Shown one piece after another: positions 1 through 64,000 of a stretch of DNA of 64,000 nt (within the stretch, counting starts at the first letter, position 1; every line of letters begins with the position of its first letter). A program made the position numbers and the translations under genes. This DNA comes from Odontocerum albicorne (lineage: Eukaryota > Arthropoda > Insecta > Trichoptera > Odontoceridae): the NCBI GenBank assembly GCA_949825065.1, contig OX463856.1, positions 472,702 through 536,701 on the forward strand, in the 5' to 3' direction. The notes beneath the pieces are model-generated. The model had not been told where the DNA came from and did not search any database. It saw nothing but the letters and a program-made list of their open reading frames with translations.

Positions 1-221
1 AAGTAACAAATTATGAAAGGGCAACAAAATGTATGGAAACACTCGTTACGATTGGCGCAAGGTGAAAACTTTAGCAAAAGATGTTCTATTCTGAAATTAC
101 GAGGAGGCTTTATCAAGTTTAAGTCAAGTGATCGCTCAAACATTTTTTTAATTACTCTAAGGTAAATAATATTTTAAAATGTAAGTTTAAAAATATTTAT
201 TATACACATATCATCATTTGT

Positions 222-329
222 TAGGGTAGGCAGAGAGTCAAACTTTGTTGGGTTAGGCAGAGAGTCAAACTTTGTCGGGGTAGGCAGAGAGTCAAACTTT
301 GTTGGGGTAGGCAGAGAGTCAAACTTTGA
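222..329. repeat. about 28-30-bp minisatellite, 4 copies
   Basis: Four near-identical units contain ggtaggcagagagtcaaact. The flanks 1-221 and 330-748 are AT-rich and show nothing I can name. Confidence 0.9.
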
Positions 330-748
330 ATAATAATAATAACAGGACAGTGATGTGTATATAACACCGTTTAGTGTACAATACATAGACAGCTGGTAGT
401 AAAATGAGACTAGAAGATGACGGAGAGGGATCGATCAGCTTAGAGATAAATTGTCTGAAAAAAGACTCTACAAGAGTTGAATAGTCGACAGATTCTCACC
501 CCTTCCCCGTCTAAGAGTGCAAAAGAAGAGCTACAGTGAATGATAACGAACATGTTTTGGTTGTTGTTAAGAGAAAGAAGATGATTTTGTTTAATACTAC
601 TCGTATATTATTCATATTTATTTATTTATACAAAATAACGTAATCATGAACGCGCTAATTTATAGGAGGGAAATAAATTTTTTTTTAATTAATATCAGTA
701 TATGAGGTTTTCGTAATAAATGATACATGGTGCCTATCCGAAAGAGAT

Positions 749-1108
749 AGACGAAGACTAGAGGCTTTTGAGATGTGGTCCTATAGAAGACTATTAGGAA
801 TTTCCTGGAGAGACCGCATCACAAATGAAGAGGTTCTCCAACGAATCGAATGAGGAAGGCACCTGCTCAGGATCCTGTCCGAAAGGCGTGCAAGATGGAT
901 CGGTCATATAATACGACAAGAGGGCCTCTTGCATGCCATAATGGAGGGTATGTCCGAGGGGACAAACTCTAGGGGACGCCCACGCCGAGAGTACCTGGAG
1001 GACCTGTTGGTGGACGTGCGCTGCTCAACATATACAGACTTAAAGAGAGCCGCACAGGACAGGGGGGAATGGAGGAGAAGAGTTCAAATTGCTGCAAACC
1101 AGTCTTAG
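749..1108 (+). pseudogene. RTE-like LINE, C-terminal fragment
   Basis: A single frame reads through MWSYRRLLGISWRDRITNEE, RARWIGHIIRQEG and GRPRREYLEDLL, and ends at a TAG at 1106-1108. This is the region after the polymerase domain that is conserved in RTE-type non-LTR retrotransposons: a MW-RR-L-ISW block, a WIGH block and a GRPRR block. One in-frame TGA (851-853) breaks it. Everything upstream, including the endonuclease and RT catalytic core, is missing, as is usual for 5'-truncated LINE copies. Confidence 0.75.
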
Positions 1109-1251
1109 GACTGCAACCACGGAAGGATTATAAATAAGTGATGCGTACAAGTGGTTCGTGAATTTTGTCGATCAAAAGAATGAAGTGGAATCGTACCATA
1201 TCTGAAAAAAGTGACCACATTTCATGGGGAAAATTAACGCTGTATTTTGTT

Positions 1252-1718
1252 TACTACAACCCGGTGAGCTGGTGGCCATGTGGATATCTCTCCTACTACA
1301 ACCCGGTGAGCTGGTGGTCATGTGGATATCTCTCCTACTACAACCCGGTGAGCTGGTGGTCATGTGGATATCTCTCCTACTACAACCCGGTGAGCTGGTG
1401 GTCATGTGGATATCTCTCCTACTACAACCCGGTGAGCTGGTGGTCATGTGGATATCTCTCCTACTACAACCCGGTGAGCTGGTGGTCATGTGGATATCTC
1501 TCCTACTACAACCCGGTGAGCTGGTGGTCATGTGGATATCTCTCCTACTACAACCCGGTGAGCTGGTGGCCATGTGGCTATATTTCCTACTACAACCCGG
1601 TGAGCTGGTGGTCATGTGGCTGTCTTTCCTACTACAAACCGGTGAGCTGGTGGTCATGTGGATATCTCTCCTACTACAACCCGGTGAGCTGGTGGTACAT
1701 GTTGATATCTCTCCTACT
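1252..1718. repeat. 42-bp minisatellite, about 11 copies
   Basis: Tandem 42-bp units (tactacaacccggtgagctg and on) differ by a few substitutions. Because 42 is a multiple of 3 and the unit lacks stops in three of the six frames, long ORFs of 14-residue repeats appear on both strands (about 160-200 aa). I see no start, splice or codon evidence that any is translated. Confidence 0.95.
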
Positions 1719-1771
1719 CAACGAAAAATATATGAATAAAGTTTTAACTCAAAATCAGACTTGAATTATTT

Positions 1772-2253
1772 TTTGAAATATATCAAAGATATATTGTTGT
1801 TTTTATAAATACAAATATGTCAAAGATATATTATTTTTTTTAAAAATAAAAATATATCAAGGACAATATATCAAAGATACGTTATTATTTTTTACGTTAT
1901 TATTTTTAAATATATCAAAGATACGTTATTATTTTTTAAATATATCAAAGATACGTTATTATTTTTTAAATATATCAAAGATACGTTATTATTTTTTAAA
2001 TATATCAAAGATACGTTATTATTTTTTAAATATATCAAAGATACGTTATTATTTTTTAAATATATCAAAGATATGTTATATTATTATTTTTTTAAATATA
2101 TCAAAGATATATTATTATTTTTTTTAAATATTATATATAAAAGATATATTATTATTTTTTTAAATATATCAAAGATATATTATTATTTTTTTAAATATAT
2201 CAAAGATATATTATCATTTTTTTAAATATGTCAAAGATATATTATTATTTTCA
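1772..2253. repeat. about 30-bp AT-rich minisatellite
   Basis: Around 14 units of the form atatatcaaagatacgttat plus a T/A-rich tail occur here. The central six are nearly identical and the edges are degraded. Confidence 0.9.
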
Positions 2254-2639
2254 AAAATAAAAACACACGAAAGATATTAATTCCAAGTCCTAACATATTG
2301 CGCTTCCAATATTTATATTTTCCTTTCCTCACATTCACTCGCATCTCGTGGCTCAGCTCCCGCCAATGAGATTTATCAATTAGCAGGTAATCAGGTTGGA
2401 ATGGATCGCCCCGCAGGCAGTTTGGCTGTGGCTTGTTTTCCAATTAGTCCGCTATCAGCAATAAATACCCCATCCCCCGCATATTCCCCAACACCCACAT
2501 CAGGGGTGACAAACCTTAAACCCAATACAATACGATTTTATCTTGCTTTTATCGTCGCCCGGAAGTGCTTTGGGGGAAGCGAAGAATCCAAAGAAAAACC
2601 ATCATTGAAACTCGCGTTTATCTTACCCTATTTTACAAT
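2254..2639. other. unassigned, moderately GC-rich unique segment
   Basis: From about 2340 to 2620 base composition is more balanced than the surroundings and several TAAT/ATTA cores occur near 2370-2400 and 2440. No splice-bounded ORF stands out. It could be single-copy non-coding DNA or an unrecognised repeat. Confidence 0.2.
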
Positions 2640-2853
2640 TTGGTCATATAAAGTACAACCTTTTGAATGTATTGGCAATCCATGGAGAAAATCTTCCAAC
2701 TAACCAGAAATAAGTTAAAAAGTGCTGTAGTAAAATCCGAAATGGAAACTTTTTTCATTCAATTTTGTATCGAGAGGAATCAAACCCGTCACCTCCAAGT
2801 TGTAAGACAGACCTCTTACAAACTTAGCCACGGAGGTTGTCGTACGAAAAGTC
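2640..2853 (-). mobile_element. tRNA-headed SINE, minus orientation
   Basis: Read on the minus strand it begins with gacaacctccgtggctaag (A-box region) and has a B-box gacgggtttgattcc. The shared body follows, where TTTCTGGTTGG-like sequence precedes a GGAAGAGATTG-like block (here degraded). The same head and body recur at 18.0, 30.7, 38.0 and 39.4 kb. 2854-3355 shows nothing further I can support. Confidence 0.65.
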
Positions 2854-3355
2854 TTCAAGGAGCTCTTGAGGTGGTTTACTGTTACCAAGACCAGGCATTC
2901 AATCGACATAACCGAGTTTGGTTGCCCGATCTACCGCTGTTAGATATTAACATTATGAAATACAACCATCATCTTATTTGGGAGACTTCCATATTGTCAG
3001 TGATAACACTTGAGATTTTTGACTAAGTTGATCAAGACGAGTGCAAAGATCATCTTCATTATGTGTTGTAATGATCTGGACGCACAAGACGAGCGACGGA
3101 CTTAATTTCAAGAAGCCTAACATATACAACTTGGTAAAAGAAACAAAAACTTGACTAATCAAAATTGTGACATTGGAAGCAATGCTGAGATATTCAACCG
3201 ATCGAATGACCCCAGACATCCTCTGCGTAACCACCGGCTCTCAATCGACTGAAATCTAAACACAGTTTCATTCAATAAATAAAATCAAAAATCTTTTGAC
3301 CATCGCGTATCTTCATTCCAAATCTCCGCACCAGTAGAAAAATACGAGGATAAGG

Positions 3356-3578
3356 ACTATTGTTCAGAAATTCTAGGATGAGTTCTGTGACAGCTCACAA
3401 ATTTGTCCCAATACAACCTTGTAACGACGTTCAGTAATCTTAATTATTTTATCAACTTTAATATAAGCCTCAATTCTAATAAATAGCAAGTTATTTAGGT
3501 AAATACATTACATAAGTTTGTATTAGGGCAAATTTGTAAGCTGTCACAGAACTCATCCTAGAATTTCCGAACTATAGT
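3356..3578. mobile_element. MITE with about 60-bp terminal inverted repeats
   Basis: 3356-3416 (actattgttcagaaattcta and on) is repeated in inverse at 3517-3578 with only a handful of mismatches, around a roughly 100-bp AT-rich centre with no ORF. This is the architecture of a small non-autonomous DNA transposon. The superfamily cannot be told from the ends. Confidence 0.75.
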
Positions 3579-4441
3579 TTAAGTTCATTTGTTTAGCATA
3601 TTTTTTTGATAAAATAAAACAAGGCTTTAAGGAAGAACCAAAGCGAGTTAGGTAAATAATGTGCCAATGAAACCGGGACATCGTTCTAGACTCGGCAAGA
3701 TTTACAGTCATCAGAGTAAGGTTATACTAAATAATAGTCAAACCATTTGTCAACAAAATGTGTAGCGATTAAGTGATCAAATGTTACACGATCCCTGATC
3801 CCTGATCCCTGATCCCTGATCACAACCCACTTCTCATTCGATTCCGTTAAAAATACGTGATCAAGCCCCTGCAAAGTAATCAAAATTTGAACCAATTTCT
3901 CTAGGCGCTGTTGTGCATTTAATATTTTAGTATTCCTAGTAACGGAATCTTGTTTCGTATAAGTTACTTTAAATTTACAATATTGTCATCAATATTTTAA
4001 AACGTTGAAAAATAAACTTTGTTTCAACATCTATTCGTACATTAAGATTTGGTCGTAAGATATACTTTATTTGACATTTGATCGGGTTTAACCCGACAAT
4101 GTCAAACAAAATGTATTATTTAATAAAAAATAATATGAACAATAAGAATAGAAACAATGATTACTCGTGCTTTTCTGTAATGTTGCTCAGTTGTTTTGAG
4201 AAAGGTTATCAATTTATCCAAAATATGAAAAACATTAATATCGGAAAATTCGTTCAATAAGGCCATTTCGCGTACGGGTAGGGTCGAGTCGCTATTAATG
4301 ACCGAGTTAATGAACACCACATCAAAAACAACGTTTATTCTCGGTGGCGTTAATAATTGTCAGGTACATTTTACAAAAAAGTTTAATCAACAAGAGGTTA
4401 TTATTTTCCTATCAATAATTGATACAAGTATAAACATATGC
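3579..4441. other. no gene seen; short heptamer run
   Basis: The only structure is four tandem copies of a 7-bp unit (tccctga) at 3790-3820. A minus-strand open stretch at 4120-4320 has no splice or start support. Confidence 0.5.
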
Positions 4442-4603
4442 AATTGAGACAATACTCATAATGTCATTTACTACATTATCCATTGAGACAATATTCATAA
4501 TGTCATTTACTTCATTATCCATTGAGACAATATTCATACTGTCATTTACTTCATTATCCATTGAGACAATATTCATAATGTCATTTACTTCATTATCCAT
4601 TGA
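4442..4603. repeat. 39-bp minisatellite, 4 copies
   Basis: Units begin attgagacaatattcataat; the unit length is divisible by three, so a short repetitive ORF appears on the minus strand. Confidence 0.9.
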
Positions 4604-4678
4604 ATTATATCCTTTTTGCTGTTTAACTGGATAGAAATATAAATACAACTTTCCACTTATATTTCGTAGCAATTATAA

Positions 4679-4731
4679 ATATCAAATCAACTTGTCATCA
4701 AATGAATTGGTGATGAGTTGATTTGATATTT
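4679..4731. repeat. inverted repeat (hairpin)
   Basis: Arms of about 20 bp (atatcaaatcaact...tcatca and its inverse, with a 2-base bulge) flank a short spacer. 4732-5150 shows nothing else. Confidence 0.6.
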
Positions 4732-5149
4732 ACAATTAACCTCTAGATTTTAGTGTTACCTCTAAACTTTATTATATAGTATCAGAAGAAAATTAGTTTT
4801 TGAGTTTGCTTCTTAAATTTGATAATACATAACTCTGAAGGTAATGTAGGTAAAGTATGATTATGAAAAAACACTTGATTCAACCAACTCATTAGCTTAT
4901 CAAGAAATATCCTTGGAATCCGAGTGAAGACTACTTATCTACGAGTAGTTTATGGGTAGATCACGCCAGTACGTGAATTGTTTTTGTATGTGCACGTAAA
5001 TAGCAAATATTTATTCATTTATTTTCATCAACGTGCAATATTCTTTCCATCAACAATATTTCAAATAAATATAAGTAGTGATTCTTAAATGAAAATAAAT
5101 ACAATTTATAACAATTACAATAAAACCAATAGAAAAGATACATCCACAA

Positions 5150-5640
5150 AATATTGTGAAGAATATTTGAAACAGACGGGCTGAGGAAATATGTGCTCTT
5201 ATAATAAGGGGAGGTAGTCTAAAAAAGTTTGGGAAACACTGTTTAAGATTATTAATATCGTTGATTTCTATTAAATTGGCCGTCTGCTTCAGCATACTCC
5301 AGAAGAAGTCGAAGGGTCTGGAAAGCGATGGGTCCATTCTTTGCTTCGCCCACGTTTTCCAATCAAGTTAGGCAAATTATCGTTCAACCATTTTACCACT
5401 GTAGCGTAATTAGTGTTTGCACCATCCTGTTGGATCCACTCAGAGCGATCTTCACCAGAGCCGTCAAGCTCCTAACATTGAGACGTATGTCTTTCCAGTT
5501 ATCTTATCGTCTAAGAAAAACAGTCCCAGCACATGTGCTTTCTGAAGGTCACACTGCACCATAATTGTCTACGCTATTAATCATATGAAGCAACTCATCA
5601 AAACTGCATATGCTAAGATCGACGGAGATAATGCGTTACT
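5150..5640 (-). pseudogene. Tc1/mariner-superfamily transposase remnant, with a hAT-like end beside it
   Basis: On the minus strand, pieces in shifting frames read LGLFFLDDKITGKTYVSML, then QQDGANTNYATVVKWL, then a degraded stretch where W-P-x-R-S-P-D-L would be expected. The QQDGA motif carries the second catalytic aspartate of this superfamily. At about 5242 downward, minus-strand sequence AGTGTTTCCCAAACTTTT looks like a hAT terminal sequence, so a second element may abut or interrupt it. The remnant is frameshifted and non-functional. Confidence 0.55.
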
Positions 5641-5840
5641 GCATCGAGTACACGTAAACTTCGAAAAAGGCATCAAAATGTGCATCGCTTATGGTAGAAA
5701 CCCCATTGGAAATGTCATTAGTAAATTGAAAATCATGTCATAAAAAAATATATAGGTACAAATTATACTGCGTGTACAGACTTACATGATCACTCTGTGT
5801 AACGGAACACAACAATTGTCAGTTCTTACATTTAAAAAAA

Positions 5841-5953
5841 ATAGAACAGGACAGGAAGGAAGGGTTTCATATACAAATAGACCAGGACAGGAAGGAAGGG
5901 TTTCATATACAAATAGACCAGGACAGGAAGAAAGGGTTTCATATACAAATTTA
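5841..5953. repeat. 36-bp minisatellite, 3 copies
   Basis: Units aaatagaccaggacaggaag and on. 5954-6566 shows only AT-rich sequence with two TACGAGTA octamers near 6378 and 6390. Confidence 0.85.
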
Positions 5954-6566
5954 AGTGGAATTCAGAGGATGAATGGTGCTACGTGCAATATAAATTATTC
6001 AGAGGAATTGGTTTATTTTTTAATTACTTACGACATTTTTGTTGAAAATCGATGGCAGAATCGTTTTGCGGATCCGAAAGGGAAGCATCCCGTAGGTTAC
6101 CTTCGACTTATATAGACGAATCAGGAAGAAACACTATGCGAGTAGGTTGGGTAATAAATTAAGCATAATAACCGAGTTAGCGAAAGACAGCGTTAGGTAG
6201 CAAACAGTACACAAACGATGCGGACCCGAACTTTCGAAAAGAAAGGAAGTAAGATTAGGATGAAAGGGAGGATTTATTTTTATTGTTATTTTTTTGAAGA
6301 ATACATCATCATCAACATCTGCACTTAATTCGGAAATATATCTTTACTTTATTCTACTCCAGCACGCATATTTAATATACGAGTATATATACGAGTATAT
6401 ATAAAATATCCCGTCTATACACCTCATCATCCATAATCTCCGGTTACAAAGGCTTTTCACTTTTCCTTCTTTCGAATAACACCATCATACAAATGAATTG
6501 TGGTACTTGAAGGTATTCACGGTCAATTTTTTATATTGGTTTCCTATCTACGCTAGTTTAATTATT

Positions 6567-6650
6567 TTAAGTAAGGAACGTTGTTATGGACAATGTTTCG
6601 CACCCTCTTAAGTAAGGAACGTTGTTACGGACAATGTTCCGCACCCTCTT
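6567..6650. repeat. 41-bp tandem duplication
   Basis: Two copies of a unit starting taagtaaggaacgttgttat, about 95 % alike. Confidence 0.9.
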
Positions 6651-6805
6651 AAAACTGTGAATATAAGATAAGTTTCCATTACTTCAATATGTTTCATTTC
6701 TCGACCAGAATTACTCGAAGCCAGCTGGGTTTTGATGTGACATTTTTTTTAAATAATTATGTTCAGAAGTTCATTAAATATTTAAATATTTTTAGTTTTT
6801 TGATA

Positions 6806-7290
6806 TTCTATTGAAGTGTATTCCATAAGATTGGGGCAAGTTATTCTAGTGAAGTGTATTCCGTAAGATGGGGGCAAGTTATTGCACAATACTTTAACAG
6901 CACTTCATGTTTATTGTGATACTTAACATGATATTCTAGTGAAGTGTATCCCGTAAGATGGGGGCAAGTTATTGTACAATACTTTAACAGCACTTCATGT
7001 TTATTGTGATACTAAACATGATATTCTAGTGAAGTGTATCCCGTAAGATGGGGGCAAGTTATTGTACAATACTTTAACAGCACTTCATGTTTATTGTGAT
7101 ACTTAACATGATATTCTAGTGAAGTGTATCCCGTAAGATGGGGGCAAGTTATTGCACAATACTTTAACAGCACTTCATGTTTATTGTGATACTTAACATG
7201 ATATTCTAGTGAAGTGTATCCCGTAAGATGGGGGCAAGTTATTGTACAATACTTTAACAGCACTTCATGTTTATTGTGATACTTAACATG
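6806..7290. repeat. 90-bp minisatellite, about 5 copies
   Basis: The 90-bp periodicity (copies starting at 6931, 7021, 7111 and 7201) begins with gatattctagtgaagtgtat. Two short partial units of about 37 bp precede it. The unit gives a repetitive minus-strand ORF with no other coding support. Confidence 0.92.
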
Positions 7291-7315
7291 GTAAAAAATA
7301 ATGAAAATATTATAT

Positions 7316-7400
7316 ATACGGTAGAAATGAGAGCGTTGCGTAGAATGTGTGTAATAACAATGTATTACAGACTAAGGGCATTACGAGTATTGAGATGATT
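7316..7400 (+). pseudogene. LINE C-terminal scrap
   Basis: gtagaaatgagagcgttgcg translates to VEMRALRRM, the same block seen in the larger LINE copies at 12.2 and 59.3 kb. It is too short to say more. Confidence 0.4.
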
Positions 7401-7477
7401 CAGAAATGTATGAAGAAAGAAAGATGAAAAATTATTTTTGATTTAACGTATTCAAGATTTTTTTTAAATTATATTTT

Positions 7478-7590
7478 CAATTATATAACATTGCTTACAT
7501 CAAAATATTATATAACATTGCTTACATCAAAATATTATATAACATTGCTTACATCAACATATTATATAACATTGCTTACACCAAAATATT
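7478..7590. repeat. 27-bp minisatellite, 4 copies
   Basis: Units attatataacattgcttaca and on. 7591-8088 holds only a two-copy 24-bp duplication (gtgaagagcctttataatag) at 7935-7985. Confidence 0.9.
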
Positions 7591-8088
7591 GACTGAAAAT
7601 TATTATTTTTCCGTTTTTTTTGCTACAAAAAATTCGTTTAACTATTGTATTTCAATAAATTTATTAAAAATAAATAACACGAAGTAATATCAAATGTTAC
7701 TCTGTTCGATATAGTGAGTTTCTGATATCGATTATGTCACTAACTATTGTTAGAGGTTTTAAGTTTTTCTTAAATTTCGGACTTGTTATTCAACGTCATT
7801 ATTACGCGTATATTGATCGATCAATTTTATCTCGAGATATTTCTTAAATATATAGTATAGAGGGTACAAAAAGTATTGTTAGTTTTAGAATATCGTGACA
7901 CAATCAATAAATCAAATTCTGAAAAAAGGTAGGGTGAAGAGCCTTTATAATAGAAGAGTGAAGAGCCTTTATACTATAATAGAAGAATATGAATAACGAG
8001 GTGTTTGGATGTGGATGTGGAAGATTGAAATATTTTTACAAGAATTAAATGAAAAGATATCTTCATATCCAAATAGGGGAATGTCTCG

Positions 8089-8690
8089 ATGGTCATCATC
8101 ATCATCATTGCTGGGCCTCGCAGTCGAGAATTCCCTCGCCACTCCAACGTCAGTCCTGAACCGTTCTCCCACGTCGATCGTGTGATCTTCTGTGAGAGAA
8201 CAACCCGATCCTGGATGCGCACTCCCTCCCGCAAATGCCACAGACATATGTACCCTGCTGAGCCGCCTGGCCATGTTGACGCATGTTCGCAGCGCGCAGA
8301 CTGCTTCTCATACGTCTAGCCGCTGAGACGCCATCAGCCCGAGAGCATACGGCTCTCCACCCCCCACGGTCACGAGCCACCTGCTCCCAGTCCTCAGGCG
8401 CCCCGCACAAAGTAAGCGACTCTCGTAGACTGTCCTTATGGCGTTTCCTCTGCCCATCAACTTTTCGCTTGCCCACTACTTCCCCTTACTAGACGCGTTT
8501 TGGGAGTCTGTGATTGCCCATGCGTATCACATGCCCGATCCACCGCAATTTCGCCTTTACAACCATATCCTCTATAAGTTTACAGCTGGAGCGTTGCAGG
8601 ACCGAAACATTTGTGACACAATCCCTCCAGTGGATCCGAAAAATTCGGCGAAGGAAACGCTGGTGGAACATTTCGAGACTTTGAGTGAAC
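8089..8690 (-). pseudogene. RTE-like LINE 3' end encoding a C2H2 zinc finger
   Basis: Minus-strand frame from 8671 reads RFLRRIFRIHWRDCVTN and LRWIGHVIRMGNHRLPKR, hits two adjacent stops (8491-8486), then continues in the same frame through KRKVDGQRKRHKDSLRESL and WEQVARDRGGWR to CGICGRECASRIGLFSH. That last motif has C-x2-C-x12-H-x3-H spacing, a C2H2 finger seen at the C-terminus of some LINE polyproteins. The element ends in an ATG/TGA triplet tail (plus strand catcatcatcatc near 8100), a usual RTE-type 3' end. A related but shorter scrap lies at 63.2 kb. Confidence 0.75.
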
Positions 8691-9215
8691 TTTCTATAAG
8701 GAACCCAAATCTCAGACCCATAGAGAAGCGTGGGAGTCTACAAGACTGTGGTCCTCTCGATGTAGATGATGAAATGATTACACTTGAATGGTTACGCTAG
8801 TTTGATATAAAAATATGCTTCATTAAACTAAATTCTAAGAAATATCTTCTAAGGGTCAATACTCTGGGCTGTTTCAATTTGTTTAAATCTTGACGAAGTT
8901 TATAGAAGCCTAAAATATTAGATTCTAAAAGTAATGTGTGTGTAATTTTACGGATCATTGCATACTAAAATACTTGATTTGGAAAAAATCACAAAAAAAG
9001 CTTGTAAAATATTTTCTTTCGAAGCTTGGCTGAAAACACACCATTGAATGGAAACCATTGGTGTTTCAACCGTTGAATGGAAATGTTCTTAATTATCTTT
9101 AAATCAAATGTGAATTCAAATATGGAAATATAAAAAAAAACCAGAATGAGAATCAAAACACGTAATGATGACATTTTCATGTGGAGTATAAAATGTTACT
9201 GACGAAATATGAAAC
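8691..9215. other. no feature seen
   Basis: AT-rich sequence without splice-bounded ORFs or recognisable repeats. Confidence 0.5.
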
Positions 9216-9545
9216 TTGCGCCCTTTAAGAGAGTCTGCTCCCTTTCTCTTACTCTTACCGGCGTTACATAAATTGTTAGAGTCTGCTCCCTAAGTCTTAC
9301 TCTTACCGGCGCTACATAAATTGTTAGAGTCTGCTCCCTTACTCTTACTCTTACCGGCGCTACATAAATTGTTAGAGTCTGCTCCCTTACTATTACTCTT
9401 ACCGGCGCTACATAAATTGTTAGATTCTGCTCCCTTACTCTTACTCTTACCGGCGCTACATAAATTGTTAGAGTCTGCTCCCTTACTCTTACTCTTACCG
9501 GCGCTACATAAATTGTTAGATTCTGCTCCCTTACTCTTACATAAC
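9216..9545. repeat. 48-bp minisatellite derived from a SINE 3' end, about 7 copies
   Basis: Units contain gagtctgctcccttactctt and ggcgctacataaattgtt. The same two blocks, in the same order, form the 3' part of the dispersed repeat at 27.26 kb (agagtctgctctctgaacag, gctatataaattgtc). The array therefore looks like a tandem expansion of that end. Confidence 0.85.
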
Positions 9546-10299
9546 CATTTTATAATTATGACAAATAATACAAAGATCGTAAATAATTACCAGAACAAAT
9601 GTCTCATTCAACTTTGTAATTTGTTTTATCAAACACTGTTTATTCCACTGATACTACAAATAACAATGTCTTTAAACCTCCACAATGTACTGTTATGCCT
9701 CAACTATAAATAATATATCTCATTCAACTGTTTAACATATTTCTCGTTAGTTTTGAAGAGATTGCTTGTATGGCAATAAATTTAATGATGATTTCATCAA
9801 TGACTAGGAATAGTGGCTATCAAGAACATCATCCAGGTTATTATGCCTTTACTCAATTTATTATACTTTACCGTGACACAAGCTTTGCATGGTTTTTTTA
9901 TTTTAATTGAAATTTTATAAGGAAAGAGTAAAAAAATTAGGAATAAAACAATATTTTCAATATGAATATTATTATAAGTTAAATTAAAAAAATATCCTAA
10001 GAAGGTTATAACAGAGGGTACGAATTATGAAATATCCTGAGATTGTTATAACAAAGGGTACAAATAATGAAATATTTACAAACATTTCAATTTAAAAAAG
10101 TAAATGTACTATATAATATAAAGGTAGTTCTTCGTAAGGGAGAGAGCTCTTTGTCAGAGTGATAACCCTTTAGAAGTCTTCACATGGAAATGCCGATGAA
10201 TGAGTGATACGAATTATTTGAATCTGGTTGTTGACATTGAGATGCCGTTAGAATTGTGTATGATATACTTGTACGATTAAAACATGTGTCAGGATGTGA
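9546..10299. other. no gene seen
   Basis: AT-rich; a two-copy repeat of about 40 bp (gttataacagagggtacgaa and a relative) lies near 10005-10075. Confidence 0.5.
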
Positions 10300-10670
10300 T
10301 TGCAGTGTGAATGTGTCAGCTGGTCATATAAGTATAGAAATTCATTCCGTTTTATGTCATACATCGTCACCCTATGTATTATTTACAAAACACACATTTC
10401 TAGAGCATTTATTCGATTTCTGACAATGTTTTTCCACGTTCACGTTGTGGACTACCATCATAGTAGATTTTGAGACTGTTCGGTTTGAGTACATAATATA
10501 CTATATGTTTTAATGCCCCATTGACTTTCTTTCCTATTACTTTATGCCGTTTGATATTTAATTTTTGCTCCATTCCATTATAAGAGAAAATACTACCCAA
10601 AAAGCAGAATTTCTCAACTTCGTTCGATCTTACATTTTCACCAATATATCACCTTTTACTTTTTTTTCAT
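10300..10670 (-). pseudogene. RTE-type LINE 3' fragment
   Basis: The plus strand shows ttattcgatttctgacaatg, ccacgttcacgttgtggact and gccccattgactttctttcc. These blocks recur in the same order at 21.2, 26.1, 53.0 and 59.3 kb, where minus-strand translation resembles the C-terminal half of RTE-type reverse transcriptases. This copy is heavily mutated. Confidence 0.6.
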
Positions 10671-10729
10671 CAGAAATGAGACAATAAAGTCTGTCTGTGG
10701 TGTTAAAGACATAGTGAGGTGGGGAAGAA

Positions 10730-10885
10730 GCAGAAGGTGCTTCTGGAGGGATCACGTAGACCGCATGGAGGATACGAGACTTGCAAAAATTGCTAAGACT
10801 GAAAACACTAGCAGCAGGAAGTTACCAGGAAGGTCACCGAAAAGATGGAAGGACAGCCCACCGTCAGAAACAGGTCATACGATCT
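10730..10885 (+). pseudogene. RT-like C-terminal fragment of another LINE
   Basis: One frame reads RCFWRDHVDRMEDTRLAKIA, then RKLPGRSPKRWKDS and a stop. The W-DHV-RM-D-RL-KI and GR-PKRW blocks are typical of the tail region of non-LTR retrotransposon polyproteins. A frameshift follows and the rest of the element is gone. Confidence 0.6.
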
Positions 10886-10963
10886 AGACCAAGAGGAATA
10901 AGAAGACTTTTTTTAAGCTTTTCTATCACCATGACTTTATATTTTGCAATATACATTGTTAAT

Positions 10964-11085
10964 GATCACAATCCTCAGAATTGAGGAAACGGCCGAGAGG
11001 GAAGAGTTGTGACAATCCTCAGAATTGAGGGAACGACCGAGAGGTAAGAGTCATGACAATCCTCAGAATTGAGGGAACGGCCGAA
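10964..11085. repeat. minisatellite of about 44-50 bp, 3 copies
   Basis: Three units contain cctcagaattgaggaaacgg. Each unit has the internal palindrome cctcagaattgagg. Confidence 0.85.
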
Positions 11086-11370
11086 GAAAGTTTAACAAAA
11101 CAAATATATTGTGCAAATATGAGTGGAAGGCGTGTGAGACGAAAACCAAGAAAAGTATGATTGAATCAAGTGAATTGTATTTTGAAAAAAGAAATTTGAA
11201 AAATTAGGAAAATAAAAGTTACATGAGAAGATGTATGGATGTAGAGTTGTCAGCGTTTATATAGGTCAAGCGCTTTGAATACTTTGTTTAATAAGTCAAG
11301 CGCTTTGAATACTTTGTTTAATCCGATAGGGAAATGGCGGGATGGTTTGTATATGTAAATAATTTTATGT
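11086..11370 (+). pseudogene. RTE-type LINE 3' end
   Basis: Plus-strand sequence with gtgagacgaaaaccaagaa, cgagtgaat-type and agaagatgtatggatgtag blocks matches the 3' portion of the copies at 12.4, 40.2 and 47.6 kb. It contains a 27-bp duplication (tcaagcgctttgaatacttt) and ends with the gggaaatggcgggatggt block common to these 3' ends. Confidence 0.5.
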
Positions 11371-11478
11371 TAAGAAAATAATGTTTGAAAGCCACTCCAA
11401 TGAACTCTCTCGTTAAAAAATCTTGAAATCCTCATTGACTGAGAACTTAAGGTTTTTCCATATTCCCGGCACTCCATT

Positions 11479-11690
11479 AGGTAATCTCTTTAAGAGCCTC
11501 CTTTTCCCATAATGGAATCATATCCCGTTACGGGACTCCCTCTGCGGGAGGAGATGGAGATGTAGATGGAGATCCTCCTTTGGAGCGGGACCGCTCCGAG
11601 CTGGTCTCCAAATTAGATTTCAATAAACCTGCCGAGAAGTACTTCGTCTTCTTCAAAGTATTTCATTATTCTTTTCGTTAATAAATAATA
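11479..11690 (+). CDS. possible exon or transposon ORF, unknown
   Basis: An open frame of about 70 codons starts just after cactccattag (AG acceptor-like) and ends in TAA. It reads through LERDRSELVSKLDFNKPAEK and YFVFFKVFHYSFR. Composition is more balanced than the flanks and the peptide looks protein-like. A short GGAGAT repeat gives an Asp/Gly run. There is no ATG, no partner exon and no family I recognise, so it may be a degraded transposon ORF. Confidence 0.2.
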
Positions 11691-12014
11691 AATATTGATT
11701 AATAAATTCCATCGCACTGTTCACCTGTCAGGGTTGGCGGAAAGAACTACAAAAAAAGATCGATAAACTTTTATGTCACGGCATATGCGAAATGATCAAC
11801 GTGGCTTAGTTGATGAAAAGTCTGTCTTTTAACGCGAAAGTTATGAGTTACTCGTTACTTAAAAGGTTTTGAAAATAAGTTTCCATTCAATTTTTTTATA
11901 TGTTAAATGTGCTAATCTTTGTCATTTTTGTTCTTTTCATTTTATCTGTATCTTTTGAAGCCATATTTAAATTAAATATATACATTTCATGACGGTTATT
12001 TAAATATACTCGTA

Positions 12015-12140
12015 CAGTACCCGGCGGTAAGTAATACACATCGGACTTAAGAAAGAGACTGTCGGCTAACTTCGGTTTTGTAGAGCGTTTGTAGAGTTTC
12101 TTTCTTAAGCCCGATGTGTGTTACTTACCGCCGGGTGCTG
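12015..12140. mobile_element. TA-flanked palindromic MITE
   Basis: About 45-bp inverted arms (cagtacccggcggtaagtaa and on, inverse ending at 12140) enclose a 35-bp centre. Both ends are CAG/CTG bordered by TA, as expected of a TA-inserting DNA transposon relic. Confidence 0.75.
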
Positions 12141-12169
12141 TACTAGATATTTTCAAAATTTGCTAAGAT

Positions 12170-12680
12170 CATAGTCAACAACAGTATTTTGTACCAAGTT
12201 TGATATATGTGAGTGCAACGTGGAAAAACGACTAATAGAAGCCGAATAAATGCTGTTGAAATGCGTGTTCTTATAGGAATACATGTTTTGACAATACGTG
12301 TATATGGCAAAATACGGAATGAAGCAGTTAGGGATGTGTGTGAACCTGCGACTAGTGTGTTGAGTAAAATAAAAGGGCACTCTCTGATGGTTTGGGCGCG
12401 TGGAACGAATGAACGAAGAAATACTAAAAAAAAAACAAATATAAAGTGAATGGAAGGTGTGATAGAGAGAGATCAGGAAAAATTAAGATCAAATGTATGA
12501 TATTTTGAAAGAAGAAAATGTTTAAATTCAAATAAATCGTATAAGCAGTATGAGAAGGTGTATGGATGGAAGTATAAGAGGCAAAAGGTTCGTAATCACG
12601 ATTTGAAAGTCTGACGCTATCACTGCTCTGCCTACCCAGACATAGAGACGGTTGGTGGTATGTTTTATATTACAAAATTC
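12170..12680 (+). pseudogene. RTE-type LINE C-terminal fragment
   Basis: The frame reads RINAVEMRVLIGIHVL, then GKIRNEAVRD, and VWARGTNERRNTKKK. These are the conserved R-INAVEMR-L and IRNE blocks followed by the arginine/lysine-rich tail of this LINE family. Later frames are broken and the sequence ends in the 3' block near 12650 (tacccagacatagagacggt). The reverse transcriptase core is absent. Confidence 0.7.
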
Positions 12681-12734
12681 ACTTGTCAGGACAAAGGACT
12701 AAACGGTAAAATTTTAGGCCATAACATCCACGAA

Positions 12735-12800
12735 AGGACGACCTCCGTGGGTTGTCTTCTAACACAGGAGTCGCGAGTCGATTTCCGAAGGTACACAGAT
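12735..12800 (+). mobile_element. degraded SINE head
   Basis: cgacctccgtgggttgtctt resembles the tRNA-like head of the SINE family and a weak B-box (cgagtcgatttcc) follows. Confidence 0.35.
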
Positions 12801-12994
12801 TTTTTTTTAAATATTTCAAGTCTGTTTTACACTTAAAACTTGTTTAACCCATTTAAACTTGGTTGGAAAAGATGTAATTAATTTTTATTAGTATTGTTAG
12901 AAAATTAAAAAAAAAAACAACATGCAACGATGTTTTTTTTTTAAAACTATAATAGTTACATTAAACAAAAACACAACACCCTTCAATACGCTTG

Positions 12995-13245
12995 TTCCAG
13001 TTAAGTCCTGCCTGCGGACCAATCTGGAATAGTTGGATTACGGAGAATCCTCTCTTAACTAGGCCGGCGTCCCCCTAATCCCTCGGGGTCCTATTGCTTC
13101 CCCCTGCCGCGTCCTGCGGCGGCCGGGTGACGGCACCTCCTCGTGACCACAGCTTCCTGTTATCTCGATACTATATCTGGAGAAGCAATCCCCACTTGAT
13201 GACTACCTAGCAGGGAGAACTCATCTCGTGAGTAAACTTCTACGT
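12995..13245. other. GC-rich segment, unassigned
   Basis: About 250 bp is markedly richer in GC and CpG than its flanks (for example ctgccgcgtcctgcggcggc). Both strands have stops in most frames. It may be a transposon piece or a CpG-rich promoter. Confidence 0.3.
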
Positions 13246-13411
13246 GATTTTGATTTATTGAAATGATAGCATTTCTTTTTATTTCAGCTGACTCACAATT
13301 TAACTGCCCGATCTGAGAAAGTCGACTAATATGCTCAGTGTTTAAAGTCAAATACTCGTATGTTTAAACATTCATTTTGTAAATTTAATATGAGTTGCTC
13401 GCGAGGTTTTA

Positions 13412-13663
13412 TGATCATTATAATATTATGTCTTGGGAGATCATTATAATATTATGTCTTGTTCCGTTTTACGAATATGATCATTATAATATTATGTCTT
13501 GTTCCGTTTTACGAATATGATCATTATAATATTATGTCTTGGGAGATCATTATAATATTATGTCTTGTTCCGTTTTACGAATATGATCATTATAATATTA
13601 TGTCTTGTTCCGTTTTACGAATATGATCATTATAATATTATGTCTTGTTCCGTTTTACGAATA
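13412..13663. repeat. minisatellite with two unit lengths (about 26 and 40 bp)
   Basis: All units share gatcattataatattatgtc. Short units end in ttggga and long units in ttgttccgttttacgaatat. The order short, long, long, short, long, long, long suggests duplication of multi-unit blocks. Confidence 0.9.
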
Positions 13664-13954
13664 GCTTGAAGACAACCCTTTCGCGAGGTTTTATCAAAAT
13701 GTATGATTAAATATGGGTATATGAACATAACACTCTACTTAAAGACGAATGTATTACTATAACATATCGAAAGATCTACCGAAGTTTCTTTGTAGTTCGT
13801 TTCCCTTTGGTAAGTCTTCAGCGGTTTTATTATGCGGGAACGTGTCCAATCTTAACTATTTCAATGTTGTCTCAACTATTTCATTTCCCATTTGTCATTT
13901 TGTTAAATTTGGACTCCTTCGAGGATTTTTTTTTACGTACTTGCTGACAGTTAA

Positions 13955-14180
13955 CCTGAGGTGGTACGAGTGTATGTGGGTTTACTTTTTATTTTGTTTT
14001 CTGCCATACGTTTTTTTGCTTTTTATTTTATTCATTTATTCTTTAATCTAGATATACGGGGGCTGGGGATGGAAGCTCTTCGATGCCCTTGCGGTCGGGC
14101 TTGCCCTACATTGGTAGGGTGTATCTCGGCCGGGGGAATGTTTGTGGGATGAGCCCGGACCTTTTAATGTCTTCTCTCTT
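13955..14180 (+). mobile_element. LINE/SINE-like 3' end, copy 1
   Basis: Contains ggtagggtgtatctcggccg and gatgagcccggaccttt, aligned with the copies at 14.2 and 17.1 kb. It is truncated by the following copy, so the two lie head to tail. Confidence 0.6.
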
Positions 14181-14183
14181 GAA

Positions 14184-14470
14184 TGTATTTTTTTTGTAAT
14201 CTATTTATTTTCTGTGTTTTTTTTTATATTCTTGTTCTACGTGTTCAAGGGTGTGGGCTGAAAAACATCTGGTGTCCCCGTGGCTGGGTTCGCCCTATAT
14301 TGGTGGGATGTATCTTGGCCGAGGGGATGTTATTAGATGAGCCCAGACCTTTTGATAGCTTCTGTATATAATGTATTATCTGCAATTTATGTATTTTAGA
14401 AGTGTTATTTAAATATATTTTGTACATACTATGTTGCAGTCAATAAACCTATATTTATTTATTTATTCAA
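14184..14470 (+). mobile_element. LINE/SINE-like 3' end, copy 2, with ATTT tail
   Basis: Blocks tggtgtccccgtggctgg, gatgtatcttggccgagg and tgtacatactatgttgcagt are followed by AATAAA-like sequence and a TTTATTTATTTATT tail, the mark of a retrotransposon 3' terminus. No ORF is preserved. The family name is not known to me. Confidence 0.65.
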
Positions 14471-14558
14471 TCTAATGACTGCAACCACTAATTAACTATC
14501 CTTACGCGCGACTTATTTTATGTTTTGTAATTTTTCAATAAGAGTAAGTTTGACTCCC

Positions 14559-14672
14559 GAGCTAGAGCTAGAACTAGAGCTAGAGCTAGAGCTAGAGCTA
14601 GAGCTAGAGCTAGAGCTAGAGCTAGAGCTAGAGCTAGAGCTAGAGCTAGAGCTAGAGCTAGAGCTAGAGCTC
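14559..14672. repeat. (GAGCTA)n microsatellite
   Basis: About 18 hexamers in a row. Each contains the self-complementary AGCT and CTAG, so the run can fold on itself throughout. Confidence 0.95.
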
Positions 14673-14944
14673 CCTTAAGGAGAGTCTGGTGGCGATATTT
14701 AAATGGTCATTTTATTAGAATTGTTATGAAAACTACATAAAAATAAATAAATTTAAAAAATAGTTTACGCATGACAAGTTGTATGAGTGTGAAGCAAGCG
14801 AGAGTTGTGCGCTTGGATATAAATGTTCTCACTGCCTACTCCGCAAGACACGGTGTTATATTATGATATGTATAGTATGTAAATTAAGAAATAGAAATGA
14901 ATACATTATATTAAAAATTATAAAATATTTTTTTAGGTATGTAC

Positions 14945-15130
14945 ATACTACCACGTTTTTCCCCTATATTGGTAGGTACAGAGCGTAGAACACCAGACCT
15001 TCCTATCTCAATACACATCTTTAGCCTATTTCACATCCATACACCTTCACATACAACTCCTCCGATTGATCTGAATTTCTACATTTCCTCCTTTCAAAAT
15101 TCGTTTGTCAAAAATAACATATTAGCGTAG
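14945..15130 (-). pseudogene. RTE-type LINE 3' end
   Basis: Plus-strand blocks ccatacaccttcacatacaa and catttcctcctttcaaaatt are the complement of the LINE 3' region seen at many places in the window. 14673-14944 shows nothing. Confidence 0.5.
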
Positions 15131-15285
15131 GCATAGCTTAATACTAGTACCATTTTTTATTTTCCCGTGGTGGAGTGTGCGGAGGACAACAATTCTTTAC
15201 GCCATTTTTTTCGGCTACCGTTTTAAAATAGACAATTCATTCAATATTCATTATTTGCAGTTCCTCATCGTTTGTGTTGTCAATA

Positions 15286-15400
15286 CACCTATACCTCGCT
15301 ATACAGCCGCTCTTTATACGGCATTTCGCTATAACGGCCTTTTTAATTATGAATTTTTTTTTATTTACGGCCCACAATGTTTTCTTATACGGCCAAAAAA
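15286..15400. mobile_element. possible pogo/Tigger-type terminal region
   Basis: acctcgctatacagccgctc and catttcgctataacggcc, with repeated CGCTATA/ACGGC motifs, resemble terminal sequences of pogo-like DNA transposons. The other end is not visible. The CpG-rich stretch to about 15640 is otherwise unassigned. Confidence 0.3.
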
Positions 15401-15802
15401 AATGCTGCACTGTTAAGAGTATACTCACTGAGATTATTTGAATCGACTCATGTCGCGATTCAGAATCCGCGCTGCACAGATTCATTGTTCGGATTCAGCC
15501 CAGATGCTACTCCGCGACACCACACCAAGATTCATGGTGCGATTCAGCCCTTTGCGAAAAATGACGGAAGTTGCTCTGTCGAGAATTTCCCTAGCTCGTT
15601 TTTATATAATCAAGAATAGTAATAAGCGCAATAAAAAACGACAAAAAAGATGGTGGGTTCGAAAATGATTTCATGGCGGGAATCAGTGTGGAAATGATAT
15701 TTTGGACACGTCAACATGTTTGACATGTTCTTCATCAGATTAAAACCCTTAACCTTAACCTTGAACCAGAAAAGGACTATTTTTTACTTCTCCTTTTTTG
15801 AG

Positions 15803-16383
15803 TACCAATATGAATCGTACCCAAGGACGCCGGGCCAAAGACAAGCCAATATGAATCGTACACAAGGACGCCGGGCCAAAGACAAGCCAATATGAATCGT
15901 ACACAAGGACGCCGGGCCAAAGACAAGCCAATATGAATCGTACCCATGGACGCCGGGCCAAAGACAAGCCAATATGAATCGTACCCAAGGACGCCGGGCC
16001 AAAGAAAAGCCAATATGAATCGTACCCAAGGACGCCGGGCCAAAGACAAGCCAATATGAATCGTACCCAAAGACGCCGGGCCAAAGACAAGCCAATATGA
16101 ATCGTACCCAAGGACGCCGGGCCAAAGACAAGCCAATATGAATCGTACGCAAGGACGCCGGGCCAAAGACAAGCCAATATGAATCGTACACAAGGACGCC
16201 GGGCCAAAGACAAGCCAATATGAATTGTACCCAAGGACGCCGGGCCAAAGACAAGCCAATATGAATCGTACGCAAGGACGCCGGGCCAAAGACAAGCCAA
16301 TATGAATCGTACACAAGGACGCCGGACCAAAGACAAGCCAATATGAATCGTACCCAAGGACGCCGGGCCAAAGACAAGCCACT
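15803..16383. repeat. 41-bp minisatellite, 14 copies
   Basis: Strict 41-bp periodicity (caatatgaatcgtacccaag and on). 41 is not a multiple of 3 and the unit has no stop on the minus strand, so all three minus frames stay open for about 200 codons. They encode the same 41-residue repeat in different registers. I do not regard any as a demonstrated gene. Confidence 0.95.
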
Positions 16384-16644
16384 TATTAATTTAACCACAG
16401 AGCTCAGTATTGTATTAATTAGTAATTATCAACATTTCTTGTTTCTAGGCCCAAATTAACCACTTGAAAAAAATTAAGTTAATAAAATGAATGTGGTCGC
16501 AATAATATCTTGTCAATTTTTCATTTCAGATAAACCACATTTCGTAGTATTATACTCGTATGTCCTGGGATATCTCGTAGTATGCGGAATGTAGATTTTA
16601 TCTTATTGCATCTGTAGGATCTAACGTGAATCTATTTTCAATAA

Positions 16645-16900
16645 TAATCGGTATTGACGTATGGTTGGGAGTCACGGTAGAGGACGAACGAGAAAAGAAT
16701 GGTTGAACCAAGTCGATGAACTTTTGAAAGAAAGAAAATAAAGAGTGAGAGAAACATAAGAAGCTGCATGAGAAGACGTCTGAATGTGAAGGAGGCGAAG
16801 GAAGTATGTCGTCATAGAAAAGTAGGCCTCTCTAACATCTCTGTCTATCCCAACAGGGAAATGACCTGACGGTAAGTATGTAGTATCGAGATTCATTTAT
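16645..16900 (+). pseudogene. RTE-type LINE 3' end
   Basis: Blocks gacgaacgagaaaagaatgg, gaaagaaagaaaataaagag and agaagacgtctgaatgtgaa are followed by the ctctgtctatcccaacaggg 3' block and a short end. 16384-16644 and 16901-17111 show nothing but one TACTCGTA each. Confidence 0.55.
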
Positions 16901-17111
16901 ACACCCATCACTGTATAAATATCCGGCGGGACTATTAACGGAGGGCCACCTTCAAGCCGAGGTAGAAATGAAGAGTAACGCTTTTGTTTAAATTATACCC
17001 TTTATACAACTGAGGCTAAAGTTGAGAATATACGAGTTTATGGTTCGCTGTCACAATATATACTATATGATTCGCTGTCATAATACTCGTATAGTATATA
17101 TGTCGAATATA

Positions 17112-17410
17112 TATGGTTCTCTCTTGAATGTATTTTTTTTTATCTATTTATTTTCTGTGTTTTGTTATCTTCTTGTTCTACGTGTTCCAGGGTGTGGGAT
17201 GAAAAACATCTGGTGTCCCCGTGGCTGGGCTCGCCCTATATTGGTGGGGTGTATCTTGGCCAGGGGGAGTTATTAGATGAGCTCAGACCTTTTGATAGCT
17301 TCTGTTTTTTAATGTATTCTCTTTTTAATGTGTTTTTGAAATGTGTCTAAATGTATTATGTACATACTATGTTGCTATCAATAAACCCGTATGTATTTAT
17401 TTTATTTACA
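17112..17410 (+). mobile_element. LINE/SINE-like 3' end, copy 3
   Basis: About 85-90 % like the copy at 14.2 kb over nearly 290 bp (tggtgtccccgtggctggg, tgtacatactatgttgc), again with an AATAAA and a TATTTATTTTATTT tail. Confidence 0.65.
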
Positions 17411-18029
17411 TCTCAATGAACCAGGAAACATCTCGTGTGATCGAGACTTTTGAGATGTGTCTCTAGAGACGTATCTTCAAGATATCCTGGAATCGTGGTG
17501 AAAATGTAAAGCTTTTGAACGAACACATACATATGTATAAGAACCAAAAACTATTTAAAACTGTAAAACTGCGCGAGTTATGCAGTATATAAACAGTCAC
17601 ACAATAAGAGTCACAACATATTATACATTATAACATAACTAATAAAGAAATGGAGAAAAACGTCGCCTATCTTGACCTCACGTGTAGAACTTGCAGAAAT
17701 GATTTGTATTCAATTCTACTGAGTTTTTCCGGGTTATATTGTAAATAATATAAAGATTGCAATTATGGTGGCACATTTCCCATACGGTACCTAAAAGAAA
17801 AAGAAGAAGAATCTCTTCCAATCAACTAGATGAAGGAACTTATGTTATGTGATAAAAAAAATTAAATCAATGTTCATTAGTACAAAATTCAAAACCAATA
17901 TAAAAAAAAAGAAAATGGAAAATCATACATCTGTGAAATAAGGGAAGGACGTTGAAGATAAAAAATAAATCGAGAATAAAGCACGTCGCATTACTTATTT
18001 GAAAAGAGGTGTTATGAATTTTTGCTTGA
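17411..18029. other. no feature seen
   Basis: AT-rich, with no splice-bounded ORF and no repeat I can name. Confidence 0.45.
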
Positions 18030-18310
18030 AATATGTCAATTACAAACCTTATGTCGTCCGCACCCTATCGGGGAACTACGGGTTTAATTCCTTTTGGTGC
18101 AAAATTCTATTCAAAAGGTTACATAATAGTTTTCAATAAGTCACATTAACATATTTTCGGTTGGTTGAAAAGGATTCCAACAAGCCAATGGTTTCTTCAG
18201 ATTGTACTGTATAAAACGAATGTGTAGTAAAAGAACACGGAATGGGCCTAACGTTAGTTGGCAACTGGTTACAGAGACAGCTTGTGTGGATGGTGAAGGT
18301 GACGTAAAAA
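18030..18310 (+). mobile_element. SINE copy, plus orientation
   Basis: A tRNA-like head with a B-box (acgggtttaattcc) is followed by the family body, here tcggttggttgaaaaggattccaa in degraded form. It ends near gtatggtgaaggtgacg-like sequence. Confidence 0.45.
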
Positions 18311-19387
18311 AAAGCGGTGATTTGGAAAACCAATAGAATATTTCTGCTTGAGCGTAGCGTAAGTATGTGATGTTAAAGACACTGAATATTTTCCGCGATA
18401 TAAGAGGGGATTGCGGGACAGTTGAATATGAGAATACATGTACATGAACTTTGTGTCTATTTCTCACAATCGACCAATTGAGCTATTTGAGATATTTCAC
18501 TGGCAAAGTAACATAATAACCATAAGATTATATTTCTATATTTATAGTTTTTGCGCCGTACTATATTTCATTAAATTAGTATCCAGACGTGACGGGTTTT
18601 ATTCCCAACGGATTGAAAAATAATTTTATTTTAATTAGTTTTTCCATTTGTATTTGTTGTTATACTCGCGCTTAGTAGCTACCTAACATACCTAACATAA
18701 ACTCCAAGAACTTAATAATGACACAGTACTTCGTGAGTCGTCCATATTTTTCATATTAAGTTGACCTCAGTGGCGTACCGCAATAATTGTTGATTTCTAT
18801 TCTGAAATCATCATTTCCACTATCGATGCTGCAAACCATATTATTTACAATATTAATAGCTTCAAATCCCTCGATTGATTGCAAAAAAGTAAAATGTTTA
18901 TTTGACGACGGATGGAGTACACGCATGTGCTTCTCAAAAGTTTAACATATAATTTTTAAATTACGCATACATTTCATTTTGTTCTTCAATAACATCAGTA
19001 TTACTAACATACTAAAGTTTTCAAAATGACCTGTTACTGAAAGTGTGAAGGCCTAAAAATCTAAATAATGGATTTTTTCAGTTTCAGCGTTAACTTTGTA
19101 ATACTCATAATTAAAATATTAAACAAAAAATTTAATGAAAATAAAGCTGTTAAGAAATACCAAAAAATGCATCGGTAACCTAATTAACACGCCTACCAAC
19201 CAAGCCGTCGGTTACGGGTTCGATGAAGCTTCTGGATGAATATTAAAATAATATAAATAAAATTATCAATTTACATCTTATTTCTTTCATAATATTTTTG
19301 TGTTACTTGAAATTTTGTTTTACTAAAAAAGTAACTTTCATAGATAGTATTTATTTTAATCTTAATCATTAAACCTTCACTCAATGT
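18311..19387. other. no gene seen; one tRNA-like scrap
   Basis: Only a possible SINE head near 19190-19235 (gttacgggttcgatgaag) is visible; the remainder is AT-rich. Confidence 0.4.
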
Positions 19388-19722
19388 TGATATATCCAAG
19401 TACTCTTATTCGGGTATATATACATGGAAATAGAGCAAATATCCAAGTACTCTTATTCGGGGATATCTACATGGAAATATAGCAAATATCCAAGTACTCT
19501 TATTCGGGTATATATACATGGAAATAGAGCAAATATCCAAGTACTCTTATTCGGGGATATCTACATGGAAATATAGCAAATATCCAAGTACTCTTATTCG
19601 GGTATATCAACACGGAAATAGAGCAAATATCCAAGTACTCTTATTCGGGTATATCAACACGGAAATAGAGCAAATATCCAAGTACTCTTATTCGGGTATA
19701 TCTACATGGAAATAGAGCAAAT
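19388..19722. repeat. 47-bp minisatellite, 7 copies
   Basis: Units aaatatccaagtactcttat and on. Copies alternate between gggtatatatac/gagc and ggggatatctac/tagc variants at the 5' side, giving a 94-bp higher-order period there. Confidence 0.92.
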
Positions 19723-19818
19723 AATTTAAAATGTAAAATTATTTAGTTTATGAAAAAAAAAAAAATTTTCTATTCTTTTTTTATTAAAAAAAATTACTTA
19801 AAAACCAATTTTCAAATA

Positions 19819-19990
19819 TTTGTTCGTTAAATTAAAAGCGTATTTGTTTTTTAAATTAAAACCATATTTGTTCGTTGAATTAAAAGCATATTTGTTTTTT
19901 AAATTAAAACCATATTTGTTCGTTAAATTAAAAGCATATTTGTTTTTTAAATTAAAACCATATTTGTTCGTTAAATTAAAAGCATATTTG
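19819..19990. repeat. 48-bp minisatellite, about 3.5 copies
   Basis: Each unit is two diverged 24-bp halves (tttgttcgttaaattaaaag and tttgttttttaaattaaaac). 19991-20470 is AT-rich with nothing else supported. Confidence 0.92.
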
Positions 19991-20479
19991 AGTACAAAAA
20001 TATTCAATTGATTTTTTAATGAAATATTTAAAATAATTTCTTATTGAAATAAAGTTGATCCTTAAGTGAATTATGTATAACAATGTTAAAAATGTAGTTA
20101 CCTGTGTCAAAGTATCCATTAAAATCAAAGGGAATTCTACGAATAAATCAAAGTTAAGTTTTAAAAAATCTAAATAAAGCTTGCAAAAACATTAAAGTCC
20201 TTAGACAAAACAAACTTACCACAAAAAGCGTTTTTATTCCGCCATATATTAAAAAAGAAAGTTTTATCATTAACGACATAAAAGCTTAAAGTTCATTCGA
20301 AAAGCAGTTTTCACGCGATAAAACTTTTTGAAAAACAACCCGTAGGCTCTTGTTCAAGTCTAATACACAACCTTCACCGAAACCTTCACAAACGGTCCAA
20401 GTTTCTGGTGAAATATTCATAATCCCAAACATAAACATTTAAATTCATTAAAACAAAGCGCGAGACTCGGAAAAAAGTT

Positions 20480-20800
20480 CAGTTAAAAAGTTTTTCGCCA
20501 AGAGAGGTGAGACTCGGGATTCGGGAGTGTGTGAAGTCCGTGGCATTCGGACAGAGTGCCGGCGTGCTACTGCCGAGTGAGGCGCGCCTCGGGGAAGCCA
20601 GGCTGTAGGCTGTAGGCTCTAGGCTGTGGGCTGTGGGACATGCGCGCCGCGACGCCCCAGCGGCACTGTGAAGGATAACGAGCCCGTAGCTCGGGACTCC
20701 CACTATCAATGAATGGATACAGACAGGGTTTCTGTTCTGTGGGAAAACAGAACAGTTCTGAAGGCCAACTAGAGTAAGGACCGGTTTCGGAAAGGGTTCG
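20480..20800. promoter_or_regulatory. CpG-rich island, possible promoter or 5' exon
   Basis: In very AT-rich surroundings, 20505-20700 is rich in G, C and CpG (gaggcgcgcctcgggg, tgcgcgccgcgacgccccag) and holds a ggctgtag/ggctgtgg run at 20600-20640. No long ORF with splice sites is seen on either strand. A CpG-rich transcription start or an untranslated first exon would fit; so would an old GC-rich repeat. Confidence 0.3.
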
Positions 20801-20894
20801 CTCAGGATTTTTTAGCAATTGTATTGAAATATTATTTTCTTTATATACAATTACATTTAAACCTAGAGGATTTTTTTGCCAACATGTTAGCACA

Positions 20895-21520
20895 CCATCA
20901 AGTCATCTCAGAAGGCAGAAATGGCAGTGTCAGACGTTCCTATTTCGATATACATATTTCATCTCACCGCATCAATACCCCGTCTCATATAACTCCTACA
21001 ATCTCACTGATACAAAATATTATCACTTGATCCAATCATGCTTTTCTTGATATTCCTCAACCGCGCCCTTGACTCACATTTTCGCTGAATGTTTATTTCT
21101 TTAGTATTTCATTCTAACCATCTCAGAGTGCTCTTCATAATCTTACACAACATATCAGTCTTACACATTCATCACTTCATTCCGTATTCTGTCATATATT
21201 ATTAGCCCACGTATTATTTTAGTAAACTTATGTTTACAGCATTCATTCGACTCTTTTCAGTAATTTTCCACGTCCACGTATCACTCCCACATATCGAAGA
21301 TGGTCCTTAAATAGATTTGTATATTTGATGATCCTTAAATATTATCATCTTAGCAGGTTTTGATAATGCCTGGTTCGAGTTTATATATTGACTTTGTTTC
21401 CTATCGCTACACGCTATTCTATATCGCTGGTAACTCTTCTATCATCTGAGAAAAAAAACCAGCCTAAAAGCAGAATTACCCGACGTAAAGTTTCTTTTCC
21501 CAATTTTTCACTGTCATCAG
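20895..21520 (-). pseudogene. RTE-type LINE, C-terminal and 3' region
   Basis: Plus-strand blocks in order are tatttcatctcaccgcatca, atgcttttcttgatattcct, catctcagagtgctcttcat, ttttccacgtccacgtatca and tgactttgtttcctatcgct. They match other minus-strand copies of the family, but no long frame survives. Confidence 0.6.
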
Positions 21521-21659
21521 ATTGGATTTTGCAAGATTCGTTCTCGGGTCTTTTTATTCACATCTCTCATACAGGCTGGTGGATTTCTGTCGTATGCCAA
21601 TCTCTTTCTACTTACCAGAAAATATTAAAAATACATACGTCCATCACATCATCTCCCTG

Positions 21660-21890
21660 ATAGCGTGGGTAAAGAGGACAGATCCCCAAATTTTCTAATC
21701 TCGACATGCATATTTCTCCTCTTCTTCATTCATACACCTTATCATAGAACTCCTGCGACGTATATGACTTTCTACGTTTCCTTCTTTCAAAATATAATTC
21801 ACTTGATCTAACCGTACTTTTCTTAGTTTTTCTTTCTCACACTTTCCACCGACATTTACAAACATATTAACAGCTTGCCCATCCATTAAC
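21660..21890 (-). pseudogene. RTE-type LINE 3' end, second copy
   Basis: Minus-strand frame reads EKEKLRKVRLDQVNYILKEG and VESHIRRRS, the K-VRL-QV--IL-EG block before the 3' end of this family. It is bounded at 21660 by the 3' block tgggtaaagaggacagatcc. Confidence 0.6.
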
Positions 21891-22019
21891 GGAGGGAATC
21901 GTGAAACTAAGAACATAAAATTTAATGAAAAGAAAGGAGAAAAATTAAGAAAAAGGACTTTTTTACAACATAACATATATATTTTAATGTGACACGAAGA
22001 TAAAAGGTTTATAGCAGCT

Positions 22020-22125
22020 AGGGTAGGTACTAAACTTCACGTATCGAGGATCGCACCCCCTGAAAGAGCTTCTCACACCCTGAGGGGTACGTGCAACTCC
22101 GGCTAAGAGCCACTGTTCTAGACCC
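22020..22125 (-). mobile_element. hAT-like terminal fragment
   Basis: On the minus strand, cagtggctcttagccggagt, cacgtacccctcagggtg and tttcagggggtgcga form the start of a hAT-type non-autonomous element. The partner end is not found. 22126-22554 shows nothing further. Confidence 0.4.
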
Positions 22126-22554
22126 ATAATCTCATTAAAATATGGTCATTAAAATGACCTGAATATAGGACCGGTGGATCTTCACTGTTCAGAAATGTAT
22201 GGAAACTTTAAACAAAAATGCAGGATTGTGAAAAAAAAACGCTAACCAGGTTTTAAATCTTGAAGAAAAGTGCAAGAGAACTCTTAAGTTCATACTACGA
22301 GTATTTGAGTGATGTTACGAGTACATTAAAACGTTTGGATCCCTTTGAGTTATGTTTCGTTCCTAAATGGTGTTAAAATGGATAAATATAAATGAATGTC
22401 TTTTTCCTCTTAGGGAATGCCTTTAATGTGAGGTTACTTCCAAAATGGTGTTAACTAACATTCCTTGATTTTTGATTATTACGTGTCGTGAAGGTGTTTT
22501 CATAAATGTAATACCTCTAGATCACATATACAAACAAACTATCAAACCATTTCC

Positions 22555-22801
<247 letters not shown>

Positions 22802-22887
22802 TTTATAAATTTAATGAGACTGTCACTAATACTTTTATTAGAATGTAACAGAAACAACTAATATTTACGTAACGGGCCTAGTATTCA

Positions 22888-23018
22888 CCATAGCTAGAGA
22901 GCATTCACCATCTCTAGAGAGTATTCACCATCTCAAGAGAGTTGTCACAATATCTAAAGAGTATTCACCATCTCCAGAGAGTATTCACAATCTCTAGAAT
23001 GTTCACCATCTCTAGAGA
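22888..23018. repeat. about 20-bp minisatellite, 7 degraded copies
   Basis: Units gagtattcaccatctctaga with single-base variants and one short unit. Confidence 0.8.
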
Positions 23019-23204
23019 GCAATATGTTTATCTAGCCTTTATTGTTTGTTTATCTAGCCTTCATCATTTGTAAACACTCCTTCGACAGACAAATTGGTTA
23101 TGACGTCTATACTCGTAGCATTTGAAAGTTAAATTGTGTACATTGATATCTTCTAACAAAGAAAAAAAACTCTTATTAATTAATTTGCTGGGTCGCTAGA
23201 TTAT

Positions 23205-23760
23205 TGTTAATCTATTCTGGTTGGCCCAATTCACAAATTTTCAAGACTACAGTCTGTTTTCAATGCAACTACTAGGCTAATATGTGGCAGCCATAAATAT
23301 GTCCATGAATGTCCGCTTCTAAAAGTCTACAATGGCTTTAGTGTCGCGAACAGATAGGTTTCAAACTTTGTCTTTAAGTCACTAAATGGGATGTCTCTAT
23401 TGTATCCTTCGAATTTGTATTTAAAGGATATTTATTCGGGGAGAGAAGTAGAACGTTGAGGCCGATTTATTCATTATCTAATGAATTGGTTACTCCAAAT
23501 GAGTCCAACAGGTCGCTGCATTATGATAGAACTTTGCCGTTGCTGGTCTCGTGGTATGGAATGGTCTGCCTCTTTGTGTCAGAGATATGGGCAGCATGTG
23601 CAGCTTTAGGTAGCACTTAAAGCCAATCATTTTTAGGAGGCAGTACCAAAATTTATAAGTAGGTTCGAATAAGTAAGAGCGCCATTGAGAAGATTTCGTT
23701 CTCTTAACTGCACTTTATAAATTGCCTTTTTATTATTATTATTACGCACAATAAGATACT
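23205..23760 (+). pseudogene. CR1/L2-type LINE C-terminal remnant
   Basis: Frame pieces read LQSVFNATTRLICGSHKY and HECPLLKVYNG, then after several frame breaks VWNGLPLCVRDMGSMCSFR. The first matches the LQ-VQNAAARL block and the last the VWN-LP--VR---S---F block that close CR1/L2-type polyproteins. The segment ends in a TTATTATTATTA tail at about 23735. It carries several stops and frameshifts. Confidence 0.7.
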
Positions 23761-23872
23761 GAAACCATAAGGACAAAAAATGCCAAAAACATCGTGCAAG
23801 GGATCACAACGTGGATGTTGCCACGACGCGAGTTTCAGAAATTACAGGCAGTGCGATCTGTAGCGCTCATAA

Positions 23873-24004
23873 CACTTCTGTTTACCCTAGACTTACTGAT
23901 GGAACTATTAAGATAACACTTCTATTTACCATGGACTTACTGATGGAACTATTAAGATAACACTTCTGTTTATCCTAGACTAACTGATGGAACTATTAAG
24001 ATAA
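23873..24004. repeat. 44-bp minisatellite, 3 copies
   Basis: Units aacacttctgtttaccctag and on. Confidence 0.9.
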
Positions 24005-25699
24005 AACGTATTCGGATAAGATACTTTCAGTTCATAATACTTTTTGAAAATCAAAAGAGTAAGTGGTCTTGTGTTTAATCTTCACTCGAGACATGTACTC
24101 GGGCATTTTTTCAGTATTTCCCAATTTCTCAAATATGTTTTTCATTAGCGTAAGAAAGAAATTGTGTAAGATGCTGTTACTTTCTATGAAGCGATGGAGT
24201 ATTCTAAGGGTTGACGCACATTGCACATACTCCTGAACCACGCGTAGATCTCACAACTTATCTAATTTAATTAAGCTAATTTCTTAGCAATACTTATTTA
24301 CAGGTAAATATAACATTTCCAACTGGACCCTTTATTTTTTGTTTATCATTTTATACACCTTTCTATCCTTACACTCAATTATGAAGTATTTTTTAAATTA
24401 TTTTATTTTCATTCCAAAGAACACTTTCAGAAATTTACTAAGAACTCCACACAAAACCGATATTTATAATTAACACCAACGATTAAAATCCCAATAACCG
24501 GTGTTTATTTTATGCACAATTTCGACGTGTCAGCAGATCAGTAAAAATATAAAAATTATGTATTGTACAATTTATCAAGAAAAAAAAACATTGATCAGTC
24601 AGTTCAGACATAATTAATTAAATTCTTCTTAATTCTGATAATATTAAACTGAATAAGACAGCTGGTATAAGATTATTATCTGTGTAATAACAGCCAATGT
24701 TACTTTCTTAGAAGACTTCGTAGCTGGACAAAGCAGGTCTTTTAAGAAAGCGATAAGGGACATTTCAATCCTGAGTTGCTGGTTAATCCACAAGACCATT
24801 TACGACTTTATAAAAAAATACAATACCAAAGGTACGTATACGGATCTTAAGCGATTGAAGATCGAAAAGAAACCAATCTACCACTATACGCCCAAGAACA
24901 CTTAGCAACCCCTCCCTGTGACACAGACATCTCATAAATCGTCGCTAAGCCGCCTTAAATAAACCAAGGTACAACGTTTGGTCAGAGTTCCACATCGCAT
25001 ATCCAATTCTAGCCAATGACCTATCTGTCAACAATAGTGGATTTGATCACCGAGTTAGAAATCCCTCGAGAACATTCTGCTATGTCAGATGGCCTTTTAT
25101 AACCCACTTATATAAAAATAAAGTTGAGCTTATATTTGCAAGAAAATGATTCAATGTGCGCAATATTTGATTTTAGGTCTTTCGCTAAACTTTAATTAAA
25201 TGTGAAGTTGAAATCAGTTTTGATGTCTACCCTTATAGGAACATAGAGTTCTAGTAATGATATAATAATAATTTTGTATCATTTGCTGTAAATTGTTCAC
25301 TACAGTTAATTTTGATTCCACCACAATCCACGCTATCTTACAAAATAAGTTCCCATACAGCATGATCTACACAAGGCTGAAAACTTTTTTAATTATTGCA
25401 AGTATGACGTCACTTAGTAACGAAGAAGAAACGGCCCAAAAGAACTCATCCTCCGGCAGGAACACACTTGAGTGTAAAAAAATAGTAGCGACGACGGAAT
25501 TAAGGTACGATGCCCGTAAGTATACATTTACGTATAAAATGGATTAAGGTATTTAGTTCAAACTAGCCAGCAAGTTGAAAGTACTCGTAGTAGGAGAACG
25601 ACGCCGAAAAGTCAAAATTATCTTTTGTCGCCACCAATAGGTCCGAGGATGTACCGATGTAAGGCTAAGTTGGTATTAAGGGCAAAAAAATATTAAGGA
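24005..25699. other. no feature seen
   Basis: About 1.7 kb of mostly AT-rich sequence. ORFs up to 84 codons (25293-25547) lack splice or family support; one TACTCGTA lies near 25582. Confidence 0.45.
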
Positions 25700-25749
25700 C
25701 AAAAAATCTTACACACACATGCATACATACCATCACGTCATCTCCACAT

Positions 25750-25788
<39 letters not shown>

Positions 25789-26350
25789 AACAGAGAGAGA
25801 GAGAGCCAGACTATCCTATCACGACATATATCATTCTCACCTCTTCTACACCCACACACCTTCTCATACAGCTCGTACAATTACTCGAACTATTTACATT
25901 CAATTTTTCCAAAGTATCATATACTTGATCCAATCATATTTTCTTAAGTCTTTCTCTTCAACGACTTCCACTCGCATTTGCACTCCATATTTATTTTGTT
26001 TGTCTTTCTTCATTCATTCGTTCCACGCGCCCAAACTATCTTAGAGTGCTTTCGTTAATTTTACTGAACACATCAGCCTTAAGTTCATATATGTTACATT
26101 CCCAATTACTTAATTCCGTATTCTGTTATACATTGTGACCCCATATATTCTTCTAATAACACGCATTTATACAGCAATGATTCGGATATTTTCAGTCTTG
26201 TTCCACGTCCACATTACACTCTTATACATCATAAGAGTGTAATGTGGACGTGGAACAATATACATCAAAGTGGGTTATACATCAAAGTGCACAATAACAT
26301 ATCTTGTGGACTATCATCTTGACAGACTATATGCTCAATACGTGCTCTGA
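25700..26350 (-). pseudogene. RTE-type LINE C-terminal and 3' region with (GA)n and a hairpin
   Basis: The block order is that of the other minus copies: cacccacacaccttctcata, tccaatcatattttcttaag, ttccacgcgcccaaactatc, ccgtattctgttatacattg. A (GA)n run interrupts the 3' end at 25754-25805. At 26200-26256 the LINE sequence turns back on itself in a perfect 25-bp inverted repeat. Confidence 0.65.
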
Positions 26351-26394
26351 AATACACCTGAAAGTTTTTTTTTCTGGGATATAAAATATTTTTT

Positions 26395-26640
26395 GTGTGA
26401 ATACCCTAATACTCCGGGCATATTCCCTTAAAGAGGCAAACCTAATACTCCGGGCATATTCCCTTAAAGAGACAAGCCGACGCTGGACACATTTACGGAT
26501 CACAGTCCGCACTGTGACTGTGTAAGCTCAGTACGCAACAAGAATGGTTTTTACCTCCCCACCCCACCCCGCACTGAACCCTCAGCTTCAAGGGGAAAGT
26601 ACCCCGCCCCGCACCGGCTCCTTAATATTCCCCAACTCTC
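26395..26640. other. 33-bp duplication and GC-rich block
   Basis: ctaatactccgggcatattc is repeated at about 26407 and 26440. A C-rich stretch with ccccaccccaccccgcactg and accccgccccgcaccgg follows (26540-26620). No gene evidence. 26641-26924 shows nothing. Confidence 0.35.
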
Positions 26641-27024
26641 GGTTTAATCAGTTGTTTGGTTTAGATTTGCATTTACAAATTAATTGATACATTTAATTAT
26701 AGTATAGTATAGTATTGCTTGTAATCAAAACATTTAGGATGATATTCGTTGAAGAAGGAATTATCTGATAAGGGATAATAACTGTTTGCTGGAGACAATA
26801 TAATTAAGAAAGGGGAATTTGTTTTGTTATTGTACACTTGTGCTGTGTTAAGTGCTACCTTGCAATTCAATAATAAAGGGTTCGAGTCCCGAGTTGGAAC
26901 ACCCTTGAGGAGAGTATGTTACACACGAGTATGTTACATACACGTGTATCATATGTACGAGTATGTTACATACACGTGTATCATATGTATGTTACAATAC
27001 CATACCGATATTTTCCTACCGCAG

Positions 27025-27145
27025 TAAGCTCCAGACTTTCTTATCTCGCCTCGCATTCTTAGCATCTTCTTCATCCATTCACATTTCCATACAACTGCTA
27101 CGATTTTTCTGACTCTCAAAGTTTCATTCTTTCAAAATATCATCC
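27025..27145 (-). pseudogene. RTE-type LINE 3' scrap
   Basis: cttcatccattcacatttcc and ctttcaaaatatcatccact match the family 3' region; the next array starts inside it. Confidence 0.45.
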
Positions 27146-27260
27146 ACTCGACCCATCCACTCGACCCATCCACTCGACCCATCCACTCGACCCATCCACT
27201 CGGCCCATCCACTCGACCCATTCACTCGACCCATCCACTTGACCCATCCACTTGATCCAA
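27146..27260. repeat. 13-bp minisatellite, about 9 copies
   Basis: Unit actcgacccatcc, which grew from the LINE block catccactcgaccc just upstream. Confidence 0.93.
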
Positions 27261-27261
27261 G

Positions 27262-27990
27262 CAATCTTGGGAAGAGTCTGCTCTCTGAACAGAGCTATAT
27301 AAATTGTCGTTTATAACTATAATAATCATAGTATAAATAGGCCAAAACCCGTACGGCTGTCGAATACTTGGATTCTCTCCGAAAGCAATTCGAATCTCGG
27401 TGGGTCCGTGATACTGAACGAATTTTAAATGCTTAGCTAACAATTTTTGAACCGGTGTAAAAGGGGACGATGTATAAATGATATATATAAACAAATTTTA
27501 CATTTATGAATATATATTTTCATAATTGTAGAATTTGTTTTACTTCCGTGAATATTTCACGGGTTGTAACTAGTAATTACTCGTATTATTACGGGTGACA
27601 ATCACTTCCAGCCAACCAGAAAGCTATTAAAGATAAATTAAGTGAAAACATAACGGGAAACCTTTTTAAAATATGTCGAGTCCCAACAGAAATCCAGCTA
27701 GAAGATAAATGTCTTACTGACAAGGTCATCTTGATATGTTTTTGCATATGTTAACAGAATGTGTTTTGGAAAACTATGAAACAAATATAATTCTCAGAAA
27801 TTAGTTAAAAATGACAAAGAAGAATATTAAGGAAATATGTTAGAGAAATGTAAACTAAAAGAGTTATAACGATATCCGCAAGTAGTAATACGTATATCTT
27901 CCGGTTTCAGGGTTTCAGGTTCCCTTTCCTTTTGTAGTTTATTTTATTAAAAAGCGCTCCAGTCTGATTAAACTAGAAGCTTTTTAACAT
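27262..27990. mobile_element. composite SINE-containing repeat, interrupted by a Helitron
   Basis: Outside 27326-27573 this region matches 35583-36070 in block order: a SINE 3' end (gctatataaattgtc), a SINE body in minus orientation, about 150 bp of shared spacer (aaagagttataacgatatcc), and a SINE head in plus orientation near 27900. Confidence 0.6.
27326..27573 (+). mobile_element. non-autonomous Helitron, copy 1 (248 bp)
   Basis: Starts TCATAGTATAAATAGGCC directly after an A. It ends with the hairpin ccgtgaatatttcacgg, eight bases, then CTAG directly before a T. These are the canonical Helitron borders: A|TC at the 5' end, a 3' stem-loop and CTAG|T. Copies 2 and 3 share both termini. Confidence 0.88.
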
Positions 27991-28210
27991 CTTTCTGTTT
28001 CATGGCAATAAATCGTCGCAGTTTCTGGCGCGTGGTAACTGTATACAAGTACAAAGTAAGTGATACGAGATGTACGAGTATATGGCAGATGTGTACAAAG
28101 TAAAAAGCGTTGATAGATAATAATGTGGAGATCTGTCCTTTCTGCCTGCCTCCAAAAATGTATTGGCGTGTGTATCAATGAAACAGAAATGTTTTAAAAT
28201 ATTTTTAAGG

Positions 28211-28828
28211 GCATCGTTTCTCAACCTGTGAGTCGCGACCCTCGGAGAGGTCACGGTGAAATATCAAAGAAGTTGGGAAAATACATTTTTATTTTCGCGT
28301 GTACAAAAGGAAAATGAGACATTTTCGAAGAAAAATGAACACATTCATTTTAAGAAATTACAGTTAAAAGTCATTGTATACAATATTGAGTACAATAGTT
28401 ACCCCTGCGTATTTGTTGTTTTATATAATGTATCTGGTGGTAATGTGTAGTAGATAGCGTACGCAATGTAATACTCGTAATAATCAAATTAAAGAATAAA
28501 CAGTAACTCAGCTAGTTACTGGTTTTACAGATCGACATTTTTTATGAAAAAATAAATTGATCAAGGTGACTGTTGAGTTCGTTTTTCAATTATCCATACA
28601 TACTCGTATATTTTAAGGCTTATGTGAGTAAACTAAAGTTCGACGGGCAACGGGCGGACGGGCAAACCAGAACCTGTCTAAGTATTGAGATGTAAATTCT
28701 AGTTATGTTGACTTATCGTACTTATGCAAGTACAACATTTGTACAATTAGTTTTTTAATGAAGTCTTAATTTTATTTTATTTTTAATCTTTTAGGGCGTC
28801 ACAATGTTAAAAAGGTTGAGAAACAATG
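28211..28828. mobile_element. hAT-like element with 8-bp target duplication
   Basis: ttttaagg flanks both sides (28203-28210 and 28829-28836). Ends gcatcgtttctcaacc and ggttgagaaacaatg form a 15-16-bp imperfect inverted repeat, and the left end continues gtgagtcgcgaccctcggag, usual for hAT elements. The inside carries only broken ORFs, so it is non-autonomous. Confidence 0.8.
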
Positions 28829-28836
28829 TTTTAAGG

Positions 28837-29576
28837 TGTTTGAAAACGGAAAAGGAATAATCGTAAATGTAACTTTGATGTGTTATTTTATTAGATCTCT
28901 ATATTTCCCTTAACATTCGCTTGAAGATTTAAGGTACTGCTCAGGAGAAGGGATGTGGGAGAGCAGAACAGATGTACGAGTACCTCACATTGCCCAACTA
29001 GGGAGGGTTTCCCTTAATTACTGGAACATCCCTCAGAGGTGAACCCTTGTTGCTATTCATTAACAAGTCTCAGATCAGATAACTGGACAATCTGTTTAAT
29101 GTCTTAAGACAAGAAGATTTCTAAACTAGATTATATCGGTTAGTTTTGAGATCAAAAGTTCTGGATGTGGCATACTTTGGCCTAGATATTTAATTACATG
29201 TCAGCCATTGTATGTCAACTAAGATACGCGTTAATTTATTATTTTTTTATGAAAGATAAAACAAACACGAATGTTTCTATAAAATATATTTAAAAAATAT
29301 TTAATGATAAATTATTTTATTATCCTACTTTGATATATGGGAGAGAAACAAACGTAGAACAAAACAGAAAGGAGCCAAATAAATGTTATAGAACAGTGCA
29401 CACTTAAAATAATACATGGGATTACAATGTATGACTGTTTAGCTTTATCTTTGAGTAATATTTCATGTACATAAGAATATTTAGTTTATTTGCATTGTTC
29501 AGTTGTTTTTAAAGTGGTATTTTTGCTTATGGCTTTATGAATATCTAATATTTTTAAATTTATTTCAATAAATGCC
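28837..29576. other. no feature seen
   Basis: AT-rich; one TACGAGTA near 28976. No supported ORF. Confidence 0.45.
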
Positions 29577-30350
29577 TTGCGGTTTACAGATGATATTGTA
29601 CTTCTTGCTAACGACGAAAATTACTTTGCTGAAATGCTCGATGACATTAGTAGGGCTTCATCACAAGTGGGCCTGAAAATAAATTACAGCAAAACAAAGC
29701 TCGTGAGCAACACAGGTCAGACAACACCTGTCACAGTCAAGGGAAAGACAATAGATAAGGTTTCTTCTTATGTATATCTGGGACAAACAACAAGACTGGG
29801 TAAGGAGAATCAAGATGCTGAAATTGAGAGAAGACGAGGTCAAGCCTGGGCTGCATTTGGAGAGCTGCCTTTTATTCTAAAATCTCCAAAATACGCAAGA
29901 CATCTTTAAAAATCCGTATTCGACTCTTGTGTTCTTCCGGTGCTAACATATGGGCTGGAAACATCGGTGCTGAATAAACAGATTATGCACAAGCTTATGG
30001 TGACGCAGAGGGCCATGGAGAGAAGAATGTTAAATACCTCTCTGAGGGATAGGAGAACCAATGAATAGATTAGGCAGCAGACCAAAGTAGCTGATGTCGC
30101 CGAAAGAGTTGCCATTCAGAATTGTAACTGGGCGGGACACATTGCCAAATGCACAGATGATAGATGGACCAAGAGAGTGCTGAAGTGGCGCCGAAGACAG
30201 GGAAGAAGAAGTGTGGGCCATCCTCAGACACGGTGGTCAGACTGCATTAGAAGAGTGGCCGGGAGCAACTGGAAACGATGTCCCCAGGAAAGAGAGGAAT
30301 GGAGGAGGAGAGGGGAGTCCTATGTTCAACTTTGGACGGAGACGGGCTGA
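29577..30350 (+). pseudogene. RTE-like LINE, RT palm to C-terminus
   Basis: The copy begins at the catalytic motif (RFTDDIVLLA; the DD pair is the metal-binding pair of the RT palm) and runs in one frame for 257 codons to a TGA at 30348. In-frame stops interrupt it at 29907 and 30066. Recognisable blocks are GLKINYSKTKLVSN, VLTYGLETSVL, RAMERRMLNTSLRDRRTNE, WAGHIAKC, RRQGRRSVGHPQTRWSD and REEWRRRGESYV. The 3' end has a TGATGATGA run. The upstream endonuclease and fingers are absent, the typical outcome of 5' truncation on insertion. Confidence 0.85.
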
Positions 30351-30714
30351 TGATGATAAAATACCCAAAGAATGTAAAAAAATTGCCATTTACAAAAATA
30401 TACTTTAGGTTCAATAGACTACACATTTACGATGACACATGACACCAGTTAGAACTAAGCATTACTCTCGTAACAAATTGAAACAATTTCGATGGAAGAC
30501 AGCCTCGAAATACGAGATAGGAGGTAAAAACGTATGTCGTTTCAATTTATCTAAATAGTGTAATAAGAATGTCTTTTATTATTAAATTTTGTAATGTCGA
30601 ATTCAATCAAATAAAAAGTAAAACCCTGTTTTTTTTACGTGTTAGTGAAGCGAAGTATATTTATTTGAACAGTAATATTGCATTAAGCAACATTTACGAT
30701 ACACTTTGAATAGT
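30351..30714. other. no feature seen
   Basis: AT-rich, unassigned. Confidence 0.45.
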
Positions 30715-30890
30715 TGATAAGACGCCTGGATTCTGACCACGGTTGGTGGTTTGATACCCGCCGGTACCCAATAAAAACGTGTCCCAGTCTGGCTTTTACT
30801 TATGATATATTTGATAACTTTCTGATTGGCTGGAAGAGATTGTCACTTGGCAATAAAACTGCCAAGTTGTACTTAACATAACATAATGGA
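30715..30890 (+). mobile_element. SINE copy, plus orientation
   Basis: Head aagacgcctggattctgacc with B-box-like gtttgatacccgcc, linker gtcccagtctggctttta, body tttctgattggctggaagag and attgtcacttggcaataaaa. A good representative of the family. 30891-31319 shows nothing. Confidence 0.7.
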
Positions 30891-31319
30891 AGTGTAAAAA
30901 AAATAAAAAATATAGATGCGAATAGATTGAATGTAATTCATTAATTTAAAGGCGTTAATAATGGACGACAAAAGTTTTTTTTTCATTCTTTCTTTAAATG
31001 GTTAAACATGATACACCTGACGAGCTCATTGTTACATAGCAATTTCTTCCAACTAACTAGCTCGTCATCTTAGATACATTGACTGCTTTCATGATATATT
31101 TTACAACAAATATTTCGATTAAAAAACATATTAGTTTATATTTCAGTTAAAAAACAAATAAATGACTAATCTCCATAAATAATGGTAAAAGTGGGGGAGA
31201 ATAATTCGTTAAAGGATAACGAAAGAAAACAAATAAAGCTTAGAATGGAAGGACATTTAGAGAAAACTAATTCTTTTAATTATATATCAAACATAAATAA
31301 GGATGGTGCATATGTGATA

Positions 31320-31640
31320 AATCTTAGTTCGTAAAACACAGTCGCGCAGGGTGAGCGACAAATGAAGATGTGTAAAATGTGGTGTAAAGTGGTATGCAAA
31401 GGAGTCTCTCATCGCCTGATCGAAGAGAACGACTTGAGTAGTGAGTAGTGAGTAGTGAACATCTCATAACTAAAGGTAATTTGAGGATTAAAGAGATGTT
31501 GAAAAAATACAAGTCTGGGATTTGCAACATATGAATAAAAGTTCGAAGGCATGGAAGGAAGATTTGCAACATGTGGATTAAAGTACGAAGATATTTTCAA
31601 TTTTTTTTTATTATAACAAATGACAAGAAATATACACAAT
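31320..31640 (-). pseudogene. LINE C-terminal remnant
   Basis: Minus-strand frame reads SSRSLRSGDERLLCIPLY and YTSSFVAHPARLC, resembling the LR--LL-VP-hRt-----SF-V-A-RLW region near the end of several non-LTR polyproteins. It is followed by a two-copy 37-bp repeat (gatttgcaacat...gaaggaa) at 31495-31590. Confidence 0.45.
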
Positions 31641-31844
31641 TTGGATTGGGAACTTAATTGGCACCATGTTGTTCTGTACACGTTTAAGATAAAATGTGTT
31701 GTGTGAGACAGTGTTCTACCCACAAGGGTGGCCGGTGGCACACTACCCTCTGGTCCTAACTACACAAGACCTACTTGCATTATTTACGCCTCTCACTACT
31801 TGCGGCTTGTAACTTACCCTCTGTCGGGTGCTTTGGCGTACTTA

Positions 31845-33180
31845 ATACCTGATACCTGATGGGCCAAGTAGGAGTACCTGATGGGCCAAGTAGGATAATA
31901 CTCGTACCATAGATTTCATGAAGTCTTCAGAAAAAGAGACTAGTCGATATCCATTCGCATAGGCAAATATTATAAAATTATTTAATTGATTGTTATAGCT
32001 TTTTAAGTGGAAGAGTATGCGTGGATCATACTTTCTTGAAGTATGTTTGTGGAAAAATGTATGACAACACATAAAAACATAAATTCAGCATTTGTGGACT
32101 TCATATTATCGCGTTTTAAGGCAAATTATTAAAATATTGAATGAATGTTGTGAAAAATTAATGTGTGGTATTACATCATTATATGCCAGAAGAACAACAT
32201 GTATTAGAGTTAACGGTACCTTGACCAAAATGGCCGCGTGATAAGAAGGAAGTTATGGAAAATATTAAATGCGTATGGTCTTGAACTGTGTAGTCCCCGT
32301 CAGGGAAACGGTATGATGGTATGGATGTGTATGTGCAATATGAAAAATCCTGAAATTTTCGAAAACGTCATTTTTTTCCAAAATTATATTGAAAAAGTAA
32401 AGTAAGTTTTTATTATATTCAGAGCTGAAAATCTATATTGTAGAAATGAATTGTGTTCATAGAGTAATTGTGAACTAAAGGAAAAATGTTTCTAGAAATC
32501 TACCGATAACTTTTTTACAGTTGACATTTTTAGGTTCTCTGAGATTGAATGCGACAAAAAAATTGGCATCTTCCTTCAAGTATCAAAAGATGGCGAAAGA
32601 GATTTTTTCAAAAGAATGTGGCAAATAGGCACGAGAGATAAACGAAGAGAGAAAAGTTCCAACTTTGGAGATGTCAAAAAGACTTGAAAAAATATTCAGG
32701 TTTACAAGTATAAAGTATCGTCATCCTTTATGTTTTTCCTCCAGAAAATATTTGGCCAGATCTTAAGTGAGATTGCCCATTCGCCGTGGGCTAGAGGGCT
32801 CTTTCCTAAACTGTGGCTCGTGGTCTTGTACGAGTACTTACCTAAGGTAACTTATATATTTTGTACCAGAACAAAAATCCAGATTCGGGAATCATGCTGA
32901 CATTTTACCTGTGGCATAAAATTACCATGGAATGGAAAACAGTTTCACAATCCTCGTTAAAATTTGTATTTGTCTAATAACAGACTCAAAATATACATAA
33001 ATATTAAATAATAAACAAACGAATGAATACCTAAGAAAGAAAGAAAAAAATATTAAAATACTACAAAGACAATTTGTAAAGCGCCATTTCAAAACAAACT
33101 CTCCTCAAGCGTACTCGAACTCGGGTACGAATCCACTATTAGTGAAAAATTGAAAATATTATAAACAAATTTAAAATTTC
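31845..33180. other. no gene supported
   Basis: A 22-bp tandem duplication (cctgatgggccaagtaggag) lies at 31855-31895. The plus-strand open stretch 32535-32700 follows an acceptor-like tract but ends in a stop with no partner exon. A hAT-like gctctttcctaaactgtggc sits near 32800. Confidence 0.4.
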
Positions 33181-33189
33181 AGTGTAAGG

Positions 33190-33275
33190 ATAGAAAAACT
33201 TTGGCTGCGGCTGCGGCCATTGGATAAGATGCGTTTCCGCATCTGCATAACATATGTTCAAAAAAATATATTTGG
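33190..33275 (+). mobile_element. repeat shared with 37.9 kb
   Basis: gcggccattggataagatgc ... cataacatatgttcaaaaaa aligns with 37908-37975 (ggctattcgattaggtac ... catatgttcagaaaaacata). Possibly another SINE-like family. Confidence 0.35.
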
Positions 33276-33444
33276 GAAGATCTCGACACTAAATATTTTT
33301 CTAACAACTAACTCTAAATACTTAGAATCTCGAGATTAAATAGTTTTTCAATAAATTACATTGTTATTCCACTAGTTAACGAATCCTCGTTACACGCGTT
33401 TATTATTCATGGCAATAGCCAGTAGGTAGAAATAGAACAAATTC

Positions 33445-33702
33445 ACGCAGTATGTCGGTGCTAGCGAAGCAAAAGCTGCACATCCTGTAAGGCGATGCTG
33501 GCGAAGCAAAAGTTGTACACCATGTATGGCAACGCAAGCGAAGCAAACGCTGTATACTCTGTATGGAGATGCTAGCGAAGCAAAAGCTGTACACCCTGTA
33601 TGGAGATGCTAGCGAATCAAAAGCTGTACACCCTGTATGGAGATGCTAGCGAAGCAAAAGTTGTACACCCTCTATGGAGATGCTAGCGAAGCAAATACCG
33701 TA
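33445..33702. repeat. 38-bp minisatellite, about 7 copies
   Basis: Units ctgtatggagatgctagcga and on, degraded at the left. Confidence 0.9.
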
Positions 33703-33766
33703 ACCACTTATTAAGTATCAATACTCTTTCAAACTGAAAGATAAACTAACTGATAATCTGTTTATT

Positions 33767-33990
33767 AACTTATATCGTTACGGCCTTGAATAGGCTAGAG
33801 AGGGATTGGGCTACAGCTTGTTTTGTTTTGAGAAACTCTGTGTTGGAGGCTATTTCGAAACTTCTCCCGAGATAAAATTCAGTCGCCCCAAAAGCCTCGC
33901 TACCTTTTATCTCGAGACCGGAAAATGGAAGAATAAAAAAATGGTCCATCAGTTCCAACTTCACGGCTGATATTGTCCTCACATGCGACA
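33767..33990 (-). CDS. possible terminal exon, unknown
   Basis: The minus-strand frame, preceded by minisatellite, reads VKLELMDHFFILPFSGLEIK, then FGATEFYLGRSFEIASNTEF and ends LFKAVTI-stop. The sequence is less AT-rich than its flanks and the peptide has ordinary composition. No start, clear acceptor or partner exon is seen and I do not recognise it. It may be host coding sequence or transposon debris. Confidence 0.2.
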
Positions 33991-34450
33991 TACAATAATA
34001 TGAGTATAATATGTCCTCACATGCGACATACAATAATATGAGTATAATATTTCCTCACATGCGACGTACAATAATATGAGTATAATATGTCCTCACATGC
34101 GACGTACAATAATATGAGTATAATATGTCCTCACATGCGACGTACAATAATGTGAGTATAATACGTCCTCACATGCGACGTACAATAATATGAGTATAAT
34201 ATGTCCTCACATGCGACGTACAATAATATGAGTATAATATGTCCTCACATGCGACGTACAATAATATGAGTATAATATGTCCTCACATGCGACGTACAAT
34301 AATGTGAGTATAATAAGTCCTCACATGCGACGTACAATAATATGAGTATAATATGTCCTCACATGCGACGTACAATAATATGAGTATAATATGTCCTCAC
34401 ATGCGACATACAATAATATGCGTATAATGTGTCCTCACATGCGACATATG
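33970..34450. repeat. 38-bp minisatellite, about 13 copies
   Basis: Units tgtcctcacatgcgacgtac and on, very homogeneous; first and last units carry acata instead of acgta. Confidence 0.95.
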
Positions 34451-34660
34451 AGAATAATCCACATCTCCGTTCAATTTTCTTCTTCTCTACTCACCAGCTG
34501 CAATATACTAGGTAAGTCCAGAAAGTAAGTGTACTGAATTTTTGTAAGTTACAATTTTTTTTATATAAACAAAAAAATTACGCGGTTACCGTAGTACATG
34601 TGCAAGCTATTTTTTCGAAACAGTCGCCATTCCTCTCAATGCAGGTGGTGAAGCAGGGTA

Positions 34661-34993
34661 TCAACTTTTTGAAAACCTTTTTCCACTTATGTGCAGCTTC
34701 AGGGAGGTAAAGAGATAGTAATCTGAAGGTGCTAGGTCAGGGGAATGCGCGGGATGGTTCAGGACATCCCATTTAAACGAGGTGAGCAGTTCCTTCGTGG
34801 CGTTGGCCGTGTGTGGTCTGGCATTGTCGTGCAGCAGGCAGACTCCCTTTGTCAGCATGCCTCTCCTCTTGTTTTGAATCGCCCTCCGCAATTGTTTTAG
34901 GGTCACACAGTATCTTGCAGAGTTGATGGTCTCCCTTTGAGGCATATATTCAATTAAAATTATGCCTTGACAGTCCCAAAAAAAATTCGTCAA
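34661..34993 (-). pseudogene. mariner transposase, C-terminal half
   Basis: Carries the second and third catalytic aspartates (LLHDNARPHTA and LAPSDYYLF, 34 residues apart) and ends early at a stop after HISGKRFSKS. The last part of the protein, normally reaching the inverted repeat, is not preserved. Confidence 0.8.
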
Positions 34994-35219
34994 TTTCGTC
35001 AGTCACAATTGAAGGTCTTCCGCTCCTCTGATCATCATGCACAGACGTACGACCGTTTTTAATCTCGCGACACCACTTGTACACACTCGTACGATTCATA
35101 GCTATATCACCACATGCAGTTTTCACCTCATTATAAACCTCAACCGGAGGTTTTCCATTCCAAACGAGATAACGGATGACCCCCCGTATTTCGCACTTGG
35201 CGGGAGATTGGATTGACAT
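34950..35219 (-). pseudogene. mariner transposase, N-terminal half
   Basis: The ATG at 35219 opens an 89-codon frame with the paired-like helix-turn-helix (VSV-free form: NRTSVYKWCREIKNGRTSV) and linker SGRPSI. It goes out of frame at the deletion junction near 34980. Confidence 0.8.
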
Positions 35220-35582
35220 TTTTCCCGCAACGTGTTATCGCGTCGACACTTCTCAACGTACTGACCTTGAACCGGTCTCGTTGTGGAGGGGAAGGGTCAG
35301 GCTACACGGAAGTGTAGCCAACATGTCGAAAATAAAATCCATCCGGTCGTGAGAGAGCCTCAGTACACTTACTTTCTGGATACGCCTCGTACTCGTATTG
35401 TACTCGAATATTTCCAAATCACAGTTTGTAGCCGTCGCTTTTATCATGCTATAGTTTGAGCGAAAATGTTTTTACAATACGTGCACATACAAACATGACA
35501 TTTCCCTTTTGCAGTAGGCCGAGAGGACTTATCTGACTGTCTACATTTCCTTTTTTCAAAATATCGAACGAACCTTAAATAT

Positions 35583-36070
35583 TTTCGGCTCTCTGAATGG
35601 TGCTATATAAATTGTCCTTTTTTAACTATAATTTTTATAATTGTTGCTCTTTTATTGGCGTATGGTCTCTTCCAGCCCGCTAGAAATACGAGCATGTTAA
35701 AGTTATCTTAAGGGGAAACAAGATTGGAAGCTTTTCTGAAATACGAGTCCCAGCATGGATTGAATATCTAACCCGAGGGCTAGAAGACAGATGTCTTACT
35801 TAATATGTAACAAAAAAAATCTTTATATGATTTTGCACTTATTAACAGAATGTGCTGTGAAACAAATATAATTCATAGAAATCATTTAAGAATGATAAAG
35901 AAAAATATCAAGAATGTATTTTGGAGAAATTTAAACTGAAAGAGTTGTATTAACATCCGTGATGTAGATAGTAAGGCGAATGGGTTCTAATCCGAGGATT
36001 TGGGTTCAATTCCCGTTGGTTGTTTATTTTATAAAAAAGCGCTTCAGCCTAATTTTAATTTAAAGGCTAT
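35583..36070. mobile_element. composite SINE-containing repeat (uninterrupted paralogue)
   Basis: Same block order as 27262-27990 but without the Helitron: gctatataaattgtcctttt, SINE body in minus orientation (ggtctcttccagcccgctag), spacer aaagagttgtattaacatcc, SINE head in plus orientation (gatttgggttcaattcccgt). Confidence 0.6.
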
Positions 36071-36084
36071 TTTACATATTTATA

Positions 36085-36265
36085 ATTATTTGAAAGGTCC
36101 GTTTTTTCACACAACTTCTACGATTTCTCTGTCTTTCTGAGTTTCCTTCTCAAAATATAATTTACTCGATTCAAACATACCTTCCCTCACATCTGCACTG
36201 TATATTTGTTTTATTAGACTTTCTTCATTTCCTAAAAGTACTTTTTTTTATAAATCTACCTGTAT
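36085..36265 (-). pseudogene. RTE-type LINE 3' scrap
   Basis: cacacaacttctacgatttc and cactgtatatttgttttatt match the family on the minus strand. Confidence 0.4.
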
Positions 36266-36312
36266 GTGTATAGTATATCCTCACAATCACACTCAGTGCT
36301 TAAAAGATTCAT

Positions 36313-36525
36313 GAAACCCCCTCCCTGCATGTTCACCTTGCATATAATAACCCTCTCTCTAAATGTTAACCTTGCATGTAGTTACCCCCTCTCTGCATGT
36401 TCACCTTGCATATGGTTACCCCCTCTCTGCATGTTCCCCTTGCATATAGTAACTCCCTATCTGCATGTTCACCTTGCATATTGTTACCCCCTCTGCATGT
36501 TCACCTTGCATATGGTAACCCTTAC
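36313..36525. repeat. about 35-bp minisatellite, 6 copies
   Basis: Units ctctgcatgttcaccttgca with variable length. Confidence 0.85.
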
Positions 36526-37573
36526 TCGGAGTTTTGAGTGTTAATATAATTAAAGAGGAGAATAAGTTATGACGGAAGAAGAATGGCAGCGGGTGATATA
36601 GTTAATGGCGGTTTATAAAATATTTTTGCTGATCGTGGCATTTTTAAAGACCGAAACTGGATGCTCACAATGATATCCTGATCGGAAACCTTTGATGTGC
36701 AAACAAACAGCAATAACACAAGATAAATAACATATAAAACGTGTAGAAAAACTATATACGAGTATGTTATGATAGTATTAAAAATGAGAAAAGAAGTATG
36801 CTTGAAATATTTTTTTAAGAAATTTTCGCCCCTTCTCTAAGTACTCGTATATCAAATGAATTAAGGAGTAGAACATATCAACCGTCAATGGAACGAATAT
36901 CTATAGTCTGGTTCTGTAGCGGAAAAGGGAGATTGTATTGATAACGAGGGTACTCGCGTGTGGATGTGAATGTAGGTGATGGCGTGTATTAGCCATTTAA
37001 CTGTTACAAACGGCTTAATGTGCGTGTTTCCGCGATTTTTTTGCAAATCGCTGTGATGAAATGGAGTGGCCGATCAGTCCTGGCGAATCCCCATCCCCTG
37101 TCGGATAATGATTTAAAGGCGGTTTGGAGACATGGACATCCGCACTTGCTCGTTAGCCGCCTACCTAGCGTTAGTGTCCAGATACTTTCAATGTTATTTA
37201 TTTAATGACCATTCCTCTAAATTTAAGTGATTCCAACCAATGGCCAGTATTAAGTAGACTGCATTATTTATAAATACAGAATATATTCTAATAACACAAT
37301 CACAAGTAACTTTCGCTATCGAAATTTGGAATGATACCACGTTCATCGAATATAAGTTTGTATATTTACTATAATTCATTAGAAACTACAGAGGGACGCA
37401 CATTTGTAATGAGCGGTATGCTATTACGAGTAGTTGGCATTGAGTTATTCGTCAATACCTATAATAAAAGGACAATTTATATCGCACCGTTATAGCAAAC
37501 ACTATTTCAGGGCATTCTAACTCGAGACTCGAACCCACCATAATTGACATATAAAAATATTACGTTGAGTGTA
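36526..37573. other. no gene seen
   Basis: Mostly AT-rich. 37020-37190 is more balanced in composition, but its open frame has no splice support. Three TACTCGTA/TACGAGTA octamers occur. Confidence 0.4.
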
Positions 37574-37887
37574 ATGCCATGTTTACACGAGTTTAGTACT
37601 TGTCATTAGTACTTATCGTTTGTAATAAGCTGCTTAGTGACAACAAGCATATTAGTACTAAGATTTACTAACGCTTAGTACTAATATGCTTGTTTACACG
37701 TGGATACAAGTGCGAGTGAGAAGTAATAAGCTCGTGTAAACATGGCATAAGTACTTATCGTTTGTACTAAGCTGCTTAGTGACAAGCATATTAGTACTAA
37801 GATTTACTAATCCTTAGTACTAATATGCTTGTTTACACGTGGATACAAGTGCGAGTGAGAAGTACTAAGTTCGTGTAAACATGGCAT
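37574..37887. mobile_element. MITE with a directly repeated core and nested palindromes
   Basis: Ends atgccatgtttacacgag (37574) and its inverse at 37731-37748 and again at 37887. Each of two modules holds an internal palindrome around gcatattagtactaagattt / cttagtactaatatgc. The second module lacks the left terminal repeat, so the element looks like one MITE plus a partial direct duplication sharing one end. Confidence 0.75.
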
Positions 37888-38037
37888 AAGGATAGGAAAG
37901 TAGTGGCTACGGCTATTCGATTAGGTACTTCCCCGCAACTGCATATGTTCAGAAAAACATATTTGGTAGACATTTGGGTTACGAGTATAAGCGTTGTCTT
38001 ATACTCGTATGTTGCCATTGAGTTAAGAATAATAAAA

Positions 38038-38352
38038 AAGGACAATGAATATAGCGCCGTTTTGAGAGTACACTCTTCTCAATGGCGATCTAATTCGGGA
38101 TTTATTCCAACCGGAGGTCAAACATCGTATTATTGCATTGTAGTATTACACTTTCGTTGTATACAATACAACCCGGCGCTTATTGTTATATGGCAATCTC
38201 TTTCAACCAACCAGAAATATGTTAAAGTGACCTTCAGGGAAAACCAGACTGGAATACCTTTTTAAAAAAAATTGAATTCCAGCGTGATTCGAACCCACAA
38301 CTTCCGGGTCGGGGCACAGGCGTCTTACCAACTAGGCAACGGAGGTTGTCCT
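38038..38352 (-). mobile_element. full-length SINE, minus orientation (about 315 bp)
   Basis: On the minus strand in order: gacaacctccgttgcctagt (A-box region), tgggttcgaatcacgc (B-box), linker ccagtctggttttccctgaa, body ttctggttggttgaaagaga, and a 3' end gctatattcattgtcctttt. This is the best complete member of the family in the window. Confidence 0.82.
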
Positions 38353-38415
38353 TAGTTAAACGAAATATTCTTATAGCTTACTCATCAAAGACGTTTGCTT
38401 TAGAACAATAAAATA

Positions 38416-38724
38416 CTAGTTGTAACCCGTGAAATATTCACGGAAGTAAAACAAATTCTACATTTACGAAAATATATATTCATAAATGTAAAATTTGTGT
38501 ATATATCATTTATATATCGTCCCATTTTACACCGGTTCAAAAATTGTTAGCCAGGTATTTAAAATTCGTTCAGTATCACGGACCCGCCGAGATTCAAATT
38601 TAGAATTACTTTCGGGGAGAATCCAAATATTCCTCTCTCTCTCTCTCTTGTATTCAAAATTCAATTTTCGTATTCTTTCTTTGACGACAACCATCGTACG
38701 GGTTTTGGCCTATTTATATTATGA
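38416..38724 (-). mobile_element. non-autonomous Helitron, copy 2 (309 bp)
   Basis: On the minus strand: A|TCATAATATAAATAGGCC at the start; hairpin ccgtgaatatttcacgg and CTAG|T at the end. It contains a CT run at 38634-38650 and no ORF. Confidence 0.88.
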
Positions 38725-38849
38725 TTTTGACACCTGACGTACTTTTCAGGTATATGAAGGGTATCTTAGAAGATCACTAATATATTACCTTTTCCAATCA
38801 AACTACCCTTATGTTAGAATTCATATATAATGTATTAGTTAACACGGCG

Positions 38850-39010
38850 AAAAGAGATAGTTGGAGATATTTTGACTGAGGGGGATAAAAATAATGGAAA
38901 AAAGGATAGCATATATGACGAGATGTGTAGATGTAGAAGAGGCAAGAACTATCATATATGCATGAATACAAATCGTAAATATGTGTCTTCTCTGCTTATT
39001 CTTAAATGGA
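38850..39010 (+). pseudogene. RTE-type LINE 3' scrap
   Basis: gatagttggagatattttga, atgacgagatgtgtagatgt and a gtcttctctgcttattc 3' block match the family. 39011-39361 shows nothing. Confidence 0.4.
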
Positions 39011-39361
39011 TATAGTGTGAAAATATGTAATTTATTACATTCTACCAGTTTTCTATTTTATTATTTATGTTCGGTAAACTTGAACTAAACTTTTGTACAA
39101 AATATGTATAATAAATCCGTTTTAATATTGTGGAATTTCATCGTTGTGTATACATATTTCATTGTATATATTACAGGCTGACGGGTTTATTACCACATGG
39201 TATTTTTTGAGCTAACCAACCCGTTGTTTAAATGCCTTGTTTGAAAACTAGTCTGTGATCCCATTTTGGGTTCTATGACGAATCGTACCTTTATTGTCCA
39301 GCGTTCTGGCAACGTGATAAAAAAAATTATTTTAAAGAACTTTACAAAAAATAAACATTCT

Positions 39362-39560
39362 CCGACCTCCATGGCTAAGTTGGTAAGACGCCTGTTTCCC
39401 AAACAAGGTTTTTGCAAGCCTGATTCCCATTGTTATCCATATACATATATATATATTAGTCTAGTTTTTCCTTAAGTTCCCGTTAACATCTTTCTATTTG
39501 GTTGGAAGAGATTGACACTTGATAACATGCCAATCTGGATGTACTATATACAACAAAACT
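39362..39560 (+). mobile_element. SINE copy, plus orientation
   Basis: Head gacctccatggctaagttgg ... gcctgattcccattg, linker gtctagtttttccttaagtt, body tctatttggttggaagagat. The 3' end is lost. Confidence 0.75.
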
Positions 39561-39879
39561 GTGATACAGTTCAATACGAAGCGTGGCCACTCTAAAACCG
39601 ATGGGCCATCAAAGGGTGCAATGGGGTGAGAGTAGTATCCCCCTCCTCCCCTTTGAAGTAAACCCTGGAACCCACCGGCTACATGCGGACACATTCCCTT
39701 TAATTACGAGCCTCGCGCTTTATTGCTGCAGCCCCATACAGGCACCCGGATAGGATATGTAAACATGCGATTTACTGGTATCCTGGAACACAACTCCTGG
39801 GAATATCAACTCAAATTACCTCGAACCAAAAAAATAATTATTAGTCTGATTCAATACATATTTAATGTGTTTACACAAT
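39561..39879. other. balanced-composition segment, unassigned
   Basis: 39580-39760 has higher GC and motifs such as tttaattacgagcctcgcgc and ctttattgctgcagcccc, but no splice-bounded ORF. It could be conserved non-coding DNA. Confidence 0.2.
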
Positions 39880-40430
39880 ATATGATAGAATACGGAATAC
39901 AATGATAAATTTAAAGTTAGGGCTGATGTGTGGAGTAAGATGAAGAAGTTAGGGCTGATGTGTGGAGTAAAATGAAGAAGTTAGGGCTGATGTGTGGAGT
40001 AAGATGAAGAAGTTAGGGCTGATGTGTGGAGTAAGATGAAGAAGTTAGGGCTGATGTGTGGAGTAAGATGAAGAAGTTAGGGCTGATGTGTGGAGTAAGA
40101 TGAAGAAGTTAGGGCTGATGTGTGGAGTAAGATGAAGAAGAGCGTGGTTTGGACATGTGTAACTAATAAATTAAGGAATAAAAACAAAACAGATACATAG
40201 TGCAAATGTGAAGATAGACCAAGGAATCGGTTGATCGGCGTGGTTCAATCGAGTGAATGATATTTTGAAAGAAAGAACCGTGTAAAGTCCGAAAAATCGT
40301 AGGAGTTGGGCGAGAAGATGTATGGCTAAATGAGAGGTGAATGAGATGTGTCGAAATAGAAAAGTGTATCACTCTGTCCTCTCTGTCTGCCATCCCAGTT
40401 AAAATCATATAACAAATATGTATACACTCA
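39880..40430 (+). pseudogene. RTE-type LINE C-terminal/3' fragment with an internal 32-bp array
   Basis: Before the array: gaatacggaatacaatga (the IRNE block, degraded). After it: agcgtggtttggacatgtgt (the MLRWFGH-type block), caaggaatcggttgatcggc, aagatgtatggctaaatgag and the 3' block ctctgtctgccatcccagtt. The array lies exactly within the stretch that encodes the link between the IRNE and WFGH blocks. Confidence 0.65.
39912..40140. repeat. 32-bp minisatellite, 7 copies, inside a LINE
   Basis: Units aagttagggctgatgtgtgg and on; the last unit runs smoothly into LINE sequence. Confidence 0.93.
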
Positions 40431-40640
40431 AAATAATATAATAATATATTTATACTGTCGTTTCACTCAAAATATTGAAACAAATGTTTTCGTTGTCATT
40501 CGTCTCAAAATATTAAAACTGATTTGTTCGCTGCCGTTCCACTCAAAAAAATGTAACAAATATGTTCACTATTTTACGTGCTGCACCGCAAAAAAAATGA
40601 GTAAAAATTCCTTCTTATCTACTTCCGGACTTTGGGAAAA
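40431..40640. repeat. degraded 55-60-bp repeat, about 3 copies
   Basis: cactcaaaatattgaaacaa, gtctcaaaatattaaaactg and cactcaaaaaaatgtaacaa mark three diverged units. Confidence 0.5.
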
Positions 40641-40661
40641 CCCTAAAGAATAAGTTAATGG

Positions 40662-40967
40662 TCACATTCCCAGAAGTATCCAAGAACTTGGTCCGTCAAT
40701 CGTCTTCCTGCCGAGAGGTGAAAGGTCAGAGCGAGAGGCAACAGGGATGGGGTGCGTGCTGGTGCTAGTCAGGCACATCTCGGATCCCCCTCTGGTTCCC
40801 CCTCTACCCTCTCCCACCACTTGCAACCCTTTTTGGTATAGTTCGCTCAACTCTGAATCTGTACCAACGCCTCGCTTTCTTTCTTTATCCATTTTGAATT
40901 GATAAGTTCGTTCTTTCAACCGTTTTAGCCTTCTTCGAAAAATTGTAATTAATAAACTTACATACAT
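40662..40967 (-). CDS. possible exon, unknown
   Basis: The minus-strand frame with an internal ATG (MDKERKRGVGTDSELSELYQ and on, then VVGEGRGGTRGGSE) has far higher GC than the flanks. A strong pyrimidine tract before cag (gacctttcacctctcggcag at about 40715) could be an acceptor within it. No family recognised, no partner exon found. Confidence 0.22.
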   Translation of the reverse strand: MYVSLLITIFRRRLKRLKERTYQFKMDKERKRGVGTDSELSELYQKGLQVVGEGRGGTRGGSEMCLTSTSTHPIPVASRSDLSPLGRKTIDGPSSWILLGM

Positions 40968-40984
40968 ATAGTACTATTACAACG

Positions 40985-41420
40985 TTTCCCTGTTGGAGTA
41001 CCCAGAGAGAACTTTCCTTTCACGGTACACATCCATTGCCACTCCTACATCCATACACCTTGTCATTAATTTTCCGTCATTGAAAATAACACTCACTTGA
41101 ACCTACCATATTTTTGTTACCCTTCTTTTATCACACCTTCCACTCACATTTGCACTGTATATCTGTTTTGTTACTTTTTCTTCATTCGTTCTTTCTGTAC
41201 GCCCAAACAATGCCAAAGTGTTCTTCGTCTTACTTACATCAACTTCGTCTTATACAATCTGAGCAAATACAACTTAAATAGTAAAATTCCTTAACTTACT
41301 CTAATTTTTCATTACTCATTAATATATCGTATTTACTTTTCCTTTCACACTTTTCTATCACCATTCTCAAATCTAAATTATTAAAGCTATCGATAAACAA
41401 GGAAGTATGTGCCTCTTGAT
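40985..41420 (-). pseudogene. RTE-type LINE, 3' and C-terminal pieces
   Basis: Plus-strand blocks ggagtacccagagagaactt, catccatacaccttgtcatt, cattcgttctttctgtacgc and acttttctatcaccattctc match the minus-strand family copies. There is an internal deletion between 41290 and 41310. Confidence 0.55.
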
Positions 41421-41724
41421 TGATTCATAATTCTGTAGCGCTACACATACTAAGGTTGACTACATGAAATCGTCTCTTATCGACGTATCTTGAAAACGGG
41501 TGCACCATCAACAACATTGAGACACACTATTGGCACGCGTCACTGGCCCTACATTGTCCTCCCATATAATCAGTGGATGCTCTCGGGGTCTTTTCCTGCT
41601 AGAACACCTTCTCAAATCAGAAATTATCGTCCTGAATTAGCTAGTTATTAATTACAATATGTCTAAACCAAAAAGTTTTCTAGACGTTTTTGTAGCATGT
41701 TTGTTAACTTTTTATTTGTGGTAT

Positions 41725-41850
41725 ATTTAAAAAACTCATTGACCATAGAGGTCTTACGGAGTTATTAATAAATAAGACTATTAGACCATAATGCTAAAAA
41801 ACACATTGACCATAAAGATCTTACGGAGTTATTAATAAATAAGAATTTTA
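41725..41850. repeat. about 75-bp spaced duplication, 2 copies
   Basis: cattgaccatagaggtctta ... ttaataaataag occurs twice. 41421-41724 shows nothing. Confidence 0.7.
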
Positions 41851-41884
41851 AACAAGTAAGCGTCTTAGAGATATAAAAACAATG

Positions 41885-41965
41885 AATCGCATTAGGTCTA
41901 AGGGTTAACATTTACGCTACGCAAGCGAACGTCTCAGGTTCAATTGCTGGTGAATTCTTGGTTTT
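41885..41965 (+). mobile_element. SINE head
   Basis: cattaggtctaagggttaac ... tctcaggttcaattgctggt has A-box and B-box spacing of a tRNA-like head. 41966-42380 shows nothing firm. Confidence 0.4.
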
Positions 41966-42380
41966 AATCTTAGACCATATCTCATTTTTGTTTGTGTAGC
42001 TCATGAGCATTTTAAAGTTCGTGTACGAGTTACGTTATTAAACAATTAAAAAAATAATAAAGCGGTATAATAAATTGCCAAAACGATAAATCTTTAAAAT
42101 TTGATTTCCTTGCCATCGAAACATAGGTTTTTACCTACTAAGTACAACAGCTTGCACACAATAAACCAATACACTCACCGGCTTCTCTTTTTCACAATAT
42201 GGCTGAGATACTCGACTACGAGGGATTGTTTATCACCAATTGGTGCTGAAAGAAAATTTATCCAAACTGTAAAGCAATTCAAGAAACATATCTTAAGACA
42301 CAAAATAGAATTACCCAAACGGAAAAGAAGCATAACTTGTTACCATATATGTTATGTGTGTACTTCGTGGCCTAGTCTAG

Positions 42381-42718
42381 TCACCCATCTACGATCCGAA
42401 GATACCCGCTCGATTCCAGTTGTTACCCATATTGAAATAACACCTATCTACGATCCAAAGATACCCGCTCGATTCCAGTTGTTACCCATATTGAAATAAC
42501 ACCTATCTACGATCCGAAGATACCCGCTCGATTCCAATTGTTACCCATATTGAAATAACACCTATCTACGATCCGAAGATACCCGCTCGATTCCAGTTGT
42601 TACCCATATTGAAATAACACCTATCTACGATCCGAAGATACCCGCTCGATTCCAGTTGTTACCCATATTGAAATAACACATATCTACGATCCGAAGATAC
42701 CCGCACGATTCCAGTTGT
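42381..42718. repeat. 59-bp minisatellite, 6 copies
   Basis: Units atctacgatccgaagatacc and on, nearly identical. Confidence 0.94.
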
Positions 42719-42889
42719 AATCCACATTTTTCAAAAGATGATTGTTAAAGATAAGTCATTTATTTGATTTTAATACTTAAATTGGAACGATTTTTCTTGT
42801 AAAATCTGCTTGAATTAAAACAATTCAATTTATCCCAGATGAACTATAGTAGTTCGTTGGAAGAATATACCTAAGTATACCTATATGTA

Positions 42890-43015
42890 GCTCATCTTGG
42901 ATACATATATAACTAGCTCATCTTGGATACATATATAACTAGCTCATCTTGGATACCTATATAACTAGCTCATCTTGGATATCTATAGAACTAGCTCATC
43001 TTGGATATCCATAAG
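42890..43015. repeat. 26-bp minisatellite, 5 copies
   Basis: Units ctagctcatcttggatacat and on. Confidence 0.9.
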
Positions 43016-43212
43016 GCAACCAGATATTCCATGTTTAACCATGTACACAAAATAATGAAAATAAGTACATTTTGCTATTGTATCACAGTTTTGTTATACA
43101 GAAAATAACTTGGTAGATTTATCGCTTTATAGAAATCTCTTCTGACCAACCATATATATAAATGACGTGTGATTGAAGTGAAAAACAGATTGAAATTCTT
43201 AAAAAAAAAAAA

Positions 43213-43400
43213 AACGTTTCCAATGCGAATCGAACCCGCATCCCATTGATTGGGAGATAGGTGTTTTACCATCTAGTTTGTCAGATTTTCACTTCAGATC
43301 TCAAACATCTTTCTGGTTGGCTTGAAGAGATTCTCACACGGCACTAAACCTACATGATGTTATTGCAAACAACGAAAGTATTGCACAATATTCAATACAA
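43213..43400. mobile_element. SINE with head and body in opposite orientation
   Basis: 43213-43285 is a tRNA-like head on the minus strand (gcgggttcgattcgcattgg), while 43300-43345 is the SINE body on the plus strand (tttctggttggcttgaagag). Confidence 0.5.
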
Positions 43401-44565
43401 CACAATACAATACAAACATTATCGTGTTACCTTAACGGAACCGGATTTTCCTTTTTTTTTTTTTTAATATTTCAATCTCAGATAATTACTAATCTGTAAA
43501 ATTGGATGTTCCTAGATAAACGGTTTCAGGAGAAGATAAAAAACCGGTTCTCGTACCCTTGTCAGATACTCATCAAAAGCCTTCAGTTTCATCGCCCAAG
43601 TTATGTTAATATCATAACTTGTTTTTAAAATTCGGTACACCTTTTGTAAACAACGCCCTCGAGAGATATTACGGACACGGGTTAAAATATAACTTCATTT
43701 TATCTAAAAATTGTTTTTTAACTATTTCGGAGTAACGAACCATTTAAATTTAATCTTCATACTAATTACCTAAATGTAAATGTGAAAATTGCAAAAAAAA
43801 TAAGCGAAAATAAGCACCTTTGCAGGATCATAAATTATCTTAAAAGAGTTTTTCCTGAAAGCACTGTTGGGGGAATTTGGGTTCAGATTAAAATCTTAGC
43901 ACAAAGAAATAGTTAAATAACAGTCGATTGTATTTTCAGTTTCAGCTATCTTCCTATCTTTTTACACAAATTTGTGCGTTACAATCATATTTATATTTAA
44001 GTGATTGTTAAAAATTAGACAATTAGTCCGTGCCATACGTCATTTATGGGGAGTTTTTAATGATATTTCTTAATTGTTGTAAAAAGGTACTTGTTTATAT
44101 GAGTATTAACGTGCTTAACTACTTCCTACTCTTACATTTTACATCCGATTCTTAATAATAGTCTGCATTAAACACAACAACCCCCGACACATTAACTGAC
44201 AGCTGAATGTCAAAACTATAAAATCTTCACTCGCGAGTATTATTTATTCAACACTAGATTACGGCGAAATTAAAAAGGAACGATTTCAATTTTATAATTG
44301 AATATAATTGAACTACAGCACACGCATCATTTTGTTTTCAATAATTAAAATAGAGCGACATAATATATCATTACAAATCAGAATTATTTTAATTATTATC
44401 GAAAAGTTTAAGCTGTATGAGTGATATCTATTTTTAGATTTTACAATTTCTTTTTCAATTCGGACGGACTTCAGAGCGTTGCAGATAAACCCAGATAGGT
44501 ATTATTTAAATAAATATTAAGTATTCGATTGTTTAAATAAATCAATATGTAAAATATGTTAATGA
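43401..44565. other. no feature seen
   Basis: About 1.15 kb of AT-rich sequence with no supported ORF or repeat. Confidence 0.45.
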
Positions 44566-44569
44566 ATCT

Positions 44570-44650
44570 CCATTTCCTTCATAGTCGTGTTGCTCACGGC
44601 TGAGGATCTGTAACTTAGCGGAAGAATCGCCTCCATTCCTCCTCCTCCAA
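44570..44650 (-). pseudogene. LINE C-terminal scrap
   Basis: The minus strand begins ggaggaggaggaatggaggc and continues cagatcctcagccgtgag, resembling the EEWRR-plus-tail end of RTE-type elements. Confidence 0.35.
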
Positions 44651-44654
44651 ACTT

Positions 44655-45150
44655 GATGTGTACACCATTCAATGAGGAACTGGGCACCTCTTTATGTGTA
44701 CACCATTCAATGAGGAACTGGGCACCTCTTTATGTGTACACCATTCAATGAGGAACTGGGCACCTCTTTATGTGTACACCATTCAATGAGGAACTGGGCA
44801 CCTCTTTATGTGTACACCATTCAATGAAGAACTGGGCACCTCTTTATGTGTACACCATTCAATGAAGAACTGGGCACCTCTTTATGTGTACACCATTCAA
44901 TGAAGAACTGGGCACCTCTTTATGTGTACACCATTCAATGAGGAACTGGGCACCTCTTTATGTGTACACCATTCAATGAAGAACTGGGCACCTCTTTATG
45001 TGTACACCATTCAATGAAGAACTGGGCACCTCTTTATGTGTACACCATTCAATGAAGAACTGGGCACCTCTTTATGTGTACACCATTCAATGAAGAACTG
45101 GGCACCTCTTTATGTGTACACCATTCAATGCGGAACTGGGCACCTCTTTG
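44655..45150. repeat. 38-bp minisatellite, 13 copies
   Basis: Units gtgtacaccattcaatgagg and on, homogeneous apart from an a/g choice (gagg or gaag). The right flank ctttgacttggttcatccac also follows a shorter array at 49.83 kb. Confidence 0.95.
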
Positions 45151-45930
45151 ACTTGGTTCATCCACTTTGCCTGCTTCGCATATTTTTCAATCTTCAACGA
45201 TTTTCAAGTTTCGTTCTTTTAGAATTTGATTTATTTGACCGTTTCACGTATTTTTAGGCTTTCCAATCTTCTTGGCACAACCACACCACTGTGAACAATT
45301 ATTTTAGGAAAGTTTGCGATTGATTTATTGAAAACTCAATACTAAGTGCCAATTTGACCTTGTCACCTGCAACAACACGTCTTTCAATATATTTCTCTAT
45401 CTTACTATATATCGAAAACATTACTTTTAAACAAAGCTTTTTGAAATGAATATACTCGTAGATGGATACATTCATAATTTAATATTTTATATTTTGATAA
45501 CATTCTGCATTGTGTTATGATACAATGTCGTTGTTAACAGTACAACTTGATATTAATTGTTATGTAAGCCTTAAGTGAAAACCAGACTAAAACTTTTAAA
45601 AAAAAATGTGTACCAACGAATGAAACACAGGCGGGTTACCAACCTGGCCAAGAAAGATTATTAAAGTACGAGTAGAATGCGATATCTTTCGAGTCAACCA
45701 ATCAACCGATCAACCGACCCTGAGGAGATCTGGTAATAATGCTTAAAATGCGGAAAGTTTATATCTTTAGTCAATGGATCGTAACCTTTTTGGGGTAAAA
45801 GTTTTTTCAAGAATCACTTTAGACTAAGGTTGAAATTGTCATTAGTGAATAGCTTTATCATGTTACGATGTTTATATTTTAATCACATTTCTAGGGATAC
45901 TCAACCTTTTGGGAGAAAATGTTAACTAAG
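45151..45930. other. AT-rich; SINE linker and hAT-like scraps
   Basis: 45565-45655 is a degraded minus-strand SINE linker/head (aagtgaaaaccagactaaaa). 45775-45800 (gtaacctttttggggtaa) and 45893-45918 (gatactcaaccttttgggag) resemble hAT ends. Nothing else is supported. Confidence 0.35.
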
Positions 45931-47499
45931 TCGGATAACATCTCCGCAGTCTTCGGTCCAATAACAATGAAATTTAGCAAACATGTCTGGAGTATTATAA
46001 CATTGATTTTGTACACTTACGAGTATGTCTCCATAATGACTCATTTCTGCAATACACAGCCAAAACAAGTCCTTTTTCTAAAGTTATTTATTTTTATGAG
46101 ATTTCAACTACCTGTGCTTTTTGATTTTTTTTATTATACCTGGGGGTTTGGGGTACAATTCATAATAATGCCCAAAAAATGTATTTATAAAGGGCGTACT
46201 GTTCATCTCGTGCCCTTTATTTTTCTTTTTCGTGTTTGCGTGCGCTAAACGTATGCGTGTTGTTGCCTCTCAGCATTGCTTACACTTGACATAACGGATT
46301 GTGAGCTCTATGCATGTTCAAGTGATTCTGAACCCGAAAATGGAATTAATGGGACCAAAGAGCTCTTCAATATATCGACATCACCAATTCAGATATGTTG
46401 AAAGGTTTCATTGGTGGACTAATTTTATAGAAATTTTATACCGAGGTTCTCTCTAACAGTGTGGATTTACTTCGTATTTAGACCTTTTTAATGCTTGTGT
46501 CAAACCTAATATATGGAGTAATGAGATGTGGGTATTAGTAATTAAAGCTAACTTAGATAAAAGTTAATAAATGCAGTGAAATTTAAATATAACAAAAAAA
46601 AATTATAAACTACATATATGATATACGAGGAGTTTACATATCAAAATGAGTAATTTACAAATTAAAAAGTAAACACCAATTCTAAACGGAAAAACATGTA
46701 ACGAACTCTTTTTTGAGATAATTTTCATGTTTGGACACTTGTTTTCAGAAACTTGAAAAACTTTGATATTAAACAATATCGGTATTAAAAAAACGGAAAA
46801 GAGACGCGGTGAATAATAAAATCCTTCACGTGGAGGCTTTCACCTCTTGAAGGATGAAGCCAGCTTTCCCTCTCTCCTTCTCTCTTGGGGTATACCTCAA
46901 GGTGACAACTTTATTTTTGTTTATTTTTACTCCTTATTTTAGAAAAAGGTCGGTTAGATCTCTTTTACCATTTTCGACATTTTTTTCATTTGTAACGATA
47001 ATATAATATATAGTATGTACTCGAATCGAGCAGCATTTAAATCTACTAAGATGACAATCCATAACAGTATTTTATTACAAAATTTGATTTGAGAAAAGAC
47101 TTGAAGGAGAAAGAGACAAAATACGAAATGAATTAAATTTCTTACGTGCTTAAAGGAAACATTTTTAATAACTGCAGAAAATTTTCATCAAAAGCCACGT
47201 GTAATATTGTATTAAACTTTTATTGTGTACAAATGCCACGTGTAATATTGTATTAATACAATATAACTTGCCGGACATATTACCTTATGGCAATATCTTC
47301 AATTATATAAATGTATTGTGGTTGACTGTCTGTAAAAAAGAAAGTCTCATTATCAGGTTTCCTTTAAAATTAACTTTGCTATAAATAAAATAGTTACAAA
47401 TGACAGTTGATTTGAAATAAGAACCTCATCATTCCTGTTAGTAAATCGAATAGCCTTTGTTATGGATCCATCTGTGATAAATTTGATTATTTCTGTTAT
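45931..47499. other. no gene supported
   Basis: A 109-codon ORF at 45919-46248 is rich in Phe/Leu and lacks support. A 22-bp duplication (gccacgtgtaatattgtatt) lies at 47195-47255. Confidence 0.4.
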
Positions 47500-47800
47500 T
47501 GAAAATGTTTTGATCAGGATGAAAAAAAGCACTGAGAGATGTTTCAGTCACGTAGAACAAATGAATGAAAAAAAATAAAAAAGATATCCAGTGCAAATGA
47601 AAGTGGAAAGCATAGTAGATTAAAACAGTTAAAATAAATTATGAAATAAATAATATTTTGAAGAAAAAAACGTAACAAATTCGTGAGTCGTGAAGTAAAT
47701 TGTGAGTATACTCGGAGGGGGAAAATGTGTGTTGCAATAGGAAAGTCTGGTACTCTTTCCACTTTACCTACCTTAGCAGAGAAATGGCGTGATGGTTTTA
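47500..47800 (+). pseudogene. RTE-type LINE 3' fragment
   Basis: ttttgatcaggatgaaaaaa, gtcacgtagaacaaatgaat, tccagtgcaaatgaaagtgg and the 3' block agcagagaaatggcgtgatg follow the family order. Confidence 0.6.
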
Positions 47801-47939
47801 TGTAGTCAAAGTGAATAGTTCAAACATTTTTATTTTAAATGCCATGTATTTTACGACATATTCTCACGTTTCAATCAGCACTCATAAATAGCATCACTAG
47901 TCAAGGTATATTCGTACAATATTCCACACCTACCTCGGC

Positions 47940-48240
47940 AGGCTTTTGACAGCCTTACAACTTGGAGCAAGAGGAACAGAGAACGAGGAAGAGGAAGAGG
48001 AAGAGGAAGGAGGAAAAACAAGATGAAGCACTGAGGGCGAGGAGACAACTTGCCAACTCCTCGTGGAGGGCGAAACGTGATGATAGCGGTGCCAGATTAA
48101 AATATAAGTAGTTGCCGCAACTTGCCCGCTTGGGATTCCGGGCACTTTGCGCGGGAGCCTCCGCGGGTGGCACTACCTCCTCGGGGGGTGGAGGGGGCGG
48201 GGTTGGGGTGAGGGCGGACCATATGCTCCCTCTTACATTT
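47940..48240 (+). other. GC-rich island with an Arg/Lys/Glu-rich open frame
   Basis: After an acceptor-like cacctacctcggcaggcttttgacag, the plus frame reads LEQEEQRTRKRKRKRKEEKQ and ALRARRQLANSSWRAKRDDS and ends at a TAG near 48110. The following 130 bp is extremely GC-rich (ctccgcgggtggcact, ggggggtggagggggcgggg). It could be a terminal exon of an unseen gene, or a purine-rich repeat inside a CpG island. Confidence 0.25.
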
Positions 48241-48559
48241 TAAAACACTTTTTTTCTTTCTTGTAACGCCGATTTGTTCGTTGAAACGACCTGTGGGGGT
48301 GCTTTCATTGCCTTGATAAAGGGTGAAATTCTTCGAAATATTTTACAAACTAATATTGTACACAAACTTTCAAAACCCGTAGATACAAATTATAAAATGA
48401 TACATAACCACTATTTTATCTTCCTAAAACGTCAATGAACCCTTTTTTAAATATTGAATAGTTCAACATCATCGTGTTTGCATTTAAATATACATTTTAT
48501 ATACAATACTTATGTGATAAAAACTAACTTTCTAATCTTTTTCGCCAGGAATCTCTTCT

Positions 48560-48861
48560 TCTTCCTACATTTAATTTTCCCTGTATGTTCCTTGTATCTT
48601 CTTTGTATCTTCCTTGTTTCCTCTCGAGACATATTCATGTTGTTCCATTACTCTCTTCTTAATACGAGCGCGTACTTCTTTGTCTTTATTTAAACATCTT
48701 AGAACCTTTACTTTGCGCACTTCGTCAACCCAGGAAATATTAGACATCCTATTGAAGCACTTCATTTCAAATGTTTCTCTTTGTTTTGCAGTGGCTCGGG
48801 TGAGTGTCTCCGCACGTCTCCGCACCATAAACAAGTGCTTAAAAGATGTAACATCAAACAA
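48560..48861 (-). pseudogene. RTE-like LINE C-terminal fragment
   Basis: The minus frame reads RRRAETLTRATAKQRETFEM, KCFNRMSNISWVDEVRKVKV and RCLNKDKEVRARIKKR. This is the A-E-WT-to-ISW-D-VRN-EVL block conserved just after the RT domain. It ends in frame at about 48571. Confidence 0.75.
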
Positions 48862-49596
48862 AGCGCATTCTTAATTTTAGGTTAAATGTTCTTTCCATTT
48901 AAAAGAAACAGTTTTATGCCACATCAACCTTTGTTCTGATTTTTCGGGAATTGTTCCTCTGATCATAAAGCCAGCATCCGAAATAACATACTCGTACTTG
49001 AATTTGTGCACTATTTCAATGCATCCATATTGTGATTACGATTCGATGATACGGTCACCTACAACGATGTTTATGTGAAATAAATTTAACTTTTTCAAGT
49101 TTCATAAAATTCTGCGAACCCCAAATGATTAGGTGGACTATGGTCTACTGTCCGAAGTGATAAATCTTATAACTTTGTCGAATAAATGAACATTGTATGA
49201 CCTTATAAAATTCATTAAGATTGTCAACTCGTATTGCAATAACCCAGAACTAACTCAGCTTGTAATATATTACGGGTACACGTTCCTTGTATGTTCACCT
49301 AATAAATTATTTTATTTCATAATGAAGTTGTTTTAACAAATTATTATTGGTACAACTCCTGCGTAATAAGATTCAAGAGATTGACTATTCAGTATGGGCA
49401 TTGTATGGACTTTAGTGTAACTTTTATTACTTACAGCAATCAAGTGAAGTATAGTAGTTTTTCTTGCCGGATATTAAGAAATTTAATGGATTTGCTTTTT
49501 TATTGCCCAGGGTTCAACTTATTAAACATTTGTTTCCATCGTATAACATTGCTAACACATCAATGTTCAATTTTATTTGTGTTTTTTTATTTCATA
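48862..49596. other. no feature seen
   Basis: AT-rich, unassigned; one TACTCGTA near 48990. Confidence 0.4.
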
Positions 49597-49810
49597 CTAG
49601 CTGCACCCGGCCACGCGTTGCTGTGGCTCAGTCTGGTTAAATGGAAAAGAATGACAAGAGAAAGCACACGTTTCAATTATGTTTAATTTCACAATGCTTG
49701 TAAATATACAATATTTTTTATGTCTTTCAGCCACTTTCAGTCTGTCGCGTTTATCGCCGTGCTCGCAAATGATCGCGTCACTCTAAGAGGTCAATTCACG
49801 ATATGATTTG
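49597..49810 (-). mobile_element. Helitron-like 3' end, different family
   Basis: On the minus strand the sequence ccacagcaacgcgtgg (short stem) is followed by ccgggtgcag and CTAG|T at 49597. The 5' end is not established; an A|TCAT near 49808 is one possibility. Confidence 0.45.
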
Positions 49811-49824
49811 AATTCAAATGAAAG

Positions 49825-50145
49825 ATCGAGGAACTGGGCACCTCTTTATGTGTACGCCATTCAATGAGGAACTGGGCATCTCTTTGACTTGGTTCATCCA
49901 CTTTGCTTGCTTTGCATATATAGAAAGATACCAAAATACTGTTTTGAAAAATATCTTAGTAGATTTTGATTCTACCCGGAAAGAAAGAAACGTAATGGAT
50001 CCGAAAAATGTTAGAAGTTGAATGAGAATGTGTATGGCTATAGAAAAGACAATCAATGGATATAGCGATAGAAACGTCTGGTGTTCTGTCATCTCTGCCT
50101 ACCCCAACAGGATAAATGCATGATGGTACGTATGTATGTGTGTAA
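49825..50145 (+). pseudogene. LINE 3' fragment carrying the 38-bp unit
   Basis: One full and one partial copy of the 44.7-kb minisatellite unit (gaggaactgggcacctcttt) lead into ctttgacttggttcatccac, then plus-strand LINE 3' sequence (aaagaaagaaacgtaatgga, gaatgtgtatggctatag) and the 3' block tctctgcctaccccaacagg. Confidence 0.55.
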
Positions 50146-50965
50146 TAACAAAAACATTTAGAAAGTCTCCAGACATTCAATTATCCATTACTATGGTACT
50201 CTTATGGTACCCCTCTGCATACCCAAATAGGCGATGTGAACGTATTACAAAGCACGTTATCTTCGGCCGCATTAATCGAACTTTCAGAACAAGAACCGCT
50301 AGAATAGGCCCAAAACTCACAGTTCACCATTGCACGTGTTGGGAATACTATATGCACGTGAAAAGGAAACAATACTCGCACACGGCTAGCGCATTTTTCT
50401 GTCCCACCAAACGGACTAATTTACCAGAAAAAGAACACCATTTTTTTAAACACCATCGGAGTTCACCTCCAAAATCCTGGGTAAAAATCAAGCGACTTGC
50501 CAACAAAGTAATTATGGTTTTAAATGTTATGTTTTTTTGTTCTATATTACGTGATTTTATTTTCTTCCAACGGTCAAACAAGCTTTAAATTTTAAATTAT
50601 TATCAAAAGATAAGAAATATAATTGAATATTAAGATGTAAACAATGTTATACGAGTACAGTCGAAATAATAAGTACTAGACGAATCCAAAACAATAACAA
50701 AGCAAACTCATTCAATTCATCCTGATAAGAACATATTTTTTACTCTACTTCTGTAATAAGCTTTACTTCTGTAAGTAATCAAAGTCACAGAAAGTCCGTA
50801 CATTGCCCATATTGATTACCCAATCAATGCAATATTATTTTTCAAGTTTTGCGTAAATATTTTCTCGCAGTCACTTCTCTATGGAACAAAAGACATTTTG
50901 TCGAAAGGGCCTACAAGGAACGTGAAACATGACAAGCTGAGTTCGTTCAAGATCTTGTGTTTCTT
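50146..50965. other. no gene supported
   Basis: 50210-50510 is less AT-rich and holds a 150-codon plus ORF without splice or family support. Confidence 0.35.
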
Positions 50966-50970
50966 GGTTA

Positions 50971-52276
50971 TACAGGGTCTTTCAATAAGGACGCTCAGTA
51001 TTTAATGTAAATAAAACAAGTTGTGTGTGAGATACCCATTATTTTTTTTTATTTGAAAGAATATTTTATGGCATTAAGTATGAAGTATAACGTTGTTCAA
51101 ATGTCCGCCGTGGCTTTGCTTGGTGGCACGTATTCGGGAGCTCCAATTTTCGATGACATTGTCGCATAAATCTGGCTGAATTTGCTGTATGGCGTTCGTT
51201 ATGTTGACTTTGAGGGCATCAATTGTTTGCGGTTTATACGCATAGACCTGCGATTTAAGATAGGCCCAAAGGAAGAAGTCTAAACGCGTTAAATCGCACG
51301 ATCTCGGTGGCCAGTTACGTCGCCGTCGCGCGAGATAACCATGCCCTCAAATCGCTAGTGCAGAATGTCCATCGTGGTATGCGCTGTGTGGCACGTAGCG
51401 CCGTCGTATTGAAACCACATGTCGTCGGTATCCATATCATCACAAGAAGTTGCTTATCATCGATCTGTAGCGACGGTTATGGCAATGCCAGTTTTATTTT
51501 GGAAGAACTACGGACCGATGATTCCTACAGGGCAAAATCCGCACCAAACAGTGATTTTCTCGGGTTACGTTTGGTGCTGGTGTATCTCGTGTAAATTGGT
51601 ATCTTCCCAAATCCAACAATTTTGCTTGTTCACACATCCATTCATCCAAAAATGGGCTTCGTCGCTAAAGATGTTTTTTTTGACTAAATTTGGGTCAACT
51701 TCCAACTGCTCCAGAGCCCAATCACCGAACACACGGCGTTGTCTATGGTCGTTTACTTTAAGTTCTTGGGTCAGTTGGATTTTGTACGGGTGCAGACCTA
51801 AGTCCCGACGCAAAATTTGCCAAGTTGAAGGCGCAGAAAGGCCAAGTTCTTGTGACGCAAAATTTGCCAAGTTGAAGGCGCAGAAAGGCCAAGTTCTTGT
51901 GAACGGCGAGAAATTGACTGACTCGAGTTTTCCCGTACACTCTCACTCACAGCAGCGATGGTTTCAGCAGACGTTGCGTTTTGGTGAAGTACGGGTGTTG
52001 GCTGATTATTTATCAAACCGGTTGACTTGAATTTGGATACCAAACGTCGAGAAGTCGACTCGGCAGGACGGTTGTGGCGAGGATAAAAATCACGTAATGC
52101 GCGGAACGTTTCTCGAACGGAGCACTGGTTTTGAAAATAAAATTTGATAATTTGTACACGTTGTTCAATGCTATTACCTTCTATGGTGATTTGTCATACA
52201 CTATTTAACAATTCACAATAAATTTGATAGATGCTGCTTTAACAAATTTTGAGCGTCCCTATTGAAAGAACCTGTA
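50971..52276 (-). mobile_element. TA-flanked Tc1/mariner-superfamily element with DD41D spacing (rosa-like)
   Basis: 1306 bp bounded by tacagggtctttcaataagg (50971) and the inverse of tacaggttctttcaataggg (ending 52276), with TA on both outer sides (50969-50970, 52277-52278). The length is that of an intact element of this superfamily. On the minus strand it encodes a broken transposase. The spacing between the second and third catalytic aspartates (DGATCHTA and TRLDFFLW) is 41 residues once the frameshift is allowed for, as known for the rosa group. It lies just past the poly(A) signals of the secreted-protein gene. Confidence 0.88.
51074..52190 (-). pseudogene. rosa-like transposase, frameshifted
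   Basis: N-terminal part: SIEQRVQIIKFYFQNQCSVR, then a helix-turn-helix (SISRRSQELGLSAPSTWQIL). A perfect 47-bp tandem duplication near 51800-51900 throws the frame. It resumes with RRDLGLHPYKIQLTQELK, FSDEAHFWMNGCVNKQN (first catalytic D), then after further frame breaks QYDGATCHTA (second D) and WPPRSCDLTRLDFFLW (third D). It ends HGGHLNNVILHT-stop at 51076-51074. At least two frame changes and stops (for example after TMDILH) make it inactive. The residues around the aspartates are otherwise well kept, so decay is recent. Confidence 0.85.
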
Positions 52277-52288
52277 TATGATTTCATT

Positions 52289-52338
52289 TTTATTCTTAAA
52301 ATCTAATAAATGATTTGGATGAAACAAAAGAATTTATT
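52289..52338 (-). promoter_or_regulatory. candidate poly(A) signals of the secreted-protein gene
   Basis: Read on the minus strand, AATAAA occurs at 52338-52333 and again at 52294-52289, about 220 and 260 bases after the stop. Beyond them lies the terminal inverted repeat of the rosa-like transposon at 52276, so the transcript probably ends at the edge of that element. Confidence 0.4.
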
Positions 52339-52554
52339 TAATTTTAAAAAGATATTTAATAGATAATATTTTTTTTACATATTTTTTCCATGACCTACTG
52401 CGGCTGGTAACACCTTAAATTTATCTGAGTCAATGACTAAACTCTCTTAAATATACTAATTTCGCGACAGAGACAGCGGCTTAAATATATCGGTGTGCAC
52501 GGAGAGGAAAATATAATGTTATGGAATTACGCGTATATCTTTGAATCGTTTTGC

Positions 52555-52722
52555 TCATGGAGGACAAGTAGAGCAATTCTCTCCAAGGAACTCATCGATC
52601 GCATTCTTGGAGTTGTTGAATGCCGTCTGGTTATTGAGCGAACACAGGAACTCGAGCCTAGAGGTCAATCGGGCGCAGCAACACCGACTGGTGTTGGCGG
52701 ACAGCACAAATGTGTTAAACGT
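52555..52722 (-). CDS. exon 6: cysteine-rich C-terminus and stop
   Basis: The final exon has 168 nt (55 codons plus TGA at 52557-52555). The acceptor is tttgattttccag and the first codon is in phase 0. The peptide has a CCC run (TSRCCCARLT), further cysteines in EFLCSLN and ENCSTCPP, and sequons NTS, NQT, NNS and NCS, consistent with an extracellular domain. The antisense plus-strand frame over the same bases is also open for about 70 codons, but it has no start or splice context linking it to anything and I treat it as a shadow. Confidence 0.78.
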   Translation of the reverse strand, partial: TFNTFVLSANTSRCCCARLTSRLEFLCSLNNQTAFNNSKNAIDEFLGENCSTCPP

Positions 52723-55700
52723 CTGGAAAATCAAACAGCACTTGTTGCAATAGAATTCTCATACCTTTCGCAGTATAAAGCTTAGTAATAATCATAGCAG
52801 TATACTACGAGTATAAATCCAGTAGGATTCTCGATGCCCAAGATCTAAGATAGATGGTTGATAAAAAGTGCCAAGGAGTGAATGGAAAGGGGGGTGAAGT
52901 CCTAAGTGCATTGTCATAATTAAAGTCGACAACAAAATTTTATTTTAGTCTTCCATTTTAGCAAATTTCGATAGCATCCGGTTCAAATACATATTTTAGT
53001 GCCCCATTGACTTTGTTTGTTATCGCTATACGCTGTTGAATATCCCTCTTAACACTTCCATCATCTGGGAAAATACTACTCAGATTATAGAACTCCTCAA
53101 CTTGCTCCTACCTTACATTATTCACTCATATATCACATTACTTTTTGTTTCACATTTTTCTATCACCATTCCTCTAGATTTTCCAACATTCATTCTCAGA
53201 TCTTTCTGTTTGCGTCTATCATACAATTTACTTATCAAACGTTTCCATTCAACACCATATTCATTCAATATATTTTCCATAGCTTGTCGCTTATCACGCG
53301 GTCATATGATTTTTCCAAGTCCACGAACACAAAATACACTTTATCATTTTTTGTCACACATTTTCCTCAAGTATACGCAAAGATGAAGTCTGATCCACGC
53401 ATTCTCTTCGACTTAAAAAAGCACCCTGAGTATCTCACACTTTCTTTTCAGTCTTTCTTCTCTCTCTTTATATCAGAATTTTCTCGAACAGTTTATTTAT
53501 TACACTCAGTAAACTAATAACTGTAACTTCCACGCTCCATTCTAGCACCCTTTCTTTTATGTAACAGAAACATTAATACACGTTTTCAGTATTTTGGTGT
53601 GTAGTCAGATTTCTAACATTTTTTGAAAACTGTCTCAACCTCTAGACCCCTTTTCATTATGTGCTCACTTCATGGCAGCCGGACGTTTATCCTTTTTTTA
53701 TGTCTTTATCAGTTCGTACTTCTTGTAAACTGATCACATTCAGATTTTCCAAATGCTCACAATTATCACCTTTACCATACTCGAAATTGTTTATCACCAC
53801 TCTCGCACTCGAATGAGCCCTCCGTTCTTCTGACATAACCATTTCATTCCTTTCTCTGCTTCCACTCATACCTCGCAATAATCTCAACTCCCTAAATTTA
53901 AAACAACTTAACAGTTTCTAAACAGTTTCACCAATTTAACTATCGTGTTACTATCTCCATATTTCATCTGTCTTGAGTCACGATCTCCATATTTCATCCA
54001 TAACAACTCCAATGGTTTACTCTTCACTTCCTTATATTTAGATTGATTATTTGAATGTTTAAAGGATAATGTTCCTATAGATTGGATATGGGCAACCACG
54101 CAGTAATCCTGAATTCGGTTTAATGGGTTACGAGGATATTGAACGAGTATATGAATTATTGATTGTTTATTTGCAAGTTTGTCACCATCCGTACTTAGCT
54201 CGTCCGAACATAATATTGTTTCGATATATGTTACCTACTCGTAGGTGATATACACAATATTCGTGACTTACAGAAATATTGTTCTTCTTGAACAACCAAT
54301 AAAAGTGTGTATTTTATTTAATATTTTTTAACACCCCCGTGTTTTTGAACCCATCTAAAGTATCTAGATTACAGATTTATCAATTAAGTTATAATGAATG
54401 AATAACTATCTCCATATTGTATCCATAAGAACAACAGTTGCTTTATTATTCAATTCCTTATTTTTCTATTATTGTAAAGTTAATAAATATCCTTCTCGTA
54501 CGTACCTCAAAATATGAAAACCTCTGATATTGCCTGTACAACACGATCTGCTGTCTGTTTAAGGAGAAAGTGAGGATGGTAGCATGCGCCCTCTCCAAGA
54601 AGTTTTTGGACTGATAGAGTTTGAGGAAGATCTGCTTTAGTGGGCAAGGTATCATCCGGCCGTACAGGTCCCAGTACTTCTCCCAGTCAAACACAAGACC
54701 GTTCTCGTAACATTGGTCTTTGGGTGCCTGACGAAAAAATCATTAAATGCAGCAAAAACTGTATTTTCTCGTGTCACGCTTTCATTAATTTTCCACGTTT
54801 AAATTTTACTAGTTGCAACCCGTGAAATATTCACAGAAGTAACACAAAGTCTACATTTATGAAATCATACTCGTTTATTCATAAATGTAGAATTTGTTTA
54901 TATACTCGTATATCATTTATACATCGTCCCCTTTTGCACCGGTTCAAAAATTATTACTTAGGTATTTAAAATTCGTTCAATTATCGCGGACCCAACGAGT
55001 TTCACATTTCGAATTACTTTCGGAGAGAATCCAAGTATTCCTCTCTCGTTCTCTTGTATTCAAAATTCAATTCTCGTATTATTTCTTCGACGACAACCAT
55101 CGTATAGGTTTTGGCCTATTTATACTATGATTCGTATTTTAAAAATAGATCAAATCATGATAAAACAAAGATATCTTTTAATCAAAATAGTTATTGGAGA
55201 TTTTGTTTTATTTTTATTTTTCGTTAAATGATTATTTAAAGTGTGTTTTCTTAAATTTACGTTAAAAAGACTATTTTCTGACCTAGCTGGTAAAGTCTTG
55301 ACTTTTAACACATGGTTTCAGATTTAAACTCCGTTCAGACCTAATTGAAGGTTCAAGCCTAGATCTATATTTCCTCTCTTGTTTGTAAGATATGGTAAAT
55401 GTTAATCGTCAGTGTTGTTTATGCAACAATATTGTTTTTATATAAATATCTAACTCCTATTTAAAACACCTGAATACTATGTTACTTTCCCTCATAACAC
55501 GCCCGTTATACTTCGATCAGGCGATAAAAGATTTCTTTGCCTTACTTACATTTCACACATGTTTGTTTAAGTTTCACTAGACCTGAGGATGCAAAGAACC
55601 TCCAAAAGTTCATCAGATGTGCACTATAATTATTTACGTTTAAGAATGAGCTGAAAACAATTGCATAACTCAGATTATACTTTTATCCTAATGTCACTTT

Positions 55701-58700
55701 GTTTCCCTTCCTTATCCTTGAATGAATTTCTTCCCTCTACTTCAGAGGTGGTCAAACTTTTTGAACTGCGTGCCAAAACCAGTATCGAGTCACTTGTGTT
55801 TTTTTACTAAAAGACATATCAAAATTAGAATTACTGAAAACGAGTTAACGTGCTCCAATTTGTCTTGACCCTATGGCTATTATTCCAAAAGCACTGTGTT
55901 AAGTGTACCTTCGGTTTGCTTATATACAGCTATAAAACACTACAAAAGCACTATATTAAGTGTACCTTCGGTTTGCTAATATACTGTTACAAAGCGCCAC
56001 AAAAGCACTATGATAAGTATAACTTCGGTTTGCTAATATGCTGTTACAAAGCGCCACAAAAGCATTATGTCAAGTTTACCATCGCTTTGCTAATATACTT
56101 TTACAAAGCGCCACAAAAGCACTATGATAAGTATAACTTCGGTTTGCTAATATACTGTTACAAAGCGCCACAAAAGCATTATGTCAAGTATACCTTCGCT
56201 TTGCTAATATACTTTTACAAAGCGCAACAAAAGCACTATGTTAAGTATACCTTCGGTTTGCTAATAAACAGTTACCAGTACAAAGCGCCACAAAAGATAT
56301 TTTAGGTATACTCAATCTTGCCAGTCCGGAATCACGAAGAACTTAAATGTGACGACAACGAAAATCGATCCCGGGACCCTTGGTTCATGAGACAAATGAT
56401 TTAACCACTGTACCAAGAAGATAGATAAATTCTTGTATTGATTTTGTTAATGAATTTAAATACAATCCGCAATATATGTCATATTAAATTAGCCAGCACA
56501 GTCCATGCAATGCGCCATCCATTAAACCATCGACACCAGCAAAACTGTCTTTGTTATTTATTTATTTTACACTTTTATTGCAAATACAATCTGGCGGGCT
56601 TATTGCTTATTGCCTTTGATGTTTGGGCAGATACTTATGTTAAATACATTTATATATTAACGTGTTGAAACAGTCAGTGGTGTGATGACGATTTAACTTT
56701 TGATTTTGCTTATGGTATGAACATTTCAATTTTTGTCTGTTAACATATTAATTTCCCTTTAACAATTATGTCTATAGTGGTGCCTGATTTTGTGCAATAC
56801 GAGCTGTCTGCATTGGATATCCTCGTATTGTGTTATTAGCGTATAGTTTTGTACGCTTGTATACTTCTGTGTTATGTTATTACTATATTTTTGTTGTAAG
56901 TATCTTAAATTATTGGTCTTGTATCTTTTTTATGTATAAAGCACTAACTTCTGTTTTTTTTAATTATTCTTATAACCACGTATGCTATATTATAAAGTAC
57001 ATGATACCGTTTGTAAAGCAATAAAAAAAAAGAACCGTTTGTAAAGCAATAATAACCTTAAATACAAAAAGTAAAAGTCCAAGTTAAGCTCCATTAAGCA
57101 GCGAAAATGAGAGAGAGAATATTGATTGATGTGAGAGGAAGATTGCATTATCCAAATTGAGGAGGATTGCTTTTGATTGAATAGAGTGCTAACAAGCCAT
57201 CTAGATGGCGATGGTCCATCGCGGAGTGTAGTGCTGATGATTACCTGCAGCTCCGATACACCTTTGCAGCCAATAGATTTTAGTGATGCCACCTTCTGTT
57301 GTTCACAAGTGCTGTACACGAGATTGGACACCTCAATCATATTATCTACGTAGAGTTTTTCTTCCCGAGTTTTCTCGTATTCAACTGAATTATTGATCAC
57401 CTGGAAATACGTAAAAAAATTGTGATTTTTGAGCAATTCCTTAAAAAAATATTGTGGTTGAATCGGGATTTAATATATTAAACTTTCACTGACGACCCCC
57501 AGTTCTATATATTGCACAGGTTTAAAGTAAGCTGTTGCTGTTGTGCTAGATTGGTCTTTTCTTATATGATTTATAGTCAGAACGTCAACACCGTGAAACT
57601 TTCAAAAAATTATTAATTATTTATTAAAACATTGTTTTTCCCCTTGGAATAATAATATAACTCTACTAGTTAAGATATTTACCCCGCGTCATCAGGGTAA
57701 CACAATGTGAGGCGCATGACTGTGTGGTAACATACTGGACTTCAGTGCGGGAAGGTCTCCGGTTCGAACCGCACTCGGATACTCCCCTCAAACGAACCAG
57801 GAGTTTTTATCTTTGTGTTACAATTATGCCTTTGGTTGAATCTATTCTTTCAAATAAAGAAAAAGAAAAAAATATGCCGGTGGGCTTTGACCATATCAAT
57901 CCGGTGTGACATCGTGTCTAGTACAGCGGTGTGGCCGGTTAGTTTGCTGGTGTGCAACGGATCTCTCACTTAAAGATGAAAAAGGAAAAAAAGAAAAAAA
58001 AGCAGGAACATCTTCACTTCCCAACTGAATGGTGAGGGAGTTTTTGACTAGAATGCCCAGCAATGGCGATAAAAAAACATTTTATTTTCATTGCAAGGTT
58101 TTTGGAAAGCCAAACCGGAAGAACCGAAACCTGTGCTTGATGACGATTAGTTTTACCTTGTCTGGCAAGCGTGTAAAGAAAACGACTACAATAAAGCACT
58201 TCTTTGAAATTCTGAAAGATTCTTTCCATGTTTTTAACATATGTAGTAGGAGAAACGGCTGTGAGATTCGATCCCAGCCACAGTGATACTAGTAGATATA
58301 ACGAAGTTACTTTGACTGTTTACTGTTTTTTTTTAATGGAAGGAGACCATCAATTTAATTATATTCTTTTTTTTTTATTTGAATATTCATTTTTTTAATA
58401 ATTATATCTTATAACTATATATATTCTTAGTTTTTCAAAAATTAATAATGCGTTTCCTTTAAGGGGATCCCCAACTACGAGGCCCAGCTAAAACGAACGA
58501 CGAGGGGAGTAAAAACAAGACTGATTAACGTTATGGCTGGAACCGACATACTAAACGGGCTATTATTTTTATTATGATGACGATAACCTGAGCAAACTTG
58601 CAGAGATTCGGGTAGCTGTAGGCACCCGAGAGCACAGCGGTAACCCAGATGGTATAGATGAAGGGCAATCGAAAGTTAGGTTGTCCAGTAGCAGATGCAT

Positions 58701-61700
58701 CACCCATCTCAAATAAAAAGTCACGAAGCTCCACCAATAGCGGGGACAGGCGGGAGAAGGCCGGATGAGCCCAGGAGCGTCTGCAAGTGTCAGGCGTGTC
58801 AATTAGTTCTCAACGAGATCAGTTAACAAATCCAAAGAAATATTTTCAATAACATACATAACATAATGTTGCTTCCCTGCTGGAGTAGGCAGATAAGAGA
58901 GAGCGCTAGACTTTCTTATCGTATATACATCATCACGCCATCTCTCTATCGCGGTAGAAGACAGAGAGGAGTGAAAATCTGACTTTCCTATTCAATACAC
59001 ATATTTTGCCTCCCCTACATCCATACCTTCTCACACAGCTCCTACGATTCTCTTCATTCTATAGTAAATATGATACACTTGATTTAGCCAGACTTTGGTT
59101 TTAGCCATTCTTCTTTGGTCTTCCTATACACACGCCTTTCACATACATTTACGACATGAGTTTGTCTCATTAGTCTTTCTTCATTAATTAGTTCCACGCG
59201 ACCAAACCATATCAGAGGGCTCTTCACTGTCGTATTGAATACGTGATAAGTTCAAGCTCATCCCTTATTCATTTTGTATTCGGTAATATATTATGATCTC
59301 GTGTGTTCTTCTAAGTGCACACATTTCAACAGCATTTATTTGGCTGTTGTCAGTATTGTTTAACGTCCACGTTTTACACCCATAGATCATAATTTGTACA
59401 ACTACACTGTTGTGGACTATTATCTTGGATTTTATTAATTGTATCATTATAGTGTGCGAGTTTGTGTGTATGAAGAAACAGAGATGATTATAGTGTGCGA
59501 GTTTGTGTGTATGAAGAAACAGAGATGATTATAGTGTGCAAGTTTGTGTGTATGAAGAAACAGAGATGATTATACAATAGTGTGCGAGTTTGTGTGCATG
59601 AAGAAACAGAGATGATTATAATGTGCGAGTTTGTGTGTATGAAGAAACAGAGATGGTTATACAATAGTGTGCGAGTTTGTGTGCATGAAGAAACAGAGAT
59701 GATTATAGTGTGCGAGTTTGTGTGTATGAAGAAACAGAGATGATTATAGTGTGCGAGTTTGTGTGTATGAAGAAACAGAGATGATTATAGTGTGCGAGTT
59801 TGTGTGTATGAAGAAACAGAGATGATTATAGTGTGCGAGTTTGTGTGTATGAAGAAACAGAGATGATTATAGTGCGCGAGTTTGTGTGTATGAAGAAACA
59901 GAGATGATTATAGTGTGCAAGTTTGTGTGTATGAAGAAACAGAGATGATTATACAATAGTGTGCGAGTTTGTGTGCATGAAGAAACAGAGATGATTATAA
60001 TGTGCGAGTTTGTGTGTATGAAGAAACAGAGATGATTATACAATAGTGTGCGAGTTTGTGTGCATGAAGAAATAGAACAGAACATTGGACGTACTGTTTT
60101 TGAAATTGCGTGAGTATTCTGGGTACCTTGCACTGATTTTTGACATCCCTTGATGCTGATGAAGGATATTCAAAATGGTTATATGTGATACTCCAATCAT
60201 CTCTGCAAGCTGCTGTTGGTTTAGACGGGCTTCTTCCAGCACAAGCTTTTCTACTTTTTTGACGATGTTTGAAGAACTGGCCACAACAGCCCGTCCTGGT
60301 CGGAGGTTTTATGAGTAACTTAACCCTCCGATTAGTGACAAGGTCCCTGGGGACGTTTTCGATTTTTGTTTACTCACAACTTTCTCTTTGTATGTTTTAC
60401 AAACGTGATGCTGTATGTATTCCAAAAAAAAAAACATGCTGAAGCGATTAAAATCGGTTTCAAAGCGGTAAGATCACTTGTTCGTGTTTTATTACGGTTT
60501 GAAAATATTAAGTACGGGAATCAGGTACAAGATCTTTAGGGACCTTATACCTGACTTGTACCATTATTGAAAGAAATCGTAAATGAATTGTGTTTGCCGT
60601 GCCGATGATGAATAAATCGGTCCTGCTATTGTATACAATGCATTATATAGTAGTTGTTCGGTAGATAGTGAAACCGATAAGCGAAAGCCAATGGTCATTC
60701 TGGACTACAATGACCATAAATCTGGGGTGGACATAATGGATCAGATGCTTGGCACTTATTCATGCAAACGTTCAACAAATCGTTGGCCGCTTGCAATGTT
60801 TTACAACATGATAGATATTGCTGCATTGACCGCATTCGTAATTTACGATGAGATGAAGCCTGTTCAAAAAACAGACAAGCGACGTTCGTTTTTGCGATTG
60901 TTGACGAAACAATTAGCTATTTCAAATATCAAAGAACGAGCCACCAATACACGCATAATGTGCTATCCCAAAATTCGAATTGCTATGGAAGCATTTGATG
61001 TAAAGGTAACGTTGAAATTGAATATTGAAACTCACAAACATAGAAATAACATTTTTTTTTATACTTTCGGCCATCATGCCAGTTATATCGTGCGCAAAAC
61101 CAGATCATATTGCTATACCTGCAATAAAGCGGTTTGTGCTGAGCATTCAGCATTATTGTATCGGTGCGATACCTGCATTCTTGCGTTAGCTGACCATGAA
61201 TACGCAGCACAATAATACATTTATTACCACTTTTATTTTTTACCTGTCAAATAATACCTGAATTACCAAAAAAACTTATTTTTTTGCCTTTATAACTTAT
61301 ATTTTATCCTTCTATATACATTTAGGCACCTTATACAACCATAAGCTAACATAACCATAAGCTACATAACCATAAGCTAAAAATTGTATGGTATTATCAC
61401 CATGCACGCATAATGTGCTATTCCAAAATTCGAATTGCTATGGAAGCATTTGATGTAAAGGAAAAGTGGAAATAGAATATTGAAACGCACAAACAGAAAA
61501 AACATCTTTTATTTTTTTTATATTTTCCGGTAGTAGCAAGACCAAAATCAGGAGCTGCACCTGTACGAATTGGCCATCATGCCAGTTATATCGTGCGCAA
61601 AACCAGATCATATTGCTATACCTGCAATAAAGCGGTTTGTGCTGAGCATTCAGCATTATTGTATCGGTGCGATACCTGCATTCTTGCGTTAGCTGACCAT

Positions 61701-63498
61701 GAATACGCAGCACAATAATACATTTATTACCACTTTTATTTTTTACCTGTCAAATAATACCTGAATTACCAAAATAAACTTATTTTTTTGCCTTTATACT
61801 TATATTTTATCCTTCTATATACATTTAGGCACCTTATACAACCATAAGCTAACATACAAAACCATCAAGACACACCTGCATGATGATAATACCATACAAT
61901 TTTTTGACGGTCCCTAGAGACCTTGTCACTTTTTTAACGCCGCCGGGACTGTCACCGATCGGAGGGTTAATAAAGGCGCGTTACTCAAATGTTTTCATAC
62001 TTGGGATGTCATTAACGTTTAACATACTTTCCTGATAATAACATATCTTTAAAAAATCTGTCAAAATTATACCAAAATTTAATGAATATACTTATAATGA
62101 GTCATATTATCGGAACTTAACCCCTTCGTTCCGCGAGTTTATTGACCTCCCCTCGTAGGTAGAATGATTCGATAATGAAATGGGAAAAATATTTATGCTT
62201 ATAATCATCAAAAGAAGTTTAATCATAAAAGGAACAAATATCCTGTGATCTTGTTTAATTTGGAGTCTAATGTACCAATAGATTTAATATTTATTGTAAA
62301 GTGCCCTCACTTGATCATTATTAGCGCTGTGCGAGGATCTCTAAAGTTGTAAGGCAACGTTGTGTTAGGACATCTTTTGCATGGTCCGCTGGGACTTGGA
62401 GGACCCGCATTTTGTCCCTGGAATATTGTCATATTTCATTATTCAAAGGTGTTGGGTTTTACATGACACTGCATATGATGGTGTGAAACAATAAGTTACG
62501 TTAATATTCCCTAATTCTACTATGAATATCACTGAGATACATGTTATTACCTCCTATCCCGCCTGAAAGTTTCATAGTCATTTTTCAATTAAAGCATGAC
62601 GACCTCCGTTGTCTAGTTCAAAACGTGTTTAACTACACTACAGGGATTTCGGTAAAGAAACCTGAAGTAAAAACCAGACACGTGCCCTTATTTTAAAGAG
62701 TACGGATACAAACGGCAATTGAAACCGCAACTCCCTGGCTGGAAACCATGCATCTGCTTACCATCTAGGTCACGGAGGTCGTACTACAGACGATGAAGAA
62801 GATAAAACGATTAGTTTTGTATCCATTGCACCTGATTGTGCAAATAAAAATTACTTATAGAAAAGAACCAAATGTCTTTTTTTATTGACAAACGTTTAAT
62901 GTTCCTGATAAACATTTCGTTAATTAAGATTGTTTTCGATGCTGTCTTTACGAACCAAGCTATTAAGGGCATCACAACTTACACACGGAATAAGATTGAA
63001 TTTCCAGTATTTGATATATTATGTTAATAAATTGCGGATAGTACTTCTTAAAAATATGACTGAGCCGGTTATATAAGATCCATCAAAGTTTTGCGCCGCA
63101 TGGTTTGCCTAATGATGCTGATGTTTCGAAAACATCGCAGTTTTCATCAACTTTTATTGAGGCCTTTCTCCCATGGTGGGGCAGACCCACGTAGGGGTTG
63201 AGATTTAAGGAGCCTATGATCGTTCATGTGTATGATATGTCCAGTTTACCTCAATTTCGCCTCTGCAACCATATCCTTGACCAGTTTTATGTTGAAACGT
63301 TGCAAGAACGAAGCGTTTGTGACATGATCACTTCATTATTTTTCAGGGATACAACAAAAAAAACATTTGTGGAACATTTGTAATCGGATCAAAACTGTAT
63401 CGAAATTAAATCTAAGTATGTTTAATAAAAATAAAAGTCACATGTTGGCCCACGATCAACCCCATCAGCACCGAGAGGAACAGCACACAAGAGTTCAT
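52555..63498 (-). CDS. six-exon gene for an uncharacterised secreted protein (300 aa)
   Basis: The coding sequence is the join 63498-63442, 62417-62311, 58780-58588, 57400-57245, 54727-54506, 52722-52555 on the minus strand. Each internal exon has AG before it and GT after it, and the reading frame is kept across all five junctions; only the second junction splits a codon (two bases plus one, giving Lys). The total is exactly 300 codons plus TGA. The product starts with a hydrophobic 19-residue stretch typical of a signal peptide. It then has 13 cysteines, including a CKRC near the N-terminus, a CCC run and a C-terminal CSTC. N-x-S/T sequons are NTT, NNS, NTS, NQT, NNS and NCS. No further membrane segment is evident. 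I infer a secreted, disulphide-bonded glycoprotein. I do not recognise the family and assign no function. Introns (1.0, 3.5, 1.2, 2.5 and 1.8 kb) are full of transposons and minisatellites. Confidence 0.8.
52970..53530 (-). pseudogene. RTE-type LINE with RT fingers and palm start, in intron 5
   Basis: Minus-strand pieces read VTVISLLSVINKLFEKF, SDFIFAYT and YFVFVDLEKSYDRVISDKLW. The last carries RT motif A (D-LEKAYDRV in the family). The frame breaks repeatedly, and an internal deletion then leads straight to 3' blocks (tttagtgccccattgacttt on the plus strand). It lies inside intron 5 of the secreted-protein gene, same strand. Confidence 0.7.
53640..54505. other. rest of intron 5
   Basis: A minus-strand ORF of 66 codons (53687-53887; NNFEYGKGDNCEHLENLN) may be more of the LINE. 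53945-54010 has a two-copy ctccatatttcatc repeat. Nothing else is seen. Confidence 0.35.
54506..54727 (-). CDS. exon 5: aromatic-rich segment FDWEKYWDLYGRM
   Basis: The exon has 222 nt (74 codons, phase 0 on both sides). The acceptor is ttttttcgtcag and the donor GAG|GTACGT, one of the best splice sites in the gene. The peptide has two cysteines (KDQCYENG and MIPCPLKQ), many aromatic residues (FDWEKYWDLYGRM, QYQRFSYFE) and long helical-looking stretches. Local GC content rises well above the flanking intron. The Helitron in intron 4 begins about 80 bases upstream of this exon. Confidence 0.82.
54809..55130 (-). mobile_element. non-autonomous Helitron, copy 3 (322 bp), in intron 4
   Basis: On the minus strand it starts A|TCATAGTATAAATAGGCC and ends with tgaatatttcacgggttgcaa and CTAG|T, like copies 1 and 2 over its whole length. 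It is inserted 82 bases from exon 5 without touching the splice site. Confidence 0.88.
55131..55884. other. part of intron 4; one hAT-like end
   Basis: cagaggtggtcaaacttttt at 55744 has the look of a hAT 5' terminus (CAG-GG-xxTCAAAC). No partner end was found. Confidence 0.35.
55885..56305. repeat. 57-bp minisatellite, 7 copies, in intron 4
   Basis: Units tatactgttacaaagcgcca and on. 57 is 19 codons, so the plus strand shows a 151-codon ORF of 19-residue repeats (CYKAPQKHYVKYTFGLLIY). It lies antisense within an intron and has no other coding support. Confidence 0.93.
56306..56430 (-). mobile_element. tRNA-like SINE head
   Basis: The minus strand reads cttcttggtacagtggttaa ... cccgggatcgattttcg, with A- and B-box-like spacing. 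56431-57244 is AT-rich with nothing else. Confidence 0.45.
57245..57400 (-). CDS. exon 4: acidic helical segment
   Basis: The exon has 156 nt (52 codons, phase 0 on both sides). The acceptor has a clear pyrimidine tract (ttttttacgtatttccag) and the donor is CAG|GTAATC. The peptide starts VINNSVEYEKTREEKLYVDN, carries one sequon (NNS) and two cysteines (in VYSTCEQQ and SIGCKG), and looks largely helical. The open frame runs on into the intron for about 80 codons, so ORF length alone does not give the border; it is set by the donor and by the match to exon 5. Confidence 0.8.
57700..57930 (+). mobile_element. tRNA-headed SINE of a second family, in intron 3
   Basis: gaggcgcatgactgtgtggt ... tctccggttcgaaccgcact has a good B-box (GGTTCGAACC). 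The body (ctttgtgttacaattatgcc and on) differs from the main family. Confidence 0.6.
57931..58587. other. rest of intron 3
   Basis: An 85-codon plus ORF at 58029-58286 has no start or splice support. T-rich runs at 58325-58400. No named repeat. Confidence 0.35.
58588..58780 (-). CDS. exon 3: SWAHPAF...NLCKFAQ segment
   Basis: The exon has 193 nt: one base plus 64 codons. The acceptor is cacttgcag and the donor CAG|GTTATC (weak at +4 to +6). The peptide begins RSWAHPAFSRLSPLLVELRD, has an amphipathic helical look, then a mixed hydrophobic stretch around IYTIWVTAVLSGAY, and ends with its only cysteine in NLCKFAQ. It leaves the frame at phase 0, as exon 4 requires. The same bases read in the other minus-strand frame are less protein-like and do not join the neighbours. 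Confidence 0.8.
58860..59460 (-). pseudogene. RTE-type LINE C-terminal/3' region, in intron 2
   Basis: The minus frame reads KSKIIVHNSVVVQIMIYGCK, TWTLNNTDNSQINAVEMCAL and YYRIQNE: the VLL-YG-ETW and R-INAVEMR-L blocks of the family. The 3' part to 58860 follows the usual block order to the ctgctggagtaggcagataa end. Several stops break it. Confidence 0.75.
59440..60080. repeat. 41/46-bp minisatellite, about 15 copies, in intron 2
   Basis: Units gattatagtgtgcgagtttg and on. A second variant inserts acaat after gattat and has gcatg in place of gtatg; the two variants alternate in blocks. Confidence 0.94.
60080..60300 (-). pseudogene. mariner-type transposase N-terminal fragment
   Basis: The minus frame reads RPGRAVVASSSNIVKKVEKL, then LEEARLNQQQLAEMIGVSHI and TILNILHQHQGMSKISARY. 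This is the GRP linker-plus-helix-turn-helix order of mariner transposases (V-KLV-E-RRL---ELA---GIS---V--IL---LGM-K-SARW). It stops there; no catalytic part follows. Confidence 0.75.
60691..61215 (+). pseudogene. piggyBac transposase, C-terminal third
   Basis: Reads LDYNDHKSGVDIMDQM, which holds the DYN-xK-GVD block with the last catalytic aspartate of piggyBac transposases, then YSCKRSTNRWPLAMFYNMID. A C-terminal cysteine-rich domain follows (CYTCNKAVCAEHSALLYRCDTC spacing C-x2-C, C-x2-H, C-x2-C) before TAA. The frame extends a few codons upstream of the ATG (SETDKRKP). The first two catalytic aspartates and the N-terminus are missing. Where the second copy has a longer link to the Cys-rich domain, this copy has a deletion between NNIFFYTF and GHHASY. 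Confidence 0.85.
61400..61860 (+). pseudogene. second copy of the piggyBac transposase 3' end
   Basis: Repeats 60945-61345 with small differences. It keeps a segment (VVARPKSGAAPVRIGHHA) that is deleted in the first copy, and it has frame changes near 61470. The Cys-rich domain and the 3' untranslated part are nearly identical to the first copy. Confidence 0.8.
62311..62417 (-). CDS. exon 2: CxxC-containing N-terminal part of the mature protein
   Basis: The exon has 107 nt: 35 codons plus two bases. It is preceded by an acceptor reading gacaatattccag and followed by a good donor, AA|GTGAGG. It encodes a Gly/Pro/Ser-rich start, then CKRC, a sequon (NTT) and a basic stretch with FRDPRTALIMI. 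The two leftover bases AA join the first A of exon 3 to make a lysine codon. Without splicing the frame ends at a TGA immediately after the exon, which fits a real exon border. Confidence 0.75.
62590..62790. mobile_element. fold-back pair of SINE heads, in intron 1
   Basis: cgacctccgttgtctagttc at 62599 (plus) and its counterpart ccatctaggtcacggaggtc at 62762 (minus) face each other; the minus head includes B-box-like cgcaactccctggctgg complement. A linker block (aaaccagacacgtg) lies between. Confidence 0.55.
63180..63390 (-). pseudogene. RTE-like LINE C-terminal scrap, in intron 1
   Basis: Plus-strand tacctcaatttcgcctctgc, aaccatatccttgaccagtt and gttgcaagaacgaagcgttt match 8540-8690 in order and orientation, so this is a shorter copy of the same minus-strand LINE. 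Confidence 0.65.
63442..63498 (-). CDS. exon 1: start codon and signal peptide
   Basis: ATG at 63498 opens a 19-codon exon reading MNSCVLFLSVLMGLIVGQH: a short polar start, a hydrophobic core and small residues near a plausible cleavage site around VGQ/H. The ATG has a purine at -3. The exon ends at CAT followed by GTGACT, which is an acceptable but not strong donor. It ends on a codon boundary, matching the frame of exon 2. This ATG was chosen because it directly precedes a hydrophobic leader and the frame closes soon beyond the donor. This is the least certain exon, since a different first exon could be used. Confidence 0.65.
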
Positions 63499-63606
63499 GT
63501 CGGCTGCACTTGAGTGGACCGAAGGAGACACAACCATTTACCATTTACACAATCGTCACACCGTGGCATGATGTACACACAGTCGCGTACGACTCGTGAC
63601 CAAACC

Positions 63607-63614
63607 ATATTATA
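63607..63614 (-). promoter_or_regulatory. TATA-like box upstream of exon 1
   Basis: The minus strand reads TATAATAT about 110 bases before the ATG at 63498, a plausible TATA element with a start site some 30 bases downstream. No other core-promoter element stands out. Confidence 0.25.
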
Positions 63615-63714
63615 TTCATCGTGAATTAATCGTAATGATTGCCAAATGCAGTTGTTCACATGTTCGTAACAGGGACCACTAATAAATTGTGTTTTTATAA
63701 AAAAATATGTTGAT

Positions 63715-63810
63715 TGATATTAATCTGCGTGGCCTAATTGATAAACGCTTGACTGCTATCCGGGTTGGATTTCTAAAGGTACCAAAAAGAGTCCCAGTCT
63801 AGCAAAAAGA
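63715..63810 (+). mobile_element. SINE head upstream of exon 1
   Basis: ctgcgtggcctaattgataa ... ccgggttggatttctaaagg, linker gagtcccagtctagc. 63811-64000 shows nothing else. Confidence 0.5.
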
Positions 63811-64000
63811 AATATCAGTTAACAATACTCACTTGTCGAATATGTGTGCAAATATTGTCTCTTCGCATGTGGTTATGTTACCCACGCGTGCAATCACAGA
63901 CCGCGAGATCCGTGCCTACTTTGGTGATTTTATACTTAAAATTCGATTACTGGAACTGAAGACAACACGCTCTAATTATATCCGTATCAAAAATTCTGAT

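Follow-up and report, generated by a model that had tools for sequence, protein, structure and literature searches.

Fibroin light chain (FibL) is expressed in the posterior silk gland, is disulfide-linked to fibroin heavy chain and is usually regarded as a silk subunit. Fibrohexamerin/P25 is an N-glycosylated, secreted subunit of the silk unit. The protein described here resembles fibrohexamerin/P25 in being putatively N-glycosylated (as judged from its sequons) and secreted, although Pfam scans gave no sequence relation between the two. With FibL it shares a predicted secreted nature (hydropathy-based leader) and a similar size class. In Yponomeuta (PMC9684489), FibL has seven exons, 258 aa and a pI of 4.34, whereas the present gene has six exons, 300 aa and a mature pI of 8.6 (assuming cleavage after residue 17). 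Its family also differs from FibL in forming a multicopy array, in its 13 post-leader cysteines and its six sequons, in being basic and in falling under the PF05849 cut-off. The term "fibroin light chain-like" was not found in the open-licence PMC literature, and no such tandem array was found in the titles or abstract openings of the open-licence PMC papers searched. PF05849 or IPR008660 is named in a single open-licence PMC paper.

The gene lies on the minus strand of the window, by which we mean the whole 64-kb stretch of DNA that was analyzed, and its existence is confirmed. An earlier note had claimed a hidden six-exon gene for an unrecognised secreted protein, with AG/GT borders, in-phase junctions and one split codon. 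Upon splicing in silico, the six segments (57, 107, 193, 156, 222 and 168 nt from 5' to 3') gave 903 nt, in agreement with the claimed 300 codons plus a stop. Recomputation showed all five introns to be GT-AG, with a split codon at the exon 2/3 junction and phase 0 at the remaining four junctions; the longest exon is the one of 222 nt, and ORF scans do miss the gene, as the note had said. Exon 1 (63442..63498) carries the start codon and a signal-peptide-like leader, MNSCVLFLSVLMGLIVGQH, followed by the donor GTGACT. Exon 2 (62311..62417) encodes a Pro-rich part with a CxxC motif (CKRCPNTT) and terminates inside the split codon, which is finished by exon 3 (58588..58780), whose C-terminal end reads NLCKFAQ. 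Exon 4 (57245..57400; phase 0/0) runs from VINNSVEYEK to SIGCKGVSELQ, and exon 5 (54506..54727; 222 nt; phase 0/0) from APKDQCYENGLVFDWEKYWD to KLYQSKNFLERAHAT, with a variable 3' tail. Exon 6 (52555..52722) contains a CCC motif, C272 and ENCSTCPP, then the stop codon. A recount of the product likewise agreed with the note: 14 cysteines, one in the leader and 13 beyond it, and six N-glycosylation sequons (N37, N122, N255, N276, N281 and N294).

The gene is not solitary. A search of the window's own 1.29-Gb genome placed it (copy A) at the end of an array on contig C24 that includes five further intact six-exon copies in tandem, making it one of six intact tandem copies within a larger family. 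The five share its exons, junctions and frame, so that homologues with another exon order or frame were not encountered among them. All 30 introns of the six copies are GT-AG, all 14 cysteines of the window copy are present in every copy, and five of its six sequons are kept in all six. The hydrophobic leader, identified by hydropathy, is also kept in all six copies, and exon 2 shows a 9-nt in-frame length difference between array copies. Among the 15 pairs of intact copies, 14 gave dN/dS values of 0.25-0.68; the dN/dS and cysteine counts leave aside copy G, the partial copies F and H, and an exon 6 that stands alone at C24:657 kb. Gene structure, tandem array, purifying selection and conserved cysteines are established, and the secreted six-exon model is supported as far as the paralogues show.

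The notion that the model is a chance chain of open segments, with no gene behind it, draws on the exons having been picked by eye in the first reading and on a weak exon 1 donor (CAT/GTGACT; PWM 3.6), which 7.8% of same-strand GTs equal; a leader-like first exon is expected in ~5% of equal-length stretches. A Viterbi gene finder working from DNA alone nevertheless recovered exons 2-6 with identical borders and a score of 23.7, above anything reached when the same 12 kb was resampled 1000 times at order 2 (mean -0.4, s.d. 1.4, maximum 9.6). This null is lenient, and unrelated stretches also exceed it: real DNA elsewhere in the window scores up to 16.6 with tandem arrays masked and up to 31.6 unmasked. 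The gene finder began at an in-frame ATG at 62432 instead of at exon 1. That rival ATG is lost in copy I and present in the other five copies, and the 19-residue exon 1 peptide is identical in all six, with 0 (copy B) or 6-7 (other copies) nucleotide differences from the window copy. The choice of exon 1 over the rival ATG is settled because the array copies conserve exon 1 with synonymous changes only. The structure conserved in the paralogues, together with their synonymous change, refutes the chance chain, which we consider extraordinarily improbable. Also quite improbable, if less so, is a reading of the window copy as a pseudogene of recent origin or as copy B duplicated in the assembly. 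Over 8 kb, copies A and B show 98.7% identity, and their dN/dS of 0.80 (4.5 synonymous and 12.5 nonsynonymous differences, many in the exon 5 tail) would suit such an origin. However, frame, splice dinucleotides, cysteines and sequons are intact in A, and the two copies differ in the lengths of intron 4 (2517 nt in A and 1600 in B) and intron 5 (1783 nt in A and 1840 in B).

Relatives of the gene were found on five contigs besides C24, an extent that rests on one genome search; C32 and most C16 matches fall outside the detailed comparison. Proteins from C2, C16, C10, C24-G and C37 were hand-assembled from tblastn matches, ORF pieces and splice-site scores, their models spanning only exons 3-6 or 4-6, with exon 5 of G ending early. 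The gene-finder models L025, L026 and L028 include extra exons, and L026 and L028 skip the exon 4 used here. Counterparts of exon 4 measure 156 nt in C2 and C10, 153 in C16, 168 in C37 (L027, L029) and 147 in the L-fibroin gene on C25, the borders in C10 and C16 having been selected from listed splice sites and not by the gene finder. Exon 5 is 222 nt in all 13 genes with placed borders (array, C2, C16, C10, C37 and C25). An alignment of seven members (A1; four copies from the array together with C24-G, C2 and C16) showed C115, C151, C164, C177, C199, C259-261, C272 and C295 to be invariant; the same residues occur in C10, except C115, which lies outside the C10 alignment. By hhalign, the C37 branch matched the family with a probability of 98.7 and E = 2.9e-16 over 151 columns.

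Searches with the window protein were negative. Nothing exceeded any Pfam cut-off, and PF05849 was not matched at E<=10. Against the protein database, the joined protein drew 713 candidates, none at E<=10, and exon 5 with its flanks drew no candidate. The DUF4817 transposon ORF of the window, used as a control query, gave 93 matches, 3 of them with a source name. The database thus includes at least some animal proteins. Scans of viral and prokaryote contigs yielded no relative, and PDB hits at E 1-2.4 were set aside as not significant. The models PF13808, YL1_C, TMEM100, SPC25, CDGP, ROK, Defensin_1, TB and Dicer_PBD were rejected, being below cut-off or at E>0.01 and not common to the family branches. 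The earlier description of the protein as unrecognised stood in that no library recognises it; it probably does not extend to the family, which connects to FibL via the C37 branch.

That link begins with PF05849 (L-fibroin), which all three C37 genes match at overlapping HMM positions 128-204 (E = 3.8e-4, 0.03 and 0.18), all below cut-off. L030 is a near-twin of L027; the best E-values (3.8e-4, 4.9e-4) use an upstream exon other than the aligned exon 4, with which L027 gives E = 0.03. The genome's own PF05849 gene sits on C25 at 12.24 Mb (joined model, 52.5 bits against a cut-off of 27). Among the best candidates in the genome, C25 was the one locus found, with a weak C23 match containing a stop; a second PF05849 match on C9 (15.4 bits, E = 5.4) was set aside as unlike, by eye, an exon of the window family. 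The C25 gene resembles the window gene in the layout and phases of exons 4, 5 and 6, but has four cysteines in a 214-residue joined model, without CCC and without CxxC. Within this genome, a 222-nt phase-0/0 exon is common to the array, C2, C16, C10, C37 and C25 genes. In C25 its C, W (C-x12-W) and LY are one residue out of register with window exon 5, and the preceding phase-0/0 exon starts IIN (VIN in the window). In hhalign comparisons with C25, the C37 profile scored 32.8 (best of 200 shuffles 21.5; probability only 52.8), the merged profile 29.7 (best of 200 shuffles 22.4; probability only 32.3) and the array-family profile alone 21.91 (best of 200 shuffles 21.83; probability 3.9). FastTree grouped C25 with C37 (0.89) in an unrooted tree with C25 on a long branch. 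A distant common origin of the window family with L-fibroin is supported, and the family is probably not wholly isolated because the C37 branch connects it to FibL.

We hypothesize that the window gene, itself intact, probably belongs to a divergent branch of the FibL superfamily that is tandemly amplified, secreted, cysteine-rich and sequon-bearing, and that its product would be a linking subunit of secreted material. A genuine secreted, lineage-specific, cysteine-rich family unrelated to FibL, with the L-fibroin signal arising from chance and a coincidental exon length, seems unlikely to us. That neither Pfam, the PDB nor the protein database gave a significant direct match would suit it, as would the array-family profile sitting at the shuffle maximum and the low hhalign probabilities, but three C37 genes match the same PF05849 region, C37 matches the array family strongly, its profile outscores all 200 shuffles against C25, and on both sides the 222-nt phase-0/0 exon follows a phase-0/0 exon that begins alike. 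A soluble role (haemolymph, gut or reproductive-tract secretion) for a FibL-derived family, its cysteines all internal and forming no covalent polymer link, deserves somewhat more weight, if still well short of an even chance. All seven A1 members keep ten of the 13 post-leader cysteines, an even number that suits internal disulfides, and the mature pI is basic; the odd post-leader count of the window protein and its CCC motif speak against it.

Under the linking-subunit reading, the signal peptide would be removed and the core would fold with several internal disulfides. One remaining cysteine could then, within the secretory pathway, join the protein to a partner, by analogy with fibroin light and heavy chains. 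The material in which the protein would act as linking subunit could be silk or some other gland product, and the array may supply dosage and sequence variety. A more speculative and rather doubtful extension is that the cysteine-rich, glycosylated FibL branch builds, apart from ordinary silk, a second extracellular material assembled by disulfides (e.g. an egg coat, an adhesive or a secretion used in mating), the exon 5 tail generating variety and FibL itself belonging to a broad superfamily of secreted proteins. If the link is true, FibL has unsuspected multicopy relatives, which would offer a route to asking about the origin of the silk light chain and its role before or besides silk. Conserved exon size and phase can expose a family overlooked by profile libraries.

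AlphaFold models of single exons reached only low confidence (pLDDT 61 and 52); that of exon 3, a single-sequence AF2 model, was helical (pLDDT 61). Candidate poly(A) signals, based on pattern match only, occur on the minus strand at 52289..52360 (ATTAAA at 52360 and 52342, AATAAA at 52294). GC3 of the gene is 0.58, and GC content is higher in the coding exons than in the DNA flanking them, standing at 0.33-0.36 in the introns.

The six minus-strand segments proposed in the earlier note (window positions 63498 to 52555) join to 903 nt, giving 300 codons and a stop, with GT-AG borders at all five introns, 14 cysteines (13 of them past the leader) and six sequons. A small Viterbi gene finder, with DNA as its sole input, recovered exons 2 to 6 at identical borders but, against the earlier note, started at an in-frame ATG at 62432 in place of exon 1, the donor of which is weak. 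Read as a comparison and not as a probability (the splice tables and codon model are built on consensus values), the finder score of 23.7 exceeded the maximum of 9.6 and mean of -0.4 from 1000 order-2 resamplings of this 12 kb region, which agrees with the earlier claim that chance agreement was unlikely; this null is lenient, since genuine sequence elsewhere in the window scored up to 16.6 once its tandem arrays were masked. GC content is higher in every exon than in its flanks, and GC3 is 0.58.

The decisive evidence was an array in the same genome. In the 1.29 Gb assembly, the window protein gave 61 exon-level matches (E ≤ 0.001) on six contigs (C24, which holds the window at 472702-536701, C16, C2, C10, C37 and C32). 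Those on C24 lie between 525 and 665 kb, on the minus strand throughout, as a tandem array of six complete copies with partial or divergent copies interspersed. Copy A is the window gene and occupies the low-coordinate end; the other complete copies, in order, are B, C, D, E and I. Exons of the complete copies measure 57, 107 or 116, 193, 156, 222 and 168-192 nt; all 30 introns are GT-AG and there are no internal stops. The proposed exons, junctions and open frame recur in five further complete copies. The gene exists, and its leader and cysteines are conserved. Partial copies at C24:625913-626041 and 642707-642867, with a stop or broken exon 6, are probably pseudogenes.

Among the complete copies, dS was 0.13-0.35 and dN/dS 0.25-0.68 in 14 of 15 pairs (Nei-Gojobori counts); the A/B pair gave a dN/dS of 0.80, but with just 4.5 synonymous differences. 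All six share the 19 residues encoded by exon 1, and its nucleotide differences from the window copy (none in B, six in C and I, seven in D and E) are without exception synonymous. Exon 1 identity of A to C, E or I is 88-89%, against 72-75% for intron 1; intron 1 identity was 100% for A/B, 92% for C/D and 85% for C/I, the other pairs tried. The ATG at 62432 is absent from copy I and retained in the other five. All 14 cysteines of copy A are present in every complete copy, as are five of its six sequons, the N281 sequon being restricted to A and B. The 3' tail of exon 5 (54506-54560) differs strongly between A and B despite near-identity in most exons, with A the odd one out against the other five; possible causes are gene conversion, relaxed constraint and selection.

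Copy G on C24, together with genes from C2 and C16, makes up the relatives with 36-46% identity, and one more lies on C10. Ten cysteines are invariant in a seven-sequence alignment (C115, 151, 164, 177, 199, 259, 260, 261, 272 and 295), and the nine from C151 onward also occur in the C10 gene. The latter, in a model with its exon 3 acceptor left unplaced, has a CSRCPN exon where window exon 2 has CKRCPN, with identical end phase. Three genes on C37 are more distant (profile comparison with the family, E 2.9e-16 over 151 columns). Two of these have two exon-4-like exons upstream of a single exon 5 (locus L027, 5646-5454 and 4271-4104; locus L030, 1679-1871 and about 2757-2921), an arrangement that points to exon duplication or to alternative exons.

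Pfam, PDB and protein-database searches with the window protein gave no significant match, so its description as unrecognised holds for direct library searches, but the C37 relatives weakly match PF05849 (fibroin light chain, FibL) within HMM positions 128-204. These matches (E 3.8e-4, 0.03 and 0.18) do not reach the curated cut-off; two of the three genes are almost identical to each other, and the lowest E-values were obtained with models that include an alternative upstream exon. Searching the genome with PF05849 gave a single gene above cut-off, on contig C25, with 40.6 bits from one exon and 52.5 from the joined model. It has a phase 0/0 exon of 222 nt with PTLENSCKDFGRIYEFEHSWD, preceded by a phase 0/0 exon starting IINANV; the window-gene counterparts are APKDQCYENGLVFDWEKYWD and VINNSV. 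Exon 5 is 222 nt in all 13 genes with borders placed (six array copies, C2, C16, C10, three on C37, and C25). In hhalign comparisons with C25, the C37 profile scored 32.8 (best of 200 shuffles 21.5, probability 52.8), the merged profile 29.7 (22.4 and 32.3) and the array-family profile alone 21.91 (21.83 and 3.9). In a FastTree tree, C25 grouped with C37 (support 0.89) and had a long branch. Because of these profile, shuffle and tree results, we regard the putative relationship to fibroin light chain as fair for the C37 genes and indirect for the window gene; much of its weight is borne by the common exon size and phase. The C25 gene (L033 4241-4020) lacks a cysteine at the position where Bombyx FibL carries the one that links the chains, and may thus represent either a paralogue or a derived form of canonical FibL.

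Since the window gene departs from FibL proper in exon number and acidity and does not reach the Pfam cut-off, we do not claim membership for it. Fibroin light chain is described in PMC12661448 as covalently bonded to the heavy chain C-terminal region and as a linker for silk units. By analogy, the array proteins would be secreted, stabilised by disulfides and act as linking subunits of extracellular material; their fold, partner, tissue and material are inferred. The term "fibroin light chain-like" was not found in the open-licence literature covered by the search, where one paper mentions PF05849 or IPR008660; family members may be annotated elsewhere under neutral names.

The window also carries transposon fragments above Pfam cut-off: DDE_Tnp_1_7 (piggyBac-like, 60616-61212), Transposase_1 (mariner-like, 34664-35234), DUF4817 (51801-52193) and reverse transcriptase (29541-29906). 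A repeat of about 286 nt occurs at 61069-61353 and 61572-61856 with 99.3% identity. Minisatellite arrays are numerous (62 TRF rows, overlaps counted), for example at 1252-1722, 15805-16381, 44652-45149 and 59446-60076, and their units are often of about 27-59 bases; the array at 59446-60076 and another at 55886-56275 lie inside introns of the window gene.
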